Of a stretch of 64,000 bases of DNA, positions 1 to 64,000 are shown in pieces (the first letter of the stretch is position 1; each line of letters starts with the position of its first letter). This stretch comes from an uncultured Lachnospiraceae bacterium. Its GTDB lineage: Bacteria > Bacillota > Clostridia > Lachnospirales > Lachnospiraceae. The DNA lies in NCBI GenBank assembly GCA_902789735.1, contig CADAOZ010000002.1:62001-126000 (forward strand), read 5' to 3'. The notes under the pieces were generated by a model. That model did not search any database, was not told where the DNA came from, and was given only the letters and a program-made list of their open reading frames with translations. A program made the position numbers and the translations under genes.

Positions 1-535
1 AAATACCGTTTCCGATTCCCTTGACAGTAATCTGCTCACCAATCCACATCAGGAAGGCACTGCCCGCGATCAGAGTCGCGATAACTGTAAGGCAGTTGAT
101 AATGCCTTTGTCCATCAGATAGCCGTTGTTGCGGAAGCCCCATGTCATGGCGGCAGCTTCCAGAGTAGCCAGACCGATTGTTACCCAACGGGTATACTTG
201 ATCATTTTTTTGCGGCCCTCTTCACCATCTCTCTGCATCTCTTCGAGACTGGGGAAGGCGATGGTCAGCAGCTGCATGATAATGGACGATGTAATATAGG
301 GGGTGATGTTCAGTGCCAGGATCGACATATTCAAGAAAGAGCCGCCTGTAAAAGCGTTCAGCAGGTTGGACGCGTCGCCGACGTTCTCATTAAACCAGTT
401 GGCAAACGCTGCGCTGTTGATGCCCGGTACCGGCAGCTGCGAACCGAAACGGATCACTACCATCATCAGAAATGTAAAGACCAGCTTTTCACGGATCTCC
501 TTTACTCTGAAGACGTTCTTTACCGATTCAAACAT
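1..535 (-). CDS. secY: Preprotein translocase subunit SecY (N-terminal part, cut by window edge)
   Basis: Channel subunit of the Sec translocon in the cytoplasmic membrane. The reading frame opens at ATG 533-535 (MFESVKNVFRVKEIREK) and runs without a stop to the window edge, giving 178 residues of a protein usually about 430 long. Visible SecY traits are the first membrane segment (LVFTFLMMVVIRFGSQLPVP), the plug-region sequence PGINSAAF, and GGSFLNMSILALNITPYITSS before the second segment. The start is preceded by GGAAAGG. It is the last visible gene of the spc part of the ribosomal operon, downstream of rplO. It is partial only because the window ends. Confidence 0.95.
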   Translation of the reverse strand, partial: MFESVKNVFRVKEIREKLVFTFLMMVVIRFGSQLPVPGINSAAFANWFNENVGDASNLLNAFTGGSFLNMSILALNITPYITSSIIMQLLTIAFPSLEEMQRDGEEGRKKMIKYTRWVTIGLATLEAAAMTWGFRNNGYLMDKGIINCLTVIATLIAGSAFLMWIGEQITVKGIGNGI

Positions 536-550
536 AAATATGACCTTTCC

Positions 551-620
551 AGATGAAGGAGCACTCCCTCATCTATGAGAAAATACAATAATCAGGGGGC
601 GCATGGGCAGCTCCCCCTGA
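551..620 (-). promoter_or_regulatory. Two hairpins between rplO and secY, possible attenuator
   Basis: In the transcript direction (minus), an 8-bp perfect stem TCAGGGGG/CCCCCTGA (592-620) follows the rplO stop and is trailed by a T-rich stretch (TTATTGTATTTT). A second imperfect stem, AGATGA-GG/CC-TCATCT (551-574), sits just before the secY ribosome-binding site. The first could act as a partial terminator that lowers secY relative to the ribosomal genes, and the second could affect secY translation. This is inference from shape only. Confidence 0.45.
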
Positions 621-636
621 AAAGCATTATCCTGAA

Positions 637-1077
637 TTATTCGACGACTTCTACAGTCCCGCCAAGGGCTTCGATCTTCTCTTTCGCGCCTTCGCTGACC
701 GCGTTCACCTTTACGGTCAGCTTCTTGGTGAGCTCACCGCCGATGACCTTGACGCCGTCCTTAACATCATAAATTACGCCGTTGTCGATCAGTGCCTGGA
801 TATCAATGACAGCACCGTCTTCAAACTTGTTTTCAAGCGAAGTCAGGGTTACAGCATTGATGTCTTTCTTGTTGTAGTTCTTGAAGCCTCTCTTGGGGAG
901 TCTTCTGTACAGAGGCATCTGGCCGCCTTCGAAACCGATTCTCGGTCTGCCGGAACGTGCCTTCTGTCCCTTGTGGCCATAGCCGGCTGTCTTGCCGTTT
1001 CCGGAAGCATGGCCGCGGCCGCGTCTGAATTTATTAGCAGTGGACCCTTTGGCAGGTCTTAAATTAGATAATTCCAT
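637..1077 (-). CDS. rplO: 50S ribosomal protein L15
   Basis: Large-subunit protein that binds 23S rRNA and helps late assembly. It has 146 residues, the usual L15 size. The basic, glycine-rich N-terminus (GRGHASGNGKTAGYGHKGQK) and the C-terminal block (GGELTKKLTVKVNAVSEGAK) are typical of the family. It lies 15 bp after rpmD and before secY, the standard spc order. An AGGAGG motif precedes the ATG. Confidence 0.97.
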   Translation of the reverse strand: MELSNLRPAKGSTANKFRRGRGHASGNGKTAGYGHKGQKARSGRPRIGFEGGQMPLYRRLPKRGFKNYNKKDINAVTLTSLENKFEDGAVIDIQALIDNGVIYDVKDGVKVIGGELTKKLTVKVNAVSEGAKEKIEALGGTVEVVE

Positions 1078-1092
1078 CTGTATACCTCCTGA

Positions 1093-1287
1093 TTAGTCCA
1101 GTTCCTCGACCTTGACCATATGGGAGATCTGTCTGATCTGGCCTCTGGTACATGCGTTATCGGGTAAAATGACAAAGCTGTTCAGCTTCTTAAATCCCAT
1201 GGATTCAACAATTTTTCTGTTCTTCGGAACAGCACCGATCTTGGATTTGATCAGTGTGATCTTCAGCTTTTTGGTGTTCTCAGCCAT
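1093..1287 (-). CDS. rpmD: 50S ribosomal protein L30
   Basis: Small large-subunit protein of 64 residues (MAENTKKLKITLIKSKIG to MVKVEELD). The frame stays open further upstream to 1356, but the ATG at 1287 has a good Shine-Dalgarno (AAGGAG) and gives the normal L30 length, so it is chosen. The conserved IGAVPKNRKIVESMGFKKLN core is clear. It lies between rpsE and rplO. Confidence 0.95.
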   Translation of the reverse strand: MAENTKKLKITLIKSKIGAVPKNRKIVESMGFKKLNSFVILPDNACTRGQIRQISHMVKVEELD

Positions 1288-1312
1288 TGTGATACTCCTT
1301 TCAGCAGACTTT

Positions 1313-1822
1313 TCAGCCCTTAATATCTGCAAGTGCTTTGCCGCGTGCTGCCGCAACTTCTTCCGGGACCTTCAGCTGGCTGAGGCCGCTAATGGTTGCG
1401 AGAACAACATTCTGCTTGTTGTTGGAGCCAAGAGATTTTGTTCTGATATTCTTGATTCCAGCAAGTTCGCATACGATACGGGCAGGGCCGCCTGCGATGA
1501 TACCGGTACCGTCAGGAGACTTCTTCAGAAGAACCTGGGCGGAGCCGTATTTGCCGATGAAATCATGAGAGATACTGTTTACTTCGTCCAGCGCTACGCT
1601 GACAAGGTTCTTGGCAGCATCTTCTCTGCCCTTACGGATTGCTTCGGGAATTTCTGTAGCCTTACCAAGGCCGGCACCGACATGACCGTTGCCGTCACCT
1701 ACAACAACCAGAGCTGTGAAACGCATGTTACGGCCGCCCTTTACGACTTTGGTAACACGCTTGATTGTAACGACCTTATCGGTCAGTTCAATCTGACTTG
1801 CATCAATCATTGCACGTTTCAT
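1313..1822 (-). CDS. rpsE: 30S ribosomal protein S5
   Basis: Small-subunit protein that shapes the decoding region and mRNA entry. It has 169 residues. The N-terminal double-stranded RNA-binding fold has the signature [21 protein letters not shown], and the C-terminal domain has [17 protein letters not shown]. It lies between rplR and rpmD. A second in-frame ATG four codons in is a possible start. Confidence 0.97.
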
Positions 1823-1839
1823 GTGTAGTATCTCCCTTC

Positions 1840-2211
1840 TTAGAAATCAAGGCCAGCTTTACGGGCTGCCTCTGCAAGGGCTGCTACCTTGCCCTGATAG
1901 ATATAGCCGCCTCTGTCAAATACAACCTCAGTGATACCCTTCTCAACAGCTCTCTGGCCGATGACTTCGCCGACCTTGGCTGCTGCCGCGATATCGTCAG
2001 TGTTGTCCAGAGCGTCTCTGATCTCTTTCTCAACTGTTCCGGCGGCTGCAAGTGTCTTCTGCGCCTCATCATCGATGATCTGCGCGTACATGTGCTTATT
2101 GCTTCTGAAAACGGCTAAGCGCGGTCTTGATGCAGTACCGCTGATGTGACCACGGAGTCTTGCATGCTTTTTCTCGCGGATAGCTTTTCTGTTCTGTTTC
2201 TTAACCATCAC
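1840..2211 (-). CDS. rplR: 50S ribosomal protein L18
   Basis: 5S rRNA-binding protein of the central protuberance. It has 123 residues (122 if the second ATG is used). The N-terminal basic segment [19 protein letters not shown] and the core [20 protein letters not shown] identify L18. It lies between rplF and rpsE. Confidence 0.96.
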
Positions 2212-2222
2212 TTATCTCCTAT

Positions 2223-2762
2223 TTATTTCTTACCTGTCTTACCAACCTTACGTCTGATGTGCTCATCAGAGTACTTGATACCCTTGCCCTTATAAGGCTC
2301 AGGTTTTCTCTTTTCACGGATGTTGGCAGCATGCTGACCGACAAGTTCTTTATCAATACCCGCAACAGTAATAACGTTACCGTTTACAGATGTCTCAATT
2401 CCGTCAGGATCGACCATCTCGATCGGGTGAGAATATCCTAAGTTAAGTGTCAGGGTCTTTCCGGCTTTGGCTGCTCTGTAACCTACGCCGTTGACTTCCA
2501 GCTTCTTCTCAAATCCCTTGTCAACGCCGGTCACCATGTTGTTGAGCAGGCTTCTGGTCAGACCGTGCAGGGATTTTTCCTTCTTCAAATCGTTGGGTCT
2601 TTCGATTGTAATAACGCCGTCATTCACGGAAATCTTCATTTCCTTCGGCAGAACCCTGGAGAGTTCTCCTTTGGGTCCCTTCACAGTCACTTTATTATTT
2701 TCTGCTACTTCAACGGTAACGCCCGCGGGAATAGCGATTGGCATTTTACCTATACGTGACAT
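2223..2762 (-). CDS. rplF: 50S ribosomal protein L6
   Basis: Large-subunit protein next to the sarcin-ricin loop. It has 179 residues in two homologous domains. [15 protein letters not shown] opens the protein, and the family signature [11 protein letters not shown] is near the C-terminus. An AGGAGG box precedes the start. The spacer to rpsH is about 100 bp, longer than most spc gaps here. Confidence 0.97.
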
Positions 2763-2864
2763 GCCCGTACCTCCTGATAAATTCTTTTATGATTGCGACG
2801 GATCACCGGCTCAGTCATCACGGCGATCCGCGACCGGACAGCTGTCTGTCCTGTTCCGGTCAGA

Positions 2865-3266
2865 TTACCAAATGAACGCAAGGACTTCGCCGCCGACCTG
2901 CAGCTCTCTTGCCTTCTTATCTGTGATCACACCCTGGTTGGTGGAAAGGATGGCGATTCCCAGTCCGTCCAGTACCTTGGGCACTTCGTTCTTGCCGGCA
3001 TAAACACGAAGACCGGGCTTGGAGATTCTCTTCAGACCTGTGATGATACGGTCATTCTTGTCCGCGCCGTACTTCAGTGTAATACGGATATCCTTGAAAT
3101 TGCCGTTGTCGACCAGGTCGACCTTCTTTACATAACCTTCGTCAAGCAGAATCTGCGCGATGGACAGCTTCATTTTGGAAGAAGGGATATCAACTGTATC
3201 ATGTTTTGCAGTATTCGCGTTACGGATTCTTGTAAGCATATCTGCAATAGGATCACTCATTGTCAT
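2865..3266 (-). CDS. rpsH: 30S ribosomal protein S8
   Basis: 16S rRNA central-domain binder, 133 residues. The open frame reaches to 3422, but the protein plainly begins at [18 protein letters not shown]. The ATG at 3266 lies about 9 nt after GGAGG, so it is preferred over the ATG two codons later. The C-terminal [14 protein letters not shown] matches S8. The upstream 175-nt spacer holds two hairpins. Confidence 0.95.
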
Positions 3267-3323
3267 TTTGAATTTCCTCCTGTTGAATGATTGAGTTCTC
3301 CCGGTAATGAACCGGGCCTGCAT

Positions 3324-3400
3324 CTGCCGCCGGGCGGCAGTCCCGAACATCGGATACCGAATACCGGTAATATACGGATCTGTTTTCCCCAGATCCCGTA
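3324..3400 (-). promoter_or_regulatory. Hairpin pair in the rpsN-rpsH spacer
   Basis: The 175-nt gap between rpsN and rpsH is long for this operon. It carries two stems: a 9-bp stem with one bulge joining 3373-3381 to 3391-3400, and a perfect 7-bp stem CTGCCGC/GCGGCAG (3324-3340) with a 3-nt loop. Neither is followed by a T-run in the transcript direction, so RNA processing or translational control of rpsH is more likely than termination. S8 is a known autoregulator of spc operons in enterobacteria; whether this element does so is unknown. Confidence 0.4.
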
Positions 3401-3441
3401 TCCCCGACCGCAGGCAGTTCATTCAGACCTTTGTCTGCGAT

Positions 3442-3627
3442 TTACCAGGATGCTTTCTTAACGCCGGGAATCTGACCCTTGTAAGCCAGCTCACGGAAAC
3501 AGATTCTGCAGATACCATATTTCTTTAAAACAGAATGCGGGCGGCCGCAGATTCTGCAGCGAGAATAAGCTCTTGTTGAGAACTTCGGTTTTGCCTGCTG
3601 TTTAACCTTCATGGATGTCTTTGCCAT
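3442..3627 (-). CDS. rpsN: 30S ribosomal protein S14 type Z (zinc-binding)
   Basis: Small-subunit head protein of 61 residues, the short zinc-ribbon form usual in Gram-positive bacteria. Two CxxC pairs are visible (CRIC at about residues 24-27 and CRIC at 40-43), which ligate zinc. It lies between rplE and rpsH. The short C- form that replaces it in zinc starvation is not in this window. Confidence 0.97.
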
Positions 3628-3659
3628 GTCAACCTCCTAATATCTTTCGAACCGGCCGC

Positions 3660-4205
3660 TTACTGCCTTGCGAAAGGCATATTGAACAGTCTGAGCAGTT
3701 CACGGGCCTCTTCATCGGTATGCGCGGTAGTGGTAAAGATGATGTCCATACCGCGAACCTTGTCGACCTTGTCATATTCGATTTCCGGGAAAATCAGCTG
3801 CTCTTTGATGCCCAGGGCATAGTTGCCTCTGCCGTCAAAAGCGTTGGGATTCACACCGCGGAAGTCACGGACACGAGGAAGTGCCAGGTTGACCAGTCTG
3901 TCAAGGAATTCATACATTCTGTCGCCGCGCAGTGTAACTTTGCAGCCGATGGCCATGCCTTCCCTGATCTTGAAGTTAGCGATAGACTTTTTGGCTCTGG
4001 TCTTAACGACCTTCTGGCCTGTAATGGTCTCCAGATCTTTGATAGCGGAGTCCAGAACCTTCTCGTTCTCCTTCGCTTCGCCGATCGCCATATTTACTGT
4101 GATTTTATCAAGCTTCGGCACCTGCATAACGTTGGTGTAGCCGAACTTCTTCGTGAGTGCTTCACGAATTTCTGTATTGTACTGTTCTTTCAGTCTGCTG
4201 CTCAC
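3660..4205 (-). CDS. rplE: 50S ribosomal protein L5
   Basis: 5S rRNA-binding protein that contacts P-site tRNA. It has 181 residues. The conserved segments [19 protein letters not shown] and [16 protein letters not shown] are present, and it ends in the usual [17 protein letters not shown]. It lies between rplX and rpsN. Confidence 0.97.
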
Positions 4206-4234
4206 GCTTAAGACCTCCTTTCGTTATCAGTCGA

Positions 4235-4567
4235 TCACTTTCTCTTGCTGGATGTGATTTCGTCAATGATCTTGCCTGTTTTTCTGGCGTAGCGATACTT
4301 CTTGCCGTTCTCAAATTTGAAACCGACGCGAGTAGGAGTGCCGTCTACGACCAGCATAACATTGGAGATGTCCATAGCAGCTTCTACCTGTGTAATGCCG
4401 CCATTCTGGTTGGCCATGGAAGGCTTGTTGTGCTTTGTGACCATGTTGGCGCCTTCGACAGTAACTCTGTTTTTCTTACGGTCAATCGCAATGACTTTGC
4501 CTTCTCTGCCAATGCTCTTGCCGGCGATGACCCTTACGGTATCACCAATTCTGATTTTTAAAGCCAT
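4235..4567 (-). CDS. rplX: 50S ribosomal protein L24
   Basis: Assembly-initiating large-subunit protein of 110 residues. The KOW motif is at the N-terminus (IGDTVRVIAGKSIGREGKVI), followed by VEGANMVTKHNKPS. It lies 14 bp downstream of rplN, with an AAGGAGG-type Shine-Dalgarno in the spacer. Confidence 0.97.
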   Translation of the reverse strand: MALKIRIGDTVRVIAGKSIGREGKVIAIDRKKNRVTVEGANMVTKHNKPSMANQNGGITQVEAAMDISNVMLVVDGTPTRVGFKFENGKKYRYARKTGKIIDEITSSKRK

Positions 4568-4581
4568 TTGCCTTGTCCTCC

Positions 4582-4950
4582 TTATAATACTTCAGGAGCC
4601 AGGGAAAGGATCTTCATATACTTCTTGTCACGAAGCTCTCTCGCCACAGGTCCAAAAATACGGGTTCCCTGAGGGGTCAGGTCATCCTTGATGATGACAG
4701 CTGCGTTCTCATCAAATCTGATATAAGAGCCGTCTTTTCTGCGGGTAGTATTAACTGTGCGGACAACAACTGCCTTGACAACGTCGCCCTTCTTTACAAC
4801 GCCACCCGGCGTTGCGTCTTTAACGGTCGCGATGATCGTATCGCCGATTCTGGCATATCTTCTTGTAGAACCGCCGCAAACTCTGATGCACAGCAGTTCC
4901 TTGGCACCGGTATTGTCAGCGACCCTGAGTCTGCTTTCCTGTTGAATCAT
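4582..4950 (-). CDS. rplN: 50S ribosomal protein L14
   Basis: 23S rRNA-binding protein of the subunit interface. It has 122 residues ([20 protein letters not shown]), and the L14 signature [17 protein letters not shown] is close to the start. It is followed by rplX. The 96-nt gap to rpsQ upstream carries a GC-rich imperfect hairpin near 4973-4993. Confidence 0.97.
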
Positions 4951-5046
4951 AGTTGTATTCCTTTCTCTATCCGGCCGCCCCGGTCAGGGGGCCGTTCGAT
5001 AAATTCGCACCGAATACGATAGAACTGTTATCTGATGGCCGGTGAC

Positions 5047-5301
5047 TTAGCGAGCTTTCTCAACTACGGATACAAGTCTCCATCTCTTGGTCTTGGACAG
5101 GGGCCTGGTCTCCATAACCTTTACTGTATCGCCAACGCCGCACTCATTGTTCTCATCATGTGCGGTCAGCTTGTATGTCCTCTTAACGATCTTACCGATT
5201 ACGGGATGCTTAACATGGTCCTCGATCGCTACGACAATTGTCTTGTCCATCTTGTCGCTGACGACTTTGCCGATACGGACTTTTCTAAGATTTCTTTCCA
5301 C
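5047..5301 (-). CDS. rpsQ: 30S ribosomal protein S17
   Basis: 16S rRNA 5'-domain binder of 84 residues with an OB fold. The characteristic [17 protein letters not shown] is near the N-terminus, and [20 protein letters not shown] is the S17 signature. It lies between rpmC and rplN. Confidence 0.97.
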
Positions 5302-5329
5302 GTTTATCTCCTTTCCGTACGATTCCGGC

Positions 5330-5530
5330 TTACTCTGCCTTGCTGCTCATAACTGTCTGGATCCTGGCGATGTTCCTGCGGACTTCGGTGATCCTTGCAG
5401 TGTTCTGCAGCTGGTTTGTAGCGTTCTGGAATCTCAGATTAAAGAGTTCTTTTTTCGCGGATACCAGCTCCTGGGCCAGCTCATCCACGGATTTAGCTTT
5501 CAGTTCTTCTAAATATGTCGTACTTTTCAT
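5330..5530 (-). CDS. rpmC: 50S ribosomal protein L29
   Basis: Small helical protein at the nascent-chain exit, 66 residues. The start [18 protein letters not shown] is chosen because its ATG overlaps the rplP stop by one base (TAATG), which points to translational coupling; the longer open frame to 5572 lies inside rplP. The core [11 protein letters not shown]-type helix ([17 protein letters not shown]) is clear. Confidence 0.95.
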
Positions 5531-5955
5531 TATGCTTCGACCTCCAGATCTGCCTTGGAAACGATCTTGCACTTGCAGGGCAGCTTGTGCATTGCAAGAC
5601 GCAGCGCTTCTTTGGCGGTTGCTTCAGGGACGCCAGCGATTTCAAACATGACTCTGCCGGGCTTGACTACTGCTACCCAGTATTCGACAGCGCCTTTACC
5701 GGAACCCATTCGAACTTCAGCGGGCTTCTTTGTAACAGGCTTATCAGGGAAGATCTTGATCCAGACCTTACCGCCTCTCTTGATGTAACGTGTCATGGCG
5801 ACTCGGGCTGCCTCGATCTGATTGGACTTGATCCAGCAAGGTTCGGTCGCGACCAGACCGTATTCGCCGTAAGCAATCTTGGTTCCTCTGGAAGGAGTAC
5901 CTGCCATGCTGCCACGGAACTGTTTACGATATTTGACTCTTTTAGGCATTAACAT
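5530..5955 (-). CDS. rplP: 50S ribosomal protein L16
   Basis: Large-subunit protein near the A-site tRNA elbow. The core begins [17 protein letters not shown], and the signature [17 protein letters not shown] is present. The first ATG (5955) has the best spaced GGGAG box and gives 141 residues; starting two codons later gives 139, the more usual N-terminus. It overlaps rpmC by one base. Confidence 0.96.
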
Positions 5956-5975
5956 AGTTGTTTGCTCCCTTCCTA

Positions 5976-6638
5976 TTATTCTGCAGCTTTAGCTGCCTTG
6001 TCTGCGGGCTTTGCAGGAAGTACCTCGCCCTTGTAGATCCAGACTTTGACGCCGACCTTACCATAGGTAGTATCAGCTTCCGCGAAGCCGTAGTCGATAT
6101 CGGCACGCAGTGTCTGAAGCGGAATGGTTCCCTCGGAATAAGACTCTGTACGGGCAATATCAGCACCGCCCAGACGGCCGCTGCAGGCGGTCTTGATGCC
6201 GAGCGCGCCATTCTTCATGGTCCTGCCCATGGCGGACTTCATGGCACGGCGGAAGGAAACACGGTTCTCAAGCTGCTGCGCGATATTCTCAGCGACCAGC
6301 TGCGCGTCCTTATCGGGGCGCTTGATCTCCTTGATATCAAGGCTGACCTTCTTGCCGGTCAGCTTTGTCAGCTGGGCGCGGGTCTTTTCGATCTCAGCGC
6401 CGCCCTTGCCGATGATCACGCCGGGCTTTGCCGCGTAAACGATAACTCTGACTCTGCCGGATGCTCTCTCAACTTCGATCTTGGAGACACTGGCATTGTA
6501 TAATTTCTTTTTCAGAAACTTTCTGATATTGTAGTCTTCAACCAGAAGGTCTGAGAAATCACCTTCAGCGTACCATCTGGAATCCCAGTCCTTAATGACG
6601 CCGACTCTCAGACCGTGAGGATTAACTTTCTGTCCCAT
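5976..6638 (-). CDS. rpsC: 30S ribosomal protein S3
   Basis: Forms the mRNA entry tunnel with S4 and S5. It has 220 residues. The N-terminal [20 protein letters not shown], the type II KH domain with IIGKGG at about residues 75-80, and the C-terminal [13 protein letters not shown] are all present. It lies between rplV and rplP. Confidence 0.98.
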
Positions 6639-6663
6639 TAAAGGCTCCTTTCTGTCTCCTAAA

Positions 6664-7074
6664 TTACTTTGCTTCGTCCTTTACTTCATCAAGGACGATC
6701 CAGATATTGCTCATTCTCTTCAGAATCCTGTAGGCTCTGCCCTGTGCCCTGGGCCGGATCCTCTTCATGGTGGGACCGTCACAGGCGCGGCACTCGGCAA
6801 TGTAGAGCTTGTCGGGGTTCATGCCCATGTTATTGGTGGCATTCGCTTCTGCGGAATTGAGTAATTTAAGAATAACTTCTGAAGCGTATCTTGTGTTATA
6901 TGTAAGGATTCCCTTCGCCTCTGCTACGCTCTTGCCTCTGATGGCATCCAGTACGAAGCAGGCTTTCTGAACGGGAACTCTCGCGTAAGAAAGCTTCGCA
7001 TGAGGTCTGGTTTCCCTCTGCTCGGCATTTCTTGTTACTTTGAATTGGGTTCTACTGCCTTTCTCTTTAGACAT
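6664..7074 (-). CDS. rplV: 50S ribosomal protein L22
   Basis: Exit-tunnel constriction protein, 136 residues. After a variable 20-residue N-terminal tail comes the conserved [20 protein letters not shown]. The beta-hairpin loop [17 protein letters not shown] reaches into the tunnel and is where macrolide-resistance changes occur in other species. It lies between rpsS and rpsC. Confidence 0.97.
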
Positions 7075-7133
7075 AGATCCGTCCTCCTTTTATCCGTATA
7101 TCGGTCAATCCGATCCAGATCTCTGTTTTCTGA

Positions 7134-7418
7134 TTATCTGGATCTTCTTTCGTCCTTATTGTTACCTGCATGGCCTCTGTAAGTCCTTGTCATAACGAAC
7201 TCGCCAAGTTTATGTCCGACCATGTCTTCTGTGATATAGACCGGAACATGCTTGCGTCCGTCATGAACCGCAATGGTGTGGCCTACGAAAGACGGGAAAA
7301 TGGTGGAGCGGCGGGACCATGTCTTAATGACGGTCTTTTCGCCGGATGCGTTCAGCGCATCAACCTTCTTTAACAGATGTCCATCTGCGAAGGGTCCCTT
7401 CTTTAATGATCTTGCCAT
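7134..7418 (-). CDS. rpsS: 30S ribosomal protein S19
   Basis: Small-subunit head protein that contacts the A-site finger. It has 94 residues: [20 protein letters not shown] at the N-terminus, then the signature [20 protein letters not shown] and GKLGEF-type sequence ([18 protein letters not shown]). It lies between rplB and rplV. Confidence 0.97.
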
Positions 7419-7434
7419 GGTTCAACCTCCTTCA

Positions 7435-8271
7435 TTATTTCTTGTTGCCGCCTCTTCTTCTCACAATCAGCTTATCGGAAGCTTTCTTCCGGCGTGTCTT
7501 GTGACCAAGAGCAGGCTTGCCCCAGGGAGTGCAGGGCCCGGGACGTCCGACAGGTGCCTTACCTTCACCACCGCCATGAGGATGGTCATTGGGGTTCATG
7601 ACAGAGCCTCTGACTGTAGGACGGATGCCCATGTGCCGTTTACGACCGGCCTTACCATAGTTAATGAGGTTGTGATCAATGTTGCCAAGAACGCCGATGG
7701 TCGCTCTGCAGTCCTTGGGAACCATTCTCATCTCACCGGAGGGAAGACGAAGGGTGACATATTTGCCTTCCTTAGCCATCAGCTGCGCGGATGTGCCGGC
7801 GCTTCTGACCAGCTGGCCGCCCTTACCGGGATACAGTTCAATGTTGTGTACCTGTGTACCAACAGGAATCGCTGTCAGAGGCAGGCAGTTGCCAACTCTG
7901 ATTTCGGCTTCGGGTCCATTCATGACCTTCATGCCGTCTGTCAGGCCCTGAGGTGCCAGGATGTAGGACTTCTCACCGTCTTCATAGCAGATCAGCGCGA
8001 TATTGGCTGTTCTGTTGGGATCATACTCGATGCCGATTACGGTTGCGTGGATGTTGTCTTTACGCCTTCTGAAATCCACCAGTCTGTATTTTCTTCTGCT
8101 GCCGCCGCCATGATGTCTGACTGTGATCTTACCCTGGTTGTTGCGGCCAGCGTTCTTCTTCAGAGAAGTGACCAGAGACTTTTCGGGAGTCTTCTTGGTG
8201 ATCTCAGCGAAATCAGAACCAGTCATATTTCGTCTGGAGGGGGTATAAGCGGTATATTTCTTAATTCCCAT
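7435..8271 (-). CDS. rplB: 50S ribosomal protein L2
   Basis: Peptidyl-transferase-proximal rRNA-binding protein. It has 278 residues with an OB/SH3-like pair of domains and the near-universal C-terminal motif [16 protein letters not shown] containing the conserved histidine. It lies between rplW and rpsS. Confidence 0.98.
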
Positions 8272-8347
8272 GATTTGCGTTCTCCTTAATTTTTGTGCGC
8301 CGCGGCTATACTTTTGCAGCCGCAGTCATTATTTCACAGCTCTTTGA

Positions 8348-8653
8348 TCAAAGGCCGGTGAAGATTTCGATGTCCTTGCTGTCCTCAGTAAGGAATACAT
8401 ACGCTTTTTTGGTCTTTGCTGTCTCGCCGAAGCGGAAGCTGCCTCTGACCCTTTTCTTCTTGCCCTTGCAGTTCATTGTATTGACACGGGCAACCTTGAC
8501 GCCGTCAAACATTCTTTCAACAGCTGTCTTGATCTGAAACTTGTTGGCATCCGGATGTACGAGGAAAACGTATTTCTTTTCAGCCATAGCTGCCATGCTC
8601 TTTTCACTGATGACAGGCTTTAAAATAATATCGTAATATTCGAGAGTCGCCAT
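8348..8653 (-). CDS. rplW: 50S ribosomal protein L23
   Basis: Exit-tunnel rim protein that docks trigger factor and SRP. It has 101 residues ([21 protein letters not shown] and the C-terminal [17 protein letters not shown]). Its ATG overlaps the rplD stop by one base at 8653, indicating coupled translation. Confidence 0.96.
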
Positions 8654-9276
8654 TATGCATATACCTCCTCGATCTTCGCGACAGCATCCTTTGTCAGGAC
8701 GACTGTCTTAGCGTTCATAATGTCATAAACATTAAGAATGGAAGCCTCGGTAGTAACTACCTTGGCAAGGTTTCTTGCGGATTTGACAACGATATCGTCC
8801 TTTTCTGCCGTAACGACCAGTGCCTTGTCAGCTGCCTTGATGTTGCCAAGGATCCTGATCATCTCTTTTGTCTTGATCTCATTGAGCTTGAGTTCGTCAA
8901 GCACGATGACTCTGTCGTTCTGAACACTGTCTGTCAGAGCGGACTTCAGAGCGATCCTCTTTTCCTTCTTGTTCATCTTGAAGGAATAGTCACGGGGCTG
9001 GGGAGCAAACACAACGCCGCCGCCTGTGAACTGGGGAGATCTGGTTGAGCCCTGTCTTGCGTGACCGGTGCCCTTCTGTCTGTAGGGCTTCTTGCCGCCG
9101 CCGCTGACTTCTGAGCGGGTCTTGGCTTTCTGTGTTCCCTGGCGTCTGTTTGCCAGATACTGAACAACCGCCATATGGACCAGATGCTCGTTTACATCAA
9201 TTCCGAAGACCGCATCGTTCAGTTCGATGGTACCGACTGCGGCACCTTCCATATTTAATACAGATACGTTAGCCAT
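8653..9276 (-). CDS. rplD: 50S ribosomal protein L4
   Basis: Tunnel-constriction protein and, in several bacteria, autoregulator of the S10 operon. It has 207 residues with the extended loop [20 protein letters not shown] that reaches the tunnel wall. It lies between rplC and rplW. A possible target for L4 feedback is the 250-nt leader upstream of rpsJ, but I see no proof of this. Confidence 0.97.
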
Positions 9277-9295
9277 CTGTCATCCTCCTTTCCCG

Positions 9296-9979
9296 TTATG
9301 CCTCTGCCTTTGTGGTCTCTTTGATGGTGATGAGGCCCTTCTTCGGTCCGGGAACCGCGCCCTTGACCAGAATCAGATTCTTTTCGGCATCGACTTTAAC
9401 TACTTCCAGGTTCTTGATGGTGACCTGAACGGAACCCATGTGTCCGGGCATTCCCTTTCCTTTGAAGACTCTGCTCGGATCGGAAGAGGAACCGTTGGAA
9501 CCCTGATGACGATGGAATTTGGAACCGTGTCCCATAGGGCCTCTGTGCTGGCCGTGACGCTTGATGGCGCCCTGGAAGCCTTTGCCCTTTGTAACAGCGG
9601 TAACATCGATCTTATCGCCTTCAGCAAAGATATCAGCCTTGATCTCGCCGCCCAGCTCATACTCGGAAGCGTTCTCAAACTTGAACTCCTGGACAAATTT
9701 TCTGACAGGAGCGCCGGCCTTTTTGAAATGGCCCTGCATGGCCTTGCCTACGCCGTGGCGGTGGGCAACTTCCTTCTTGCCGGAACCGGACTTTGTCGTA
9801 ATTCTTTCTTTGGCTTCGCCAAAACCTACCTGAACCGCTTCATAGCCGTCGTTCTCAATGGTCTTGACCTGAGTAACAACGCAGGGGCCTGCTTCAAGAA
9901 CAGTAACAGGTACCAGAGTACCGTCTTCCTTGAAGATCTGCGTCATACCGATTTTGGTTGCTAAAATCGCTTTCTTCAT
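9296..9979 (-). CDS. rplC: 50S ribosomal protein L3
   Basis: Early assembly protein close to the peptidyl transferase centre, 227 residues. The start is set at [16 protein letters not shown] because it matches the family, with GAGGT upstream; the longer frame to 10036 does not. The signature [20 protein letters not shown] is present. The 362-nt gap to rpsJ upstream is unusually long for adjacent S10-operon genes. Confidence 0.96.
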
Positions 9980-10341
9980 GCTTACCTCTTTCCGCCATTC
10001 TCTAATGGCTTTTTCTGGAACGCACCGCCTGAGCAAGGGGACGTTCCGTAACGTTCCTTCCGGAACAGTTTGTCTACAGCGGACATCAGCGCATAGCCTT
10101 TAGGGACTGGCATCTTTCCCGCTCTTTTTCCTTCAGCAGCCTGCTGTCTGACTGCCTCCGGCGCCGCCTGCCTCTCTCCCGCCTTACAGATAAGGAAGGG
10201 AGGATGTCATACTAGTAGAGGTTTGTTTATTAACAACCGCACAAGGTGCAGATGTTGTCTTGCTTTGCTCTGTAAGAGCTGCCTTTTTTAAGATCTTTGA
10301 TTCTCAAGATCTTACATTCTGAGAATTATCCGTCCCGCAGA
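9980..10341 (-). promoter_or_regulatory. Long rpsJ-rplC spacer with competing inverted repeats
   Basis: No gene is apparent in these 362 bases. The rpsJ-proximal end has two mutually exclusive pairings: ATTCTCA/TGAGAAT (7 bp, spanning about 10300-10326) and two copies of the self-complementary AAGATCTT (about 10289-10296 and 10306-10313). An imperfect palindrome around the TACTAGTA sequence lies near 10210-10217. No clear T-run follows on the minus strand, and no convincing promoter was found. An RNA regulatory or processing role is possible. Confidence 0.4.
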
Positions 10342-10659
10342 TTATTTGTTCTTCATCTTGATGTCGATGTAGACACCGGCGGGCATTTCCAGACGCTGCA
10401 GAGCATCTACAGTCTTCTGGGTGGGTGTAAGGATGTCGATCAGTCTCTTATGGGTCCTCTGCTCGAACTGCTCACGGCTGTCCTTATATTTGTGGACCGC
10501 GCGAAGGATGGTGACGACCTCCTTCTTGGTGGGAAGCGGCACAGGTCCGGAAACCTGGGATCCTGTCTTCCTGACTGTGTCGATGATCTTGCGGGCAGAC
10601 GCGTCTACCAGCTGATGATCGTACGCCTTAAGTGTAATTCTCATTACCGAATTTGCCAT
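10342..10659 (-). CDS. rpsJ: 30S ribosomal protein S10
   Basis: First gene of the S10 operon; S10 also acts as NusE in antitermination. It has 105 residues with the conserved [22 protein letters not shown] and [21 protein letters not shown] precedes the ATG. About 250 nt of leader separate it from the promoter at 10919-10947. No tuf or fusA gene precedes it. Confidence 0.97.
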
Positions 10660-10918
10660 AAAAAAATAGCCTCCTTCTTTTCGTACTTTTTAGTTAGTAC
10701 GACAAGCGGCGACTGTACACACTTCCGGGTGTTTCCTGCTTCCATACGGACGCAGGAACCCACACGTTGTTTCTGCTCTAACCGGCAGACGTTGATTGGT
10801 ACAGTGACTTGTCGTCAGATTCTCGGGCTCTGCGGCCCCAGACATTCGCTCCACGGAAAACCTGTCATACATGACAGCAACCTCACGCTTCATAGCTATC
10901 AATGTCACAGCGACATTT
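10660..10918 (-). promoter_or_regulatory. Structured 5' leader of the S10 operon
   Basis: The leader between the promoter and rpsJ contains several small stems on the minus strand: AATGTCGC-TGTGACATT type near 10901-10917, TGTCAT/ATGACA near 10864-10876, CCTGC/GCAGG near 10736-10756, and GTACT/AGTAC near 10684-10699 just before the Shine-Dalgarno. Such leaders often carry ribosomal-protein feedback sites. I do not recognise a named class here. Confidence 0.5.
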
Positions 10919-10947
10919 ATTCTACAGGATATATTGCAGAAATGCAA
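10919..10947 (-). promoter_or_regulatory. Promoter of the S10-spc operon
   Basis: On the minus strand a -35 box TTGCAT (10942-10947) and a -10 box TAGAAT (10919-10924) are separated by exactly 17 bp. A/T-rich sequence lies upstream. It is the only good sigma-70-type promoter seen ahead of rpsJ and would drive the whole ribosomal operon. Confidence 0.75.
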
Positions 10948-11023
10948 GCATTATTTTCTCTGTTTTCAACAAAAATATGTCACAAATTTCGTGAAATAAT
11001 CCGACGTTTTCCTGTGCCATATT

Positions 11024-12388
11024 TCAGTCTGCCCTGTCCTGCCGGGGCAGTTTTCTGAAAAAGTCCGCGGCCAGGTACATGGCCGGAAAAAAGCCCAGTA
11101 CATAGGCCAGGGGCTGGGCCTCCTGGATTCCCGCAAGCCCCCGGAACCTGTCCAGGATCAGCAGGGAAGGGATAAAGAAGATACCGCTTCGCAGGGCGGA
11201 CAGGACCGAGGCCTGCAGACGCCTGCCCGTACTCTGGAAAAGCATCTCCGTCACCATGCAGGGCGGCAGAAGAAACAGGGCCGCGCACTGCAGGCGCAGG
11301 GCCCGGGTACCGATCCGGATGACATCCGGATCATCCCGGAATACCCCGATCAGGGAACCGGAACGCAGAAATACCAGAACGACCGCCGCTGCCAGGATAC
11401 TCTCCGCCAGCAGCATGGTAAAACGATAACCTTTGCGGAGACGGGAATATCTGCCCGCCCCGTAATTGAAGCCGCTGACCGGCTGGAATCCCTGTCCGAT
11501 CCCGATGGCAATGGAAAACACAAAGAAGACGATCCTGCTGACAATGCTCATTGCCGCCACCGCCGCGTCTCCGTAGACCGCCGCATGCGTATTCAGCAGT
11601 ACCGTGGTGATGCTGTTAAGCCCCTGCCGCAGCAGACTGGGAAAGCCTGTTGCCATTATATCCAGATACACCCCGGCGCCGGAAGCGGCTTTCCGGAGGG
11701 ACAGGCGGCTCTGGGACCTGCCGGTCAGAAACATGGACAGAAGAATGCCGAAGCTGACCATCTGGCTCAGGGCGGTGGACAGGCCCGCGCCCGCAATCCC
11801 CATCCTCAGCCCGAACATCAGAATGGGATCCCCGGCCATATTCAGAATCGCCCCGGTCATAAGGCCGACCATGCCCAGGGCCGCCTTTCCTTCATAACGT
11901 AGAATGTTGTTCATGGTCAGGCCGGAGGACATAAAAGGCGCCGCGATCAGGATATAGGTAATATAGGTTTTGGCAAAAGGGGCGATGGTTTCCGTACTGC
12001 CCAGGGCCGTGACCATGGGATCCAGGAACGCGAAACCGATGCAGGTGATGACCGCGCCGCAGACAAAGGATCCGAAAAAGCCGGAGGAAGCGTATACAGA
12101 AGCCCGCTCCGTATCGCGGCCGCCCAGTGCCCTGGCAATGGCACTGCCGGCCCCCTGGCCGAACATGAAGGCGAAGGCCTGGATGATCGACATGAATCCG
12201 AAGACAATACCGACCGCCCCCGAGGCACTGTTACCCAGCTGTCCGACAAAAGCCGTATCCACCAGGTTGTAGATATTGGTGATCAGCATACTGATAATAG
12301 AAGGAACGGACAGCTGCAGGATCAGCTTATGGACCGGGGTCCCCGTCATTTTCTGATATTGCCGCTGACTGTTCTGATTCTTTTCCAT
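11024..12388 (-). CDS. MATE family efflux transporter
   Basis: Multidrug/toxin exporter of the MATE superfamily in the cytoplasmic membrane, coupled to Na+ or H+. It has 454 residues, the normal size, with about 12 hydrophobic segments in two repeated halves. Family sequence is visible at PSIISMLITNIYNLVDTAFVGQLGN, followed by GQGAGSAIARALGG. The ATG at 12388 has AAGGAC about 8 nt upstream; the upstream in-frame codons cross the promoter and are excluded. The gene ends only about 75 bp before the S10 promoter with no obvious terminator, so readthrough into the ribosomal operon is possible. Substrate unknown. Confidence 0.9.
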   Translation of the reverse strand: MEKNQNSQRQYQKMTGTPVHKLILQLSVPSIISMLITNIYNLVDTAFVGQLGNSASGAVGIVFGFMSIIQAFAFMFGQGAGSAIARALGGRDTERASVYASSGFFGSFVCGAVITCIGFAFLDPMVTALGSTETIAPFAKTYITYILIAAPFMSSGLTMNNILRYEGKAALGMVGLMTGAILNMAGDPILMFGLRMGIAGAGLSTALSQMVSFGILLSMFLTGRSQSRLSLRKAASGAGVYLDIMATGFPSLLRQGLNSITTVLLNTHAAVYGDAAVAAMSIVSRIVFFVFSIAIGIGQGFQPVSGFNYGAGRYSRLRKGYRFTMLLAESILAAAVVLVFLRSGSLIGVFRDDPDVIRIGTRALRLQCAALFLLPPCMVTEMLFQSTGRRLQASVLSALRSGIFFIPSLLILDRFRGLAGIQEAQPLAYVLGFFPAMYLAADFFRKLPRQDRAD

Positions 12389-12455
12389 TCTCATCGTCCT
12401 TTTCCTGCGGCGGATCCCCGTCTCCGGGATCCGCCCGCATGCTCCGTATGTGTTT

Positions 12456-12519
12456 CTTCTATATATAATAGCGGTCGGACCGCAAGGCTGCATGCATCCT
12501 ATCACAGCGGCCGGACCGC
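12456..12519 (-). promoter_or_regulatory. MATE promoter with two palindromic operator-like sites
   Basis: On the minus strand, TTGCGG and TATAGA about 16 bp apart form a candidate promoter. The -35 box lies in the palindrome GCGGTCGGACCGC (12471-12483, arms GCGGTC/GACCGC). A second copy, GCGGCCGGACCGC, lies at 12507-12519, 36 bp upstream. Both are preceded in the transcript sense by CTTGCGGTCCG. Paired palindromes on a -35 box suggest repressor control of the exporter. The regulator is not identified. Confidence 0.55.
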
Positions 12520-12610
12520 AAGACCGCATAGAATCACGCTACCGCGGCTGCCGCAGGGTTCTTTTCTCCGGCTGCCGCCAGAGGCCCGCAGATACAAAAC
12601 AGTATTATAG

Positions 12611-12640
12611 CATAAAAAAGAGAGGTCCGGAGACCTCTCT
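12611..12640 (-). terminator. Terminator of the PutP-like symporter gene
   Basis: A perfect 9-bp stem AGAGAGGTC/GACCTCTCT with a 4-nt loop (12619-12640) is followed on the minus strand by T6 (12614-12619). It lies about 80 bp after the symporter stop codon. Confidence 0.85.
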
Positions 12641-12675
12641 TCCTCATTTTACAGATGGATGCAGCATGGACTGCC

Positions 12676-12735
12676 GCATGGCTGTCTGCCTTTTATTTGC
12701 CTGCGGCATGGCTGTCTGCGCTTTATTTGCCTGCG
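12676..12735. repeat. 30-bp tandem duplication at the 3' end of the symporter gene
   Basis: The last codons of the symporter gene, including its stop, are repeated just downstream with a period of 30 bp (12676-12705 and 12706-12735, two mismatches by eye). Read in the gene frame, the unit encodes ADSHAAGK followed by a stop, so the duplication sits mostly after the stop and does not change the protein. It probably arose by slippage. Confidence 0.7.
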
Positions 12736-14267
12736 GCATGGACCTCATCATAGATCTTCTGGATCTCGCGGTCGGGCTCGGGCGTAGCCAGGCTGACGAT
12801 CACGTTGACGATCAGAGAAAGGATGAAAGCCGGAAGCAGCTCATAAATGGACAGGATTCCACCCATAGGAGCAATCAGGAACTTCCAGATGAATACCATG
12901 GCGCCGCCTACGATCAGACCGGCCAGGGCACCGCTCTTATTGGACCGTTTCCAGAACAGGGACAGCAGCATGGCGGGACCGAACGTGGCGCCGAAGCCCG
13001 CCCAGGCAAAGGAAACGACACGGAATACGGAGCTGTTGGGATTCCAGGCCAGGACAATGGCGATAATGGCAATGCCGATAACGGTCGCTCTGGCGATGAT
13101 CATGTTCTTTCTGGCATCCAACTTGATACCCAGGAAATCCTGCATCAGGTCCTGGGATACGGAGGAAGCAGCCGCCAGCAGCTGGGAATCGGCAGTGGAC
13201 ATGGTCGCCGCCAGGATACCAGCCAGGATCACGCCTGCCATCAGGGCAAAGAAGAAACCGTGCTGGCTCATCAGGTCAGCCATTTTGATGATGATGGTCT
13301 CGGAATCAGAGCTGGTCTCCAGCAGGGGAATTCGGCCGGCCAGGGAAACACTGTAGCCGATGATACCGATCAGAATGGCCACGCCCATGCTGATCGCGCA
13401 CCAGACGGCCGCTATACGGCGGGACAGGACCAGTTCCTTCTCGTCACGGATGCCCATGAAACGGAGCAGGATGTGGGGCATACCGAAGTAGCCAAGGCCC
13501 CAGGCCAGGGTGGAGACGATCGGCAGGAAGCCGAAGGAACCCGCAGTCCCGTCCGCCCAGTTGTAACCCTGGGTAATATTCAGGTAGCCGGGAAGCTCTT
13601 TGGCGTTGGCAATGACCACATCCATGCCGCCCGCCTGACGGATTCCGAAAAATACGACCACTACAAGGGCGATGGACATGAAAATACTCTGGATCAGGTC
13701 CGTTGTGGATACGGCCAGGAATCCGCCAAGGGATGTATAGGAAACAATGATGACTGCGCCCACGATCATGGCCAGATGATATTCCACGCCGAACAGGCTG
13801 TTGAACAGGGTACCTACAGCCTTGAAGCCGGATGCGGTATAAGGAATAAAGAAAATCAGGATGATCAGAGCGGCGACCAGGGAAATACGATGCTGTTTAT
13901 CGCCGTAACGGTTGGAAAAGTATTCCGGGATCGTAAAGGCGCCCAGCCTCTCGGAATAACGGCGAAGCAGGCGGGAGACCAGCAGGAAGTTCAGATAAGT
14001 GCCCACAGCAAGACCGATGGCAGTCCATGTGACCTCCGCCAGGCCGGCGATATAGGCCAGTCCGGGCAGACCCATCAGCAGGTAGCTGCTCATGTCGGAG
14101 GCCTCCGCGCTCATGGCGGTGACCAGAGGGCCCAGGGAACGGCCGCCGATATAGAAGCCGTCGGAAGTATCCGCCGCGCCCTGCCGGTTAAAGATGACGC
14201 CGATCATCAGCATGGCGAACAGATAGGCAGCGATAGTTACAATGATCAGAATTTGTGCGGTTGTCAT
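12723..14267 (-). CDS. Sodium:solute symporter, PutP-like (SSF family)
   Basis: Na+-coupled importer of the SSF family in the cytoplasmic membrane, most like sodium/proline symporter PutP. It has 514 residues and about 13 membrane helices. N-terminal features include GFYIGGRSLGPLVTAMSAEASDMSSYLLMGLPG, where the conserved Ser/Asp of the Na+ site and the MGLPG turn fall; here it is read in two parts, GGRSLGPLVTAMSAEASDMS and SYLLMGLPG. AGGAGAG precedes the ATG. It lies downstream of a tetR gene but is separated from it by a large hairpin, so control by that regulator is only possible. Proline is the best guess for substrate. Confidence 0.88.
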   Translation of the reverse strand: MTTAQILIIVTIAAYLFAMLMIGVIFNRQGAADTSDGFYIGGRSLGPLVTAMSAEASDMSSYLLMGLPGLAYIAGLAEVTWTAIGLAVGTYLNFLLVSRLLRRYSERLGAFTIPEYFSNRYGDKQHRISLVAALIILIFFIPYTASGFKAVGTLFNSLFGVEYHLAMIVGAVIIVSYTSLGGFLAVSTTDLIQSIFMSIALVVVVFFGIRQAGGMDVVIANAKELPGYLNITQGYNWADGTAGSFGFLPIVSTLAWGLGYFGMPHILLRFMGIRDEKELVLSRRIAAVWCAISMGVAILIGIIGYSVSLAGRIPLLETSSDSETIIIKMADLMSQHGFFFALMAGVILAGILAATMSTADSQLLAAASSVSQDLMQDFLGIKLDARKNMIIARATVIGIAIIAIVLAWNPNSSVFRVVSFAWAGFGATFGPAMLLSLFWKRSNKSGALAGLIVGGAMVFIWKFLIAPMGGILSIYELLPAFILSLIVNVIVSLATPEPDREIQKIYDEVHAAGK

Positions 14268-14302
14268 AATCTCTCCTTTTCTATTGGGAACTCATAGCAG
14301 TC

Positions 14303-14308
14303 ATTCTA
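14303..14308 (-). promoter_or_regulatory. Putative -10 box of the symporter gene
   Basis: On the minus strand TAGAAT (14303-14308) lies 35 bp before the ATG with a weak TTTTGT 17 bp further upstream, inside the terminal T-rich part of the tetR terminator hairpin. Confidence 0.4.
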
Positions 14309-14332
14309 TCACAATCAGAAGCAGAACAAAAT

Positions 14333-14372
14333 AGAGAACGCAGTATAGAATGAATTCTGTACCGCGTTCTCT
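14333..14372 (-). terminator. Long palindrome between tetR and the symporter gene
   Basis: A 40-bp near-perfect inverted repeat with outer arms AGAGAACGC/GCGTTCTCT and further pairing inward (AGAAT/ATTCT) is followed on the minus strand by ATTTTG. It most likely ends the tetR transcript. Its symmetry also allows a protein-binding role. Confidence 0.6.
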
Positions 14373-14444
14373 GTTTATCCCTGAATATGGCTTAAATACT
14401 GGCTTTTTTAACTGTACATACAGCAGGAACAATCGTCAGATAAT

Positions 14445-15029
14445 TTACCCTCTGAACCGTTCCAGAAAGCCGGGCGTCATCCGGTCGGTATAGGCGACCA
14501 GAGAATACTCGCCGCCGCACAGACACCAGTCATACAGCAGGGCCCTTTCCCAGAGGGCATAGGCCTTGACGACTTCATTCTCGCTGTAGGCTGCGGATAT
14601 GGTCCCGGCCCGTCTGCCTTCGGCGGCGATCCGGCGCAGCAGGCGGAAATAGGTCCTGTTCCGGTCCAGCAGATGTTTTTCATTCTGGGCCAGCAGCTGG
14701 GAGGACAGCAGCCTTGTCAGCAGGTCCAGAGAAATGCTGTCCTCGATCATGACAAACAGGGCGTGATTCAGATAGATCATCCGCTCGATGGCATCCATGG
14801 AAGGATCCAGCTCCGTCCGGAGCGATTCATATTTCTCATCAAAGACATAGGCCAGTGTACCCAGCAGGGCATCCTTGCCCTCGAAGTAATGATAGAAGGA
14901 TCCCCGGGAGGTCTGGGAGGCGTTCACGATATCCTCAATGGTGGTTTCCTCATATCCGTTTTCATAAAACAGCTTCCAGGCCGCGGAAATGATCCTGCCG
15001 CGGGTATTGCGCGTATTCTTTTTGGGCAT
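14445..15029 (-). CDS. TetR/AcrR family transcriptional regulator
   Basis: DNA-binding repressor-type protein, 194 residues. The N-terminal helix-turn-helix is clear (TTIEDIVNASQTSRGSFYHYF at about residues 30-50, read as IEDIVNASQTSRGSFYHYF). The C-terminal ligand-binding half is not diagnostic. The ATG at 15029 follows GGAG by 6 nt; an upstream GTG at 15047 is less likely. It has its own promoter at 15102-15130. Its target may be the downstream symporter, but no shared operator was found. Confidence 0.88.
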   Translation of the reverse strand: MPKKNTRNTRGRIISAAWKLFYENGYEETTIEDIVNASQTSRGSFYHYFEGKDALLGTLAYVFDEKYESLRTELDPSMDAIERMIYLNHALFVMIEDSISLDLLTRLLSSQLLAQNEKHLLDRNRTYFRLLRRIAAEGRRAGTISAAYSENEVVKAYALWERALLYDWCLCGGEYSLVAYTDRMTPGFLERFRG

Positions 15030-15101
15030 GTCAGACTCCTTTGTCACTTAGTCCTCTCCCGCAGGCAGCCTAAGGTCCGCGGGTTCCCCTGTATCGCAAA
15101 C

Positions 15102-15130
15102 AGCATACCACAATCCGCCTTTTCCGGCAA
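15102..15130 (-). promoter_or_regulatory. Promoter of the tetR gene at 15 kb
   Basis: Minus-strand TTGCCG (15125-15130) and TATGCT (15102-15107) are spaced by 17 bp. The distance to the ATG is about 70 bp. Confidence 0.6.
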
Positions 15131-15176
15131 AAGGCAGGCCCGTCCGGCCCGGACCGGAGGGCCGCACCGGATGATG

Positions 15177-15236
15177 CCGGCAGTGCTGTCACCGGCAGTG
15201 CTGTCACCGGCAGTGCTGTCGCCGGCAGGCCTGTCC
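15177..15236. repeat. 15-bp tandem repeat upstream of galM
   Basis: Three near-identical copies of CCGGCAGTGCTGTCA at 15177, 15192 and 15207, plus a degenerate fourth at 15222-15236, in an intergenic stretch between the divergent tetR and galM promoters. Function unknown. It is about 25 bp upstream of the galM -35 box. Confidence 0.75.
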
Positions 15237-15261
15237 GTGTCCGGAACCGGGGGAAAGAGGA

Positions 15262-15290
15262 TTGAAAGCGGGACTGCCTTTTGCTACAAT
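15262..15290 (+). promoter_or_regulatory. Promoter of galM
   Basis: TTGAAA (15262-15267) and TACAAT (15285-15290) with a 17-bp spacer. Transcription would start near 15297, which rules out the open frame's first ATG at 15262 as the translation start. Confidence 0.75.
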
Positions 15291-15339
15291 GAAAGGCGAC
15301 GAAAACGTTTTTGTATTTCCTGAAAAAGGGGGTTCTCAC

Positions 15340-16386
15340 ATGGCTATGATTTTTAAAGAAGCATTTGGCATCACAAAAGACGGCATTCCCGTCGACCGGT
15401 ATTCCATGACCAATGCATCCGGCATGCAGGTCGATTTCCTGACCTACGGCGCCGCGGTCCAGAAGATCCTGATCCCGACCGGGGACGGCCGCTATACCGA
15501 TGTGGCCCTGGGCTACAACACGCTGGAAGATTATGAGAACGGCAGCAGCAACCACGGTGCCCTGGTAGGCCGTTTTGCCAACCGGATCAAAGATGCCGTT
15601 TTTACGCTGGACGGTGTCACCTGGCAGCTGGAAGCCAATGACGGCCCCAACCATCTGCACGGAACCTATCCCAGGACCGTTTTCGCGGCGCATGAAGAGA
15701 ACGGTGCCCTGATCATGGAATATACCAGCCCTGACGGCGAGGAAGGCTACCCCGGCACCCTGCAGCTTAAGATCACCTATACCCTGGAAGAGGACAATAC
15801 CCTCCGCATGGTCTACGAGGCCGAGACGGACAAGCCTACGGTCCTCAATCTGACCAACCATACTTATTTCAATCTGCGCGGCCAGGATGGTTCCACCTGT
15901 GCCGATACCGTACTGACTCTGGCAGCCGACCGCTTTGCGGAAGGAAGCGCCGGCAATCTGCCCACCGGCAGATTCCTTCCGGTCGACGGAACACCCATGG
16001 ATTTCCGGAAGGGCCGCAGGATCGGTGACGGACTGGACCTTGCCTATGAACAGATCCGCCTGTCCAAAGGCTATGACCATTCCTTTGTGCTGGACGCGGA
16101 AGAAGGAAAGGAAAAATGGTTCGCCTGCGCGGAAGATCCGGCCAGCCCCATCCGTCTGGACTGCTGGACCACCCAGCCCGGCGTACAGCTCTATACCGCC
16201 AATTACGTCCATACCGACAATGTGGCGCACAGCAAAGCCGGCGGATCTTATCCGGAATACGGTGCCTTCTGTCTGGAGACCCAGCACCATCCCTGCAGCC
16301 CCAACTATCCCCAGTTCCCGTCCACGGTCCTGCGCCCCGGCGAGAAATACTGCCAGTCTACCGCTTACAAGTTCACTGTCAAATAA
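15340..16386 (+). CDS. galM: Aldose 1-epimerase (mutarotase)
   Basis: Interconverts alpha and beta anomers of hexoses such as galactose and glucose in the cytoplasm. It has 348 residues, the usual GalM size. Family marks include LGYNTLEDYENGSSNHGALV, GRFANRI, the catalytic histidines in NDGPNHLHGT and VLNLTNHTYFNLRG, and the C-terminal GAFCLETQHHPCSPN with the general-base glutamate. AAGGGGG precedes the ATG by 7 nt. It appears to be a single-gene unit ended by two hairpins. Confidence 0.95.
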   Translation: MAMIFKEAFGITKDGIPVDRYSMTNASGMQVDFLTYGAAVQKILIPTGDGRYTDVALGYNTLEDYENGSSNHGALVGRFANRIKDAVFTLDGVTWQLEANDGPNHLHGTYPRTVFAAHEENGALIMEYTSPDGEEGYPGTLQLKITYTLEEDNTLRMVYEAETDKPTVLNLTNHTYFNLRGQDGSTCADTVLTLAADRFAEGSAGNLPTGRFLPVDGTPMDFRKGRRIGDGLDLAYEQIRLSKGYDHSFVLDAEEGKEKWFACAEDPASPIRLDCWTTQPGVQLYTANYVHTDNVAHSKAGGSYPEYGAFCLETQHHPCSPNYPQFPSTVLRPGEKYCQSTAYKFTVK

Positions 16387-16393
16387 GAAAACC

Positions 16394-16448
16394 GGAACAG
16401 GCCCTGTTCCTTTGTCCGGCGGCATCTGTCCGGCAGATGCCGCCGGAC
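16394..16448 (+). terminator. Double hairpin terminator of galM
   Basis: First stem GGAACAG/CTGTTCC (16394-16410) followed by TTTG, then a perfect 15-bp stem (16414-16428 with 16434-16448, loop TCCGG) followed by a T-rich stretch. Confidence 0.8.
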
Positions 16449-16450
16449 GA

Positions 16451-16479
16451 TTTACTTTCCCCCCAAAACAGTGTAGACT
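16451..16479 (+). promoter_or_regulatory. Promoter of the methyltransferase gene
   Basis: TTTACT (16451-16456) and TAGACT (16474-16479) are 17 bp apart. The spacer holds a CCCCCCAAAACA block that recurs in the candidate promoter at 41734-41763. A second TACAAT lies at 16485-16490. The 110-nt leader contains a GTCTCC/GGAGAC stem. Confidence 0.5.
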
Positions 16480-16603
16480 TGGGATACAATGCCCGCTGTA
16501 AGGCGGTTCGTCTCCTCTTCCGGCTGCAAGTCACACGGACGGAGACCACTGCGGCGCAGCCGGGCTGCAAACCAAATAGAAATGATAAGGAATACAGAAT
16601 ATT

Positions 16604-17479
16604 ATGTGGATCGCGGATCAATGGAAAGACTATCAGGTACTGGACACCTCCGGCGGGGAAAAGCTGGAACTCTGGGGCAGCTATAAGCTGATCCGGCCCG
16701 ACCCCCAGGTCATCTGGGAGACGCCCCGGGGCCGCCAGTGGAAAAAGCCCAACGGCCATTACCACAGGAGCAGCAAAGGCGGCGGGGAATGGGAATTCTT
16801 CGACCTGCCCCAGGAATGGATCATCCATTACAGGGATCTCAATTTCAACCTCAAGCCCTTCAGCTTCAAGCATACAGGCCTGTTTCCGGAACAGGCCGTC
16901 AACTGGGACTGGTGCGCCGGGCTGATCCGCCGGGCTGTCTCTTCCGGCAGACAGGTCAAGGTGCTCAACCTGTTCGCCTATACAGGCGGAGCCACCGTAT
17001 CCGCCGCAAAGGCAGGGGCGGCTGTCACCCATGTGGACGCTTCCAAAGGTATGGTGACATGGGCCAAAGAAAATGCCCATATCTCCGGCCTGCAGGACGC
17101 CCCCATCCGCTGGCTGGTCGATGACTGCGGCAAATTCGTGGAGCGGGAGATCCGCCGGGGCAACACTTATGACGCCATCATTATGGATCCGCCTTCCTAT
17201 GGACGGGGACCCAAGGGGGAGATCTGGAAAATGGAGACCAGCATTTATCCCTTCCTGCAGAAATGCATGCAGCTGCTCTCGGACGATCCCCTGTTCGTCC
17301 TGCTCAACTCCTATACGACCGGCCTGCAGCCGGCCGTCCTGAACTACCTGCTGCATACCGCCATCGACCCGCTCCGCAAAGGAGAAACGGAAGCCGACGA
17401 GGTGGGCCTGCCGGTGGTCTCCAACGGCCTGGTCCTGCCCTGCGGCGCCGCCGGACGCTGGACCGCAGACGGAATCTGA
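16604..17479 (+). CDS. Class I SAM-dependent rRNA methyltransferase, RlmI/RlmK-like
   Basis: Probably methylates rRNA using S-adenosylmethionine. It has 291 residues. The SAM-binding loop is VLNLFAYTGGATVSAAKAGA (about residues 120-139), the acidic residue of motif II is in VTHVDASKGM, and the catalytic-type motif DPPSYG is at about residue 197. This pattern matches the COG1092 group containing RlmI and the RlmK half of RlmKL. The PUA domain of full RlmI is absent, and the N-terminus is short. The Shine-Dalgarno is weak (AAGGAA about 12 nt upstream). Confidence 0.82.
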   Translation: MWIADQWKDYQVLDTSGGEKLELWGSYKLIRPDPQVIWETPRGRQWKKPNGHYHRSSKGGGEWEFFDLPQEWIIHYRDLNFNLKPFSFKHTGLFPEQAVNWDWCAGLIRRAVSSGRQVKVLNLFAYTGGATVSAAKAGAAVTHVDASKGMVTWAKENAHISGLQDAPIRWLVDDCGKFVEREIRRGNTYDAIIMDPPSYGRGPKGEIWKMETSIYPFLQKCMQLLSDDPLFVLLNSYTTGLQPAVLNYLLHTAIDPLRKGETEADEVGLPVVSNGLVLPCGAAGRWTADGI

Positions 17480-17514
17480 GCAGCGCCTGTAAACAATCAT
17501 ATGAACCCAAAGAA

Positions 17515-17551
17515 AGAGACTGCATGGAATGCTTCTTTCCATGCAGTCTCT
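17515..17551. terminator. Bidirectional terminator between convergent genes
   Basis: A perfect 15-bp stem (17515-17529 with 17537-17551, loop of 7) lies between the convergent methyltransferase and acyl-CoA ligase genes. T-rich sequence follows on the plus strand (TGTGTTATTTT) and a weaker TTTCTTT follows on the minus strand. Confidence 0.85.
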
Positions 17552-17571
17552 GTGTTATTTTGCTTTTCCGG

Positions 17572-19206
17572 TCAGGACATATTCTGGCGTTCGACCAGTC
17601 TCTCGCTGCAGTAGATCTCCCGGATTTTGGGCTTGTCGATCTTGCCGGTGGCATTGCGGATGACCTTGTCAAAGAAGATCTTGCGGGGCCGCTTATAGCG
17701 GGGCAGGTCGATGCAGAAGCGGTTGACATCCTCTTCGGTCAGTTCCATCCCCTCCTTGACCTGAATCACGGCCGCCACGATTTCACCCAGACGCTCATGG
17801 GGATAACCAATGACCGCCACATCATGGATCTTGTCATTACGCATCAGGAAGTTCTCGATCTGGACCGGATAGAGGTTCTCACCGCCGGAGATGATAACGT
17901 CCTTCTTACGGTCGACCAGGAAGATGAAGCCGTCCTCATCCAGTCTGGCCATATCGCCGGTATGGAGCCAGCCGTCGATGATGGTCTCGGCGGTCGCTTC
18001 CGGATTCTTATAATACTCCAGCATGACGCCGGGGCCCTTGACACAGAGCTCACCGACTTCCCCATCCGCGACCGGCATATCCTGCTCATCCACGATCTTG
18101 GTCTTCCAGCCATAACCGGGAATGCCGATGGCGCCGACCTTGTGGACATTCTCCATGCCCAGATGGACACAGCCGGGACCGGTGGATTCAGACAGGCCGT
18201 AGTTGGTGTCATATTTATGATGCGGGAAGTACTTGAGCCAGCGGCGGATCAGGCTGGGCGGAATGGGCTGGGCACCGATATGCATCAGGCGCCACTGACT
18301 GAGCTTGTAATCCTCCATTTTGAGTTTTCCGGAATCCAGGGCCGCCAGAATATCCTGGGCCCAGGGCACCAGCAGCCAGACGATCGTACAGCCTTCATTA
18401 GAGACTGCACTGAAAATAGCTTCGGGAGAATTTCCCTTGAGCAGGACTGCCCGGCTGCCTGTGTACAGGGAGCCGAACCAGTGCATCTTGGCGCCCGTAT
18501 GATAGAGGGGCGGAATGCACAGGAAGGTATCCTTGCGGGTGGTTTCATGATGGATGGCCTCCATGCGGGCTGACTGCATCAGAGCTGTATGGTTATGCAG
18601 GATGGCCTTGGGGAAACCTGTCGTACCTGAGGAAAAATAAATAGCAGCCTCATCTTTGTCCTCGACCAGAATCCTGGGCGCAGTAGAAGATGCGTTGGAA
18701 GCCATACGATAGTAATCATCCGCATAGGAAGGACACTGGTCTCCTACGTAGAAAAGCAGGGTATTCTTCCGGATATGACTGATAATATTCTCGATCCGGC
18801 CGATAAATTCGGGGCCGTAGAAAAGAACATCCGAGTCAGAAGCGTCCAGGCAGTAACGGATCTCATCCGCGTCAAAACGGAAGTTCATGGGAACGGCAAT
18901 GGCGCCGGTCTTCATGATACCGAAATAAATGGGCAGCCATTCCAGACAGTTCATCAGCAGAATTGCGCACTTCTGTCCCTTGCGGATTCCCCGCTCAATC
19001 AGCATGTTTGCGACTCTGTTGGCCTTTTCATCAAAAACCGACCAGGTAATGGATCTCCTGTAAAAGGAAGTAGACGTGGGCTGGATCAGCTCATATTCCT
19101 TCCAGGTAACTCTCTGTTCCTCCCGGATTTCCGGATTGATCTCTACCAGGGCGATCTCTTCCCCGTAGAGCTTACTGTTTCTCTCCAGTAAATCTGTAAT
19201 CGGCAT
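17572..19206 (-). CDS. AMP-dependent acyl-CoA synthetase/ligase
   Basis: Adenylate-forming enzyme that activates a carboxylic acid with ATP and joins it to CoA. It has 544 residues. Core motifs are YFSSGTTGFPKA (A3, about residue 190), NYGLSESTGPG (A5), GWLHTGDMARLDEDGF (A7), LVDRKKDVIISGGENLYP (A8) and the A10 lysine in ATGKIDKPK. It is divergent from iorA with a strong promoter, so an aryl- or other organic acid substrate is plausible, but the sequence alone does not fix it. An 8-nt-spaced AAGGGGAAAAG-like Shine-Dalgarno lies before the ATG. Confidence 0.85.
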   Translation of the reverse strand: MPITDLLERNSKLYGEEIALVEINPEIREEQRVTWKEYELIQPTSTSFYRRSITWSVFDEKANRVANMLIERGIRKGQKCAILLMNCLEWLPIYFGIMKTGAIAVPMNFRFDADEIRYCLDASDSDVLFYGPEFIGRIENIISHIRKNTLLFYVGDQCPSYADDYYRMASNASSTAPRILVEDKDEAAIYFSSGTTGFPKAILHNHTALMQSARMEAIHHETTRKDTFLCIPPLYHTGAKMHWFGSLYTGSRAVLLKGNSPEAIFSAVSNEGCTIVWLLVPWAQDILAALDSGKLKMEDYKLSQWRLMHIGAQPIPPSLIRRWLKYFPHHKYDTNYGLSESTGPGCVHLGMENVHKVGAIGIPGYGWKTKIVDEQDMPVADGEVGELCVKGPGVMLEYYKNPEATAETIIDGWLHTGDMARLDEDGFIFLVDRKKDVIISGGENLYPVQIENFLMRNDKIHDVAVIGYPHERLGEIVAAVIQVKEGMELTEEDVNRFCIDLPRYKRPRKIFFDKVIRNATGKIDKPKIREIYCSERLVERQNMS

Positions 19207-19295
19207 TTCTTTTCCCCTTCCCTGTTATATATTTTGCGGAGGAACAGCCTTCTGATACAGGCTGTCTGTAATTTTGCAATTTAAACCGCTAAAGT

Positions 19296-19324
19296 AGCAT
19301 ACCCCTTTTAAGCAGGATTGTCAA
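19296..19324 (-). promoter_or_regulatory. Promoter of the acyl-CoA ligase gene
   Basis: Minus strand: consensus TTGACA (19319-19324), 17-bp spacer, TATGCT (19296-19301). The 5' leader then carries a stem ACAGCCT/AGGCTGT near 19245-19266. The promoter is back-to-back with that of iorA. Confidence 0.8.
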
Positions 19325-19348
19325 GGTATTGGCTGTCAGATAAATGAT

Positions 19349-19376
19349 TTGAAATCTTGGAATTATCTGTTATACT
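19349..19376 (+). promoter_or_regulatory. Promoter of iorA
   Basis: TTGAAA (19349-19354), 16-bp spacer, TATACT (19371-19376). About 30 bp before the iorA ATG. Because these boxes lie over the first codons of a longer open frame, they support the later start at 19406. Confidence 0.65.
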
Positions 19377-19405
19377 ACATGGATAGTAACGAGGAGGAAA
19401 TTTAT

Positions 19406-21157
19406 ATGACTAACACAAACAAACAGCTCTTGTTGGGCAACAAGGCTGTAGCCCGCGGTCTGTACGAAGCCGGCGTATGTTTTATATCCAGCTATCCCGG
19501 CACCCCCAGTACAGAAGTCACTGAAGAAGCAGTGAAGTACGATGACATCTATTGCGAATGGGCTCCCAATGAAAAGGTAGCCATGGAAGCGGCCTTCGGC
19601 GCCTGTCTGGCCGGCCGCCGTTCTTTCTGCGCGCAGAAACACGTAGGCCTCAATGTCGCGGCTGATCCCCTCTATACTATGTCCTATACCGGTGTGAACG
19701 CGGGTATGGTCATTTGCGTAGCGGATGATGCCGGCATGCATTCCTCTCAGAACGAGCAGGACAGCCGTCACCACGCCATTGCCGCCAAGGTTCCCATGCT
19801 GGAGCCTTCGGATTCCGCCGAAGCGCTGGAGTTTACCAAAACCGCTTACCAGATTTCAGAGCAGTTCGACACACCCGTCCTGCTGAAAATGTGCACCAGG
19901 GTCGCGCATTCCCAGTCGCTGGCCCCGATTGGAGAACGGACCGTACCGGACCGTCCCTATGAAAAGAATATCGGCAAGTACGTCATGATGCCCGGCAATG
20001 CCAAAAGGCGTCATCCCATCGTTGAGGAGCGGACCCGTCTGCTGACCGCCTATGCCGAGACCACCCCCCTGAACCGGGTCGAAATGGGCGGCACAGAGAT
20101 CGGTATTATTACCGCCTCCACCTCCTATCAGTATGTAAAAGAAGTCTTTGGCGATACTGTCAGCATCCTGAAGCTGGGTATGGCCAATCCCCTCCCCGTG
20201 GACCTGATCCGCAGTTTCGCGGCCAAAGTGGATAAACTGTACGTCGTGGAAGAACTGGATCCCATCATCGAGAATCATGTCCGCGCCCTGGGCATTCCGG
20301 TCACCGGCAAGGAGATCCTGCCCCTGGTCGATGAATTCTCCCAGAATCTGATCGCGGAAGCCTTCGGGCAGAAAAAGGAAAGCGCTTACTCCATTGCGGA
20401 CGCCATTCCGGCCCGTCCTCCGGTCATGTGCGCCGGCTGTCCCCACAGGGGCCTCTTCTATACACTGAAGAAGAATAAGTGCACTGTCCTGGGCGATATC
20501 GGCTGTTATACGCTGGGTGCCGTTCCTCCGCTGGGCGCCATTGAAATGACCCTCTGCATGGGCGCTTCCATCGGCGCGCTGCACGGCTTCAACAAGGTAC
20601 GCGGCAGCGAAAGCGAAGGAAAGACAGTCGCTGTCATCGGCGATTCCACCTTTATGCATTCCGGCATGACCGGCCTGGCCAATGTGGCCTATAACCAGTC
20701 CAACTCGACCATTATCATCGTAGACAACTCCATTACCGGCATGACCGGCCACCAGCAGAATCCCACCACCGGCTACAATATCAAAGGCGATCCGGCAGGG
20801 AAGATCGATCTGGAAGCCCTCTGCCGGGCCATGGGCTTTGAAAGGGTCTCTGTGGTAGATCCCTATGACCTGGAGGAATGTGACCGCGTCCTGAAACAGG
20901 AGCTGGCAGCTCCGGCGCCTTCCGTCATCATCTCCAGACGTCCCTGCGCCCTGCTCAAATATGTCAGGCACAACCCGCCGCTCCGGGTCAATACGGACAA
21001 GTGCGTGGGATGTAAATCCTGCATGCGTGTCGGCTGTCCCGCCATCTCCATCAGGAACGGCAAAGCGCACATCGACAACACCCTCTGCGTGGGATGTAAT
21101 GTCTGCAGCCAGCTGTGCCATTTCGGCGCGCTGGAAGACAGCGGAAAGGAGGCCTGA
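19406..21157 (+). CDS. iorA: Indolepyruvate:ferredoxin oxidoreductase alpha subunit
   Basis: Thiamine-diphosphate, iron-sulfur enzyme subunit that oxidises arylpyruvates (from Trp, Phe or Tyr) to aryl-acetyl-CoA, reducing ferredoxin in anaerobes. It has 583 residues from MTNTNKQLLLGNKAVARG. The N-terminal pyrimidine-binding part has SSYPGTPSTEVTEE, the ThDP part has GDIGCYTLGAVPPLGAIE and GDSTFMHSGMTGLANVAYNQ, and the C-terminus has two cysteine clusters, CVGCKSCMRVGCP and CVGCNVCSQLC, for 4Fe-4S centres. GAGGAGG lies ahead of the ATG. iorB follows after 2 bp. Confidence 0.95.
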   Translation: MTNTNKQLLLGNKAVARGLYEAGVCFISSYPGTPSTEVTEEAVKYDDIYCEWAPNEKVAMEAAFGACLAGRRSFCAQKHVGLNVAADPLYTMSYTGVNAGMVICVADDAGMHSSQNEQDSRHHAIAAKVPMLEPSDSAEALEFTKTAYQISEQFDTPVLLKMCTRVAHSQSLAPIGERTVPDRPYEKNIGKYVMMPGNAKRRHPIVEERTRLLTAYAETTPLNRVEMGGTEIGIITASTSYQYVKEVFGDTVSILKLGMANPLPVDLIRSFAAKVDKLYVVEELDPIIENHVRALGIPVTGKEILPLVDEFSQNLIAEAFGQKKESAYSIADAIPARPPVMCAGCPHRGLFYTLKKNKCTVLGDIGCYTLGAVPPLGAIEMTLCMGASIGALHGFNKVRGSESEGKTVAVIGDSTFMHSGMTGLANVAYNQSNSTIIIVDNSITGMTGHQQNPTTGYNIKGDPAGKIDLEALCRAMGFERVSVVDPYDLEECDRVLKQELAAPAPSVIISRRPCALLKYVRHNPPLRVNTDKCVGCKSCMRVGCPAISIRNGKAHIDNTLCVGCNVCSQLCHFGALEDSGKEA

Positions 21158-21159
21158 AT

Positions 21160-21732
21160 ATGGAGACAAAGAATATTATGATCGTCGGCGTCGGCGGACA
21201 GGGTTCTCTCCTGGCCAGCAAGCTGCTGGGCCACCTGCTCCTGTCCCAGGGCTATGATGTAAAAGTATCCGAGGTACACGGCATGTCCCAGCGGGGCGGC
21301 AGCGTTGTTACCTATGTCCGTTACGGTGACCAGGTCCATTCCCCCATCATTGACCGGGGCGAAGCGGATTTTATCGTATCCTTCGAGATCCTGGAGGCCG
21401 CCAGATGGCTCTCCTATCTCAAAAAGGACGGACAGATCGTGACCAACACCCAGATGATCGATCCTATGCCCGTCATTACCGGCGCGGCAGAGTATCCGCA
21501 GGATCTGGAAGCCAAGCTTAAGGCCAGCGGCGCCAGGGTAGATGCCCTGGACTGCCTGAAACTGGCGGAAGAAGCCGGATCCTCCAAGGCCGTCAATATC
21601 GTCCTGCTTGGCAGGCTCTCCCATTATTTCGACCTGCCTGAGGATGCATGGATGGCTTCCCTGGAAGCAAATGTACCTCCTAAATTCCTTGCAATGAACA
21701 AGAAGGCTTTTGCCCTCGGAAGGGATTACTGA
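21160..21732 (+). CDS. iorB: Indolepyruvate:ferredoxin oxidoreductase beta subunit
   Basis: Gamma-domain-type subunit that completes IorAB. It has 190 residues from METKNIMIVGVGGQGSLLAS, which is the conserved GVGGQG nucleotide/CoA-contact motif of 2-oxoacid oxidoreductase gamma domains, followed by EVHGMSQRGGSVVTYVRYG. The ATG lies 3 bp after the iorA stop, with AAGGAGG inside the end of iorA, so translation is coupled. Confidence 0.95.
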   Translation: METKNIMIVGVGGQGSLLASKLLGHLLLSQGYDVKVSEVHGMSQRGGSVVTYVRYGDQVHSPIIDRGEADFIVSFEILEAARWLSYLKKDGQIVTNTQMIDPMPVITGAAEYPQDLEAKLKASGARVDALDCLKLAEEAGSSKAVNIVLLGRLSHYFDLPEDAWMASLEANVPPKFLAMNKKAFALGRDY

Positions 21733-21778
21733 TCGTGAAGACACTATTAATTTATATATGAGGGAGGTAACATTAACT

Positions 21779-23080
21779 ATGGAAAAATATTTCCAGGAAT
21801 CCATTGAATGCGCGAGCCGTGACGAGATCATCGCCATTCAGAACGAGAAACTCGTAAAACAGGTACGGCATGTCTGGGACAACGTTCCCTACTACCGTAA
21901 AAAGATGGAAGCGAAGGGGGTCACACCCGATGATATCAAATCCATCGACGATCTGCACAAGCTGCCTTTTCTTTCCAAAAAGGATCTGCGGGAGGCCTAT
22001 CCCTATGGCCTGGTCGGCAAGCCCTTGAAGGACTGCGTGAGGATCCAGTCCACTTCCGGCACGACCGGCAAGCGTGTTGTCGCTTTCTATACCCAGCACG
22101 ATATTGATCTCTGGGAAGACTGCTGCGCCCGCGCCATCGTAGCGGCCGGCGGCAGCAAAGAGGATGTCTGCCAGATCTCCTATGGTTACGGCCTCTTCAC
22201 CGGCGGCCCCGGACTCAACGGCGGCTCCCACAAAGTCGGCTGCCTGACCGTCCCCACCAGTTCCGGCAACACAGACCGTCAGATCATGTTCATCCAGGAT
22301 CTGCAGGCTACGATCATCTGCTGTACTCCCAGCTACGCCGCTTTCCTGGGCGAGCGTATGAAGGAGATGGGATACGGTCCTGATGATATTCCCCTGAAGG
22401 CCGGTATCTTCGGCGCGGAAGCCTGGAGTGAGGAAATGCGCCAGGATATCCAGAAGACCATGGGCATCAAGGCCTATGATATCTACGGACTGACAGAGCT
22501 GTCCGGCCCCGGCGTGGCTTTTGAATGCTCCGCCCAGAAGGGCATGCATATCAACGAAGACCACTTCATCGCCGAGATCATCGATCCTGAGACGGAAGAA
22601 GTCCTTCCGGAAGGCAGCCAGGGTGAGCTGGTATTTACCGCCATCGACAAGGAAGCTTTCCCGATGATCCGCTACCGTACCAGAGATATCTGTAAGCTGA
22701 CCCGTGAGAAATGCTCCTGCGGCCGTACCCATGTCCGTATGGCCAAGCCTATGGGCCGCTCCGATGACATGCTGATCATCCGCGGCGTCAACGTATTCCC
22801 CAGCCAGATCGAGACTGTGCTGCTCAATCATGGCTATGCCGCCAACTACCAGATCATCGTTGACCGTAAGAACAATTCCGATACCCTGGATGTCCAGGTC
22901 GAGATGACCCCTGAAATGTTCACTGATAACGTCGGTGAGATCGCCGAGAACCAGAAGCAGCTCGTTGACGGCCTCAAGTCCATGCTGGGCATCAAGGCCA
23001 ATGTCACACTGGTCGCGCCCAAGTCCATCGCCCGCAGCGAAGGCAAGGCCGTCCGTGTCATCGACAAGAGAAAGATCTGA
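21779..23080 (+). CDS. paaK: Phenylacetate-CoA ligase
   Basis: AMP-forming ligase joining phenylacetate (or another arylacetate) to CoA. It has 433 residues. Motifs are STSGTTGKRVVAFYT (P-loop-like, about residue 90), AEAWSEEMR, YDIYGLTELSGPGVAFEC and RYRTRDIC, with DMLIIRGVNVFPSQIE near the C-terminus, all typical of PaaK. GGGAGG precedes the ATG by about 11 nt. It is cotranscribed with iorAB and the ACT gene, an association common in anaerobic Firmicutes. There it may work with IOR, either conserving CoA-ester energy or scavenging arylacetate (inference). Confidence 0.93.
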   Translation: MEKYFQESIECASRDEIIAIQNEKLVKQVRHVWDNVPYYRKKMEAKGVTPDDIKSIDDLHKLPFLSKKDLREAYPYGLVGKPLKDCVRIQSTSGTTGKRVVAFYTQHDIDLWEDCCARAIVAAGGSKEDVCQISYGYGLFTGGPGLNGGSHKVGCLTVPTSSGNTDRQIMFIQDLQATIICCTPSYAAFLGERMKEMGYGPDDIPLKAGIFGAEAWSEEMRQDIQKTMGIKAYDIYGLTELSGPGVAFECSAQKGMHINEDHFIAEIIDPETEEVLPEGSQGELVFTAIDKEAFPMIRYRTRDICKLTREKCSCGRTHVRMAKPMGRSDDMLIIRGVNVFPSQIETVLLNHGYAANYQIIVDRKNNSDTLDVQVEMTPEMFTDNVGEIAENQKQLVDGLKSMLGIKANVTLVAPKSIARSEGKAVRVIDKRKI

Positions 23081-23095
23081 GACGGGAGGAAAAAT

Positions 23096-23530
23096 ATGAG
23101 CATAAAGCAGATTTCCGTATTTCTTGAGAACAAGCCCGGTACCCTGAAGAAAATGACCGGCGTCCTGGCCGCCAAAAAGGTCGACATGCGCGCCCTGTCC
23201 CTGGCGGAGACCAAGGACTTCGGGATTGCCCGCATCATCGTGGATGACGTTTTTGAAGCAGTCAATATCCTGAAGGACGCGGACTTTATTGCCAAACTCA
23301 CCTCTGTCCTGGCTGTTAAGATCCCTGATGTCCCCGGCGGACTGGACCAGCTGCTCTCCATCTTCTCCGAAGCGGAGGTCAACATTGAGTATATGTACGC
23401 CTTCCTGGGCGGCAGCGATGTCAAGAGCGCTTATATGATCTTCCGTGTCGCCGATACCAAAGGCGCGGAAGCCCGCCTGACCAAGAAGGGCCTGCGTGTC
23501 CTGACACAGGAAGATATCGCCAATATCTGA
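23096..23530 (+). CDS. Tandem ACT-domain protein
   Basis: Small cytoplasmic protein of 144 residues built from two ACT domains (about 3-70 and 72-140), with IKQISVFLENKPGTLKKMTG and DVPGGLDQLLSIFSEAEVN as the two ligand-loop starts. ACT domains bind amino acids. It is 15 bp after paaK and the last gene of the iorAB-paaK unit, so a role as an aromatic amino acid sensor or activator is likely but not shown. No enzyme domain is present. Confidence 0.9.
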   Translation: MSIKQISVFLENKPGTLKKMTGVLAAKKVDMRALSLAETKDFGIARIIVDDVFEAVNILKDADFIAKLTSVLAVKIPDVPGGLDQLLSIFSEAEVNIEYMYAFLGGSDVKSAYMIFRVADTKGAEARLTKKGLRVLTQEDIANI

Positions 23531-23559
23531 TGACAGATATATTCCTGCAGTAAATAAGG

Positions 23560-23603
23560 ATCCCCCGGATCATCAGCGGATAAAACCGCCTGATCCGGGG
23601 GAT
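23560..23603 (+). terminator. Terminator of the iorAB-paaK-ACT operon
   Basis: A perfect 13-bp stem (23560-23572 with 23591-23603), further extended by an inner GCGG/CCGC, followed directly by T5. Confidence 0.9.
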
Positions 23604-23625
23604 TTTTCATGGACTGCGCCGCGTA

Positions 23626-23665
23626 AGAGAACCGCGTATGATCATCGGGTCATACGCGGTTCTCT
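23626..23665. terminator. Second hairpin between convergent iorAB operon and symporter
   Basis: A perfect 16-bp stem (23626-23641 with 23650-23665, loop 8). It has only short T-runs on either side (CTCTTTATG on plus, CTCTTAC on minus). It probably ends the symporter transcript coming from the right. Confidence 0.65.
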
Positions 23666-23731
23666 TTATGTTCTCGTCACTCCATAAGGGATTATCGTTT
23701 CGTAAAGCCGTATGCACGCAGGCCGGCTCTG

Positions 23732-25279
23732 TTACTGCTCGTCGTCACCCAGCATATGACTCCTGGTAACGATGACCTTCTGGTCGTAGCAGGCGAAGGC
23801 GTCGTCAACGACCTTCTTATTGGGCTTGGGCGTGAACAGGGACACGACCGGGACAATGACCAGGCCGGCGATCATGCAGAAAGCGCCCGCGTTGATCGGA
23901 GACTGCAGCAGGACCGGAAAGCTGGGCCTTACAAGCATGTTGGCCAGCATGACGACCGTCGAAAACAGGAAACTGCACCAGCAGCTGATCTTGGTCGCGC
24001 CTTTCCAGTAGAGACCATAGAGGAACGGAGCCAGGAAAGCGCCGGCCAGCGCGCCCCATGAAACACCCATCAGCTGAGCGATAAAGGTAACGTTGGACTT
24101 GTACTGGATAATGGCGATGACCACGGAAAGGGCAACGAATACGACGATCAGGCATCGCATAATAAATACCTGTTTCTTCTCATCCATCTCCCTGATGATA
24201 TAGCCCTTGAGCAGGTCCAGTGTCAGCGTAGAGCTGGAGGTCAGGACCAGCGAAGACAGGGTGGACATGGAAGCGGAAAGGACCAGGATGACCACAATGG
24301 CGATCAGGATATCCGGCAGGCCGGACAGCATGGTCGGAATGACAGAGTCAAAGCCGTTGGCCGCGATGTCAATTTTGTCGGAAAAGAGTCTGCCGAAGCC
24401 GCCCAGGAAATAACAGCCGCCCGCTACTATCAGTGAAAAGAAGGTGGATATCACGGTACCTGTGGAGATGGATTTCTCACTCTTGATCGCATAGAACTTC
24501 TGGACCATCTGAGGAAGGCCCCATGTACCCAGGGATGTCAGGAGCACGACGCCCAGCAGATTAAGGGGATCGGGTCCAAGGAAAGAGGCAAACACACCGG
24601 GTGTGGTGGATACCGTCTCATCCGAGACTCTTGCCAGCCCGTCCAGGGCCGCCAGCAGGCCGCCCTGGCTCTTCAGGACCGCCAGAATGACCGCTGTAAT
24701 ACCGAATAACATAACAATACCCTGCACGAAATCATTGATCGCGGTGGCCATATAGCCGCCGGCAACGACATAAATACCGGTCAGGACCGCCATTACAATG
24801 ACACAGACTGTATAGTCAACACTGAACGCCATACCGAATAATCTGGAAAGGCCGTTATACAGGGAGGCTGTATAAGGAATCAGGAAAATAAAGGTAATGA
24901 CAGAGGCAGCGATCTTGAGGGATGAACTGCCGAATCTGGCCTCAAAGAACTGGGGCATGGTAGCGGAATCCAGATGCTGGGTCATGATGCGGGTTCTTCT
25001 GCCCAGAATGACCCAGGCCAGGAGAGATCCCAGGATGGTGTTGCCGATTCCTGCCCAGGTGGCCGCGATGCCGTATTTCCATCCGAACTGTCCCGCGTAG
25101 CCTACAAATACAACGGCGGAGAAATAGGATGTACCGTACGCGAAAGCTGTCAGCCAGGGACCGACAGAACGTCCGCCCAGGACAAAACCGTTTACATCTG
25201 TGGAATTCTTTCTGCAATAGAATCCGATCCCGATCATGACTGCGAAAAAGATGACCAGCATCAAAACCTTGATTACCAT
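23732..25279 (-). CDS. Sodium:solute symporter (SSF family), likely amino acid importer
   Basis: Na+-coupled membrane importer with 515 residues and about 13 helices. VNGFVLGGRSVGPWLTAFAY with GTSYFSAVVFVGYAG marks the SSF N-terminal sodium-site region. It is only distantly like the PutP-like protein at 12.7 kb. It is convergent with the iorAB operon and divergent from the TrpR-like yerC, and its promoter shares an unusual 29-bp element with that of yerC. The substrate is not defined by sequence; aromatic amino acids or a related acid would fit the neighbourhood. Confidence 0.87.
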   Translation of the reverse strand: MVIKVLMLVIFFAVMIGIGFYCRKNSTDVNGFVLGGRSVGPWLTAFAYGTSYFSAVVFVGYAGQFGWKYGIAATWAGIGNTILGSLLAWVILGRRTRIMTQHLDSATMPQFFEARFGSSSLKIAASVITFIFLIPYTASLYNGLSRLFGMAFSVDYTVCVIVMAVLTGIYVVAGGYMATAINDFVQGIVMLFGITAVILAVLKSQGGLLAALDGLARVSDETVSTTPGVFASFLGPDPLNLLGVVLLTSLGTWGLPQMVQKFYAIKSEKSISTGTVISTFFSLIVAGGCYFLGGFGRLFSDKIDIAANGFDSVIPTMLSGLPDILIAIVVILVLSASMSTLSSLVLTSSSTLTLDLLKGYIIREMDEKKQVFIMRCLIVVFVALSVVIAIIQYKSNVTFIAQLMGVSWGALAGAFLAPFLYGLYWKGATKISCWCSFLFSTVVMLANMLVRPSFPVLLQSPINAGAFCMIAGLVIVPVVSLFTPKPNKKVVDDAFACYDQKVIVTRSHMLGDDEQ

Positions 25280-25322
25280 AATAATATCCTCCCTGCGGTT
25301 AAATTTAGCGCGTTCATGCTTA

Positions 25323-25351
25323 AACGCTTTACAGTGTTAAATTATAAGAGA
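25323..25351. promoter_or_regulatory. Copy A of the element shared with the yerC promoter
   Basis: 29 bp beginning AACGCTTTACAGTGTTAAAT that match copy B (25561-25589) at 24 of 29 positions in the same orientation. It covers the -10 box and likely start site of the symporter promoter, a good position for repression. Confidence 0.6.
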
Positions 25352-25369
25352 TACTTTCAGGAAATTCAA
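25341..25369 (-). promoter_or_regulatory. Promoter of the symporter gene
   Basis: Minus strand: TTGAAT (25364-25369), 17-bp spacer, consensus TATAAT (25341-25346). About 60 bp ahead of the ATG. Confidence 0.8.
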
Positions 25370-25436
25370 GCATAAATTCTCATGATCAAAGAAAAATTTT
25401 TATGTCTCTTTTTTGCCTTGGTTTCCGTTCATATCC

Positions 25437-25469
25437 GCTGTTTCATTGGATTCAGGCATTTGAAACAGC
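25437..25469. repeat. Inverted repeat in the symporter-yerC intergenic region
   Basis: A 9-bp perfect inverted repeat, GCTGTTTCA/TGAAACAGC, with a 15-bp gap, midway between the divergent promoters. No T-run follows. The rest of the region 25380-25550 shows nothing else I can name. Confidence 0.4.
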
Positions 25470-25552
25470 CTAACCAGGCCGTGTTGCCGGAAAAAGAATC
25501 ATAAAAACCCTCTGTTTGTTCTCTGTATTCACATAAAAAAACCGTTCCCGCA

Positions 25553-25589
25553 TTGCGGTCAGCGCTTTAAAGTATTAAAATATAAAAGA
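25553..25589 (+). promoter_or_regulatory. Promoter of yerC containing copy B of the shared element
   Basis: TTGCGG (25553-25558), 17-bp spacer, TAAAAT (25576-25581). Copy B (25561-25589, beginning AGCGCTTTAAAGTATTAAAA) fills the spacer and -10 box. If YerC binds it, the gene would be autoregulated. Confidence 0.6.
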
Positions 25590-25694
25590 GCGCCTGCGGC
25601 CTGCCGGGTCCGGGGCGGTTCTGTGACATGGGGTAATAACAACGGTACCGGCAATGAACAGTGGAAGCCGGCCGGTCCTGCCTGGAGGGTGACT

Positions 25695-26015
25695 ATGAAA
25701 AGAAATATCAACAGGGGAACTGTCGAAAAGCTTTTTAAGGCTGTGCTGAGCCTTGAGAACATGGAGGAGTGTTATCTGTTCTTTGAAGATATCTGTACTA
25801 TCAATGAATTAAATTCCCTGGCCCAGCGTTTTGACGTCGGAACACGGCTGCTGGACGGCCAGACCTATCAGACGATCTCAGAAGCCACCTCCGCTTCCAC
25901 TGCCACGATCAGCCGCGTAGGACGCCTGCTGGGAGACGGCCGGGAAGGTATCGAGATGGCTGCGGCCCGCATTAAGGAACAGGAGAAGAAAGAAGCAGAT
26001 CATGATGACGCCTGA
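25695..26015 (+). CDS. yerC: TrpR-related protein, YerC/YecD family
   Basis: Small DNA-binding protein related to the Trp repressor, 106 residues from MKRNINRGTVEKLFKAVLSL. The helix-turn-helix is at about residues 60-85 (QTYQTISEATSASTATISRV, then GRLLGDGREG). The ATG at 25695 follows GGAGGG; the longer frame lacks a ribosome-binding site and is not used. It sits between two aromatic-metabolism-like loci. TrpR senses tryptophan, but the ligand of YerC-type proteins is not established. Confidence 0.88.
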   Translation: MKRNINRGTVEKLFKAVLSLENMEECYLFFEDICTINELNSLAQRFDVGTRLLDGQTYQTISEATSASTATISRVGRLLGDGREGIEMAAARIKEQEKKEADHDDA

Positions 26016-26052
26016 TCTTTCTCCCCCGCGGAAAACCGAAAACACGTATCAA

Positions 26053-26083
26053 AAAGGTGAGGCTCCCAAAGGGCCTCACCTTT
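26053..26083. terminator. Bidirectional terminator between yerC and the hydratase
   Basis: A perfect 11-bp stem, AAAGGTGAGGC/GCCTCACCTTT (26053-26063 with 26073-26083), with T-runs on both sides, between convergent genes. Confidence 0.9.
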
Positions 26084-26117
26084 CTTTATGGTCTGTTTCT
26101 GCCGGCAGGACAGCCGA

Positions 26118-28385
26118 TCAGTGACCGCGGTAATAGTTGATCAGACAGCCGTCCGCGATGATCTGTCTTTCATCTTCTGTCAGGTCGCCGGTGGATACCG
26201 CGAATTTACTTACACTGCCGTCTGCCTTGATGACATAGGCGTCAAAGTCATTGACCCCGTTGAGGATATGACTGCGGATACCGGGCACAAATACGAAATC
26301 TCCCAGCGCCAGTACCTCCGGCGTCTCTGTCAGCAGGGGTGCCATGCCCCAGTTGATACAGTTGGACCGGTATCTCTTGGTAGCATATTCCCTGGCAATA
26401 TTGGCGGCCGCTCCCAGCACTCTCTGACAGCTGGCGGCCTGTTCGCGGGCTGAACCGTCACCGGGCTTATTGGCGTAAATGGTGGATCCGATGACCGTTG
26501 CTGCCGGATCATTGGCAACGCCGGCCCTGTCCAGAGCGGCATACACAGCGGCGACTTCCGCGCCGGGATCCGTGCCCGCTTCCCGGGCTGCTTCCAGCCT
26601 GTGAATCTCTTTGGCCCTGCCGACATAATCGGGATCCTTGCGGGACAGGGTAAATTCCGCCAGCCGCAGCGGATTGGAGCGGAAGGAAGATGTCTCACCG
26701 GAAGGAATCAGTTCATCTGTCGTTGTAACAGGATCTGTAATATAGGAGGCCACCTTCAGGAGCAGGTCCTCGCTCAGGGCAGGCTGTTCCGGCCAGTCCT
26801 TGATATTGGGCCCCATTTTCAGCTCATATTCCGGCTCGGCTTTGCCCCAGCCGTTATAGATACGCTTTTCATATACGCCGCTGTCAAAATGATAGACAGG
26901 GGTGCTGTATTCCACATCCAGATCTGTCGCGGGCGTCAGCCTGCCGCCATTAACGGCTGTAGCCGCGATCGACCGGGCGTCCATGAGGGCAACGGCCGCC
27001 ATCTGGCCTTCGCCGGGCTTGGAGCCTTCCCGGTTAGGGAAGTTGCGGGTGGTATGACGGATGGAGAACTCGCCGTTGGCAGGGGTATCCCCCGCGCCGA
27101 AGCAGGGTCCGCAGAAGCATTCCCGGATGATGGCACCGGACCCGGCGATATCATAGAGGGCGCCGTTCTTCATCAGCTCCCTGTAGGCAGGCATGGAGCC
27201 CGGATAGACCGACATGGTAAAGGTGCCGCTGCCGCAGCTGTGTCCGCGCAGGATATCCGCGACTGCCACAATATTATCAAAAGTTCCGCCTGAACAGCCG
27301 GCAACGATGCCCTGGTCTACATAGATCTGGCCGCCGCGGACCTTGGAGTCCAGATCCATGGCCGCGCCCTTGATCTGGCGGTTGGCCCTTTCCTGATACT
27401 CGTGCATGATATCCGCGGGATTCTCCAGCAGCTCCCGGATGGGCATGGCATAGCTGGGATGCATGGGAAGGGCGATCGTAGGCTCGATGGAGCTGAGATC
27501 CACATATACACAGCCGTCATAATAGGCGACCGGAGCCGGCTCCAGCTTCTGATAAGCTTCCGGACGGCCATGGACCGCAAAATAGGCTTCCGTCTTCTCA
27601 TCCGTCACCCAGACGGAGGACCAGCAGGTGGTCTCAGTCGTCATGACATCGATCCCGTTCCTGTATTCAATGGGCAGGCCGGCTACGCCGGGGCCCACAA
27701 ATTCCATAACTTTGTTCTTGACATAGCCGTTGGCATAGGTGGCGCCGACCAGAGACAGGGCCACATCATGGGGACCTACGCCGGGGCGGGGGCTGCCGGT
27801 CAGATAGATGGCCACCACACCGGGACGGGCCATGTCATAGGTACGGCCTACCAGCTGTTTGGCCAGTTCACCGCCGCCTTCTCCTACCGCCAGAGTGCCC
27901 AGGGCACCGTAACGGGTATGGGAATCCGAACCCAGGATCATGCGGCCGCATCCTGCCATCAGCTCCCGGTTGACCGAATGGATGACGGCCATATTGGTAG
28001 GCACATAGATGCCGCCGTATTTATGGGCCGCCGAAAGGGCGAACTTGTGGTCATCCTCATTGATGGTGCCGCCCACCGCGCACAGGGAATTGTGGCAGTT
28101 GGTCAGGACATAGGGCATGGGGAATTCCTTCATACCGGAGGACCGGGCAGTCTGGATAATGCCTACATAAGTAATATCATGGCTGGTCAGAGAATCGTAG
28201 CGCATCTGCAGATGCTCCATATCCTCTGTTGTATTATGCGATTTCAGGATTCCGTATGCGATCGTCCCTTCAGACGCCTGCTCCCTGGTGACCGGTCTGC
28301 CGGCCGCGGCTGCCGCTTCTGCCGCGTCCGTCATAAGCTCTGTTCCGTTCACCAGGTATACGCCGCCTTCGTAAAGCTTGATCAT
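26118..28385 (-). CDS. Aconitase-family hydratase, YbhJ-like
   Basis: Iron-sulfur dehydratase-type enzyme of 755 residues. Aconitase-superfamily marks are LGSDSHTRYGALGTLAVGEG (about residue 150), the first cluster cysteine in VAGCSGGTFDN (about 390), and the CFCGPCFGAGD cluster pair (about 450), which supply three Fe-S ligands. Length and the split motif spacing resemble E. coli YbhJ, a hydratase of unknown substrate, rather than AcnA, AcnB or LeuC. It stands alone between terminators, with TATAAT at about 28510. Citrate or another tricarboxylate is only a guess. Confidence 0.85.
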   Translation of the reverse strand: MIKLYEGGVYLVNGTELMTDAAEAAAAAGRPVTREQASEGTIAYGILKSHNTTEDMEHLQMRYDSLTSHDITYVGIIQTARSSGMKEFPMPYVLTNCHNSLCAVGGTINEDDHKFALSAAHKYGGIYVPTNMAVIHSVNRELMAGCGRMILGSDSHTRYGALGTLAVGEGGGELAKQLVGRTYDMARPGVVAIYLTGSPRPGVGPHDVALSLVGATYANGYVKNKVMEFVGPGVAGLPIEYRNGIDVMTTETTCWSSVWVTDEKTEAYFAVHGRPEAYQKLEPAPVAYYDGCVYVDLSSIEPTIALPMHPSYAMPIRELLENPADIMHEYQERANRQIKGAAMDLDSKVRGGQIYVDQGIVAGCSGGTFDNIVAVADILRGHSCGSGTFTMSVYPGSMPAYRELMKNGALYDIAGSGAIIRECFCGPCFGAGDTPANGEFSIRHTTRNFPNREGSKPGEGQMAAVALMDARSIAATAVNGGRLTPATDLDVEYSTPVYHFDSGVYEKRIYNGWGKAEPEYELKMGPNIKDWPEQPALSEDLLLKVASYITDPVTTTDELIPSGETSSFRSNPLRLAEFTLSRKDPDYVGRAKEIHRLEAAREAGTDPGAEVAAVYAALDRAGVANDPAATVIGSTIYANKPGDGSAREQAASCQRVLGAAANIAREYATKRYRSNCINWGMAPLLTETPEVLALGDFVFVPGIRSHILNGVNDFDAYVIKADGSVSKFAVSTGDLTEDERQIIADGCLINYYRGH

Positions 28386-28530
28386 ATCTTCTGTTCCGCC
28401 TTTCTTCGTTTCATTTATTCACCTGTACGCCGTCTTTCCGCCTTCTGTTTGCTCTGCCGGTGTGAAGCCGGCAGGCACCCGGATTGTATACAGGTATTCA
28501 CCCAACTATTATACACAAAAAAATCCCGAT
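28386..28530 (-). promoter_or_regulatory. Leader and -10 box of the hydratase gene
   Basis: Minus strand TATAAT at 28508-28513, preceded by a T7 tract and with only a poor -35. The approximately 120-nt leader contains a GCCGG/CCGGC stem near 28460-28480. No named riboswitch is recognised. Confidence 0.45.
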
Positions 28531-28590
28531 TGCATACTCTTAATATCATCCCGGGCCCGGGCGGCCGGACCGGCCTTCCGCTTCTCATGG

Positions 28591-28633
28591 CAAAAAACCT
28601 GTCCGGATCTCCCGGGCAGGAGTTCCGGACAGG
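28591..28633 (-). terminator. Terminator after dus
   Basis: A 10-bp perfect stem, CCTGTCCGGA/TCCGGACAGG (28598-28607 with 28624-28633), followed on the minus strand by T6 (28592-28597). It likely ends the opp-coaX-dus transcript. Confidence 0.85.
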
Positions 28634-28655
28634 CTGTATCCGCACTGTTTTCGCT

Positions 28656-29672
28656 TCAGGTCACATTGAATCCCAGAGGATCCAGGCCGCCCCGTTCGGG
28701 AATGACCATGGGACAGGTATTGAAGAGGACCCGTACCGCCCCCTCATATTCCACGGGAGAACGGGCCTTATATATGCTTTTGATCTGTCTGCCGCCGTCC
28801 GGAAAGAGCACAGCCATATGGGCCCAGAGCTCCTTCATGCGGTTGACCAGCGGGCCGCCGCCCGGCATGACCTGCCGATAAGCCGCGTAGAGGCTGTCAT
28901 GGAAGTGGTGCAGTTCCGCTTTGGTCAGGCCCTCTCCCCCTTTCAGCTGCCGGGCCAGGGCCGGATTGCGCAGCATGCCCCGTCCGGTCATGACAGCATG
29001 GACCCGGGGAAAGCGGCGCCGGATCTCTGCCAGATCCTCCGCATTGTAAATATTCCCGTTATAGCATACAGGCGCTTTTCCGCCCCGGTCCTCATAGACC
29101 TGCAGAAGCTGTCCAAACCTGTCCAGATCCGGCAGGCCCTTGTAATACTGCTCCCGGGTCCTTGGGTGGACGATCAGTTCTGTCAGGGGATAACGGGCAT
29201 AGATCTCAAACAGCCTGTCTGCCTGCTCTGTATCCTCCAGGCCGATCCGTGTCTTGAGGGAGATACCGGGGCCCTTTTCCCGGCAGCCTTCAAAGATTTC
29301 CTCCAGAAAGCAGTCCAGAAGACCGGGATCCTGCAGCATTCCCGCTCCCTTGCGTTTCCGGACCACCGTCCCGACCGGGCAGCCCAGATTCAGGTTGACT
29401 TCCCTGTAGCCCAGGTCCGCAATACAGCGGGCAGCCCAGATAAAGTCCCCGCTGTGATTGGTCAGGATCTGCGGGACCAGGACCTGGTTCCGGTTATGGG
29501 CAGGATCCATGTCCTCCCGTTCCCGGTGCTTGAAGCTGCGGGTATGGGTCGCGGCGGCGAAAGGGGAAAAGTATTTGTCATAGCCCCCGAAACCGGCAGC
29601 CAGGGTCTCCCTGTAAATATAGCCCGTGATCCCTTCCATGGGGGCCGCGTATATCTGCACCGCGGCGCTCAT
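28656..29672 (-). CDS. tRNA-dihydrouridine synthase
   Basis: FMN enzyme that reduces uridine in tRNA to dihydrouridine. It has 338 residues in a TIM barrel. Motifs are YAAPMEGITGYIYRE at the N-terminus, VNLNLGCPVGTVVRKRKGAG with the catalytic cysteine at about residue 97, HPRTREQYYKG (substrate loop), and VCYNGNIYNAED and VMTGRGMLRNP (FMN phosphate contacts). Its ATG overlaps the coaX stop by 4 bases. The DusA/B/C subtype is not assigned. Confidence 0.93.
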   Translation of the reverse strand: MSAAVQIYAAPMEGITGYIYRETLAAGFGGYDKYFSPFAAATHTRSFKHREREDMDPAHNRNQVLVPQILTNHSGDFIWAARCIADLGYREVNLNLGCPVGTVVRKRKGAGMLQDPGLLDCFLEEIFEGCREKGPGISLKTRIGLEDTEQADRLFEIYARYPLTELIVHPRTREQYYKGLPDLDRFGQLLQVYEDRGGKAPVCYNGNIYNAEDLAEIRRRFPRVHAVMTGRGMLRNPALARQLKGGEGLTKAELHHFHDSLYAAYRQVMPGGGPLVNRMKELWAHMAVLFPDGGRQIKSIYKARSPVEYEGAVRVLFNTCPMVIPERGGLDPLGFNVT

Positions 29673-30454
29673 GTCCTTCGTTTCTTAGGGTGGTTCTTAT
29701 TCCAGATCACATACAGGCCCCGGAAAAGCAGGTCGGGATCGATGGTGATCTCGTGACGGCAGCCCGGACAGATCAGGCCGGCCAGTCCGCCTGTCGCCAC
29801 GACCGTGGTGTCCGCTCCCAGTTCTTCCTTGAAACGGTCCACAACGCCATCCAGCTGTCCGCAGGCCCCATAGATGATGCCGGTCTTGATCGCATCGATG
29901 GTATTGGTCGCGATCACCTTCTGGGGGGTGACCAGATCAATACTGGGAAGGAGTGACGTTCCCTGGGTCAGGGCGTTCAGGGAGATGGCGACGCCAGGCA
30001 TAATGCAGCCGCCGATATAGCGCCCTTTTTCATTTACAACAGTAATAGTGGTAGCTGTGCCCATGTCTATAATGATACAGGGCAGTTTGTAAAAATTTTT
30101 GGCCGCCACCGCGGTGGCAACCAGATCGGCGCCGATCGTGCCGGGGTCATCCAGGCCGATATCCAGGCCCGTACGGATGCCGGCGCCCACGACCAGGGCG
30201 TCCATGCCCGCCAGAATGCTGACGGCCTTCTTCAGGACCGTTGTGACCGGAGGAACAACGGAGGATATAATGGCGCCCTCACATTTGGACAGGTCCGCCC
30301 CGCCCAGTTCCAGAATGGTCTTGATATCCGCCGCATATTCATACTCTGTTTTGGTCAGATTGGTCTCCATCCGCATGGTGGGACCGATGCTGCCGTCCTG
30401 ATGGATGATTCCCAGTACGATATGGGAATTTCCTGTATCGATTGCAAGGATCAT
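29669..30454 (-). CDS. coaX: Type III pantothenate kinase
   Basis: Phosphorylates pantothenate, the first step of coenzyme A synthesis. It has 261 residues in the ASKHA fold. Motifs are ILAIDTGNSHIVLGI (phosphate loop), DDPGTIGADLVATAVAAK (substrate and metal region) and IIDMGTATTITVV. The start at 30454 is chosen for AGGAG just upstream; the longer frame overlaps oppF. It lies 20 bp after oppF and overlaps dus by 4 bp, so it may be cotranscribed with the opp operon. Confidence 0.94.
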   Translation of the reverse strand: MILAIDTGNSHIVLGIIHQDGSIGPTMRMETNLTKTEYEYAADIKTILELGGADLSKCEGAIISSVVPPVTTVLKKAVSILAGMDALVVGAGIRTGLDIGLDDPGTIGADLVATAVAAKNFYKLPCIIIDMGTATTITVVNEKGRYIGGCIMPGVAISLNALTQGTSLLPSIDLVTPQKVIATNTIDAIKTGIIYGACGQLDGVVDRFKEELGADTTVVATGGLAGLICPGCRHEITIDPDLLFRGLYVIWNKNHPKKRRT

Positions 30455-30474
30455 AGGATTCTCCTTTCCTGTAT

Positions 30475-31446
30475 TTACAGATAAAAACAACGGACCAGAT
30501 GCTCTTCCTCGCCCCTGTAGGCCTTATTGCGCAGTTCCGGTACTTTTTTACACTTGTCCGTAGCATGGGGACAACGATGGTAAAAAGCGCAGGCCCCCTC
30601 CACCGGAGGGCGGAAACGTTCCAGCAGGGCCCTGTCACCGTCATCCTCCGACGCGTAATCGGGAATGGCGCTGAGCAGCAGCCGGGTATAAGGATGCATG
30701 GGGTCATTGTAGACCGCGTCCGCGGTCCCCATCTCCACGATGCTGCCTTTATACATGACAGCAATCCGGTCGCACAGATAATAGACCACGTTCAGATTAT
30801 GGGATATAAAGAGCATGGAAAAATCCCGTTCAACATCAATGGTCCGGAACAGGTTGAGAATCTGGGAACCTACGGATACATCCAGGGCGGAGATCGCCTC
30901 ATCCGCGATGATCAGTTCGGGTTCCAGCATCAGAGCCGCCCCGATGCAGACTCTCTGCCGCTGCCCGCCGGACAGCTCCCGGGGATAACGGTCCGCGTAG
31001 GAGGCGTCCAGACCGACAGTTTCCAGCATGGCGCGGACTGCCGCTTCCTGCTCCTTGGGCGTCCCGATTCCATGGGCCATCAGAGGCTCTTTCATGGTGT
31101 CCCCTATGGTCCTGCGGGGGTTCATGGCGCTCAGGGGGTCCTGGAAGACCGCCTGGATGTGCCTGGTAAACTCTTTCCGGCTGACCCTGCCATGTTCCAG
31201 GCCGGCCACGGTGATTTTCCCCTCATAGGGAATCAGGCCCAGGATGGCGTTTCCCAGTGTGGATTTGCCGCAGCCGCTCTCTCCTACCAGGCCGAAGAAC
31301 TCGTCCTTTCCGATGGTCAGGCTGACATCCTGAAGGACCTGGCTTCGCTTCCGGTTCCGGAGGATTCCCAGGCCGTTGTCCGAATAATAATTGCTGACAT
31401 GCTCTACCCGCAGAATATCCTCTCCGGCAGGCTTTGTGTTATCCAT
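30475..31446 (-). CDS. oppF: Peptide ABC transporter ATP-binding protein OppF
   Basis: One of two ATPases powering the Opp importer. It has 323 residues from MDNTKPAGEDILRVEHV. Walker A is GESGCGKST, the signature is ELSGGQRQRV, and Walker B is LIIADEAISALD, with Ala where many ATPases have Pro (DEA rather than DEP). The C-terminal cysteine-rich tail CAFYHRCPHATDKCKK is typical of the Opp ATPase C-terminal domain. It has a frame open further upstream that lies inside oppD and is not used. It lies 46 bp after oppD. Confidence 0.94.
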   Translation of the reverse strand: MDNTKPAGEDILRVEHVSNYYSDNGLGILRNRKRSQVLQDVSLTIGKDEFFGLVGESGCGKSTLGNAILGLIPYEGKITVAGLEHGRVSRKEFTRHIQAVFQDPLSAMNPRRTIGDTMKEPLMAHGIGTPKEQEAAVRAMLETVGLDASYADRYPRELSGGQRQRVCIGAALMLEPELIIADEAISALDVSVGSQILNLFRTIDVERDFSMLFISHNLNVVYYLCDRIAVMYKGSIVEMGTADAVYNDPMHPYTRLLLSAIPDYASEDDGDRALLERFRPPVEGACAFYHRCPHATDKCKKVPELRNKAYRGEEEHLVRCFYL

Positions 31447-31492
31447 GCGATTTCCTCCCGCACTGAAGGCAGGCCGTTGTCCGGCTGCCGGA

Positions 31493-32464
31493 TCAGTCAA
31501 ACATATGACAGTAAACAATGTGGTCTTTGGCCAGCTCGCGACATTCCGGGAAAGTCTGCCTGCAGACCTCCATGGTATGGCCGCAGCGGGGGGCAAAGGG
31601 ACAGGGTTCCCGGGGATCCATGGTGGAAGGAACTCTGCCGGGAATGCAGATCAGATCCTTCCCCTTCTGGTCTCTTGTGGGAATGGACCGGATCAGCCCC
31701 TTGGTATACTGGTGGGCCGGATGATTCAGGATATCCCTTGTTCTGCCCCGTTCCACGATCTTGCCCGCGTACATGATCAGGACTCTGTCGCAGATCCGGT
31801 TGATGACGCCCAGATCATGGGAGATAAAAAGGATCGTGGTTCCGAATTCCTCATTGACCCTTTTGAGCAGACTGAGCACATGGGCCTGGGTGGTCACGTC
31901 CAGAGCTGTGGTCGGTTCATCCGCCACCAGGATCCGGGGCCGGCAGATGGAGGCCATGGCGATCATGACACGCTGGCGCATGCCGCCCGACAGCTGATGG
32001 GGATAGCTTTTCATGATCTGTCCGGGATTCTGGATGCCCACTTCCGTCAGGAGCTCCAGGACCATGCGGTCGATTTCCGCGTCCGACAGGTCCTTTCTGT
32101 GCAGGCGCAGGGGCTCCCCCACCTGCCTGCCTATTTTGATCAGGGGATTCAGGCTGGTCATGGGTTCCTGATATATTATGGACAGCTCATTTCCGTTGAT
32201 CTGTCTCCTTCTTTCCGGAGTCACCCGGACCAGATCATCCTGTCCGAACAGGATCTGTCCGTCCATGACAAAAACATCATCCTTCATCAGGCCCATCAGG
32301 GTCATGACGGTCAGTGATTTGCCGCAGCCGGATTCTCCTACGATGCCCAGGATCTCGCCCTTTCTGACCTCAAAGGAAATATCGTCGACCGCTTTGTTGA
32401 CGGAACCGTCCCTTTCCGTAACGCCCAGTGTCAGATGTTTTACATTCAGCAGCGTTTCTTTCAT
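31493..32464 (-). CDS. oppD: Peptide ABC transporter ATP-binding protein OppD
   Basis: Second Opp ATPase, 323 residues. Walker A GESGCGKS, Q-loop YQEPMTSLNPL, signature QLSGGMRQRV, Walker B ILVADEPTTALD, H-loop FISHDLGV. The C-terminal CPFAPRCGHTMEVCRQ is the usual Opp tail. The gene lies 11 bp after oppC. Confidence 0.95.
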   Translation of the reverse strand: MKETLLNVKHLTLGVTERDGSVNKAVDDISFEVRKGEILGIVGESGCGKSLTVMTLMGLMKDDVFVMDGQILFGQDDLVRVTPERRRQINGNELSIIYQEPMTSLNPLIKIGRQVGEPLRLHRKDLSDAEIDRMVLELLTEVGIQNPGQIMKSYPHQLSGGMRQRVMIAMASICRPRILVADEPTTALDVTTQAHVLSLLKRVNEEFGTTILFISHDLGVINRICDRVLIMYAGKIVERGRTRDILNHPAHQYTKGLIRSIPTRDQKGKDLICIPGRVPSTMDPREPCPFAPRCGHTMEVCRQTFPECRELAKDHIVYCHMFD

Positions 32465-32475
32465 ACATGTATACC

Positions 32476-33276
32476 TCAGGCAAGATATCTCTTGCGGATT
32501 CCTTCACCGATCGAATTGAGTCCCATAATGGTCATGACGATCATGATACCCGGCGCTATGGCTGCCCATGGGGCATTATATATGATCGCCTGGGATTCCT
32601 GCAGCATCCTGCCCCAGCTGGGCGTAGGCGGCTGGATGCCCAGGCCCAGATAGCTCATGGCCGCTTCCGCCAGAATGGCATTGGACAGTCCGATCACGAT
32701 CGTGGACAGAAGCAGGGGAAAGGTATTGGGGAAAATATGGACCAGCAGGATCCGCAGGTCCGATACGCCGAACACCCGCAGATTACGGACGAACTCCGCG
32801 TTCTTGAACTGCAGGGTGGCGGTCCTGACGATTCTCGTAAAACTGGGCACAAATGTCACGCACAGGGCAATGACAATGGTGTATTTGCCGTAGGACAGGA
32901 TGGTCACAACGATCAGGGCGATCAGAATATCCGGGAAAGAGCTGACCGCGTCGATCAGGCGCATGATGATCTCGTCTACGGGACCGCCCAGATATCCGCT
33001 GATCAGGCCCAGGGCCGAAGCAATGACCGTACAGCTGCCCACGGTGGACAGGGCCACCAGCAGGGTAAAACGGCTGCCGGTGATGGCCCGGGAGAATATG
33101 TCTCTTCCGTAATTGTCCGTGCCGAACAGGTGCTGCAGAGAAGGAGCCAGCTGTCTGGCCGTCTTGTCCATGGCATTGATATCGTAAGGGGTATAAAAGA
33201 CGCTCAGGATAGCCAGAAAAAGAATGATCCCGGTCAGTATAAAGCCGATCCTGAACTCGATGGTACCTTTTTTCAC
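32476..33276 (-). CDS. oppC: Peptide ABC transporter permease OppC
   Basis: Membrane subunit of the importer, 266 residues with about six helices. The permease coupling motif is seen as FRNLRVFGVSDL-type sequence (FVRNLRVFGVSDLRILLVHI). A GTG start at 33276 is preferred: AGGAGG lies 6 nt upstream and the protein begins MKKGTIEFRIGF. Codons further upstream would overlap oppB. Confidence 0.9.
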   Translation of the reverse strand: MKKGTIEFRIGFILTGIILFLAILSVFYTPYDINAMDKTARQLAPSLQHLFGTDNYGRDIFSRAITGSRFTLLVALSTVGSCTVIASALGLISGYLGGPVDEIIMRLIDAVSSFPDILIALIVVTILSYGKYTIVIALCVTFVPSFTRIVRTATLQFKNAEFVRNLRVFGVSDLRILLVHIFPNTFPLLLSTIVIGLSNAILAEAAMSYLGLGIQPPTPSWGRMLQESQAIIYNAPWAAIAPGIMIVMTIMGLNSIGEGIRKRYLA

Positions 33277-33292
33277 GGGGCGTCCTCCTTCC

Positions 33293-34249
33293 TCAGCTGC
33301 GGTCAGACAGCCGGATCCTGGGATCAATGATCTGGATCACGATATCTACCAGGAAATTGATGACAACAATGATGACCGCGATATAGACGACCAGTGTCTG
33401 GGTCAGGGGAAAATCTCTGGAAGTCACGGAAGAGATCAGGAGCTTTCCGATGCCCGGTATCCCATATACCTGCTCAATGATGATACTGCCGGAAAGAACA
33501 GAGGCGATGATCATGCCGATCAGGGGCACTACCGCCACAATGGCGTTCTTGAAAACATGGACATAGAGAATGGCCGTCTCTCCTACGCCCTTGCCCCTGG
33601 CGGTCCGGACATAATCCTCCCGGAGCTGTTCCAGCATGGCGGTCCGCACGTATTTGACCAGGACCGCCGTCTGCGGTATGGCGACCGACAGGGCCGGCCA
33701 GAACATAAAGCGCAGACAACCGGCCCAGTCCCGGTCAAAGCTGATATAGCGTCCCGGGGTGAACCAGTGCAGGGTCAGGCCGAAGATCCAGATAAAGATG
33801 ATGCTCAGGAAAAAGTTCGGGAAGGAAATTCCCAGGATGTTGATGAAATTCAGGACATGTTCGCCCGGGGTATTACGCACCCTGGCCGAAAAGATACCCA
33901 GCGGTATCCCGATCAGCAGGATCAGGACCAGGGACATGACGCCCAGCAGCGTGGTCACCGGAATCCTGTCATGCATCAGGGAAGCCACAGGCATACGGTA
34001 TTTGATCGATGTACCGAAATCGCCCCGCAGGAATCCCGAGATCCAGTTCCTGTACTGGACGGTCAGCGGCATATTGGTCCCCAGCTTCTCCCGCAGGGCT
34101 TCTACTGCTTCCTCACTGGCCGAAGTGCCCAGGATCAGCCGGGCCGGATCTCCCGGAATCACGTGAAAGGCCACAAAAGTCATAAGTGAAATCAAAAATA
34201 CTGTCAGGATCAGGATCAGAAATTTTCTGATGAAATATTTCACGGTCAT
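33293..34249 (-). CDS. oppB: Peptide ABC transporter permease OppB
   Basis: Membrane subunit paired with OppC, 318 residues. The N-terminal KYFIRKFLILILTVFLISL is the first helix, followed by the typical HVIPGDPARLILG. The coupling loop is VRTARGKGVGETAILYVHVF. It follows the hairpin between oppA and oppB. Confidence 0.95.
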   Translation of the reverse strand: MTVKYFIRKFLILILTVFLISLMTFVAFHVIPGDPARLILGTSASEEAVEALREKLGTNMPLTVQYRNWISGFLRGDFGTSIKYRMPVASLMHDRIPVTTLLGVMSLVLILLIGIPLGIFSARVRNTPGEHVLNFINILGISFPNFFLSIIFIWIFGLTLHWFTPGRYISFDRDWAGCLRFMFWPALSVAIPQTAVLVKYVRTAMLEQLREDYVRTARGKGVGETAILYVHVFKNAIVAVVPLIGMIIASVLSGSIIIEQVYGIPGIGKLLISSVTSRDFPLTQTLVVYIAVIIVVINFLVDIVIQIIDPRIRLSDRS

Positions 34250-34309
34250 CCTCCGTATGCTGGTACCGGGCGGGCGGACCTGCCGCGGCTTAATTCTTCT
34301 GAAACAGAA

Positions 34310-34338
34310 ACCAGCCCGGCCTCAGCATGGCTGAGACC
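34310..34338 (-). terminator. Partial terminator between oppA and oppB
   Basis: Stem CCCGG-CTCAG/CTGAG-CCGGG (one mismatch, loop 5), followed on the minus strand by TGGTTTCTGTTT. Such attenuators often keep the binding protein above the permease level. Confidence 0.6.
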
Positions 34339-34362
34339 GGGCCCGAAAACGGTCCCGCAGTC

Positions 34363-35877
34363 TTATTGGACTTTGGAAACAGACGCGAAATCGATCGCGT
34401 AAAGCGGCGAGTCGGCACATCCTTCAAAAGAGGGCGCCCAGACTCTGACCGTGGAAATATCTTCGATGAAAACGCTGCAGCACTCATCACTGAGGATCTG
34501 CTGGGCTTCCATGAAAAGCCCTGTCTGCACGTCTTCGTCGGTTGCCGTGGTGGCTTCCTTATACTTGGCGTCAAAGGCATCTGACTTGTAATTGATAAAG
34601 TTGTTGCCCGCGTCAGACTGATATCTGCTCAGGTAAGCGGCAGGATAGGCAGTCGCTCCGTCCAGGGAGATAATCGTTGCCTCATAATCTCTGTTCGTAT
34701 AGACGCTGTCCAGCCAGGTGGCCCAGTCTACCTGTTCGATGTTCATGGTGATTCCGGCCTTGGCCAGCTGGTTGACCATGACCTGGGCAGAATCCACATG
34801 GACCGGATATACACTGGGAACCTTGACCGTAAAGCTGAAGCCGTCCTTATAGCCTGCCTCTTCCAGAAGCGTTTTGGCTTTGGCCGTATCCACCGCATAA
34901 TCATCGGCAGTCTCGGTATTGCAGTATCTGGCAAGACCGGGAATGACAGGTGTGCCGACGATCACCGCGTGCCCGTAATTGACCAGCTCATTTACCTCGT
35001 CGGCGTCGACCGCGTAAGCCACCGCCTGTCTGACTCTGACATCGTCAAAAGGTTTGACCGCGTTATTAAGGGCCAGCACCTGTACCGCGTTGGAATTGCT
35101 GTAATAGGGATTATATGTGCCCTCTTCCAGCTGGGATACGATACCGCCGTAAGCGCTGAAACCATCGATGCTGCCGGCCTGGAAAGCGGTCAGAAGCTCT
35201 GTCTGGTCTGCCAGGAAACGGACCTCTACCTCATCCAGATGGGCAGGCTCTCCCCAGTAATCATTATTCTTCACCAGAGTCACGTGATCCTGTACTTCGT
35301 AGTCAGAGAAGGCATAGGGGCCTGTGCCGACAGGCTGCAGGGCCAGTTCTCCGTTATCGTCGGATCCGGCGGGAACGATGGCCTGGACCATATAAGCCAG
35401 GAAGCCGATATCCGGCGTATTGAGGTTGATGGTGATCTTATTGCCGTCAACGCTGTAATCTTTGATATTATCAAAACCATTGATCTTGCTTTTGATGGCA
35501 AGATCGATGGAATAGGTAACGTCTTCCATGGTCACATCCTGGCCGTTATGGAATTTCACGCCGTCACGGAGGGTAAAGGTATAAGCGGAATCGCTGTCCC
35601 GGGTAACTTCGCTGGCCACAGCGGGCAGGAACTCCGAACCATCCTCATTGACCTTGACCAGGCCTTCATAAATGTTGTAGTAAATGCTCTTGGCGTCCGC
35701 GGTCGTGGATGTGAACGGATCAAAATTGTTGATTTCGGTCGACAGACCGTAAATGAATGTCCCTCCTTCTCCCGTACCTGCAGCCGCATCGCTGCTTCCC
35801 GCGGATTTCCCGCCGCATGCCGTCAGTGAAGCTGTCATAAGGACAGCGAGTACAGCTGCTGCAAATCTCTTTTTCAT
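34363..35877 (-). CDS. oppA: Peptide ABC transporter substrate-binding lipoprotein OppA
   Basis: Extracellular lipid-anchored peptide receptor. It has 504 residues from MKKRFAAAVLAVLMTASLTACGG, with a signal peptide and lipobox LTAC (Cys at about residue 20). The mature SBP family 5 fold is shown by the early sequence YGLSTEINNFDPFTSTTADA and by NTPDIGFLAYMVQAIV and DDVRVRQAVAYAVDADEV. A longer open frame reaches 35979 but lies in the structured leader. AAGGTGG precedes the ATG. Peptide length and preference are not predictable from this. Confidence 0.94.
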   Translation of the reverse strand: MKKRFAAAVLAVLMTASLTACGGKSAGSSDAAAGTGEGGTFIYGLSTEINNFDPFTSTTADAKSIYYNIYEGLVKVNEDGSEFLPAVASEVTRDSDSAYTFTLRDGVKFHNGQDVTMEDVTYSIDLAIKSKINGFDNIKDYSVDGNKITINLNTPDIGFLAYMVQAIVPAGSDDNGELALQPVGTGPYAFSDYEVQDHVTLVKNNDYWGEPAHLDEVEVRFLADQTELLTAFQAGSIDGFSAYGGIVSQLEEGTYNPYYSNSNAVQVLALNNAVKPFDDVRVRQAVAYAVDADEVNELVNYGHAVIVGTPVIPGLARYCNTETADDYAVDTAKAKTLLEEAGYKDGFSFTVKVPSVYPVHVDSAQVMVNQLAKAGITMNIEQVDWATWLDSVYTNRDYEATIISLDGATAYPAAYLSRYQSDAGNNFINYKSDAFDAKYKEATTATDEDVQTGLFMEAQQILSDECCSVFIEDISTVRVWAPSFEGCADSPLYAIDFASVSKVQ

Positions 35878-35936
35878 TTTTCCACCTTTCTTTTGTGGGT
35901 TTCCGGCTGCCCGTGCCCGCCGCAGCGGATCAACAC

Positions 35937-36045
35937 AAAAAAAATCCGCGTGGCTGGGCAGACAGCAGCCAGCGGACATAGGTTTCCTATCTCCTGATTC
36001 ATGTTACTGATGACCTGCTGCCGTTTCGGAACCGGTCCGAATATA
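35937..36045 (-). promoter_or_regulatory. oppA leader with terminator and candidate antiterminator
   Basis: Reading the minus strand: a TATATT -10 box (36040-36045), then a leader that forms a classical intrinsic terminator before oppA: arms TCCGC-TGGCTG/CAGCCA-GCGGA (35945-35976), followed by T8 (35937-35944). An alternative pairing of CAGCAG/CTGCTG (36015-36020 with 35963-35968) would disrupt it. It encloses two hairpins, ATAGG/CCTAT (35978-35990) and TCAT/ATGA (35999-36013), which gives an aptamer-like three-way junction. I do not recognise the class. Confidence 0.55.
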
Positions 36046-36087
36046 GCGCAAGACAATTATGACATCTCGCCCCCGTAAATGCAAGTG

Positions 36088-36795
36088 TCAGGTCTGATAC
36101 CATACCTGCAGGTTGTCCAGGCAGACCGCGCACAGGCAGCCGCCGTATACGCAGCCGCAGTCGACCGCCAGATGCCCCTGTCCCCGATAGACCAGGGACT
36201 GACCGTCGGACCTTATGGTAAAGGTCGGTGTATGGCCGGTCACCAGGATCCGGTCCGGCTCCGGAAAATACCGTCTGCCGTAATCAGCCCTGTACAGGAT
36301 CAGGTCATTCATCGAATAGGAGGACATGGGACGGTCCGGCGCGAAGTCATGTATCCCCGCGTGAACCATGACAAAATGCCGGCCGCCGGCTTCTGTCTCC
36401 GCATATGGCAGAAAGGCACCCATAAAATCCAGGAGCCTGTCCCGCTCCCTGCCGGACAGGGCCATGAACTGCTCCGCAGTGATCCTGCCCCCGTCCCGCA
36501 TCCAGAAAATGTACGGCAGGCGGTCCTCCCGGGGCAGAAGACTGCGGAAATTCATTTCATTGACGCCCTCAGGAAGCCTGCGCAGGACTTTGAGAGCAGC
36601 CGCATCATGGTTGCCCATCAGAATGGTCACATTGTCTCTGGCCGCCAGATCCTGCAGGACCCGGACCGGTTCCGGTCCTTTATCCACGCAGTCCCCCAGG
36701 ATATAAAGGGTATCCGACGCCCGGATCCCGATTCTCTCTGTCAGTGCCCGGAACCGGTCATAGCAGCCATGAATATCAGAAATCACATATTTCAC
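36088..36795 (-). CDS. Calcineurin-like metallophosphatase (PrpA/ApaH-like)
   Basis: Dinuclear-metal phosphatase of 235 residues. The DxH motif (VISDIHGCYDRF), GDCVDKGP and GNHDAAALK are all present, together with the downstream VHAGIHD and GHTPT that carry the last metal ligands. This resembles bacterial serine/threonine phosphatases and Ap4A hydrolases; the substrate is not certain. It overlaps dxs by 4 bp and is the last gene of the dxr-dxs unit. Confidence 0.9.
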   Translation of the reverse strand: MKYVISDIHGCYDRFRALTERIGIRASDTLYILGDCVDKGPEPVRVLQDLAARDNVTILMGNHDAAALKVLRRLPEGVNEMNFRSLLPREDRLPYIFWMRDGGRITAEQFMALSGRERDRLLDFMGAFLPYAETEAGGRHFVMVHAGIHDFAPDRPMSSYSMNDLILYRADYGRRYFPEPDRILVTGHTPTFTIRSDGQSLVYRGQGHLAVDCGCVYGGCLCAVCLDNLQVWYQT

Positions 36796-38690
36796 TCTGC
36801 TTCCTCCTCCGCGGACGCTTTCTCCCGGAGACAGGGAATCTCTTCACAGAGCTGTTTCATAATCGAATCACTGTCGATCCCCAGAACGCTGCGCAGCAGG
36901 GTCACATTGCCATGTTCGACATAGGCGTCCGGAAGCGTGACGCAGATCACGCGCAGATCCGGATATCTGCTCTCCACATAGGCCAGGACCTGTTCCCCGT
37001 ATCCGCCCCGCAGAACATTTTCCTCCAGGGTAACCAGATACTGGTGGCCGGCCGCGATCCGGTCGATCATCGCGAAATCCACCGGCTTGATAAAGCGGCC
37101 GTTGATCAGGCTGCATCGGCAGCCGATCCCGTGCAGTTTCTCCCGGATATGTTCCGCCGTGGAGACCATACTGCCCACGGCCAGGAGGGCGATGGTATCC
37201 TCTTCGTAAAGCATTTCGCTTTTGCCATAGGCAACAGGGGTCTGGAAGCTTTCCAGTCCCATATAGGCGTTTCCTCTGGGATAGCGGATTGCCACAGGCC
37301 TGTTCAATTCAAAGGCAAAACGCAGCATGGCTTTGAGCTCCGGCGCGTTCTTGGGCGCCATCACCGTCATATTGGGAATGGCGGACATATAGGTCAGGTC
37401 CAGAATGCCCTGATGGGTCTCGCCGTCGCTGCCGACCAGACCGGCCCTGTCAATACAGAAGACCACCGGCAGTTCCTGCAGGCAGACGTCCATCATGATC
37501 TGGTCAAAGGCCCGCTGCAGAAAGGAGGAATAGACCGCCACGACCGGCTTCAGGCCCGCCGCCGCCATGCCGGCGGCTGAAGTGACCGCGTGCTGTTCTG
37601 CGATGCCCACATCAAAGAAGCGGTCCGGATATTCCTCGGAAAAGCGCTTCAGTCCTGTGCCGTCCGGCATGGCAGCCGTTACGGCAACGATCTTCTCATC
37701 CTCCGCAGCCAGCCGGCAGAGCTCCTCGGAAAAGGTACCTGTATAGGTGACCGTTTTCTTCTGGTCCAGAGGCTTCCCGGTCATGATATTAAAGGGATTG
37801 ACCCCGTGATAAGCGTCCGGATGTTTTTCCGCCGGTTCATAACCCTTTCCTTTTTTGGTCAGGACATGGATCAGGACGGTATGATCGATCTTTTCCGCCT
37901 CTTTCAGGATCCGGACCATCTGGCGGACATCATGGCCGTCCACCGGGCCCAGATAGGTGATCCCCATATTTTCAAAGAGCATGCCCGGAATGACCAGCTG
38001 TTTGATACTGTTCTTGGTCTTGATGATGCCGTCCACCATGGAATTGCCCACGACCGGAATCCGTTCCAGCCGCTCCTGTACGCTCTTTTTCAGCTGGTGG
38101 TAGCCGGCGTCTGCCCTGAGTTCAGTCAGATAGGAATGCATGCCGCCCACATTGCGTGAGATGGACATGTTGTTGTCATTGAGTATGATAATAAAATTGG
38201 TCTTCCGCTGGCCCGCGTTATTCAGCGCTTCATAGGCCATACCGCCCGTCAGGGCTCCGTCGCCGATCACGGAAATGACCTTATAGTCCTGCCCCAGCAG
38301 GTCCCTTGCCTGGGCAATGCCCAGGGCCGCCGAAATGGAGGTGGAGCTGTGGCCTGTGTCAAAAGCGTCATATTCACTTTCCCTGCGCTTGGGGAATCCG
38401 CTCATGCCGCCGTACTGGCGCAGCTCATCAAAGCCGCTCTTGCGTCCGCTGAGCAGCTTATGGGTATAGGACTGGTGCCCCACATCCCAGACCACCTTGT
38501 CCCTGGGAAAGTCAAATACCCTGTACAGGGCAATGGTCAGCTCGACCACGCCCAGATTGGAGGCCAGATGGCCGCCGGTCCGGCTGGTCGTCTCGATCAG
38601 GAACCGCCGGATCTCCTCCGCCAGGATCTCCGTCTGCTTATAGGTCAGCCTGCGGACATCCTCCGGTCCTTTTATTCTATCCAGAATCAT
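36792..38690 (-). CDS. dxs: 1-deoxy-D-xylulose-5-phosphate synthase
   Basis: Thiamine-diphosphate enzyme that condenses pyruvate and glyceraldehyde 3-phosphate, the first MEP-pathway step. It has 632 residues. The N-terminal domain has VVWDVGHQSYTHKLLSGRKS and the ThDP motif GDGALTGGMAYEALNNAG (about residues 145-165). The transketolase middle domain has FFDVGIAEQHAVTSAAGMA. It lies 61 bp after dxr. The pairing of dxs and dxr in one unit is sensible but not the only arrangement in the class. Confidence 0.96.
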   Translation of the reverse strand: MILDRIKGPEDVRRLTYKQTEILAEEIRRFLIETTSRTGGHLASNLGVVELTIALYRVFDFPRDKVVWDVGHQSYTHKLLSGRKSGFDELRQYGGMSGFPKRRESEYDAFDTGHSSTSISAALGIAQARDLLGQDYKVISVIGDGALTGGMAYEALNNAGQRKTNFIIILNDNNMSISRNVGGMHSYLTELRADAGYHQLKKSVQERLERIPVVGNSMVDGIIKTKNSIKQLVIPGMLFENMGITYLGPVDGHDVRQMVRILKEAEKIDHTVLIHVLTKKGKGYEPAEKHPDAYHGVNPFNIMTGKPLDQKKTVTYTGTFSEELCRLAAEDEKIVAVTAAMPDGTGLKRFSEEYPDRFFDVGIAEQHAVTSAAGMAAAGLKPVVAVYSSFLQRAFDQIMMDVCLQELPVVFCIDRAGLVGSDGETHQGILDLTYMSAIPNMTVMAPKNAPELKAMLRFAFELNRPVAIRYPRGNAYMGLESFQTPVAYGKSEMLYEEDTIALLAVGSMVSTAEHIREKLHGIGCRCSLINGRFIKPVDFAMIDRIAAGHQYLVTLEENVLRGGYGEQVLAYVESRYPDLRVICVTLPDAYVEHGNVTLLRSVLGIDSDSIMKQLCEEIPCLREKASAEEEAE

Positions 38691-38751
38691 ATTCGTATCC
38701 TCTGTATGGAAGCACTTGGTGCAGTTTTTTTCCGCAGCCCCGCTCTTCTGC

Positions 38752-39891
38752 TCATCTCGCGGCTATAAAATCGTAGGTCTCCTGCTCCGTCTGCAGAATC
38801 TGGTTCAGATCCGGATGGGCGATGACCTTGTGGGCATCCATGGCCTCCTCAATGATCCGGGCGATATCCAGATAACCGATCTCCTTTTTCAGGAACATGG
38901 CGACCGCCCGCTCATTGGCCGCGTTAAAGACAGTAGGCAGGGAACCGCCGGTCCTGCCGGCCCGCAGGGCCAGGGCCAGGCCCGGGAAATTGACCGGGTC
39001 GGGATCCTCAAAGGTGATTTTGGCCAGTTTTCCGAAATCAAGCCTGTCGCCGGGCAGATATCTGCGTTCCGGATAATACAGGGCGTACTGGATGGGCAGT
39101 TTCATATCGGGCGTACCCAGCTGGGCGATGACCGCGCCGTCATCGAACTGGACTGCCGAATGGATGACGCTCTGGGGCTGGACCAGGACCTGGATCCGGT
39201 CGATATCCACGCCGAAGAGCCATTTGGCCTCCATGACCTCCAGGCCCTTGTTGACCATGGTGGAGCTGTCAATGGTGATCTTATGTCCCATGGTCCAGTT
39301 GGGATGCCTGAGGGCGTCCTCCAGCTGTACCTTTTTCATCTGTTCCAGCGTCCAGCCCCGGAAAGGACCGCCGGAAGCAGTCAGCAGGATTTTGTCGATA
39401 TGGTTGCCCCGCTCTCCCTGCAGGCACTGGAAAATCGCGGAGTGCTCGCTGTCAACGGGCAGGATCTTTACGCCCTTTTCCTTTGCCAGGGGAATGATCA
39501 GATGGCCTGCCGTGACCAGGGTCTCCTTGTTGGCCAGGGCGATATCCTTGCCCGCCTCTATGGCCGCAATGGTGGGCCTGATACCGATCATGCCGACTAC
39601 CGCTGTAACTACAGTCTCTGCTGCCGGGATGGAGGCAGCCTCTATCAGGCCTTCCATGCCCCAGGATACCTTTACGTCCAGGTCCGCGACCCGGAGCTTT
39701 AATTCTTCTGCCTTTTTTTCCTCCCACAGGACCGCCAGTTCCGGCCTGAATTCCCGGATCTGCTGCTCGATCAGGTCCACATTGGAACCTGCCGCCAGGG
39801 CGGCCACATGGATATCCTTATTATTTCTTACGACCTGCAGTGTCTGGGTCCCGATCGATCCCGTGGAACCCAATACAGAAATCTGTCTCAT
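38752..39891 (-). CDS. dxr: 1-deoxy-D-xylulose 5-phosphate reductoisomerase
   Basis: NADPH enzyme for the second MEP-pathway step, forming 2-C-methyl-D-erythritol 4-phosphate. It has 379 residues. The N-terminal LGSTGSIGTQTLQVV is the NADPH loop, and LTASGGPFRGW and KITIDSSTMVNKGLEVMEAK carry the substrate and metal contacts. GGAGG lies before the ATG. Confidence 0.96.
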   Translation of the reverse strand: MRQISVLGSTGSIGTQTLQVVRNNKDIHVAALAAGSNVDLIEQQIREFRPELAVLWEEKKAEELKLRVADLDVKVSWGMEGLIEAASIPAAETVVTAVVGMIGIRPTIAAIEAGKDIALANKETLVTAGHLIIPLAKEKGVKILPVDSEHSAIFQCLQGERGNHIDKILLTASGGPFRGWTLEQMKKVQLEDALRHPNWTMGHKITIDSSTMVNKGLEVMEAKWLFGVDIDRIQVLVQPQSVIHSAVQFDDGAVIAQLGTPDMKLPIQYALYYPERRYLPGDRLDFGKLAKITFEDPDPVNFPGLALALRAGRTGGSLPTVFNAANERAVAMFLKKEIGYLDIARIIEEAMDAHKVIAHPDLNQILQTEQETYDFIAAR

Positions 39892-39910
39892 TTTTCATGC
39901 CTCCGGTCTT

Positions 39911-39960
39911 TTATTTTCTTAATATACGGTATTTCTATTCTATCACAGTTCCTGTCCGCT
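39911..39960 (-). promoter_or_regulatory. Putative promoter of dxr-dxs
   Basis: Minus strand TAGAAT (RC of ATTCTA near 39938-39943) is about 50 bp before the dxr ATG. The -35 (TTTTTA) is weak. Confidence 0.4.
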
Positions 39961-39988
39961 AAAAAATGAAAGGTCTCTAAAATGAGAC
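39961..39988 (-). terminator. Weak terminator after dinB
   Basis: A 5-bp stem GTCTC/GAGAC (39973-39988) followed on the minus strand by a T-rich run (T6 at 39961-39966). A second GTCTC copy a few bases away could pair instead. Confidence 0.4.
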
Positions 39989-40020
39989 TCCAAAAATGAG
40001 ACTGCCCGGGCTGTATGGAT

Positions 40021-41526
40021 TTACGGGCGGGCTTTCCGGGAATCTCCCTTCCGGACGGTGTCCTGTCCATAGCGCCGGTTGATCCTGTCCATCATGGCAT
40101 CCAGCCTGCGCTTTTTTTCATCGGCGGCGGAAACGGGCGCCCCGCCCTTCCGGCCGGGGTCCTGGTCAGGGTCTTCGGATTCCGCAGCCGCTGACGATGG
40201 ATTATATGCCATTTTCTCTTCGGAAGCAAGCTCCTGCACCATTCTATGCCGGTCCGCTTTCCGCTCCGTTACTTCCCGGTCCGCTTTCTGATCCGCTGCT
40301 GTCCGGACTGCCTCTTTAACTCCCGTAATCGGGAAAGGATCTTCTGCAGGCGTGTCCTCCCCGGATCCTGTCTGCGCTCCCATCCAGTCGAACAGACTCA
40401 TCTGCTCATAGGGGCTGTCATCCAGTCCCGCGGCGCTGACGCCGACCAGGCGGATGGTCCGCCCCCGGCTGAACAGGCCTTCTTCCCCTGTCAGCAGGCG
40501 GTCCATCAGCTCCCGGGCCGCAGCTTCAATGACGGCCGGGTCGGAAGTGGATCTGTCCAGGCGCTTTTGCCGGGTATGCCTGTGGAACTGATCTGTCTTG
40601 ACAATAACACCGATGGTATAGGCCCTGACAGAATCCTTCCGCATCCGGCTGCCCACACTTTCCGAGAGTCTGCGCAGATAAGCCGGCATCCTTTCCCCGT
40701 AATTCTGTCCTGTAATGTCCTCCGCCATGGTCGTTTCATTAGAGTAACTCTTGGCTTTCTCCCGGGTCCCCCGGACCGGGGAATTGCTGATTCCGTTGGC
40801 GGCGCGCCAGATATGGGCGCCGGCCTTTTCACCCAGGGCCCCTTTGAGGATTTCCGGATCGGTCCCCGCGGCGTCACCGATCGTCAGGATCCCCAGGCTG
40901 TTCAGCCGGGCCGCCGTCGCGCCGCCGCAGCCATGCAGCTCCCGTATGGGCAGCGGCCACATCTTTCCGGCCACTTCGTCCGGGAACAGGGTATGGGTCA
41001 GGTCGGGTTTCTGGAAGTCACTGGCCATCTTGGCCAGGAGTTTATTGGAGGAGATGCCCACATTCACCGTAAATCCCAGGCTCTCCCGGATCTCTTTCCG
41101 GATTCCGGCGGCAATCTCCAGAACAGCCTGCCTCTCCTCTTCCCGGGATCCGGCGCCGGCGCCAGCGCCTGTCATGTCCATATAGGCTTCATCGATCGAG
41201 ACCTGTTCGACCACTTCCGCGTATTTTTTCAGAATGGCAATGAACTGGCGGGAATATTCTTTATAGGTCTTACGGTCCCCTGGCACCAGGATCAGGTCCG
41301 GGCACTTCTGCAGGGCCTTCATCACCGGTTCCCCGGTCTGCACGCCGTACTTTTTGGCCGGAATGGATTTGGCTGTGATAATACCGTGCCGGGTCTTTAC
41401 ATCCCCTCCCACGGCGGAAGGGACTGTACGCAGGTCCAGGGCCTGCGGATCCTCCCGCAGCCTTTTCACGGCGGACCAGGACAGGAAGGCCGAATTTACA
41501 TCCACATGAAATATGATTCTGTCCAT
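40021..41526 (-). CDS. dinB: Y-family DNA polymerase IV with a long C-terminal insertion
   Basis: Translesion DNA polymerase, 501 residues. Palm-domain acidic residues lie in FHVDVNSAFLSW (about residue 8) and VSIDEAYMDMTG (about 108). The helix-hairpin-helix is GCGGATAARLNSLGILTIGD. A clamp-binding motif, QMSLFDW, is at about residues 375-381. A low-complexity, charged segment of about 80 residues (about 386-466) separates it from a conserved end, DRINRRYGQDTVRKG, which in relatives follows the clamp motif closely. The gene starts 30 bp from a sevenfold 15-bp palindromic array. Confidence 0.93.
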   Translation of the reverse strand: MDRIIFHVDVNSAFLSWSAVKRLREDPQALDLRTVPSAVGGDVKTRHGIITAKSIPAKKYGVQTGEPVMKALQKCPDLILVPGDRKTYKEYSRQFIAILKKYAEVVEQVSIDEAYMDMTGAGAGAGSREEERQAVLEIAAGIRKEIRESLGFTVNVGISSNKLLAKMASDFQKPDLTHTLFPDEVAGKMWPLPIRELHGCGGATAARLNSLGILTIGDAAGTDPEILKGALGEKAGAHIWRAANGISNSPVRGTREKAKSYSNETTMAEDITGQNYGERMPAYLRRLSESVGSRMRKDSVRAYTIGVIVKTDQFHRHTRQKRLDRSTSDPAVIEAAARELMDRLLTGEEGLFSRGRTIRLVGVSAAGLDDSPYEQMSLFDWMGAQTGSGEDTPAEDPFPITGVKEAVRTAADQKADREVTERKADRHRMVQELASEEKMAYNPSSAAAESEDPDQDPGRKGGAPVSAADEKKRRLDAMMDRINRRYGQDTVRKGDSRKARP

Positions 41527-41551
41527 GCCGGTCCCTCACCGCCTTTCTGTC

Positions 41552-41684
41552 TGCCATTATAAAGTATGCCTTTGTAAAGGATGCCTTTGTAAAGGATACC
41601 TTTGTAAAGGATACCTTTATAAAGGATGCCTTTGTAAAGGATACCTTTGTAAAGGATACCTGTATAAAGGATGCCCGTAAACAG
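41552..41684. repeat. 15-bp palindromic tandem array upstream of dinB
   Basis: Seven consecutive 15-bp units ending at 41580, 41595, 41610, 41625, 41640, 41655 and 41670. Each is built on CCTTTGTAAAGG or close variants (one unit has CCTTTATAAAGG, a perfect palindrome), joined by ATG or ATA. Degenerate units flank both ends. The array covers the region from which both dinB (leftward) and the DUF4317 gene (rightward) are transcribed. Each unit can form a hairpin or bind a dimeric protein. Seven units in helical phase (15 bp is not a multiple of 10.5) are unusual. Confidence 0.85.
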
Positions 41685-41733
41685 TCACCCTCTGAAAAAC
41701 ATGCATCATGATCATACATAGTATAACATAGGC

Positions 41734-41763
41734 TTGGACAATCCCCCCAAAACATGGTACAAC
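41734..41763 (+). promoter_or_regulatory. Candidate promoter of the DUF4317 gene
   Basis: TTGGAC (41734-41739), 18-bp spacer with a CCCCCCAAAACA block, TACAAC (41758-41763). The same block occurs in the promoter at 16451-16479. The transcript would have a leader of about 155 nt. Confidence 0.4.
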
Positions 41764-41925
41764 AGTCAGGTACCTTTCCTTTCTCTCTCATATCCGCGCG
41801 GGGTACGGCCAGCACGAAAGCGGCCTGCCTGTTCTGCGCCAAAGACCCGGTGGGAGGACAGGAACACCGTTTAATAACCGCAGTCTTCAATAGTCATATA
41901 TAAGTTATAAAAGGAAGCAGACGAT

Positions 41926-43062
41926 ATGGATAAGAAAGCGATCGCTGAGATCAGAAAACTGATGACCGCAGGCAACTGCAGAATCGACAGGATCCGGGGC
42001 TGTTATGTCAATGACAACGGCGACATCCTGATGGAAATGAAAGAGACCTTCCTGGCCATGCAGGAGGAAAATGTGGAAAAGTATCTGGAACTGCTGCGGA
42101 AGACCCTGACCGGCAAGCTGGGCCGCAGTCTCTTCAACATGGAATTTCCCACAGAAGAGGAAATGGAAGGCGGACGTCAGGAATTTCTGTACCGGCTGCA
42201 GCAGTCGCAGCTGGAGGACGAAGACCTGGTCCGGACCTTTTTTGACCGGATCGTGCAGACCTATCAGGCACCCGGCAAATACCTGATCATCCTGGTCCAC
42301 GGTCTCTATGACATTCCGGCCAGGACCTCGGACAATCAGGAACTGGAAGACGCCTCTGACTTCGTCTATTCTTTCCTGCTCTGCAGTATCTGTCCTGTGA
42401 CAGAGCTCAAGGAAGGCCTCTGCTACGATCCGGACACCGGGATGTTCGTGGATAAGCGGGGCGACTGGGCTGTGCAGAAACCGGATCTGGGTTTCCTCTT
42501 CCCGGCCTATAATGACCGGATGCCGGATATTCATTCCCTGCTCTACTATACCCGTAAGGAAGAAGAACGGCACCCGGAATTCACCGATGAGATCCTGGGC
42601 GCAGCCCTTCCCATGCCGGAATCAGACCAGAAGAACGTCTTCCGTTCCATAGTGGAACAGACCCTGGGCCGTGACTGTGATTTTGAAAATGTCAAAGGTG
42701 TCACGGAATCCATCAACCGCCTGATCGAGGAGAATAAAGACGATCCCGAACCGGCCCGGATTGAAAAAGCCGATATGCGCAGGATCCTTACGGACAACGG
42801 CGCCAGCCAGGAGATCATGGACGATTTTGATGAGGCCTTTGACGAGGCGGTTGGGCCCGGCCGGGCCCTGACCGCCGAAAATGTGCGGACTTCCTCTACC
42901 CTGGAGGTCAAATCTCCCAGTATGAAGATCAGTGTCAAAGGAGATATGACGGACATGATCCGGACCCGGGTCATCGACGGGATGGAATATCTGATCATTC
43001 CCGTCGTCGATGAGATTGAAGTCAACGGCATCCGGATCCTCCGCTCCCGCAGGGAGGAATAA
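41926..43062 (+). CDS. DUF4317 family protein
   Basis: Soluble protein of unknown function, 378 residues, from a family common in Lachnospiraceae and relatives. MDKKAIAEIRKLMTAGNCRIDRI and RGCYVNDNGD open the protein. No catalytic motif, signal peptide or membrane helix is evident, and the C-terminal third is acidic and helical. AAGGAAG precedes the ATG. It lies alone, with the 15-bp array and dinB upstream on the other strand. Confidence 0.85.
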   Translation: MDKKAIAEIRKLMTAGNCRIDRIRGCYVNDNGDILMEMKETFLAMQEENVEKYLELLRKTLTGKLGRSLFNMEFPTEEEMEGGRQEFLYRLQQSQLEDEDLVRTFFDRIVQTYQAPGKYLIILVHGLYDIPARTSDNQELEDASDFVYSFLLCSICPVTELKEGLCYDPDTGMFVDKRGDWAVQKPDLGFLFPAYNDRMPDIHSLLYYTRKEEERHPEFTDEILGAALPMPESDQKNVFRSIVEQTLGRDCDFENVKGVTESINRLIEENKDDPEPARIEKADMRRILTDNGASQEIMDDFDEAFDEAVGPGRALTAENVRTSSTLEVKSPSMKISVKGDMTDMIRTRVIDGMEYLIIPVVDEIEVNGIRILRSRREE

Positions 43063-43112
43063 GAAAGAAGTCCTCCACTGACGGAATTATTATGGACGGG
43101 AGAAACGCCGCC

Positions 43113-44180
43113 TCAGGTCTGCTGTACAGGCTCCCGGTCCAGACCAAAAACATAGCGCAGGAAATCATGGGCCATCTCCGGCCAGCCCTGTACTTCCGGT
43201 ACCGGAACGCCTTTTTCCTTTTCCCCGGCATAGGGGCCGTAGAGGTATTCCCGCATCCAGAAGTCTTTCTCTTTTTCCTTCATGGGGATATGGCCCGCGT
43301 CCAGCTGCTCCATGACGCGGCCGACCTGCTCCAGGGTATAATCCGCTTTGCAGGCCCGGTCCGCCCATTCCTGATCGGCCAGAGACAGGCCGTGGACTCC
43401 GTGGGAATAAATGTGCATGGAATGAAGCACTCCTTTCTCCCGCAGGGCCTGTTCAAACCGGAAGGTATTTTCCACCGGCACAGAATCATCCGGCAGCGTA
43501 TGCCAGATATAGACCGGCGGCGTATCCGGACGGACCTGGGTCTCCAGGGACATATATCGCATTTCATCCTCAGGGGTCCTGCAGCCGGGCAGGGCCCCTT
43601 TCTGCCGGATCACGGGAGCCGCGGCATCTTCTTCCGGCCTGTTATAGCCCAGAAGTGCCTTTATGGAATCCGCATGGGTCAGGCCGGGTTCTGCCGTGAT
43701 GACCGGATAGGACAGGACAACGGCGTCGGGCCTGCAGCTATAGTCTCTGAAAACGGGGTTGTTTTCATAAGCGTCCCTTCCGTGGACCGCCAGCGAAGCG
43801 GTCAGATGGCCGCCGGCTGAGAAACCGCAGACCGCGATCCGGGCTGGATCGATTTCCAGCCGGTCCGCTTCCTTCCGGAGCAGGCGGACGGCTCTGGCCA
43901 GATCCTGCAGGGGCTGCAGGCGCAGCGGCTCCATACGCAGGGGATTACATGTATAAGTAAGGACAAAGGCGTTATATCCCATTCCATAGAACCGCTCCGC
44001 TACCGGCTGACCTTCCCGGATTGAGGCGAAACTGTAAGCTCCGCCGGGCACTACGATCATGCAGGGCCTGGGCCCGTCTGCCTCTTCATGTAAATAAGCG
44101 GTCAGATTGGGCACAAAGCCATAGGCCATGGCATACCTGTATTCTTCCGCTTCCCATATCCTGATCTTTTCTCTCCGCAT
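43113..44180 (-). CDS. Alpha/beta hydrolase, BD-FAE/esterase-lipase-like
   Basis: Cytoplasmic serine hydrolase, probably an esterase, 355 residues. The oxyanion-hole region is CMIVVPGGAYSFAS, and the nucleophile elbow GFSAGGHL is at about residue 125. An acidic residue in PPVYIWHTLPDD and a histidine in HGVHGLS complete a plausible triad. The ATG at 44180 has GGAG 6 nt upstream; ATGs further up are poorly spaced. Convergent with the DUF4317 gene. Substrate unknown (acetylated sugar or xylan would be a family-based guess). Confidence 0.85.
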   Translation of the reverse strand: MRREKIRIWEAEEYRYAMAYGFVPNLTAYLHEEADGPRPCMIVVPGGAYSFASIREGQPVAERFYGMGYNAFVLTYTCNPLRMEPLRLQPLQDLARAVRLLRKEADRLEIDPARIAVCGFSAGGHLTASLAVHGRDAYENNPVFRDYSCRPDAVVLSYPVITAEPGLTHADSIKALLGYNRPEEDAAAPVIRQKGALPGCRTPEDEMRYMSLETQVRPDTPPVYIWHTLPDDSVPVENTFRFEQALREKGVLHSMHIYSHGVHGLSLADQEWADRACKADYTLEQVGRVMEQLDAGHIPMKEKEKDFWMREYLYGPYAGEKEKGVPVPEVQGWPEMAHDFLRYVFGLDREPVQQT

Positions 44181-44297
44181 CCGTTTCTCCATTCCTTCCC
44201 TGTATATAAGTTGTCCCCCTCGAGGCAGAAACGCCCATGGGTCCACATTCCGTACGCTTCCTCTGCCGGCTGACTTCTGCCGGCTTTCTTCATAAAT

Positions 44298-44327
44298 ATT
44301 ATACAGGAAACCCCGCACGGGAAACAA
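44298..44327 (-). promoter_or_regulatory. Promoter of the esterase gene
   Basis: Minus strand TTGTTT (44322-44327), 18-bp spacer, TATAAT (44298-44303). The -35 overlaps the T-run of the neighbouring terminator. Confidence 0.5.
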
Positions 44328-44352
44328 AAAAAGCGGTCCTTTCGGACCGCTT
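44326..44352 (-). terminator. Terminator of the malQ-trmD unit
   Basis: A perfect 9-bp stem AAGCGGTCC/GGACCGCTT with a TTTC loop (44331-44352), followed on the minus strand by T7 (44326-44332). Confidence 0.9.
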
Positions 44353-44431
44353 ACGCCTGCTTCTGGGGACCGGGCCTAAGCACGGCCCTCTATAAATCCG
44401 TATGAAATTGCCGGGAAAGGCGTCAGCCATC

Positions 44432-44680
44432 TTACTCGTTGCTGGCTTCGTTCTCCCGCAGCAGCCGCAGTTCCTGCAGAAGTTCCAGATCCTCTTTTGT
44501 GACCAGCATGTTGCAGGTCACAGTATCATGACCGGGCTTGGTCATGCTGATCTCAAAGACCGTGTCTTCCGGTACGCCGGTCAGAAGCTCATTCCTGATA
44601 AAAGCGGCGACCCTGGGATGTCTGGATGTAAACTCATTTTTCATCCTGCCCAGTTTTAAAAGCGTCATGGGATTGATCAT
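44432..44680 (-). CDS. Small conserved protein of unknown function
   Basis: 82 residues from MINPMTLLKLGRMKNEFTSR, with GGAGG before the ATG; the open frame to 44800 has no other good start. It is mostly helical with a central ELLTGVPEDTVFEISMTKPG segment. Similar short proteins beginning MINPMTLLKL occur widely in Lachnospiraceae, from memory, with no assigned role. It follows trmD by 119 bp and precedes the unit's terminator. Confidence 0.7.
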   Translation of the reverse strand: MINPMTLLKLGRMKNEFTSRHPRVAAFIRNELLTGVPEDTVFEISMTKPGHDTVTCNMLVTKEDLELLQELRLLRENEASNE

Positions 44681-44799
44681 TCTGTTTCCTCCAAATATAC
44701 CTGCCGGAGCGGAACGGCCTGTTCTGTACCTGCCGCTGCCGGTCGTTTTTCTGAAATACCCGTATATTATAGCAGATGAAATCAGAATGGCAACCGGCA

Positions 44800-45537
44800 T
44801 TATTTCCCCGCCTCCGCTCTGTCTTCCGCCCGGATCTCCTCCAGCAGACCGCTTTCCTCCGGGCTGAGCGGCCTGCTTTCCAGCAGGTCCGGTCTCTGCC
44901 GCAGGGTCAGCCGCAGGGATTCTTTCAGACGCCAGCGCCGTATCTTTTCATGATGGCCGGACAGAAGGACCGGCGGGACTGTCTGTCCCCGGAAATCCGA
45001 CGGCTGGGTATACTGGGGATATTCCAGCAGGCCGTTCTCGAAGGATTCCTCTTCCGCGCTGCCTGCTTTCAGATTGCCTTTGCGCAGGCGGATCACGGAA
45101 TCGGTGACCACCATGGCCGCAAGTTCCCCGCCGGTCAGGATATAATCCCCGATGGAGATCAGCTCATCCACATGGTCATAAATCCTGGCGTCCATCCCTT
45201 CATAGTGGCCGCAGATCAGGATCAGATGGTCCTGTCCGGCCAGTCTGTGGGCATCTGCCTGCTGATAGGGCCTGCCCACCGGTACCAGGGCGGCTGTATG
45301 GCAGCCCTCCGTCCGGACCGATTCCAGGGCATCAAGAACAGGCTGACACCTGAGGATCAGCCCTCTGCCTCCGCCGAAGGGAGAATCATCAATATGGCGG
45401 TAGCTGCCGCCCGCGAAGTCCCGGATATCGATGATTTCCACCTCCGCCAGGCCCAGGCCGGCCGCCCTTGTCACAGCATGTGTCCGGAGATAATCACCGA
45501 ACATCTCCGGACACATGGTCAGAATCGATATTTTCAT
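44800..45537 (-). CDS. trmD: tRNA (guanine(37)-N1)-methyltransferase
   Basis: SPOUT enzyme that methylates G37 of tRNAs. It has 245 residues. Motifs are FGGGRGLILR, LILICGHYEGMDARI and ISIGDYILTGGELAAM, the trefoil-knot SAM site. It lies 30 bp after malQ, away from the usual rpsP-rimM-trmD-rplS order. Confidence 0.94.
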   Translation of the reverse strand: MKISILTMCPEMFGDYLRTHAVTRAAGLGLAEVEIIDIRDFAGGSYRHIDDSPFGGGRGLILRCQPVLDALESVRTEGCHTAALVPVGRPYQQADAHRLAGQDHLILICGHYEGMDARIYDHVDELISIGDYILTGGELAAMVVTDSVIRLRKGNLKAGSAEEESFENGLLEYPQYTQPSDFRGQTVPPVLLSGHHEKIRRWRLKESLRLTLRQRPDLLESRPLSPEESGLLEEIRAEDRAEAGK

Positions 45538-45567
45538 ACCGTTTGCTGCTTTCTCCTGTGCAGCCGC

Positions 45568-47103
45568 TTACTTTTTGGCTGCTTCCTGCTCCTTCTCCTT
45601 CACAGGTTCCTTGGGCAGTCTGCCGTAAAGTTTTGCCAGTCCGTAAATGCTTCTGGCCAGATCCGAAGACAGATAGTTGGGAATCAGTCTCCACTGCCAG
45701 TTGGTCCCAAGGGTACCGGGCTCATTAATCCTGGCTTCTTTCCCCTTGACCAGATAGTCCTGCAGAGGAATGATGCAGAGGTCTGCCACGCTCCGGTAGG
45801 CTTCCCGGATGAAATCCCAGACAAAACGGCCGTAATCGGTATTCTCGGAATTGATGAACCTGCGGGCAAAATCGCGGTCGCGGTCATTCAGTTCCTCGAT
45901 CCACGCCCTTGTAGTCGTATTGTCATGGGTACCGGTATAAACGACACAGTTCTTAATATGGTTATAGGACAGATAATAGCTGGACTCCGTCCAGTCAAAG
46001 GCATACTGGAGGACTTTCATGCCGGGGAAGCCCGTGTCCTGCAGCAGCTTTTCGGAACTGGGGGTGATCTCGCCCAGGTCCTCGGCGATGATGTCCAGGT
46101 CGCCCAGTTCCTTCTTCAGGGCACGGAAGAAAGCCATACCGGGACCCTTCTGCATGGTGCCGTTTTCGGCAGTCTCATCCCCGTAAGGAATTTCATAATA
46201 GGAATCAAAGCCGATGAAGTGGTCGATCCGGATCACATCCATCATCTCATAGCTGCGGCGGATCCGGTTGATCCACCAGGAATAACCGGCCTTTTTCATC
46301 TTTTTCCAGTCATAGATGGGATTGCCCCAGAGCTGGCCTGTAGCGGAATGGGCATCCGGCGGGCAGCCGGCGACAACGGTCGGTACCAGATCCTTATCGA
46401 ACTTGAACGCTTCGGGATGTGCCCAGCTGTCAACGCTGTCGAGGGCTACATAGAAGGGAATATCGCCGATGATCTTTACCTTTTTTTCCGCCGCGTAGGC
46501 GCGGAGTTTCCGCAGCTGCCTGTCAAAGACGTACTGGACAAAGCAGAAGAACGCAACGGTCTCCGCGCTTTCTGTCCGGATGGTCTGCAGGGCGCCGGTT
46601 TCACGGTCACGGTCCGCTTCTTCCCAGTCGAACCAGGCTTTGCCTTCGTATTTTTCCTTAAAGGCCATGTACAGGGCGTAATCCTCCAGCCAGAAAGACT
46701 CCTTTTTCAGGAAGGCCTGATAGCTGTCTGCCTGCTCCATACCTCTCTCGCGGAAGCGGCCGAAAGCGGTCCGGAGCACCGCCAGACGGTTGTTATACAT
46801 GGCGCCGTAATCCACGCGCTCCTGGTCCTCCCCGAAATTTCTGTGGTTACACTCGTCCCATGTCAGCAGACCCTCTTCGATCAGATCCTCCAGGCAGATG
46901 AAATAGGGATTGCCCGCAAAGGCGGAAACACACTGGTAAGGGGAATCTCCGAAGCCGGTGGGTCCAAAAGGCAGGACCTGCCAGTAACTCTGGCCTGCTT
47001 CATGCAGAAAGTCTACAAACTCATAGGCTTCTTTGGAAAAACAGCCGATCCCGAACCTGGAAGGCAGGGAGGACACCGGGAATAAAATACCGCATTCTCT
47101 CAT
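45568..47103 (-). CDS. malQ: 4-alpha-glucanotransferase (amylomaltase)
   Basis: Transfers alpha-1,4-glucan segments between maltodextrins (GH77), cytoplasmic. It has 511 residues from MRECGILFPVSSLPSRFGIG. Active-site sequence includes VIRIDHFIGFDSYYEIP (nucleophile Asp) and IIAEDLGEITPS (acid Glu), followed by YTGTHDNTTT. GGAGAG lies 10 nt before the ATG. Driven by the strong promoter at 47182-47210. Confidence 0.95.
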   Translation of the reverse strand: MRECGILFPVSSLPSRFGIGCFSKEAYEFVDFLHEAGQSYWQVLPFGPTGFGDSPYQCVSAFAGNPYFICLEDLIEEGLLTWDECNHRNFGEDQERVDYGAMYNNRLAVLRTAFGRFRERGMEQADSYQAFLKKESFWLEDYALYMAFKEKYEGKAWFDWEEADRDRETGALQTIRTESAETVAFFCFVQYVFDRQLRKLRAYAAEKKVKIIGDIPFYVALDSVDSWAHPEAFKFDKDLVPTVVAGCPPDAHSATGQLWGNPIYDWKKMKKAGYSWWINRIRRSYEMMDVIRIDHFIGFDSYYEIPYGDETAENGTMQKGPGMAFFRALKKELGDLDIIAEDLGEITPSSEKLLQDTGFPGMKVLQYAFDWTESSYYLSYNHIKNCVVYTGTHDNTTTRAWIEELNDRDRDFARRFINSENTDYGRFVWDFIREAYRSVADLCIIPLQDYLVKGKEARINEPGTLGTNWQWRLIPNYLSSDLARSIYGLAKLYGRLPKEPVKEKEQEAAKK

Positions 47104-47181
47104 ATACAACCACTCTCTCCTATCTGTTCTCATATGATTTATCGGCGTCACTATACAAAATGTACAAACGCCAGTCTTAAA

Positions 47182-47210
47182 AGTATATGAAATATCATAC
47201 TATTTGTCAA
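47182..47210 (-). promoter_or_regulatory. Promoter of malQ-trmD
   Basis: Minus strand consensus TTGACA (47205-47210), 17-bp spacer, TATACT (47182-47187). The AT-rich element of three direct repeats begins 4 bp further upstream. Confidence 0.8.
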
Positions 47211-47213
47211 CAA

Positions 47214-47308
47214 GAGCGGACTGCCACCCCTGAGGTCGTTGACTGAGCGGACTGCCACCTCTGGGGTCGTTGACCCGGGAGCGGACTGCCACCTCTGGGG
47301 TCGTTGAC
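47214..47308. repeat. Three 30-bp direct repeats abutting the malQ promoter
   Basis: Copies at 47214-47243, 47245-47274 and 47279-47308, each starting GAGCGGACTGCCACC and ending GGTCGTTGAC, nearly identical (copies 2 and 3 identical, copy 1 with two changes). Periods of 31 and 34 bp, close to three helical turns. The sites lie immediately upstream of the malQ -35 box and just after the terminator of the lipoprotein gene. They could bind an activator. A slippage origin is also possible. Confidence 0.75.
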
Positions 47309-47311
47309 CAG

Positions 47312-47347
47312 AAAAAAAGTCCGCCGCCTCATCAGGGGCAGCGGACC
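47312..47347 (-). terminator. Terminator of the sugar-binding lipoprotein gene
   Basis: Stem GTCCGC/GCGGAC with an imperfect inner arm (47319-47346), followed on the minus strand by T7 (47312-47318). Confidence 0.8.
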
Positions 47348-47359
47348 AGTCTCTTATTC

Positions 47360-48535
47360 TTATTCTTCTTCGTCCGGGACGGTGACCGTATCCCCGTAGG
47401 GGATATAGATCAGATTGTCCAGGCCGTGTTCCGTATCCTTCTTATAGGATTCAGTTCCGGCAGTCAGCTCCAGTCCGTTATGGACATTGCCCGCCAGCAG
47501 GGCAATACAGGCGGCGATGGCGCCGGTATCCTGTTTTACCGTCCCCGTCATCAGGCCTTCTTCGATCAGGGCCAGGCTGCTGTCGATTCCGTCCACACCG
47601 AATACCGGGATCCGGACCTGACTGTCAGCCGTATTGTAACCCTTCTCCTGCAGGGCCCGGATGCAGCCTTCCGCCATATTGTCGTTGTTGCAGATGATCA
47701 GCTCGATCATCTTGCCGTCGGCTTCCGTATACAGCTGCAGATTTGTACGCATATATTCTTCCGCGGCCTTTGCCGACCAGGTGCCGTTCAGATCCAGCTG
47801 ATAGCGGTCACTGTTATCCGGATCAAAATAGACCAGTTCCTGGCGCTCTTCCTCCGCCAGGACCTGATTGGCGTCCTCTACCGCAGAGGCCGTACGCAGG
47901 ACCGCGTCCTGGTTCTCGGCCTCGCCCTTGAACATGGCGTAGGTAATGACATCATCGTCATTCAGGTCCACTTCATCATAGTGGTCCGCCACATAACGGC
48001 CGATCATCTGCCCCTGCAGATGTCCCGCTTCCGCAGGATCTGAAATGACCAGGGCCACGTTTTCATAGCCCCCGAGGACAATGCCCTCTCCGCCGCCCGA
48101 CTCTACGGCCCGGTTGAAAAAGATGACCGGTATTTCCGCCTGCGCGGCCAGATCACAGACTCTGGAAGAGGAAGCGGAAGCCCCCTTGTCCACCAGATTG
48201 ACGATCAGCAGGTTGCATCCGCCGTCAATGGCCTCCCGGATCTGTTCCAGCTGGGTCTCCTGATCATTGCCGGCGTCATAGTTTTCATAGGCGATGCCGG
48301 CTTCTTCCAGCGCTGTATTCACCGAATCCTGCAGCCTGCTGATAAAAGCGTCCTGTCCGTAATAATAAAATACGCCTGCCTTCACCTCCACGGGTTCCGG
48401 TTTTTCTTCCACAGCCGCCGCCCGTGTCTGTCCGGCCGCCGTCTCTTCCGGAGCAGCCTGGCCGCCGCAGCCTGCCATGGCTGCCGTCATCACTGCCGCT
48501 GTCAGCAGTATTGAGATCCATTTCTTCGCAAACAT
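47360..48535 (-). CDS. Sugar-binding lipoprotein, galactose/ribose-type (orphan)
   Basis: Periplasmic-binding-protein-like receptor, lipid-anchored. It has 391 residues: signal peptide ending in lipobox AAMAGC (Cys at about residue 22), an acidic linker, then a type I fold with FYYYGQDAFISRLQDSVN, LIVNLVDKGASASSSR, ICNNDNMAEGCIRAL and FGVDGIDSSLALI, like galactose-binding MglB. No permease or ATPase gene is next to it, so it is an orphan component or sensor. Confidence 0.85.
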   Translation of the reverse strand: MFAKKWISILLTAAVMTAAMAGCGGQAAPEETAAGQTRAAAVEEKPEPVEVKAGVFYYYGQDAFISRLQDSVNTALEEAGIAYENYDAGNDQETQLEQIREAIDGGCNLLIVNLVDKGASASSSRVCDLAAQAEIPVIFFNRAVESGGGEGIVLGGYENVALVISDPAEAGHLQGQMIGRYVADHYDEVDLNDDDVITYAMFKGEAENQDAVLRTASAVEDANQVLAEEERQELVYFDPDNSDRYQLDLNGTWSAKAAEEYMRTNLQLYTEADGKMIELIICNNDNMAEGCIRALQEKGYNTADSQVRIPVFGVDGIDSSLALIEEGLMTGTVKQDTGAIAACIALLAGNVHNGLELTAGTESYKKDTEHGLDNLIYIPYGDTVTVPDEEE

Positions 48536-48549
48536 ATATCTTTCATTGA

Positions 48550-48578
48550 TCAGCCTCCCGAAAGGGGGCCGATCTTCC
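48550..48578 (-). promoter_or_regulatory. Leader hairpin of the lipoprotein gene
   Basis: An imperfect palindrome, GATCNGCC/GGCCGATC type (48555-48581), lies just before the start, with GGGAGG in one arm. It could affect initiation. The nearest box to the ATG is GAAAG. Confidence 0.35.
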
Positions 48579-48621
48579 TTTCTCCCGGATCATGTCCGGG
48601 CACTGCTTCCCGACAGCTGCC

Positions 48622-49926
48622 TTATAAGTTCTGTCTGATCCTGACCAGTTCCGTCATGATCTGATCCATCTGCCTGCGGGCAGCGGCCAGCCGGTCGATC
48701 ATGTCCGCCGCCTCACGTCCGGCCTGCCGGCCGGCTTCGATCTCCCGGTCTGCTGTTTCCAGCCGGTCCTCCAGGCTGCCGATCTGTTCCTGCAGATCCT
48801 TCCTGACCTCTTCCGCCTCTTCGATCATCCGGCTGTTCTCTTCCAGATCCGCCAGCATCTTTTTCTTTTCCTCCTGCAGGGTCTGGATCCTGGAGTTCAG
48901 CTCACCGGCAATCCGTCCGGCCTGCTCTTCTCCCTGCCGCAGGGCCTCCTTTGTCTGATCCAGTTCTGCCTGCTGCTCATTGATCAGCTCCTGGGCGGCG
49001 TCCAGTTCACCGGTCATCCGTTCCCGGAAATCCTCCAGCTCCTGCCGGTCTTTTTCTCTTTCCCGGGCAAACTCCGCCCGCATGTTTTCCTTTTCCGCCT
49101 GGACCAGCTTCTGCCGGGAAGCCTGTTCCTCCTCCAGCTGCCGGGTGAGCCCGCTGCGGGTCTCTTCCAGTTCCTTTGTCAGGCTGTCCCTGGTCTCCGC
49201 CAGTTCCTTCGTCAGACGCTCTCTGGTCTCTGCCAGCTGTTCTTCCCCGTTCTGCCTTTCCCCGGCCAGCTCCGCCTGGTGGGCTGCCTGCAGATCCGCC
49301 AGCTGTTTCTCATATTCCCGGCGGATCGAAGCCAGCTGCTGCCGCAGGGCCTCTGTCTCCTGCTTTCTGCCATCCTTCTCCGCCTGCAGCTGAGAGGACA
49401 TCTGTCTGCGGACTGCCTCCAGCCTGTCCTGATCCGCCTTTCTGGCAGCGGCCAGCTTGTCGTCCGCCTCTTTCAGGGCATTGTCCAGGGTCCGCCGGTC
49501 TTTTTTACGGGTCTCCTCCAGCTCCCTGGCGGCGGCCTGCCTTTCCTGGTCCAGGATCCTCTTGTAGGCCTCTTTGGTCTCCTCCAGGTTTTTGGCCGCG
49601 GCATCACTGGACGCTTTCAGCTGGGCGTTCAGCTGTCCTCTGACGGCCTCCATCTCCCTGCGGTCCTCTTCCCGGATCCGGGCCAGCTCCTGCTCCAGGG
49701 CCGCTGACCGCTCCTGCTCCTGGAAATAATCATCCGCCAGATTCAGCTGCAGCATAATGGCCCGCATGTCCTCGGGCAGCTTCCAGTAGCTGGAATCATC
49801 ATGAAAGCTCTTGCGCTTACCGTTCAGATATTCCGCCAGCCTGGAAGAATACTCTTCACTGACATCCCCGCTGAGGGTGATCGTCTTGCCGCCGATTGAA
49901 ATCTTTACGTCTTTTGCTTCTGCCAT
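48622..49926 (-). CDS. ZapA-domain protein with a long coiled coil (paralogue 2)
   Basis: 434 residues. The first ~75 residues form a ZapA-like domain (KISIGGKTITLSGDVSEEYS, LNGKRKSFHDDSSYWKLPED, MRAIMLQLNLADDYFQEQE). The remainder is a continuous charged coiled coil rich in E, R, Q and L with REEDR and KELAETRDSL-type repeats, and the end LAAARRQMDQIMTELVRIRQ. ZapA proteins bundle FtsZ filaments; the long tail could link the division ring to another site (inference). It lies 18 bp after its shorter paralogue. Confidence 0.75.
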   Translation of the reverse strand: MAEAKDVKISIGGKTITLSGDVSEEYSSRLAEYLNGKRKSFHDDSSYWKLPEDMRAIMLQLNLADDYFQEQERSAALEQELARIREEDRREMEAVRGQLNAQLKASSDAAAKNLEETKEAYKRILDQERQAAARELEETRKKDRRTLDNALKEADDKLAAARKADQDRLEAVRRQMSSQLQAEKDGRKQETEALRQQLASIRREYEKQLADLQAAHQAELAGERQNGEEQLAETRERLTKELAETRDSLTKELEETRSGLTRQLEEEQASRQKLVQAEKENMRAEFAREREKDRQELEDFRERMTGELDAAQELINEQQAELDQTKEALRQGEEQAGRIAGELNSRIQTLQEEKKKMLADLEENSRMIEEAEEVRKDLQEQIGSLEDRLETADREIEAGRQAGREAADMIDRLAAARRQMDQIMTELVRIRQNL

Positions 49927-49944
49927 GCTCTGTTCCCCCTCGGT

Positions 49945-50607
49945 CTACAGTTTCTTTCTGATCTCCTGCAGCCGGCCCAGGATCGCGTTGAATTCCTGCC
50001 CGCTCTTCTGCAGGGCGTCAATTTCTCTGGATGCCTGCAGCGCCGTCTCTTTTCTGGATGTCAGTTCCTGTCTGAGCGCTGCCAGTTCCCGTTTCTCCTG
50101 CTGCCCGGCCTCTCTGGTCTTTTGCAGCTCCGCCTCCCTGTCCTTCAGGGATTTCTCCGTCTCCGCCAGTCTGACCTGCAGATCCCGGATCATCGTATCC
50201 TGATTCCGGGCACGTTCCTCCAGTGACTGCAGCTTTTCTTTTTCCACGGCGCAGGCCTGATCGATCTTCTCCTGAATGCCTGTCTCCAGGCTGTGGATCT
50301 TCTTGCGGTCCTCCGCCCTGGCTTCCTGCAGCATGCGGTTATAGGTATCCTTAGCCGTATCCAGCTGCCTCTCCAGTTCGGAGGCGTGCTCCTGCTCCTT
50401 AAAATAGTCATCCGCCAGATTCAGCTGCAGCATGATATTGCGCATATCCTCCGGCAGCTTCCAATAGCTGGTATCATCATCGAAGCTCTTGCGCTTTCCG
50501 TTCAGATAGTCGGCGACCTGCCGCATATATTCTTCGCTCTCATGGCCGCTCAGGGTGATCGTCCGGCCCCCTATGGTAATCTTTGTGTCTGTTTTATATT
50601 CTGCCAT
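49945..50607 (-). CDS. ZapA-domain protein with coiled coil (paralogue 1)
   Basis: 220 residues from MAEYKTDTKITIGGRTITLS. The N-terminal ~70 residues (LNGKRKSFDDDTSYWKLPED, MRNIMLQLNLADDYFKEQE) are nearly identical to the downstream paralogue, followed by a shorter coiled coil ending LQEIRKKL. AGGAG sits before the ATG at 50607; longer frames lie in the leader. The pair shares one transcript. Confidence 0.75.
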   Translation of the reverse strand: MAEYKTDTKITIGGRTITLSGHESEEYMRQVADYLNGKRKSFDDDTSYWKLPEDMRNIMLQLNLADDYFKEQEHASELERQLDTAKDTYNRMLQEARAEDRKKIHSLETGIQEKIDQACAVEKEKLQSLEERARNQDTMIRDLQVRLAETEKSLKDREAELQKTREAGQQEKRELAALRQELTSRKETALQASREIDALQKSGQEFNAILGRLQEIRKKL

Positions 50608-50675
50608 CCGCTCCTCCATCATTTCGGTATTCACGGCGGATCCTGCCGGCATCCGGCGGGAATCCACCATGTTTT

Positions 50676-50704
50676 ATGATAAAGCAAGACCGCTTTAAAA
50701 GCAA
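50676..50704 (-). promoter_or_regulatory. Promoter of the ZapA-domain gene pair
   Basis: Minus strand TTGCTT (50699-50704), 17-bp spacer, TATCAT (50676-50681). About 70 bp ahead of the first ATG. Confidence 0.55.
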
Positions 50705-50802
50705 ACAGGACATGCGGACCGGTCTTGTTAACGCGTCCGGCGCTCCCGCTGCCTGCGGCCGCGTTTGTACTGCGTTTATGCATCCGCCGGGATATACAGG
50801 GC

Positions 50803-50863
50803 AAAAAAATCCCCTGCAGACAGAAGCGGTCCGCAAAACGGATTTCCCCTTCTGTCTGCAGGG
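50803..50863 (-). terminator. Terminator of lon
   Basis: A perfect 15-bp stem (50812-50826 with 50849-50863) with an inner TCCG/CGGA stem, followed on the minus strand by T7 (50803-50809). Confidence 0.9.
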
Positions 50864-50888
50864 AAATAAAGGGAGGTTTTTATGCAGT

Positions 50889-53198
50889 TCAGCCGGCCTG
50901 TTTCGCGTCCTGTGCCGCCGGTCCTTCCATGATCCCAAGCTGCGTCAGGACCTCCTCCGCTCTTTCGACCGGAATGATTTCCAGGCTGTCACGGACTTCC
51001 GCAGCGACATCCCGCAGGTCTTCCACGTTCTCCGCCGGAATGAATACCCTGTGGACGCCGGCCCTCTGGGCTGCCATCAGTTTCTCAGGCAGGCCGCCGA
51101 TCGGCTTCACGTCTCCCTGCAGGGAGATTTCACCGGTCATGGCCACATCCGGCCTGACGGGAATGCCTGTGATCAGGGAGGACAGGGCCGTCGTCATGGT
51201 GATACCGGCGGAAGGCCCGTCCTTGGGGGTCGCCCCGTCCGGCACATGGATATGCAGGTCGTTCTCACTGAGCCGGTCTGCCGCTTCCGGGAACAGGGAC
51301 CTGACCAGGCTGACCGCAATCTGGGCGGACTCCTTCATGACATCGCCCAGCTGGCCGGTCACCGTGATCTTGCCGCTGCCTTTGGTCAGCAGGGTCTCTA
51401 TATAGAGGATCTCACCGCCTGCGGCCGTCCAGGCAAGACCTGTCACAACACCCGTCCGGGCTTTTTCCTTGACTCTGCCGTGATGGATCGGCCGGGCATC
51501 CATATAAACCCGCAGGTTATCCTGCGTGACCGTGATCTTATCGGCACTGCCGCGGACCAGTTCCACCGCAGCGCTGCGGCATAGGGTATCCATGCGCTTT
51601 TTCAGGCCGCGGACGCCGCTTTCTCTGGTATATTCGGAAATGATCGTTTCCAGGACACTGTCATCCATCTCCAGGTTCTCCTCCCGGATGCCTACAGCCC
51701 GCATGGCCTTGGGCAGCAGATGCTTTTTGGCGATCTGTATCTTGTCAAGCGGGGTATAGCCCTGGAACTGGATGACCTCCATCCTGTTCAGCAGGGGCTC
51801 AGGGATGGTATCCACCGAGTTGGCCGTGCAGATGAAGAACACATTGGAAAGGTCATAGGGAACGTTCATGTAATGGTCTGTAAAGGTACTGTTCTGCTCG
51901 GGATCCAGAACCTCCAGCAGGGCGCTGGCCGGATCTCCGTTATAGGAAACACCCAGCTTATCCACTTCATCCAGGACCATGACCGGATTGGAAGCGCCGC
52001 TCTTCTGGATACTGTCCATGATCCTGCCGGGCATGGCGCCGATATAGGTCCGCCTGTGGCCCCGGATATCCGCCTCATCCCGGACGCCGCCCAGGCTGAC
52101 CCGGACATATTTACGCTGCAGGGCCCGGGCTATGCTCTGGCCGATGCTGGTCTTGCCGGTACCGGGCGCTCCCACAAAAAGCAGGATGGAACCGGACTGC
52201 TGGCGGCGCAGGTTCATGACCGCAATCTGCTGAATGATCCGCTTACGGACCTTCTCCAGTCCGAAATGGTCCTCTTCCAGGATCCGCTCCGCTTCCCCAA
52301 GATCAATATTCTGCGGTTTTTCCTTCTTCCAGGAAAGACCGGTCAGGAAATCCAGATAGTCATAGAGCATACCTGACTCCGTCCCGTTACTGCCCTCCTG
52401 ACGGAGCCGGTTCAGGACCTTGTCCGCTTCCTTACGGGCTGTTTCGTTCATGCCCGATTCTTCCACTTTAATCTCCAGGCGGCGCAGGTCCGTGACATTT
52501 TCCGGATGCATTTCGTCCAGCTGCTTCTGCAGATACTCGATCTGCTTGCGGATGGCCGACTCCTTATACATCTTCTGATAGCTCTCTTCCTGGGCTGCCT
52601 TCGCGTCATTTTTGATGGTGGTCATCTCCAGATTCTCATAGAGCATCTGTTCCATCATGTCATTGCGGCGGGACAGGGAATCCTCCGCCAGCAGGGCATA
52701 GCGTTCCTCATTGGTATTCATCAGCCAGGGAGACATGGCCGCCGCAATCTCGCCCATGTTGGTCCACTGGGCAATATAGCCCCGGATGGCCGGGCCCCAC
52801 TGATAGTTGTCCGAAAAGCGGATGACAGCGCTCTTCATCTGCTTCAGGCGTTCCCCTGCCGCCTCCCGGTCCAGATCATCCAGATCCGGTCTTCTGGAGA
52901 TGGACAGGTCGATACTGTGGTCATTGTAGACCACTACGTCATCCAGGTTGACCCTGTTCCGGGTCCGGACACGGATATATCCTTCCGTGCTGATCTCCGC
53001 GATCTGGCCCGCCAGGCCGATCGGATAAAAGCTGTCGCCGGTCAGCTCCTCCCTGGCCTGCTTCTCCTTCATCACGATCAGAAAGATCCTGTCGTCCCTG
53101 CCGGGCGCCTTGCCGGTCATTTCGGTATAATAATCGGTCTTAAAATATATATCGGCATCCGGTACCGCCACGGTGTTGTAAATAGGTAATGCTGCCAT
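50889..53198 (-). CDS. lon: ATP-dependent protease Lon
   Basis: AAA+ serine protease for damaged and regulatory proteins. It has 769 residues: N-terminal substrate domain, a long helical region, AAA+ module with Walker A GAPGTGKTS and Walker B VMVLDEVDKLG, and C-terminal protease with DGPSAGITM (catalytic serine, about residue 670) and the lysine downstream in RAGVHRVFIP-type sequence. The ATG at 53198 follows GGGAGG by 5 nt; the GTG upstream is less good. A CIRCE element 40 bp upstream points to HrcA heat-shock control. Confidence 0.96.
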   Translation of the reverse strand: MAALPIYNTVAVPDADIYFKTDYYTEMTGKAPGRDDRIFLIVMKEKQAREELTGDSFYPIGLAGQIAEISTEGYIRVRTRNRVNLDDVVVYNDHSIDLSISRRPDLDDLDREAAGERLKQMKSAVIRFSDNYQWGPAIRGYIAQWTNMGEIAAAMSPWLMNTNEERYALLAEDSLSRRNDMMEQMLYENLEMTTIKNDAKAAQEESYQKMYKESAIRKQIEYLQKQLDEMHPENVTDLRRLEIKVEESGMNETARKEADKVLNRLRQEGSNGTESGMLYDYLDFLTGLSWKKEKPQNIDLGEAERILEEDHFGLEKVRKRIIQQIAVMNLRRQQSGSILLFVGAPGTGKTSIGQSIARALQRKYVRVSLGGVRDEADIRGHRRTYIGAMPGRIMDSIQKSGASNPVMVLDEVDKLGVSYNGDPASALLEVLDPEQNSTFTDHYMNVPYDLSNVFFICTANSVDTIPEPLLNRMEVIQFQGYTPLDKIQIAKKHLLPKAMRAVGIREENLEMDDSVLETIISEYTRESGVRGLKKRMDTLCRSAAVELVRGSADKITVTQDNLRVYMDARPIHHGRVKEKARTGVVTGLAWTAAGGEILYIETLLTKGSGKITVTGQLGDVMKESAQIAVSLVRSLFPEAADRLSENDLHIHVPDGATPKDGPSAGITMTTALSSLITGIPVRPDVAMTGEISLQGDVKPIGGLPEKLMAAQRAGVHRVFIPAENVEDLRDVAAEVRDSLEIIPVERAEEVLTQLGIMEGPAAQDAKQAG

Positions 53199-53236
53199 AA
53201 GCACCTCCCGTCTCAGATGGATTGTTTACAATGTTA

Positions 53237-53263
53237 TCAGCACTCTTTAATGTTGAGTGCTAA
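53237..53263. promoter_or_regulatory. CIRCE element (HrcA operator) upstream of lon
   Basis: TCAGCACTC, 9-bp spacer, GAGTGCTAA (53237-53263), differing from the CIRCE consensus TTAGCACTC-N9-GAGTGCTAA at one base. A minus-strand promoter TTTACC (53270-53275), 17 bp, CATTAA (53247-53252) would overlap it, a typical position for HrcA repression of a heat-shock gene. The promoter itself is weak. Confidence 0.85.
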
Positions 53264-53272
53264 AACTCTGGT

Positions 53273-53298
53273 AAAAAATGGGGCTCCCCACAGGAGCC
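53273..53298 (-). terminator. Intrinsic terminator downstream of the face-to-face promoter
   Basis: Stem GGCTCC/GGAGCC (53282-53298, loop of 5), followed on the minus strand by T6 (53273-53278). No open frame precedes it on that strand, so it may end a very short transcript of about 60 nt that starts near 53336. Confidence 0.5.
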
Positions 53299-53317
53299 AT
53301 CCTTTGCTATAATAACC

Positions 53318-53371
53318 TTGACAACTGTCAGGTTACGCAGTCATAATAGCATTAACATAGACAGCTGTCAA
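53318..53371. promoter_or_regulatory. Face-to-face promoters with paired palindromes upstream of tetR
   Basis: Plus strand: TTGACA (53318-53323), 18 bp, CATAAT (53342-53347). Minus strand: TTGACA (53366-53371), 17 bp, TATTAT (53343-53348). The two -10 boxes almost coincide. Each -35 lies in a palindrome, TGACAACTGTCA (53319-53330) and GACAGCTGTC (53360-53369), copies of the same site in opposite orientation. They look like paired operators for the adjacent TetR protein (inference). Confidence 0.6.
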
Positions 53372-53425
53372 GGTTATTTGTATATATATTTAATGATTTA
53401 ATGATTCGTACGCTTTAATAATCCG

Positions 53426-53448
53426 GACTGTTCCCGTCAGGAACAGTC
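53426..53448 (+). promoter_or_regulatory. Hairpin before the tetR ribosome-binding site
   Basis: A perfect 9-bp stem GACTGTTCC/GGAACAGTC, loop CGTCA, just upstream of AAGGAG. It may influence translation. Confidence 0.4.
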
Positions 53449-53465
53449 TGCATAAGGAGATTTTC

Positions 53466-54017
53466 ATGTACTGCGGAACCAATAAAACGGCCCTGTCCTC
53501 TCAAAATCAGATATCCTGCACCCTGCTGCGGCTGATGGAGGACGTCCCTTTTTCCAGGATCAGCATCAGCACTCTCTGCCGGGAGGCCGGCGTCTCCAGA
53601 CAGACCTTCTACAGCCTTTTCCAGTCCAAGGAAAATGTGATCACCTGGACCCTGCAGCAGAGCTACTGCTATGATCCGGACGGTCAGATGGATCCGGACC
53701 GGTCCATCTCCCCCATTGAGCAGATCTGCCACAGCTATACCAGATACATCACCGACCACGCGGACTTTCTCAGGCTCCTGGCAGAGAACAATCTTCCTTA
53801 TATCCTGTATACCAGCATGTATGATTCCCTGATGAACTGCTGCTGTTTCCTGCCCGACGCCCCGGAAGACCGGCGCGCTTATACGGCGGATTTCCTGTCC
53901 GGCGGTTTTTCCGGACTTGCCAACAGCTATATCCTGCGGGAGGAAAGACCTGACCCTGCGGTCCTGGAACAGCTGACCCTGGATATTCTGAGCGGCCGGC
54001 TGCTGGAGAACTGCTGA
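53466..54017 (+). CDS. TetR/AcrR family regulator with a cysteine-rich ligand half
   Basis: Transcription regulator of 183 residues. Helix-turn-helix residues are RISISTLCREAGVSRQTFYS (about 33-52). The C-terminal half (LMNCCCFLPDAPEDRRAYTA) resembles the DhaS/TetR_C_8-type subgroup. AAGGAG lies 7 nt before the ATG. It is divergent from lon and has its own promoter with palindromes that it may bind. Confidence 0.88.
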   Translation: MYCGTNKTALSSQNQISCTLLRLMEDVPFSRISISTLCREAGVSRQTFYSLFQSKENVITWTLQQSYCYDPDGQMDPDRSISPIEQICHSYTRYITDHADFLRLLAENNLPYILYTSMYDSLMNCCCFLPDAPEDRRAYTADFLSGGFSGLANSYILREERPDPAVLEQLTLDILSGRLLENC

Positions 54018-54052
54018 GGATCCATACTCCATTCCGCATCCGCAAAAAAACA

Positions 54053-54082
54053 GCGTCCTGCTGTCAAATGACAGCAGGACGC
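54053..54082. terminator. Bidirectional terminator between tetR and the flavin-binding protein
   Basis: A perfect 14-bp stem (54053-54066 with 54069-54082), with T-runs on both sides. Confidence 0.9.
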
Positions 54083-54121
54083 CTTTTTATTTTCCGATTC
54101 TTTTTTATGTCTGAGCGGACA

Positions 54122-54514
54122 TCAGAAAGTGATGATCTCCGGCGCATCCGTAAAGGAACAGATCGCCGCCTGACCTTCGGTCAGGGCGAACACAGCGGTA
54201 TTGCCGTCGCCGGGCTTATACATGGCAGCCAGTTCCGGATAAGCGGCCAGCATGTGCTCCTGGGCCTCGATCCTTTCGTCCAGGACCGCTTTCGCGGAAA
54301 GGCGGATCCACTTGCCGCCGTTCATAGCGCTGATCTCCACCTTCGGATTGGCCAGCATCTGCTTTGCCACATCCTTGACCAGACCTGTCTGAATGCAGAG
54401 CCTGCCGTCAAAGAGATCAATGGTACCGAAAGGCCTGACTCTGGGCTGATCACCGTCACAGGTCGCCAGGAAATATGTGCCTGCACCCTTTAAAAAATCA
54501 TAAATTTTCTGCAT
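54122..54514 (-). CDS. Pyridoxamine 5'-phosphate oxidase family flavin-binding protein
   Basis: Small FMN-binding split-barrel protein, 130 residues. MQKIYDFLKGAGTYFLATC and RVRPFGTIDLFDGRLCIQTG are typical of the family, as is the C-terminal FALTEGQAAICSF. Most such proteins in anaerobes are general nitroreductase-like or stress proteins. GGAGG precedes the ATG. It follows the sulfhydrylase gene on the same strand. Confidence 0.82.
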   Translation of the reverse strand: MQKIYDFLKGAGTYFLATCDGDQPRVRPFGTIDLFDGRLCIQTGLVKDVAKQMLANPKVEISAMNGGKWIRLSAKAVLDERIEAQEHMLAAYPELAAMYKPGDGNTAVFALTEGQAAICSFTDAPEIITF

Positions 54515-54582
54515 GTGTTTACCTCCTTGTATACTTACTGTGTCAACTTCTCTGTTCTGATAAAAAATCCATGAGAACCCGA

Positions 54583-55869
54583 TCAGCCGATGGCCTCCAG
54601 CGCCTGCCGCAGGTCGGCGATCAGATCTTCCTTGTCCTCCAGACCGCAGGACATACGGACCAGTCCGGCCGGGATACCGGCAGCGGCCAGCTGTTCTTCG
54701 TTCATCTGCCTGTGGGTAGATGTAGCCGGATTCAGGCAGCAGGTCCTGGCATCAGCCACATGAGTCTCGATGGCCGCCAGCTTCAGATTCTTCATGAAGG
54801 TCTCCGCAGCAGCCCTGCCTCCCTTCAGCTCAAAGGAAACGACGCCGCAGCCGCCGTCCGGCATATATTTCTTCGCAATATCGTAATAAGGATCTCCGGG
54901 AAGTCCGGAATAGCTGACATGCTTTACCTGCGGCTGCTTCTGCAGGAACTCCGCCACTGCCTGACCGTTCTCCACGTGTCTGGGCATCCTGACATGCAGG
55001 GATTCCAGGCCCAGGTTCAGATAAAAGGCGCTCTGGGGAGACTGGACCGTACCCAGATCCCGCATCAGCTGGGAGACGCACTTTGTGATGAAGGCGCCGC
55101 CCTGGCCGAATTTCTCGGCGTATACAATGCCGTGATAGGATTCATCCGGCGTGCAGAGGCCGGGATACTTGTCCGCATGCGCCAGCCAGTCGAAATTACC
55201 GCTGTCTACGATGGCGCCGCCGACAGCCGATCCATGGCCGTCCATATATTTGGTCGTGGAATGGGTCACGATATCCGCGCCCCACTCGATCGGCCTGCAG
55301 TTGACAGGCGTCGGGAAAGTATTGTCCACGATCAGCGGCACGCCATGGGCATGGGCGACTTTGGCGAACTTCTCAATATCCAGGACCGTCAGGGCAGGAT
55401 TGGCAATGGTCTCGCCGAACATGGCCCTTGTATTATCCTTAAAGGCAGCGTGCAGCTCTTCTTCACTGGCGTCGGGAGAAACGAAGGTGGCTTCGATTCC
55501 CATTTTCGCCATGGTGACAGAAATCAGGTTAAAGGTCCCGCCGTAAATCGCGGAGGAAGAAACGATATGGCTGCCCGCTTCACAAATATTGAAAAGGGAA
55601 AAGAAGTTGGCGGCCTGACCGGATGAGGTCAGCATACCCGCTGTACCGCCTTCCATCTCCGCAATCTTGGCTGCAACATAGTCACATGTGGGGTTCTGCA
55701 GACGGGAATAGAAATAGCCGGAAGCCTCCAGATCGAAAAGCTTACCCATATCTTCACTGGTATTATATTTAAAGGTCGTGGACTGGATGATCGGGATCTG
55801 TCTGGGACCTCCGTTCTCCGGCTGATAACCGCCCTGTACACATTTTGTATTGATCTTGTAATCGCTCAT
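54583..55869 (-). CDS. O-acetylhomoserine aminocarboxypropyltransferase / Cys-Met metabolism PLP enzyme
   Basis: PLP-dependent enzyme of the Cys/Met metabolism class, 428 residues from MSDYKINTKCVQGGYQPENG. It has SRLQNPTCDYVAAKIAEMEGG, HIVSSSAIYGGTF and VTHSTTKYMDGHG with the PLP lysine (about residue 205). Length and the CVQGGY start point to O-acetylhomoserine sulfhydrylase over cystathionine lyase. GGAGG precedes the ATG. Confidence 0.88.
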   Translation of the reverse strand: MSDYKINTKCVQGGYQPENGGPRQIPIIQSTTFKYNTSEDMGKLFDLEASGYFYSRLQNPTCDYVAAKIAEMEGGTAGMLTSSGQAANFFSLFNICEAGSHIVSSSAIYGGTFNLISVTMAKMGIEATFVSPDASEEELHAAFKDNTRAMFGETIANPALTVLDIEKFAKVAHAHGVPLIVDNTFPTPVNCRPIEWGADIVTHSTTKYMDGHGSAVGGAIVDSGNFDWLAHADKYPGLCTPDESYHGIVYAEKFGQGGAFITKCVSQLMRDLGTVQSPQSAFYLNLGLESLHVRMPRHVENGQAVAEFLQKQPQVKHVSYSGLPGDPYYDIAKKYMPDGGCGVVSFELKGGRAAAETFMKNLKLAAIETHVADARTCCLNPATSTHRQMNEEQLAAAGIPAGLVRMSCGLEDKEDLIADLRQALEAIG

Positions 55870-56010
55870 ACTCCTGTTCCTCCTGTTCCTGTTTTCTGGT
55901 TTCAAGCCGCCGCTTCCGTTTCGGGAAAGCAGACGGGTATCACATGGCGGGATCAGACCCGCCTGATATGCCTTCACTTCAACAATTTGTATTATAGCAC
56001 CTGCAGTGCT
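55870..56010 (-). promoter_or_regulatory. Promoter and structured leader of the sulfhydrylase gene
   Basis: Minus strand TATAAT (about 55992-55997) with CTGCAT 17 bp upstream. The leader has a stem with inner arms GGCGGG/CCCGCC (55946-55963) and outer arms TATCA/TGATA (55938-55968). A second GCTT-CC/GG-AAGC stem follows. No named SAM riboswitch was recognised. Confidence 0.5.
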
Positions 56011-56026
56011 TTGATGCAGTGAAGAA

Positions 56027-56626
56027 TCAGAACATATTGGAAATAAATATCTCCAGACCGATGGCAATCAGGATCACGCCGCCCAGTATGGAGGCTTTTC
56101 CGGCCAGGACAGTCCCCATTTTACGGCCGATCTTCAGGCCGCCCAGACAGATGGCCAGGGTAACGGTCCCGATGATCAGAGCGGCGGCAAAAGCCATGCC
56201 GGTCGAATACTCACTGATGGCAAAACCCACGGACAGGGCATCGATGGAAGTCGCGATGCCCTGCACGGCCAGCTCCCTGCTGGTCAGGATAGGCCCCTGC
56301 CCGGAACCCTCTTCCATTTCCGGCCCGCCCCGCAGGCCTTCCAGCAGCATCTTGCCTCCTATATAACCAAGCAGGAGCAGGGCGATCCAGGGGATACATT
56401 TCTGAAATGCCGTAAAATACGTCAGAATGGTATGGACACAGAACCACCCGGTCAGGGGCATCAGGAACTGGAAGAAGGCAAAGGTTCCGGCAATCCGGAA
56501 GTTCTCTCCTGTCTCCATACCGGGATTCCTCAACCCGTTGGCCATGGAGACCGAAAAAGCGTCCATGGCAAGGCCCGCGCCCAGCAGTATACTGTTTGCA
56601 ATGAAAATCCAGACTCCGTTGATCAT
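56027..56626 (-). CDS. mntP: Manganese efflux pump MntP
   Basis: Membrane exporter of Mn2+, 199 residues from MINGVWIFIANSILLGAGLA with six helices in two repeats. The two metal-site motifs, LAMDAFSVSMANG and ATSIDALSVGFA, are the hallmarks of the family. AGAGGAAG precedes the ATG. It is controlled by the manganese riboswitch upstream. Confidence 0.94.
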   Translation of the reverse strand: MINGVWIFIANSILLGAGLAMDAFSVSMANGLRNPGMETGENFRIAGTFAFFQFLMPLTGWFCVHTILTYFTAFQKCIPWIALLLLGYIGGKMLLEGLRGGPEMEEGSGQGPILTSRELAVQGIATSIDALSVGFAISEYSTGMAFAAALIIGTVTLAICLGGLKIGRKMGTVLAGKASILGGVILIAIGLEIFISNMF

Positions 56627-56673
56627 CGATTCTTCCTCTTTAAGGGGGCAGCCTGCCGCCGGTTCCGGCCGGC

Positions 56674-56709
56674 AAAAAAAAGCCAGGCCGCAGTCTGTAC
56701 CGCGCCTGG
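56674..56709 (-). terminator. Riboswitch-controlled terminator before mntP
   Basis: Stem CCAGGC/GCCTGG with inner CGC/GCG pairing (56682-56709), followed on the minus strand by T8 (56674-56681). The stem can be changed by pairing in the riboswitch expression platform. Confidence 0.8.
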
Positions 56710-56750
56710 TCACGAAAGGATACAGTCCGAGCCATGTACAGCACAATTGT

Positions 56751-56846
56751 CATACATGAGTCTCGCAATTCTAAGATAAGCCAGGCCCCGGGGCCAGTAT
56801 GTTGACTTATCACATCCGAAAATGCCTGCTACTCCCTCATACGTTC
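56751..56846 (-). ncRNA. yybP-ykoY manganese riboswitch
   Basis: Reading the minus strand, ATGAGGGAGTAGC opens the aptamer and GCGAGACTCATGTATG closes it, so P1 pairs ATGA with TCAT around the conserved GGGAGUAGC and GCGAGAC blocks. In between is GTCAACATACTGGCCCCGGG, also typical of the class. The downstream terminator and mntP confirm the regulatory role: Mn2+ binding should favour readthrough. Confidence 0.88.
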
Positions 56847-56860
56847 TGTTTTTAAGAGAA

Positions 56861-56886
56861 TCACTTCCTGTGCAGTGATTTTTTTC
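56861..56886. repeat. Hairpin between the riboswitch and its promoter
   Basis: AATCACT/AGTGATT with an 8-nt loop. On the plus strand it is followed by T7 and would serve as a terminator, but no plus-strand gene lies upstream; on the minus strand it is the 5' end of the riboswitch RNA and may protect it. Confidence 0.4.
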
Positions 56887-56887
56887 A

Positions 56888-56917
56888 AGTATATGGACCG
56901 GCTTTGCTCTTAGTCAA
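56888..56917 (-). promoter_or_regulatory. Promoter of the riboswitch-mntP transcript
   Basis: Minus strand TTGACT (56912-56917), 18-bp spacer, TATACT (56888-56893). Confidence 0.65.
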
Positions 56918-56927
56918 CACTAACCTT

Positions 56928-56956
56928 TTGCATTTTTCCAATGGATTTCATATACT
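56928..56956 (+). promoter_or_regulatory. Promoter of the AAA ATPase gene
   Basis: TTGCAT (56928-56933), 17-bp spacer, TATACT (56951-56956). Back-to-back with the mntP promoter, the -35 boxes being 10 bp apart. Confidence 0.7.
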
Positions 56957-57069
56957 GTTATAGGAATCCGCGGCAGAAAAAACGCAAATGACAGAGTCTG
57001 AAAAAAGAAGCCCGCGGATCACATTCTCGAATATGCAGAAGCGATTCATACAAATGAGAGGATCTTTCT

Positions 57070-58473
57070 ATGATGAACGATGATTTACTGAGAAGTCTTT
57101 ATGATGATATGTTCGGCAGTTCTTCCGGCAGCGGAAGAGGCTCCGGCAGCGGCGCCGGAAAGAACAATGGCCGCGGAACTGCCGGGAACAGATCCGACGG
57201 CAGGAAGAACACTGCCCGTCCCGCCGGCCGGCCCGGAACAGACAAGTCCAAAGCACCCGCGAAAAAACCCACGCTGTCCGAGGATGACGCGGTCAAAAAC
57301 GCCCAGGACGCCCTGTCCGAAGCCAAAAATCTCCTGAAGGATATGGATGAGCAGCTGGCCATCCCTGCCGGCCCCGGCGGTTCAGACGGCGGGGCGGAAG
57401 CAGAAGCTCCACAGGAGCCCGAGAAAGATCCCATGGAGGAGCTGGACCAGCTGATTGGCCTTGCATCGATCAAATCGGATGTCAAAGAACTGATGGATTT
57501 TGTCAAGATCCAGAAGATGCGCAAAGACCAGGGCCTGAAGTCTGTCCCTGTATCCCTGCATCTGGTCTTTACCGGCAATCCGGGAACCGGCAAGACGACC
57601 GTTGCCAGAATTATCGGCAGGCTCTATAAGCAGATTGGTGTCCTGTCCAAAGGACAGCTGGTGGAGACCGACCGGTCCGGACTGGTCGCCGGTTTTGTCG
57701 GACAGACAGCTCTCAAGACCCAGGAAAAAATCAAAGCGGCCATGGGCGGCGTCCTCTTCATCGATGAAGCCTATGCCCTGACCTCCAATGAACAGGATAC
57801 CTTCGGCCAGGAGTCTGTCGATACAATCCTGAAGGCCATGGAAGACCACAGGGATGACCTGGTCGTCATCGTCGCCGGTTATACCGCTCCCATGGAGAAA
57901 TTCATCAACAGCAATCCCGGCCTGAAATCCCGCTTTAATAAATATATTGAATTCCCCGACTATACCACCGATGAGCTGGAGCAGATCTTCTATATGAACT
58001 GCGAAAAGTACGATTATGTCGTTGAGGAAGAAGTAAAGCACCAGATCCGCTCCCTGATCGTCCTGCGCAAGCTCCAGCAGCTGGAGAATTTCGCCAACGC
58101 CCGGGAAATCCGCAATATGTTCGAGGAAATCATCACCAACCAGGCAAGGCGTGTTGCCGCCATGGAAAATCCCACCCAGGAGGATATGATGAAGATCACC
58201 CTGGAGGATCTGGTGGAGCGGAAGGAGGACGACAAAAAGGAATCTTCCGATAAGGATAAAAAAGATTCTTCCGCAGCAGAAGGGGCTTCCGGCAGCAGCG
58301 AATCTTCCGGTGAGAAGGCTGACAGCGACAGCGAAGCGGCCGATGAGAAAACCGGCAGTGTCAGCGAGCCTGCGGACAGGGAAACGGATGGCAGGGTCAG
58401 CGATTCCACTAAAGACAAGCCCGCCGGTGATGAACCTGCCGGTAACGGGTCCGCAGATTCTGACAGCAAATAA
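57070..58473 (+). CDS. CbxX/CfqX-type AAA+ ATPase with disordered tails
   Basis: Hexameric ATPase-type protein, 467 residues. The N-terminus (about 15-60) is Gly/Ser/Arg-rich (SSSGSGRGSGSGAGKNNGRG). A linker follows, then the AAA+ module (about 120-375) with Walker A GNPGTGKTTV (about 169), Walker B VLFIDEAYAL (about 228) and the arginine-finger-type region RFNKYIEFPDYTTDE. The C-terminal ~90 residues are Ser/Asp/Glu-rich. This type includes SpoVK-like proteins and the ATPase of type VII secretion (EccA). No secretion neighbours were found. Function unknown. Confidence 0.85.
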   Translation: MMNDDLLRSLYDDMFGSSSGSGRGSGSGAGKNNGRGTAGNRSDGRKNTARPAGRPGTDKSKAPAKKPTLSEDDAVKNAQDALSEAKNLLKDMDEQLAIPAGPGGSDGGAEAEAPQEPEKDPMEELDQLIGLASIKSDVKELMDFVKIQKMRKDQGLKSVPVSLHLVFTGNPGTGKTTVARIIGRLYKQIGVLSKGQLVETDRSGLVAGFVGQTALKTQEKIKAAMGGVLFIDEAYALTSNEQDTFGQESVDTILKAMEDHRDDLVVIVAGYTAPMEKFINSNPGLKSRFNKYIEFPDYTTDELEQIFYMNCEKYDYVVEEEVKHQIRSLIVLRKLQQLENFANAREIRNMFEEIITNQARRVAAMENPTQEDMMKITLEDLVERKEDDKKESSDKDKKDSSAAEGASGSSESSGEKADSDSEAADEKTGSVSEPADRETDGRVSDSTKDKPAGDEPAGNGSADSDSK

Positions 58474-58535
58474 TATGCCCTGATCCACATCCACGGTTAG
58501 ATTAAAAAGTACTCATTTTTAAATATCTCAACAAT

Positions 58536-58583
58536 AAACAGGTCCGCACCGCCGTTTCGAAAAATGGCGGTATGGACCTGTTT
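58536..58583. terminator. Bidirectional terminator between the ATPase and CapA-like genes
   Basis: Stem AAACAGGTCC/GGACCTGTTT (58536-58545 with 58574-58583) with an inner ACCGCC/GGCGGT, T/A-rich on both sides. Confidence 0.85.
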
Positions 58584-58650
58584 CATTGATCATAACAGAA
58601 AAAATCTGCAGGAAGATCCTGCCGCTACCGGAACGGAAAGCATGCCGGCT

Positions 58651-59934
58651 CTATTCCGGTTCCTCCAGTTCTCCCATGGTATTCAGGTAGCGGGCCGGCA
58701 CCGCGTCCTCTACGATCTGCCGCAGCTTCTCCATGGACATGGAATCAAACTCGTGAACGCCATGGTCTGCCGCCATTTCTTCCGTAAAATCTTCCAGAGG
58801 GTAAATACGGAAGCCCTGTCTGCCGTCTTCATAATAAGTAACAATCGGATCCATGCACATGGCTGCAGGGCGGACCCTGCCGGTCGCAGGATCCCGGACC
58901 GCTTTTACAGTCAGCATACCGCTGAGCAGGTTGGAGCCGATCTTCTGGGCGCTTATAAAATTGCCCAGGGAATAGATGACCGGACATCGGGTCCCGTCAC
59001 TTTCCCTTGTCAGGACCGTCAGCTCCTGCAGGACATGGGGATGATTGCCGATTATAATATCCGCGCCCCAGTCCACCATTTTCTGCGCCAGAACTCTGAC
59101 AGAGGCATCGACCCGGAAGGTGTTCTCTGTTCCCCAGTGGGTATGGACCACGACCAGGTCAGCCTGCTGCCTGGCCTTCCGGATCTGTTCCCGGATCCGC
59201 TCCTCCTGTAATGTGAAGATCATGACACAATCCGTGCCGGAAGGCATGCGGCTGTTGGAAATCTGGGTATAGCCCAGAAAAGCCACTTTAATGCCGTTCT
59301 TTTCGACGATCCGGATCCGGTCCGCGTCTTCCTCTGACGCGTAGAAACCCACTGCAGGAATGCCTTTCTCTTCCCAGTAAGCCAGGGTGGCCAGTGCCCC
59401 CTTTGTGCCCTTGTCCAGCATATGGTTATTGGCCAGATTGATCACGTCAAAGCCCGTATCGATCAGGGCGTCTCCCGCCGCATCCGGGGAATTAAAGGCC
59501 GGATATCCTGAAACGGCGTACACCGATTCCGCCAGCGGCGTTTCCTGGTTGACGGTCGCGATATCCGCCCGGGATATCTGTTCCTTTACGTATTGATACA
59601 TGGGACGGAAATCATATCCCTCCGCTGTCTCCGCGTCTTCATAGACTGATGTATGAATCAGATTGTCCCCGACCGCCAGGATCGTGACCTCCTCCGCTTC
59701 TTTTGTTTTCTCCTGCTGTTCCGCGGACTTTCTGTCCGCCAGATCTTCATTTGGGATGCTGCTCTTTTCGGCCTGGTCTTCCGTGAACACGGGAGACGGG
59801 CGCCGCGCCGGTCCCGTCCCACTTTCCCCGGTTCCGGCATTGACAGACACTGCTGCGCAGGCTGTCAGCATGAGACAAGTCAGGGCCGCTGTCATACAGT
59901 ACAGAAATTTTCGCATTCGATTGCTTCTACACAT
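58651..59934 (-). CDS. CapA-like metallophosphatase-fold lipoprotein
   Basis: Lipid-anchored cell-surface protein of 427 residues. The signal peptide ends in LTAC at about residue 25. After a variable linker, the PGA-synthesis CapA/metallophosphatase domain begins at LAVGDNLIHTSVYED, followed by the metal-site motifs NQETPL, VINLANNHMLDKG, VVVHTHWGTEN and GNHPHVLQELTV. These enzymes act in capsule or polyglutamate metabolism; here there are no pgs neighbours. The ATG at 59934 has GGAGAAG 7 nt upstream. Confidence 0.88.
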   Translation of the reverse strand: MCRSNRMRKFLYCMTAALTCLMLTACAAVSVNAGTGESGTGPARRPSPVFTEDQAEKSSIPNEDLADRKSAEQQEKTKEAEEVTILAVGDNLIHTSVYEDAETAEGYDFRPMYQYVKEQISRADIATVNQETPLAESVYAVSGYPAFNSPDAAGDALIDTGFDVINLANNHMLDKGTKGALATLAYWEEKGIPAVGFYASEEDADRIRIVEKNGIKVAFLGYTQISNSRMPSGTDCVMIFTLQEERIREQIRKARQQADLVVVHTHWGTENTFRVDASVRVLAQKMVDWGADIIIGNHPHVLQELTVLTRESDGTRCPVIYSLGNFISAQKIGSNLLSGMLTVKAVRDPATGRVRPAAMCMDPIVTYYEDGRQGFRIYPLEDFTEEMAADHGVHEFDSMSMEKLRQIVEDAVPARYLNTMGELEEPE

Positions 59935-60032
59935 ATTTATTCTTCTCCGGAGTCATCTGATAAAATCCGACACGCATTATTGTAACACAAATCTGTCGGC
60001 GGCTATGCCTTTTCAAAGCAGCGGATTCTGTC

Positions 60033-60045
60033 TATAATACAGGCT
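60033..60045 (+). promoter_or_regulatory. Putative -10 box very close to the YkgJ start
   Basis: TATAAT at 60033-60038 with a weak TTTTCA 17 bp upstream. The predicted start site falls at about 60045, next to the first ATG at 60046. Confidence 0.45.
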
Positions 60046-60678
60046 ATGGAAAAACTAATGCGCGCAAGAGACATGGCAAAACTTCCCTGTATCTCCTGTG
60101 AAGGCTGCGGCGACTGCTGCCGGGGCATGGGGGATACCGTCCATCTGGACCCTTATGATATAGCCATGCTCTGTAAAAATCTGAACTGCACATTTGAAGA
60201 CCTGCTGGATGTCCGGATTGCCCTGCACGCTGAGCAGGGCCTGGCCATCCCTCATCTGCTGATGGAAAAAAGCCGGGGCTGCTGCAGCTTTCTGGGCAGT
60301 GACGGCCGCTGCGGGATCCACTGCTTCCGTCCGGGATTCTGCAGGCTCTTCCCTCTGGGCCGTCAATACGACGGAAAAGGTTTTCAGTACTTTATCGTTC
60401 CGGGAGGCTGTGACATGCCGGGCAAGACCAAGGTCCGGATCCGCAAATGGCTGGATATTCCCGACCTGCCCCGCTACGAAGCCTTTGTATCCAGCTGGCA
60501 CTATTTTGTCAGGGACGCCCAGGCCGGGCTTGCCCGTTCACAGAATCCGGAACTCAATCAGCAGATCAACCTCTTCCTGCTGCAGACCTTTTACGGCATC
60601 CCCTATGACCCTGACCGGGATTTCTACGACCAGTTTGAGGAGCGTCTTGCGAAGGCCTCCCGCCTGTTCACTGACTGA
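60046..60678 (+). CDS. YkgJ family cysteine cluster protein
   Basis: Cytoplasmic protein of up to 210 residues with a zinc or iron-sulfur cluster-type cysteine pattern: CISCEGCGDCCRGMG (about 15-29), then CCSFL, CGIHCFRPGFCRLFP and GGCD. The function of YkgJ-type proteins is not known. The start is uncertain: at 60046 the mRNA may be leaderless, while ATG 60058 has GGA about 7 nt upstream and 60073 begins just before the cluster. Confidence 0.82.
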   Translation: MEKLMRARDMAKLPCISCEGCGDCCRGMGDTVHLDPYDIAMLCKNLNCTFEDLLDVRIALHAEQGLAIPHLLMEKSRGCCSFLGSDGRCGIHCFRPGFCRLFPLGRQYDGKGFQYFIVPGGCDMPGKTKVRIRKWLDIPDLPRYEAFVSSWHYFVRDAQAGLARSQNPELNQQINLFLLQTFYGIPYDPDRDFYDQFEERLAKASRLFTD

Positions 60679-60685
60679 CAAAAGG

Positions 60686-60735
60686 ATCCCTCCCGGATCT
60701 GCCCGCGCCTTACCGCAGGCAGATCCGGGAGGGAT
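60686..60735. terminator. Terminator between YkgJ and the beta-helix protein gene
   Basis: A perfect 18-bp stem (60686-60703 with 60718-60735), followed by TTTTCT on the plus strand. Confidence 0.85.
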
Positions 60736-60768
60736 TTTCTCACTTCCTTATATCCGCATCAGGACCTG

Positions 60769-63700
60769 TCATTTCTTTTTCCACTGTCCGTAGAGGTGTA
60801 CATTTCCGTAAGCGGCTGTTTTGGCCACCGTGCATCCATTGGTATAGATCTTCAGGGTATATCCTGAGGGCTGCTTTCCTTTTATATACCAGCCGCTCTT
60901 TGTCCCGCTGCTGTAATACCATTTCTTATCGTATTCCCTGTAGACAGTCCAGCCTTTGAAGCTGTACCCGGTCCGGGTGAAGCCCAGCGCCGAAGCCGTC
61001 TTCGTTGCCGTACTGGTCCCGTACGTGACCTTTGTTGTTACGGAAGATGCCCCGTCGGAATCTGTCTTATGATATTTGATGGTGAATGTATCCGGATTCC
61101 AGCGCCCGTAGAAATGGACCCTGCCATACTGGGCTGTCTTCGCGACTGAACATCCATCGGTATACAGCTTGAAATAATAGCCGGCCGGCTGGTTGTTTTT
61201 GGCATACCATCCGTTCTGGGAACCGTTGGTATAATACCACTTCTTATCGATTTCCCTGTAGACCATCCAGCCTTTGAAGGTAGAGCCGCTCCTGGCAAAT
61301 CCCAGGGAGGAAGTCGATTTGGTAGCGGTATTGGTCCCGTAAGGCACGGTCGTTGTTACAGAAGCGGCAGAATCGGATTCTGTCTTATGATAATGGATCG
61401 TGAACTGCTGCTTCTCCCAGACCGCGTACATGCTGACGATGCTGCCGGCCGGCGCAGTCTTGGCCACTTTGGCTCCGTTGCCGTACAGGTGATAGGTATA
61501 TCCGGAAGGCAGCTTTCCATTGGTCAGTTTGACCCAGGCAGAGCCGGAAGAAGAATCCGCGTACCACATGTCCTTATCATCTCTGTAGGCCTTCCAGCCC
61601 GCGAAGACATAGCCGGATTTGGACATATACAGCTGGGAGATCGTCTTCAGGGCTGTACTGGTGCCATAGGTGACCAGCGAGCAGATTCCCGAAGGATTGG
61701 CCGATTCACTGGAATAATAGATGACCATGAACCTGCCGGCCAGCTTGCCGGCGGCATTGCTGTTCACGGAAGCTTTGGAATCGTTGGCGATCCCCTTGCC
61801 TCCGACCGCGTTCCTTGTGACGGTGCCTGTCGGACCCGCAGACAGCTGGATCCCCCATGTCGTATCGTAGTTCCTGGGCTTGATCACATTGCCCTGGATC
61901 GTCAGGGTCCCGCTGTTGGCATAGATTCCGCTGCCGGCGGAACCGTAGATCCGGCATTTCGTGATTGAGACCTTACCGACCGCAGCGCTGCCGCCCTTGT
62001 ACAGGGTCACACCATTATTGCCGGCTGTCTGGATATTCACATTGGCAAGACTCCCCGAACCGCCGCTCTGGAAGACCACCGCGTTTTTGGACGTGTTCCT
62101 GATCGTTCCGCCGCTGACATTCATGACCGCTTCTTCGGCACTGATCCCGTTGGTGCCTGATCCGGTGATCGTATTATTGGTTAGTGTCGCTGTCGCGCCG
62201 CTTTTGATCCGGAAGGCCGCCATCTCGGCATTCGTAATAGTATTGTTTTTGGCAGTCAGCGTAGAAGATTCCTGACACTGGACCGTGTTGTAGCCGGTCC
62301 CTGAACCATTATTTGTCAGCTTGTTCCCCGTCATTGTCAGATCGGATCCGGAGGACACAAATACCGGAGTCGCGATACAGGGTTTGGACCAGGTAACTGT
62401 ATTATTGGTAAGCACGCCTGTCGACCCGTCATTCAGATTTAAGAAGTCACGGTCAATGCCGTTCACTGTACAGTCGGTCATCGTCAGTCTGGAGCCAAGA
62501 ATATTAAAGGTATTCAACAGAGAATTGGCTGTTTTTCTGGATGCCCCGGTGCAGGTGACCGTACAGTTCTTAACAGCAGCCTCCGTGTTATTGGCCGCAT
62601 ACAGAAATTCGGATACGTCCGTGGCCGTACAGTTATTGATCTGCAGATTCTTAAAACTTCTGGAGATCACACAGGCATAGCCGATATTGTCAAAGGTACA
62701 GCCGGTAACGGTAATATCCGCGGCCGCGCCGCCGTCCTTGGCGTGATGGCTGCCGACACCCGAAAAACAGTTGGTAAACGTACAGCCGCTGACCGTGATA
62801 TTCCTGCAGATGGTACCATCCAGAGGGACCGCGCCGCTGCTGGTGGCCTGCGACGCGTAGTCCAGCTGCAGGGCCTCCGAAATATCCGTGGCCTCCCCGC
62901 TGGCAGGCGCCGTATTGCCTGTCCCATCCCCGTCCAGAGCAGGATAGCTGATTCCGGAATAACGGACCATATCCTTAAAAGTGACATTGGAGATCGTACT
63001 GTCCTTCACACCTGTCAGTTCAATATGATGGGTACCGACGCATTTCGTCAGCACCGTATCCCGGATGGTAATATTTCTGCCATGCCAGAGATAGATCAGA
63101 TTGTTCACAGGAGATGTTGACGTACTGCTGATGTTTCCGTCCCAGGTACCGCCCTGGATCGTTACATCGATCAGCTGGTCATAGCCGCCTGTACCTTCCC
63201 CGGCATTGATCAGCATGATGGAAGTGCCGGACCTGCGGATCGTCGCTCCGGATGCCAGTTCCAGATTTGTATAGGAATAGATCCTGAGGGCCGCGCTGAT
63301 CTTGTAAGTACCGGCAGGCACCCGGACTGTCAGAGGCTTGTCCGCGGACGCGCCCCGGGCAACGTTAAGCGCCTTCTGGATCGCCTGGGTATCATCCGTA
63401 TTCCCGTCTCCCCTGGCTCCATAGGCCGTATCCTTCACTGAAATCGTGGTCGCTGCCAGCAGGGGCTCAATGGAGTCCTCCGCGATCTCTTCCGCCGCTG
63501 TCATATCTGTGGAAGCGGTTTCCGGCGCAGCTTCGACAGGAACTGCCTCATCGCTCTCCTCCGCTTCCATGGAAGCTACGTCTGTCCCTGCTTCCGCAGC
63601 GGTATCGCTGCCATCTGCCGTTTCATCAGCGGCAGCTTCCGCGGAATCTTCTTCCGGCAGATCCTGTTCCACCTCTTCCTCATCGGAAGGATCCTGCTCT

Positions 63701-63882
63701 TTGGCTGCCTCGTCATTGTCATTCTCTTCTTCCGGTGTCCGTACTTCCTCCTCCGACTGTACCATCGGATCGCCGGTCGTATCTGTCCCGCTGTTTTCAG
63801 CCGCCATAACCGCCGCTGTGTTCTGCAGCAGAACAGCTATGATCAGCATGCATACTGCCAGATGATTTCTCCAAACCCTCAT
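60769..63882 (-). CDS. Secreted right-handed beta-helix protein with three InlB-type repeats
   Basis: Large exported protein of 1037 residues. A signal peptide (MRVWRNHLAVCMLIIAVLLQ to about 28) is followed by an acidic, Glu/Asp/Ala-rich linker (about 30-135). A parallel beta-helix then begins at TISVKDTAYGARGDGNTDDT (about 147), the pectate-lyase-3 type, and runs to about 720 with repeated NNTITNA-like turns. Three modules of about 105 residues end the protein, each with FKGWxVYRExDKKWYY and GxVxxYGxW (Listeria-Bacteroides repeat type). No LPXTG is seen. It may bind or cut a polysaccharide, but catalytic residues are not evident. Confidence 0.85.
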   Translation of the reverse strand: MRVWRNHLAVCMLIIAVLLQNTAAVMAAENSGTDTTGDPMVQSEEEVRTPEEENDNDEAAKEQDPSDEEEVEQDLPEEDSAEAAADETADGSDTAAEAGTDVASMEAEESDEAVPVEAAPETASTDMTAAEEIAEDSIEPLLAATTISVKDTAYGARGDGNTDDTQAIQKALNVARGASADKPLTVRVPAGTYKISAALRIYSYTNLELASGATIRRSGTSIMLINAGEGTGGYDQLIDVTIQGGTWDGNISSTSTSPVNNLIYLWHGRNITIRDTVLTKCVGTHHIELTGVKDSTISNVTFKDMVRYSGISYPALDGDGTGNTAPASGEATDISEALQLDYASQATSSGAVPLDGTICRNITVSGCTFTNCFSGVGSHHAKDGGAAADITVTGCTFDNIGYACVISRSFKNLQINNCTATDVSEFLYAANNTEAAVKNCTVTCTGASRKTANSLLNTFNILGSRLTMTDCTVNGIDRDFLNLNDGSTGVLTNNTVTWSKPCIATPVFVSSGSDLTMTGNKLTNNGSGTGYNTVQCQESSTLTAKNNTITNAEMAAFRIKSGATATLTNNTITGSGTNGISAEEAVMNVSGGTIRNTSKNAVVFQSGGSGSLANVNIQTAGNNGVTLYKGGSAAVGKVSITKCRIYGSAGSGIYANSGTLTIQGNVIKPRNYDTTWGIQLSAGPTGTVTRNAVGGKGIANDSKASVNSNAAGKLAGRFMVIYYSSESANPSGICSLVTYGTSTALKTISQLYMSKSGYVFAGWKAYRDDKDMWYADSSSGSAWVKLTNGKLPSGYTYHLYGNGAKVAKTAPAGSIVSMYAVWEKQQFTIHYHKTESDSAASVTTTVPYGTNTATKSTSSLGFARSGSTFKGWMVYREIDKKWYYTNGSQNGWYAKNNQPAGYYFKLYTDGCSVAKTAQYGRVHFYGRWNPDTFTIKYHKTDSDGASSVTTKVTYGTSTATKTASALGFTRTGYSFKGWTVYREYDKKWYYSSGTKSGWYIKGKQPSGYTLKIYTNGCTVAKTAAYGNVHLYGQWKKK

Positions 63883-63965
63883 GCTCCTTCTCCTTTCGAC
63901 AGCGCTTCTTTCCCGCTTTGCCTTACGATTCAGCTCCGCATGGTGTTAAAACGCCTATGCCAATC

Positions 63966-63995
63966 ATTATACACGGAGAAGCCGGATTCATCCAA
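63966..63995 (-). promoter_or_regulatory. Promoter of the beta-helix protein gene
   Basis: Minus strand TTGGAT (63990-63995), 18-bp spacer, TATAAT (63966-63971). A leader of about 75 nt follows before the ATG, with AGGAG near the start. Confidence 0.65.
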
Positions 63996-64000
63996 ATTAT

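Follow-up and report, generated by a model that had tools for sequence, protein, structure and literature searches.

This locus raises the question of why an SSF symporter gene and a yerC-like regulatory gene carry a common 29-base element in their promoters, and which protein might read it. We analysed the whole 64-kb stretch of DNA (hereafter the window) together with the 2.51-Mb genome to which it belongs (G000). We propose that the two copies of the element, A and B, and a third box in front of a nearby acyl-CoA ligase gene are probably operators of the HisR family, and that the yerC paralog of the window encodes the likeliest repressor, probably with an effector amino acid that is not histidine. 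The boxes, their positions and conservation, the paralogy and the residue changes are seen in the sequences, whereas binding, repression, which of two proteins binds and the effector are inferred. The paralog is called hisR2 here, after the name that PMC9413887 gives to other HisR paralogs.

Table 1. Features of the hisR2/symporter/ior locus, in window coordinates
Feature	Position	Strand	Details
Acyl-CoA ligase gene, AMP-forming	17572..19206	-	best NCBIfam match PRK06187, below cut-off; divergent from iorA
Third HisR-type box	19277..19296		core 19280-19293; minus strand TACTTTA-GCGGTT-TAAATTG
Acyl-CoA ligase promoter	19296..19324	-	TTGACA-17-TATGCT; third box at -10/start side; promoter scan
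iorA, indolepyruvate ferredoxin oxidoreductase alpha	19406..21157	+	TIGR03336, 704.6 bits (cut-off 650.9)
iorB	21160..21732	+	NF005325, 271.3 bits (cut-off 230)
paaK-like aryl-CoA ligase gene	21779..23080	+	TIGR02155, 521.7 bits (below cut-off 646.3)
ACT-domain pair protein gene	23096..23530	+	PF19571, 92.2 bits (cut-off 23.5)
SSF sodium:solute symporter gene	23732..25279	-	PF00474, 191.4 bits
Half-site array, 8-bp-phased	25302..25341	-	TTAACAC TGTAAAGC GTTTAAGC ATGAACGC GCTAAATT; extends copy A into the transcript start
Copy A, 29-mer	25323..25351		box A, 20-bp HisR-type box, 25325-25344; on -10/start region of symporter promoter
Core of copy A	25328-25341		TTTA-CAGTGT-TAAA; core search of window
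Symporter promoter	25341..25369	-	TTGAAT-17-TATAAT; TATAAT at 25346-25341; promoter scan
Putative hisR2 promoter	25553..25581	+	TTGCGG-17-TAAAAT; TAAAAT at 25576-25581, inside box B; by eye
Copy B, 29-mer	25561..25589		box B, HisR-type, 25563-25582
Core of copy B	25566-25579		TTTA-AAGTAT-TAAA; core search of window
hisR2, yerC paralog	25695..26015	+	TIGR02531, 105.4 bits (cut-off 42.2); PF01371, 79.5 bits (cut-off 27)

A shared element at two promoters

Copies A and B lie in the same orientation and are identical at 24 of 29 bases, just as the earlier note had counted by eye, and when the 418-bp gap was shuffled 1000 times with its dinucleotides preserved, direct 29-mer pairs agreed at 21 bases at best. 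When the pattern common to both copies (26 positions, any base being allowed where the copies differ) was searched at up to three mismatches, the genome returned these two places only. The note had placed copy A over the -10 box and start of the symporter promoter, and the -10 element does lie inside this copy; the promoter scan of the region gave two promoter-like sites against 0.9 in shuffles, which is weak alone. Copy B had been assigned to the spacer of the yerC promoter, most of which it covers, but it covers the -10 element as well and is not limited to the spacer. The promoter scan of the region did not report this hisR2 promoter, the -35 element of which is weak (three of six positions), and the spacer/-10 layout of copy B recurs in canonical hisR promoters.

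Both copies contain the core TTTA-N6-TAAA. It occurs exactly three times in the window (at 25328, 25566 and 19280) against 0.27 expected, a count that none of 100 shuffles reached, and all three cores sit on promoters of the hisR2/symporter/ior cluster. The third, which the earlier note had overlooked, takes a position on the ligase promoter parallel to that of copy A on the symporter promoter; the scan of the ligase promoter gave two sites against 0.6 in shuffles, little above chance. Boxes A and B each deviate from the 20-bp HisR consensus at three positions and the third box at two, the differences lying in the flanks. Among 26 stretches upstream of iorA, the exact core was present in two only, those of the window and of genome G284.

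Genome-wide, neither the exact core (35 places vs 71 for the reversed pattern) nor the consensus at up to three mismatches (49 vs 75) was enriched, and such counts were rejected as proof of an operator because the reversed patterns are more frequent. The pattern YRCTTTANNNNNNTAAAWTR has five exact places, three of them within the cluster; this count was also rejected as evidence, being circular because the pattern was composed from those very sites.

Since copies A and B are both A/T-rich and both include -10 elements, one may ask whether two promoter cores merely resemble each other. The shuffles fall short in both 29-mer match and core count, however, a third site stands at a third promoter, the boxes have been conserved while their flanks diverged (see below), and a published operator has the identical core (PMC9413887). 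We consider a mere likeness very improbable.

Match to the HisR operator

The YerC of B. subtilis is the HisR of PMC9413887, which gives cacTTTAnnnnnnTAAAgtg as the common operator of HisR in Firmicutes and reports that R. gnavus HisR, the one member with known histidine-dependent binding, binds DNA in vitro with histidine and does not bind without it. The core of copies A and B matches this operator, and the premise of the earlier note, that neither operator nor ligand has been established for YerC-type proteins, is therefore wrong. Its suggestion that the element is a YerC-family operator, placed to repress both the symporter gene and yerC, is supported by sequence comparison.

The system described here resembles HisR of Firmicutes (PMC9413887) in family, recognition helix, operator core and the site at the promoter of its own gene. 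Unlike the latter, it comprises a second, divergent copy changed at near-invariant positions, and it would act on a symporter gene and an aromatic cluster instead of on his genes. Regulons of HisR have been published, as have HisR paralogs that serve new targets: in Paenibacillus, Carnobacterium and Enterococcus, HisR2 paralogs adjoin tdcP-tdcA-tyrT, and a HisR paralog of Oscillibacter adjoins hutH-hisT (PMC9413887). Both these genes and hisR2 of the window stand beside amino-acid genes outside histidine biosynthesis, albeit in different gene clusters. The main text of that paper mentions neither symporters nor indolepyruvate, and the literature searched, subscription papers and supplements lying outside the search, gave no match for the HisR2 paralog, its target set or the phased arrays.

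Conservation of the boxes

We found the HisR2 paralog in five genomes, G000, G233 (same contig as L001), G218 (L002), G219 (L003) and G284 (L004); its frequency in the genus sample was 4/61. Eight further genomes in a set of 200 have two TIGR02531 matches each. The earlier note had named a lack of conservation in orthologous yerC or symporter promoters as a refutation of its reading; the element is conserved in both kinds of promoter, except that those of hisR2 in G218 and G219 have no core within 150 bp.

When G000 is compared with G233, identity over the gap is 71%, with agreement at 20 of 20 positions in box A and 19 of 20 in box B; this pair is modest evidence alone because 18 and 63 of 399 windows, respectively, are equally good. 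The ligase box of G233 (L215) has the exact core. G284, in which the gene order is the same as in the window (hisR2-SSF-ACT-paaK-iorB-iorA-ligase), has boxes at all three promoters. Its ligase box (L136) retains the exact core and agrees with that of G000 at 19 of 20 positions in a gap of 56% identity (6 of 180 windows as good), and its symporter box agrees at 16 of 20 with one mismatch in the core (5 of 399 windows as good). The exact core upstream of its hisR2 is unpaired in the global alignment because the gaps differ in length (418 vs 166 bp). In G218 and G219, hisR2 and the symporter gene are adjacent, tail to tail; no close iorA was found in either (best 51%), and no exact core lies within 150 bp upstream of their hisR2. 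The single exact core within 18 kb in G219 is at the symporter. As raw counts, the exact core occurs within 150 bp in 49 of 83 distinct hisR/hisR2 upstream stretches (68 at up to one mismatch), and among 23 symporter upstream stretches it is exact in 13, has one mismatch in seven and is lacking in three (G204, G216 and G269).

HisR2 and the canonical HisR

The YerC of the window is not the single HisR ortholog of its genome. Two TrpR-family genes are present in G000, the canonical hisR being found at G000:C7, and the protein encoded in the window is a paralog in a separate clade. The HisR2 clade (four rows) received support of 100/99 on a long stem (5.86); we take only the unity of HisR2 from this tree because it has few columns, an unsettled bootstrap and long branches. 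The nearest solved chains are 3frw, 3g1c and 3kor. At 11 positions the four HisR2 rows lack the residue common to at least 80% of 91 HisR rows, and these include two tyrosines that are present in 90 and 91 of the HisR rows and absent from HisR2. The recognition helix ASTATISRV is unchanged: in every column, 84 or more of the 92 remaining rows (one of them a HisR2 row) have its residue. As the helix is kept and other conserved residues are changed, it is plausible that HisR2 recognizes the same operator as HisR with another effector. The two would then be a natural pair, alike in operator and changed in residues, for amino-acid choice in TrpR-family proteins.

The his operon of G000, which starts with a 397-aa gene that we take to be hisZ, followed by hisG (TIGR00070), is preceded by the box CGCTTTA-TCGTGG-TAAAGCG. 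The canonical hisR promoter of G000 has no box at up to one mismatch; this gene lies at a contig end (L114), and its promoter has the right half-site GTGTTAAAAT only.

Canonical HisR with histidine might itself control the symporter gene, perhaps the whole cluster, in which case the symporter would import histidine or a related imidazole, and HisR2 would be redundant or interfering on the same operators. The left side CGCTTTA, common to the his-operon box and boxes A and B, is in keeping with such control. So are 13 of the 25 genomes searched (G202, G204, G206, G208, G209, G210, G212, G216, G217, G224, G226, G232 and G235), in which a single TrpR-family gene, that for HisR, is combined with a phased or boxed symporter promoter, and control of the symporter by HisR2 alone is disfavoured because of these genomes. 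G213, outside the promoter comparison, has a single TrpR-family gene as well; in G207, G223 and G228, all TrpR-family matches beyond HisR fall below the cut-off, and G200 possesses the array, although a search of its 72%-complete assembly gave no TrpR-family gene. Nevertheless, HisR2 adjoins the boxes in all five genomes that carry it, and ior, paaK and the ligase gene are not histidine genes. Moreover, a core separates an ABC amino-acid transporter gene from a hisC-like gene. This is the usual type of HisR transport target, and a symporter is therefore not required in that role. We regard control by canonical HisR as rather unlikely.

We prefer HisR2, a fast-evolving paralog with the recognition helix kept and other conserved positions altered, as the likeliest repressor. 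Its dimer with a bound amino acid would occupy TTTA-N6-TAAA at the -10/start region and block three promoters, those of the SSF symporter gene, the acyl-CoA ligase gene next to iorAB-paaK and the repressor's own gene; additional dimers could align along the 8-bp-phased array of the symporter promoter. Given the altered positions, the effector is probably not histidine and perhaps an aromatic amino acid. An uncharacterised SSF symporter and the ior-paaK cluster would thereby be linked to a known repressor family, with three predicted operators testable by one binding assay.

A phased array at the symporter promoter

The half-site array, which had also escaped the earlier note, belongs to a phasing that recurs at symporter promoters of the genus, including those of genomes in which only canonical HisR was found. 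In 16 orthologous promoters, self-identity was 0.462 at lag 8 versus 0.262 in shuffles (z 12.7), followed by lags 16 (z 7.8) and 24 (z 5.4), all z values being inflated by the common ancestry of the promoters. Lesser peaks, with z 4.8 at lag 15 and z 4.6 at lag 30, mean that not every array is strictly 8-phased. The set comprised 16 of 18 promoters, G269, which lacks an array, and G202, which is close to G212, being excluded, without those found later (G218, G207, G210, G228 and G217), and each stretch was begun by eye at the -10 element. Taken singly, eight promoters had a phasing that none of 500 shuffles reached. The phasing was weak or not significant in five others (shuffles as high out of 500: G000, 41; G233, 49; G284, 31; G235, 22; G224, 117), and the array of G000 alone is not significant. 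The promoters of G204 and G216 have no core, yet are phased (0/500).

Two adjacent CTTTAAAG units in the 8-bp frame yield TTTA-N6-TAAA, which allows the symporter arrays to be interpreted as series of HisR boxes that overlap one another. This suggests that some targets may use chains of phased half-sites rather than single palindromes. E. coli TrpR, which has its fold family in common with HisR2, binds as tandem dimers on overlapping half-sites. Its half-sites are about 8 bp apart according to PMC9413887, a distance resembling the phasing seen here; the operator TGTAcTnGTnnACnAgTACA does not match copies A and B when both are read against the published motif.

A leader RNA or riboswitch was rejected as the meaning of the array, as the symporter and iorA promoters of seven loci gave no Rfam match at the gathering score. 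A cobalamin riboswitch (95.3 bits) was noticed near the symporter gene of G212 (L107:149-349, minus strand). In G204 (L214, on G204:C92), the genes for the symporter, ligase, iorA and iorB follow a phased array in one row, without HisR2.

The effector and further candidate targets

The ior-paaK neighbourhood and a core at trpB2, a TrpB-like gene (NF009057 and TIGR01415 over cut-off), favour an aromatic effector. The trpB2 promoters of G000 and G233 carry the exact core in the spacer/-10 region of TTGACA-17-TAAAGT, and G284 has it at a different spot. Against this, the exact core is also found at trpB2 in four genomes without HisR2 (G202, G212, G223 and G232), where its right half belongs to the -10 element, and it is missing upstream of trpB2 in G218 and G219. 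In 13 of 15 genomes, trpB2 stands behind a T-box-like leader, as judged from the leader core sequence; Rfam at the gathering score matched it in two of five loci (G233 and G284) and not in G000 or G212. We read its specifier as UGG, and the box before trpB2 may be a lead to tryptophan. The trpB2 genes of G219 (L232) and G218 (L264) lack the T-box-like leader core and have a short leader instead, with a HisR-like right half-site GTGTGTTAAAGT at the position of the -10 element. Histidine is favoured by the fact that most symporter genomes offer canonical HisR as the sole candidate. On balance, an aromatic effector has about an even chance, a histidine-like one is possible at clearly less than that, and any other is improbable.

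Indoleacetate and phenylacetate may both serve rumen cultures as precursors of aromatic amino acids. Phenylalanine can be made from phenylacetate in such cultures (PMC7356843), which is compatible with a biosynthetic role. It is attractive to speculate, though we rather doubt it, that in this Lachnospiraceae group a duplicated histidine repressor turned into an aromatic, tryptophan-type repressor with its operator unchanged, re-inventing the job of TrpR within the HisR family, and that, via cooperative 8-bp-phased arrays, it governs how arylacetic acids are taken up and activated with CoA in the synthesis of aromatic amino acids.

The gene for chorismate mutase-shikimate kinase in G000 has a one-mismatch core and phased CTTTAAAC-TTTAATGC-ATAAAAGC-GTTAATTC repeats upstream (G000:C1:175178-175197, L098). 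This is a weak lead at most because the two other orthologs read, those of G233 and G223, have no such site at this position.

Other genes of the locus

The nearest equivalog of the symporter is PutP (197.8 bits, far under the cut-off of 515.5). A second, more PutP-like SSF symporter (487 bits, same cut-off) is encoded at 12723-14267 of the window (minus strand), adjoined by a TetR-type regulator gene (14445-15047, minus strand). A defence protein was rejected, PADLOC giving no match. The acyl-CoA ligase gene adjoins iorA in G284 and G204 too. In G285, a member of the Oscillospiraceae, the sole TrpR-family gene over the cut-off adjoins iorA-iorB-paaK-ACT (L017:1-3421), a second and perhaps separate link of HisR to this kind of cluster.
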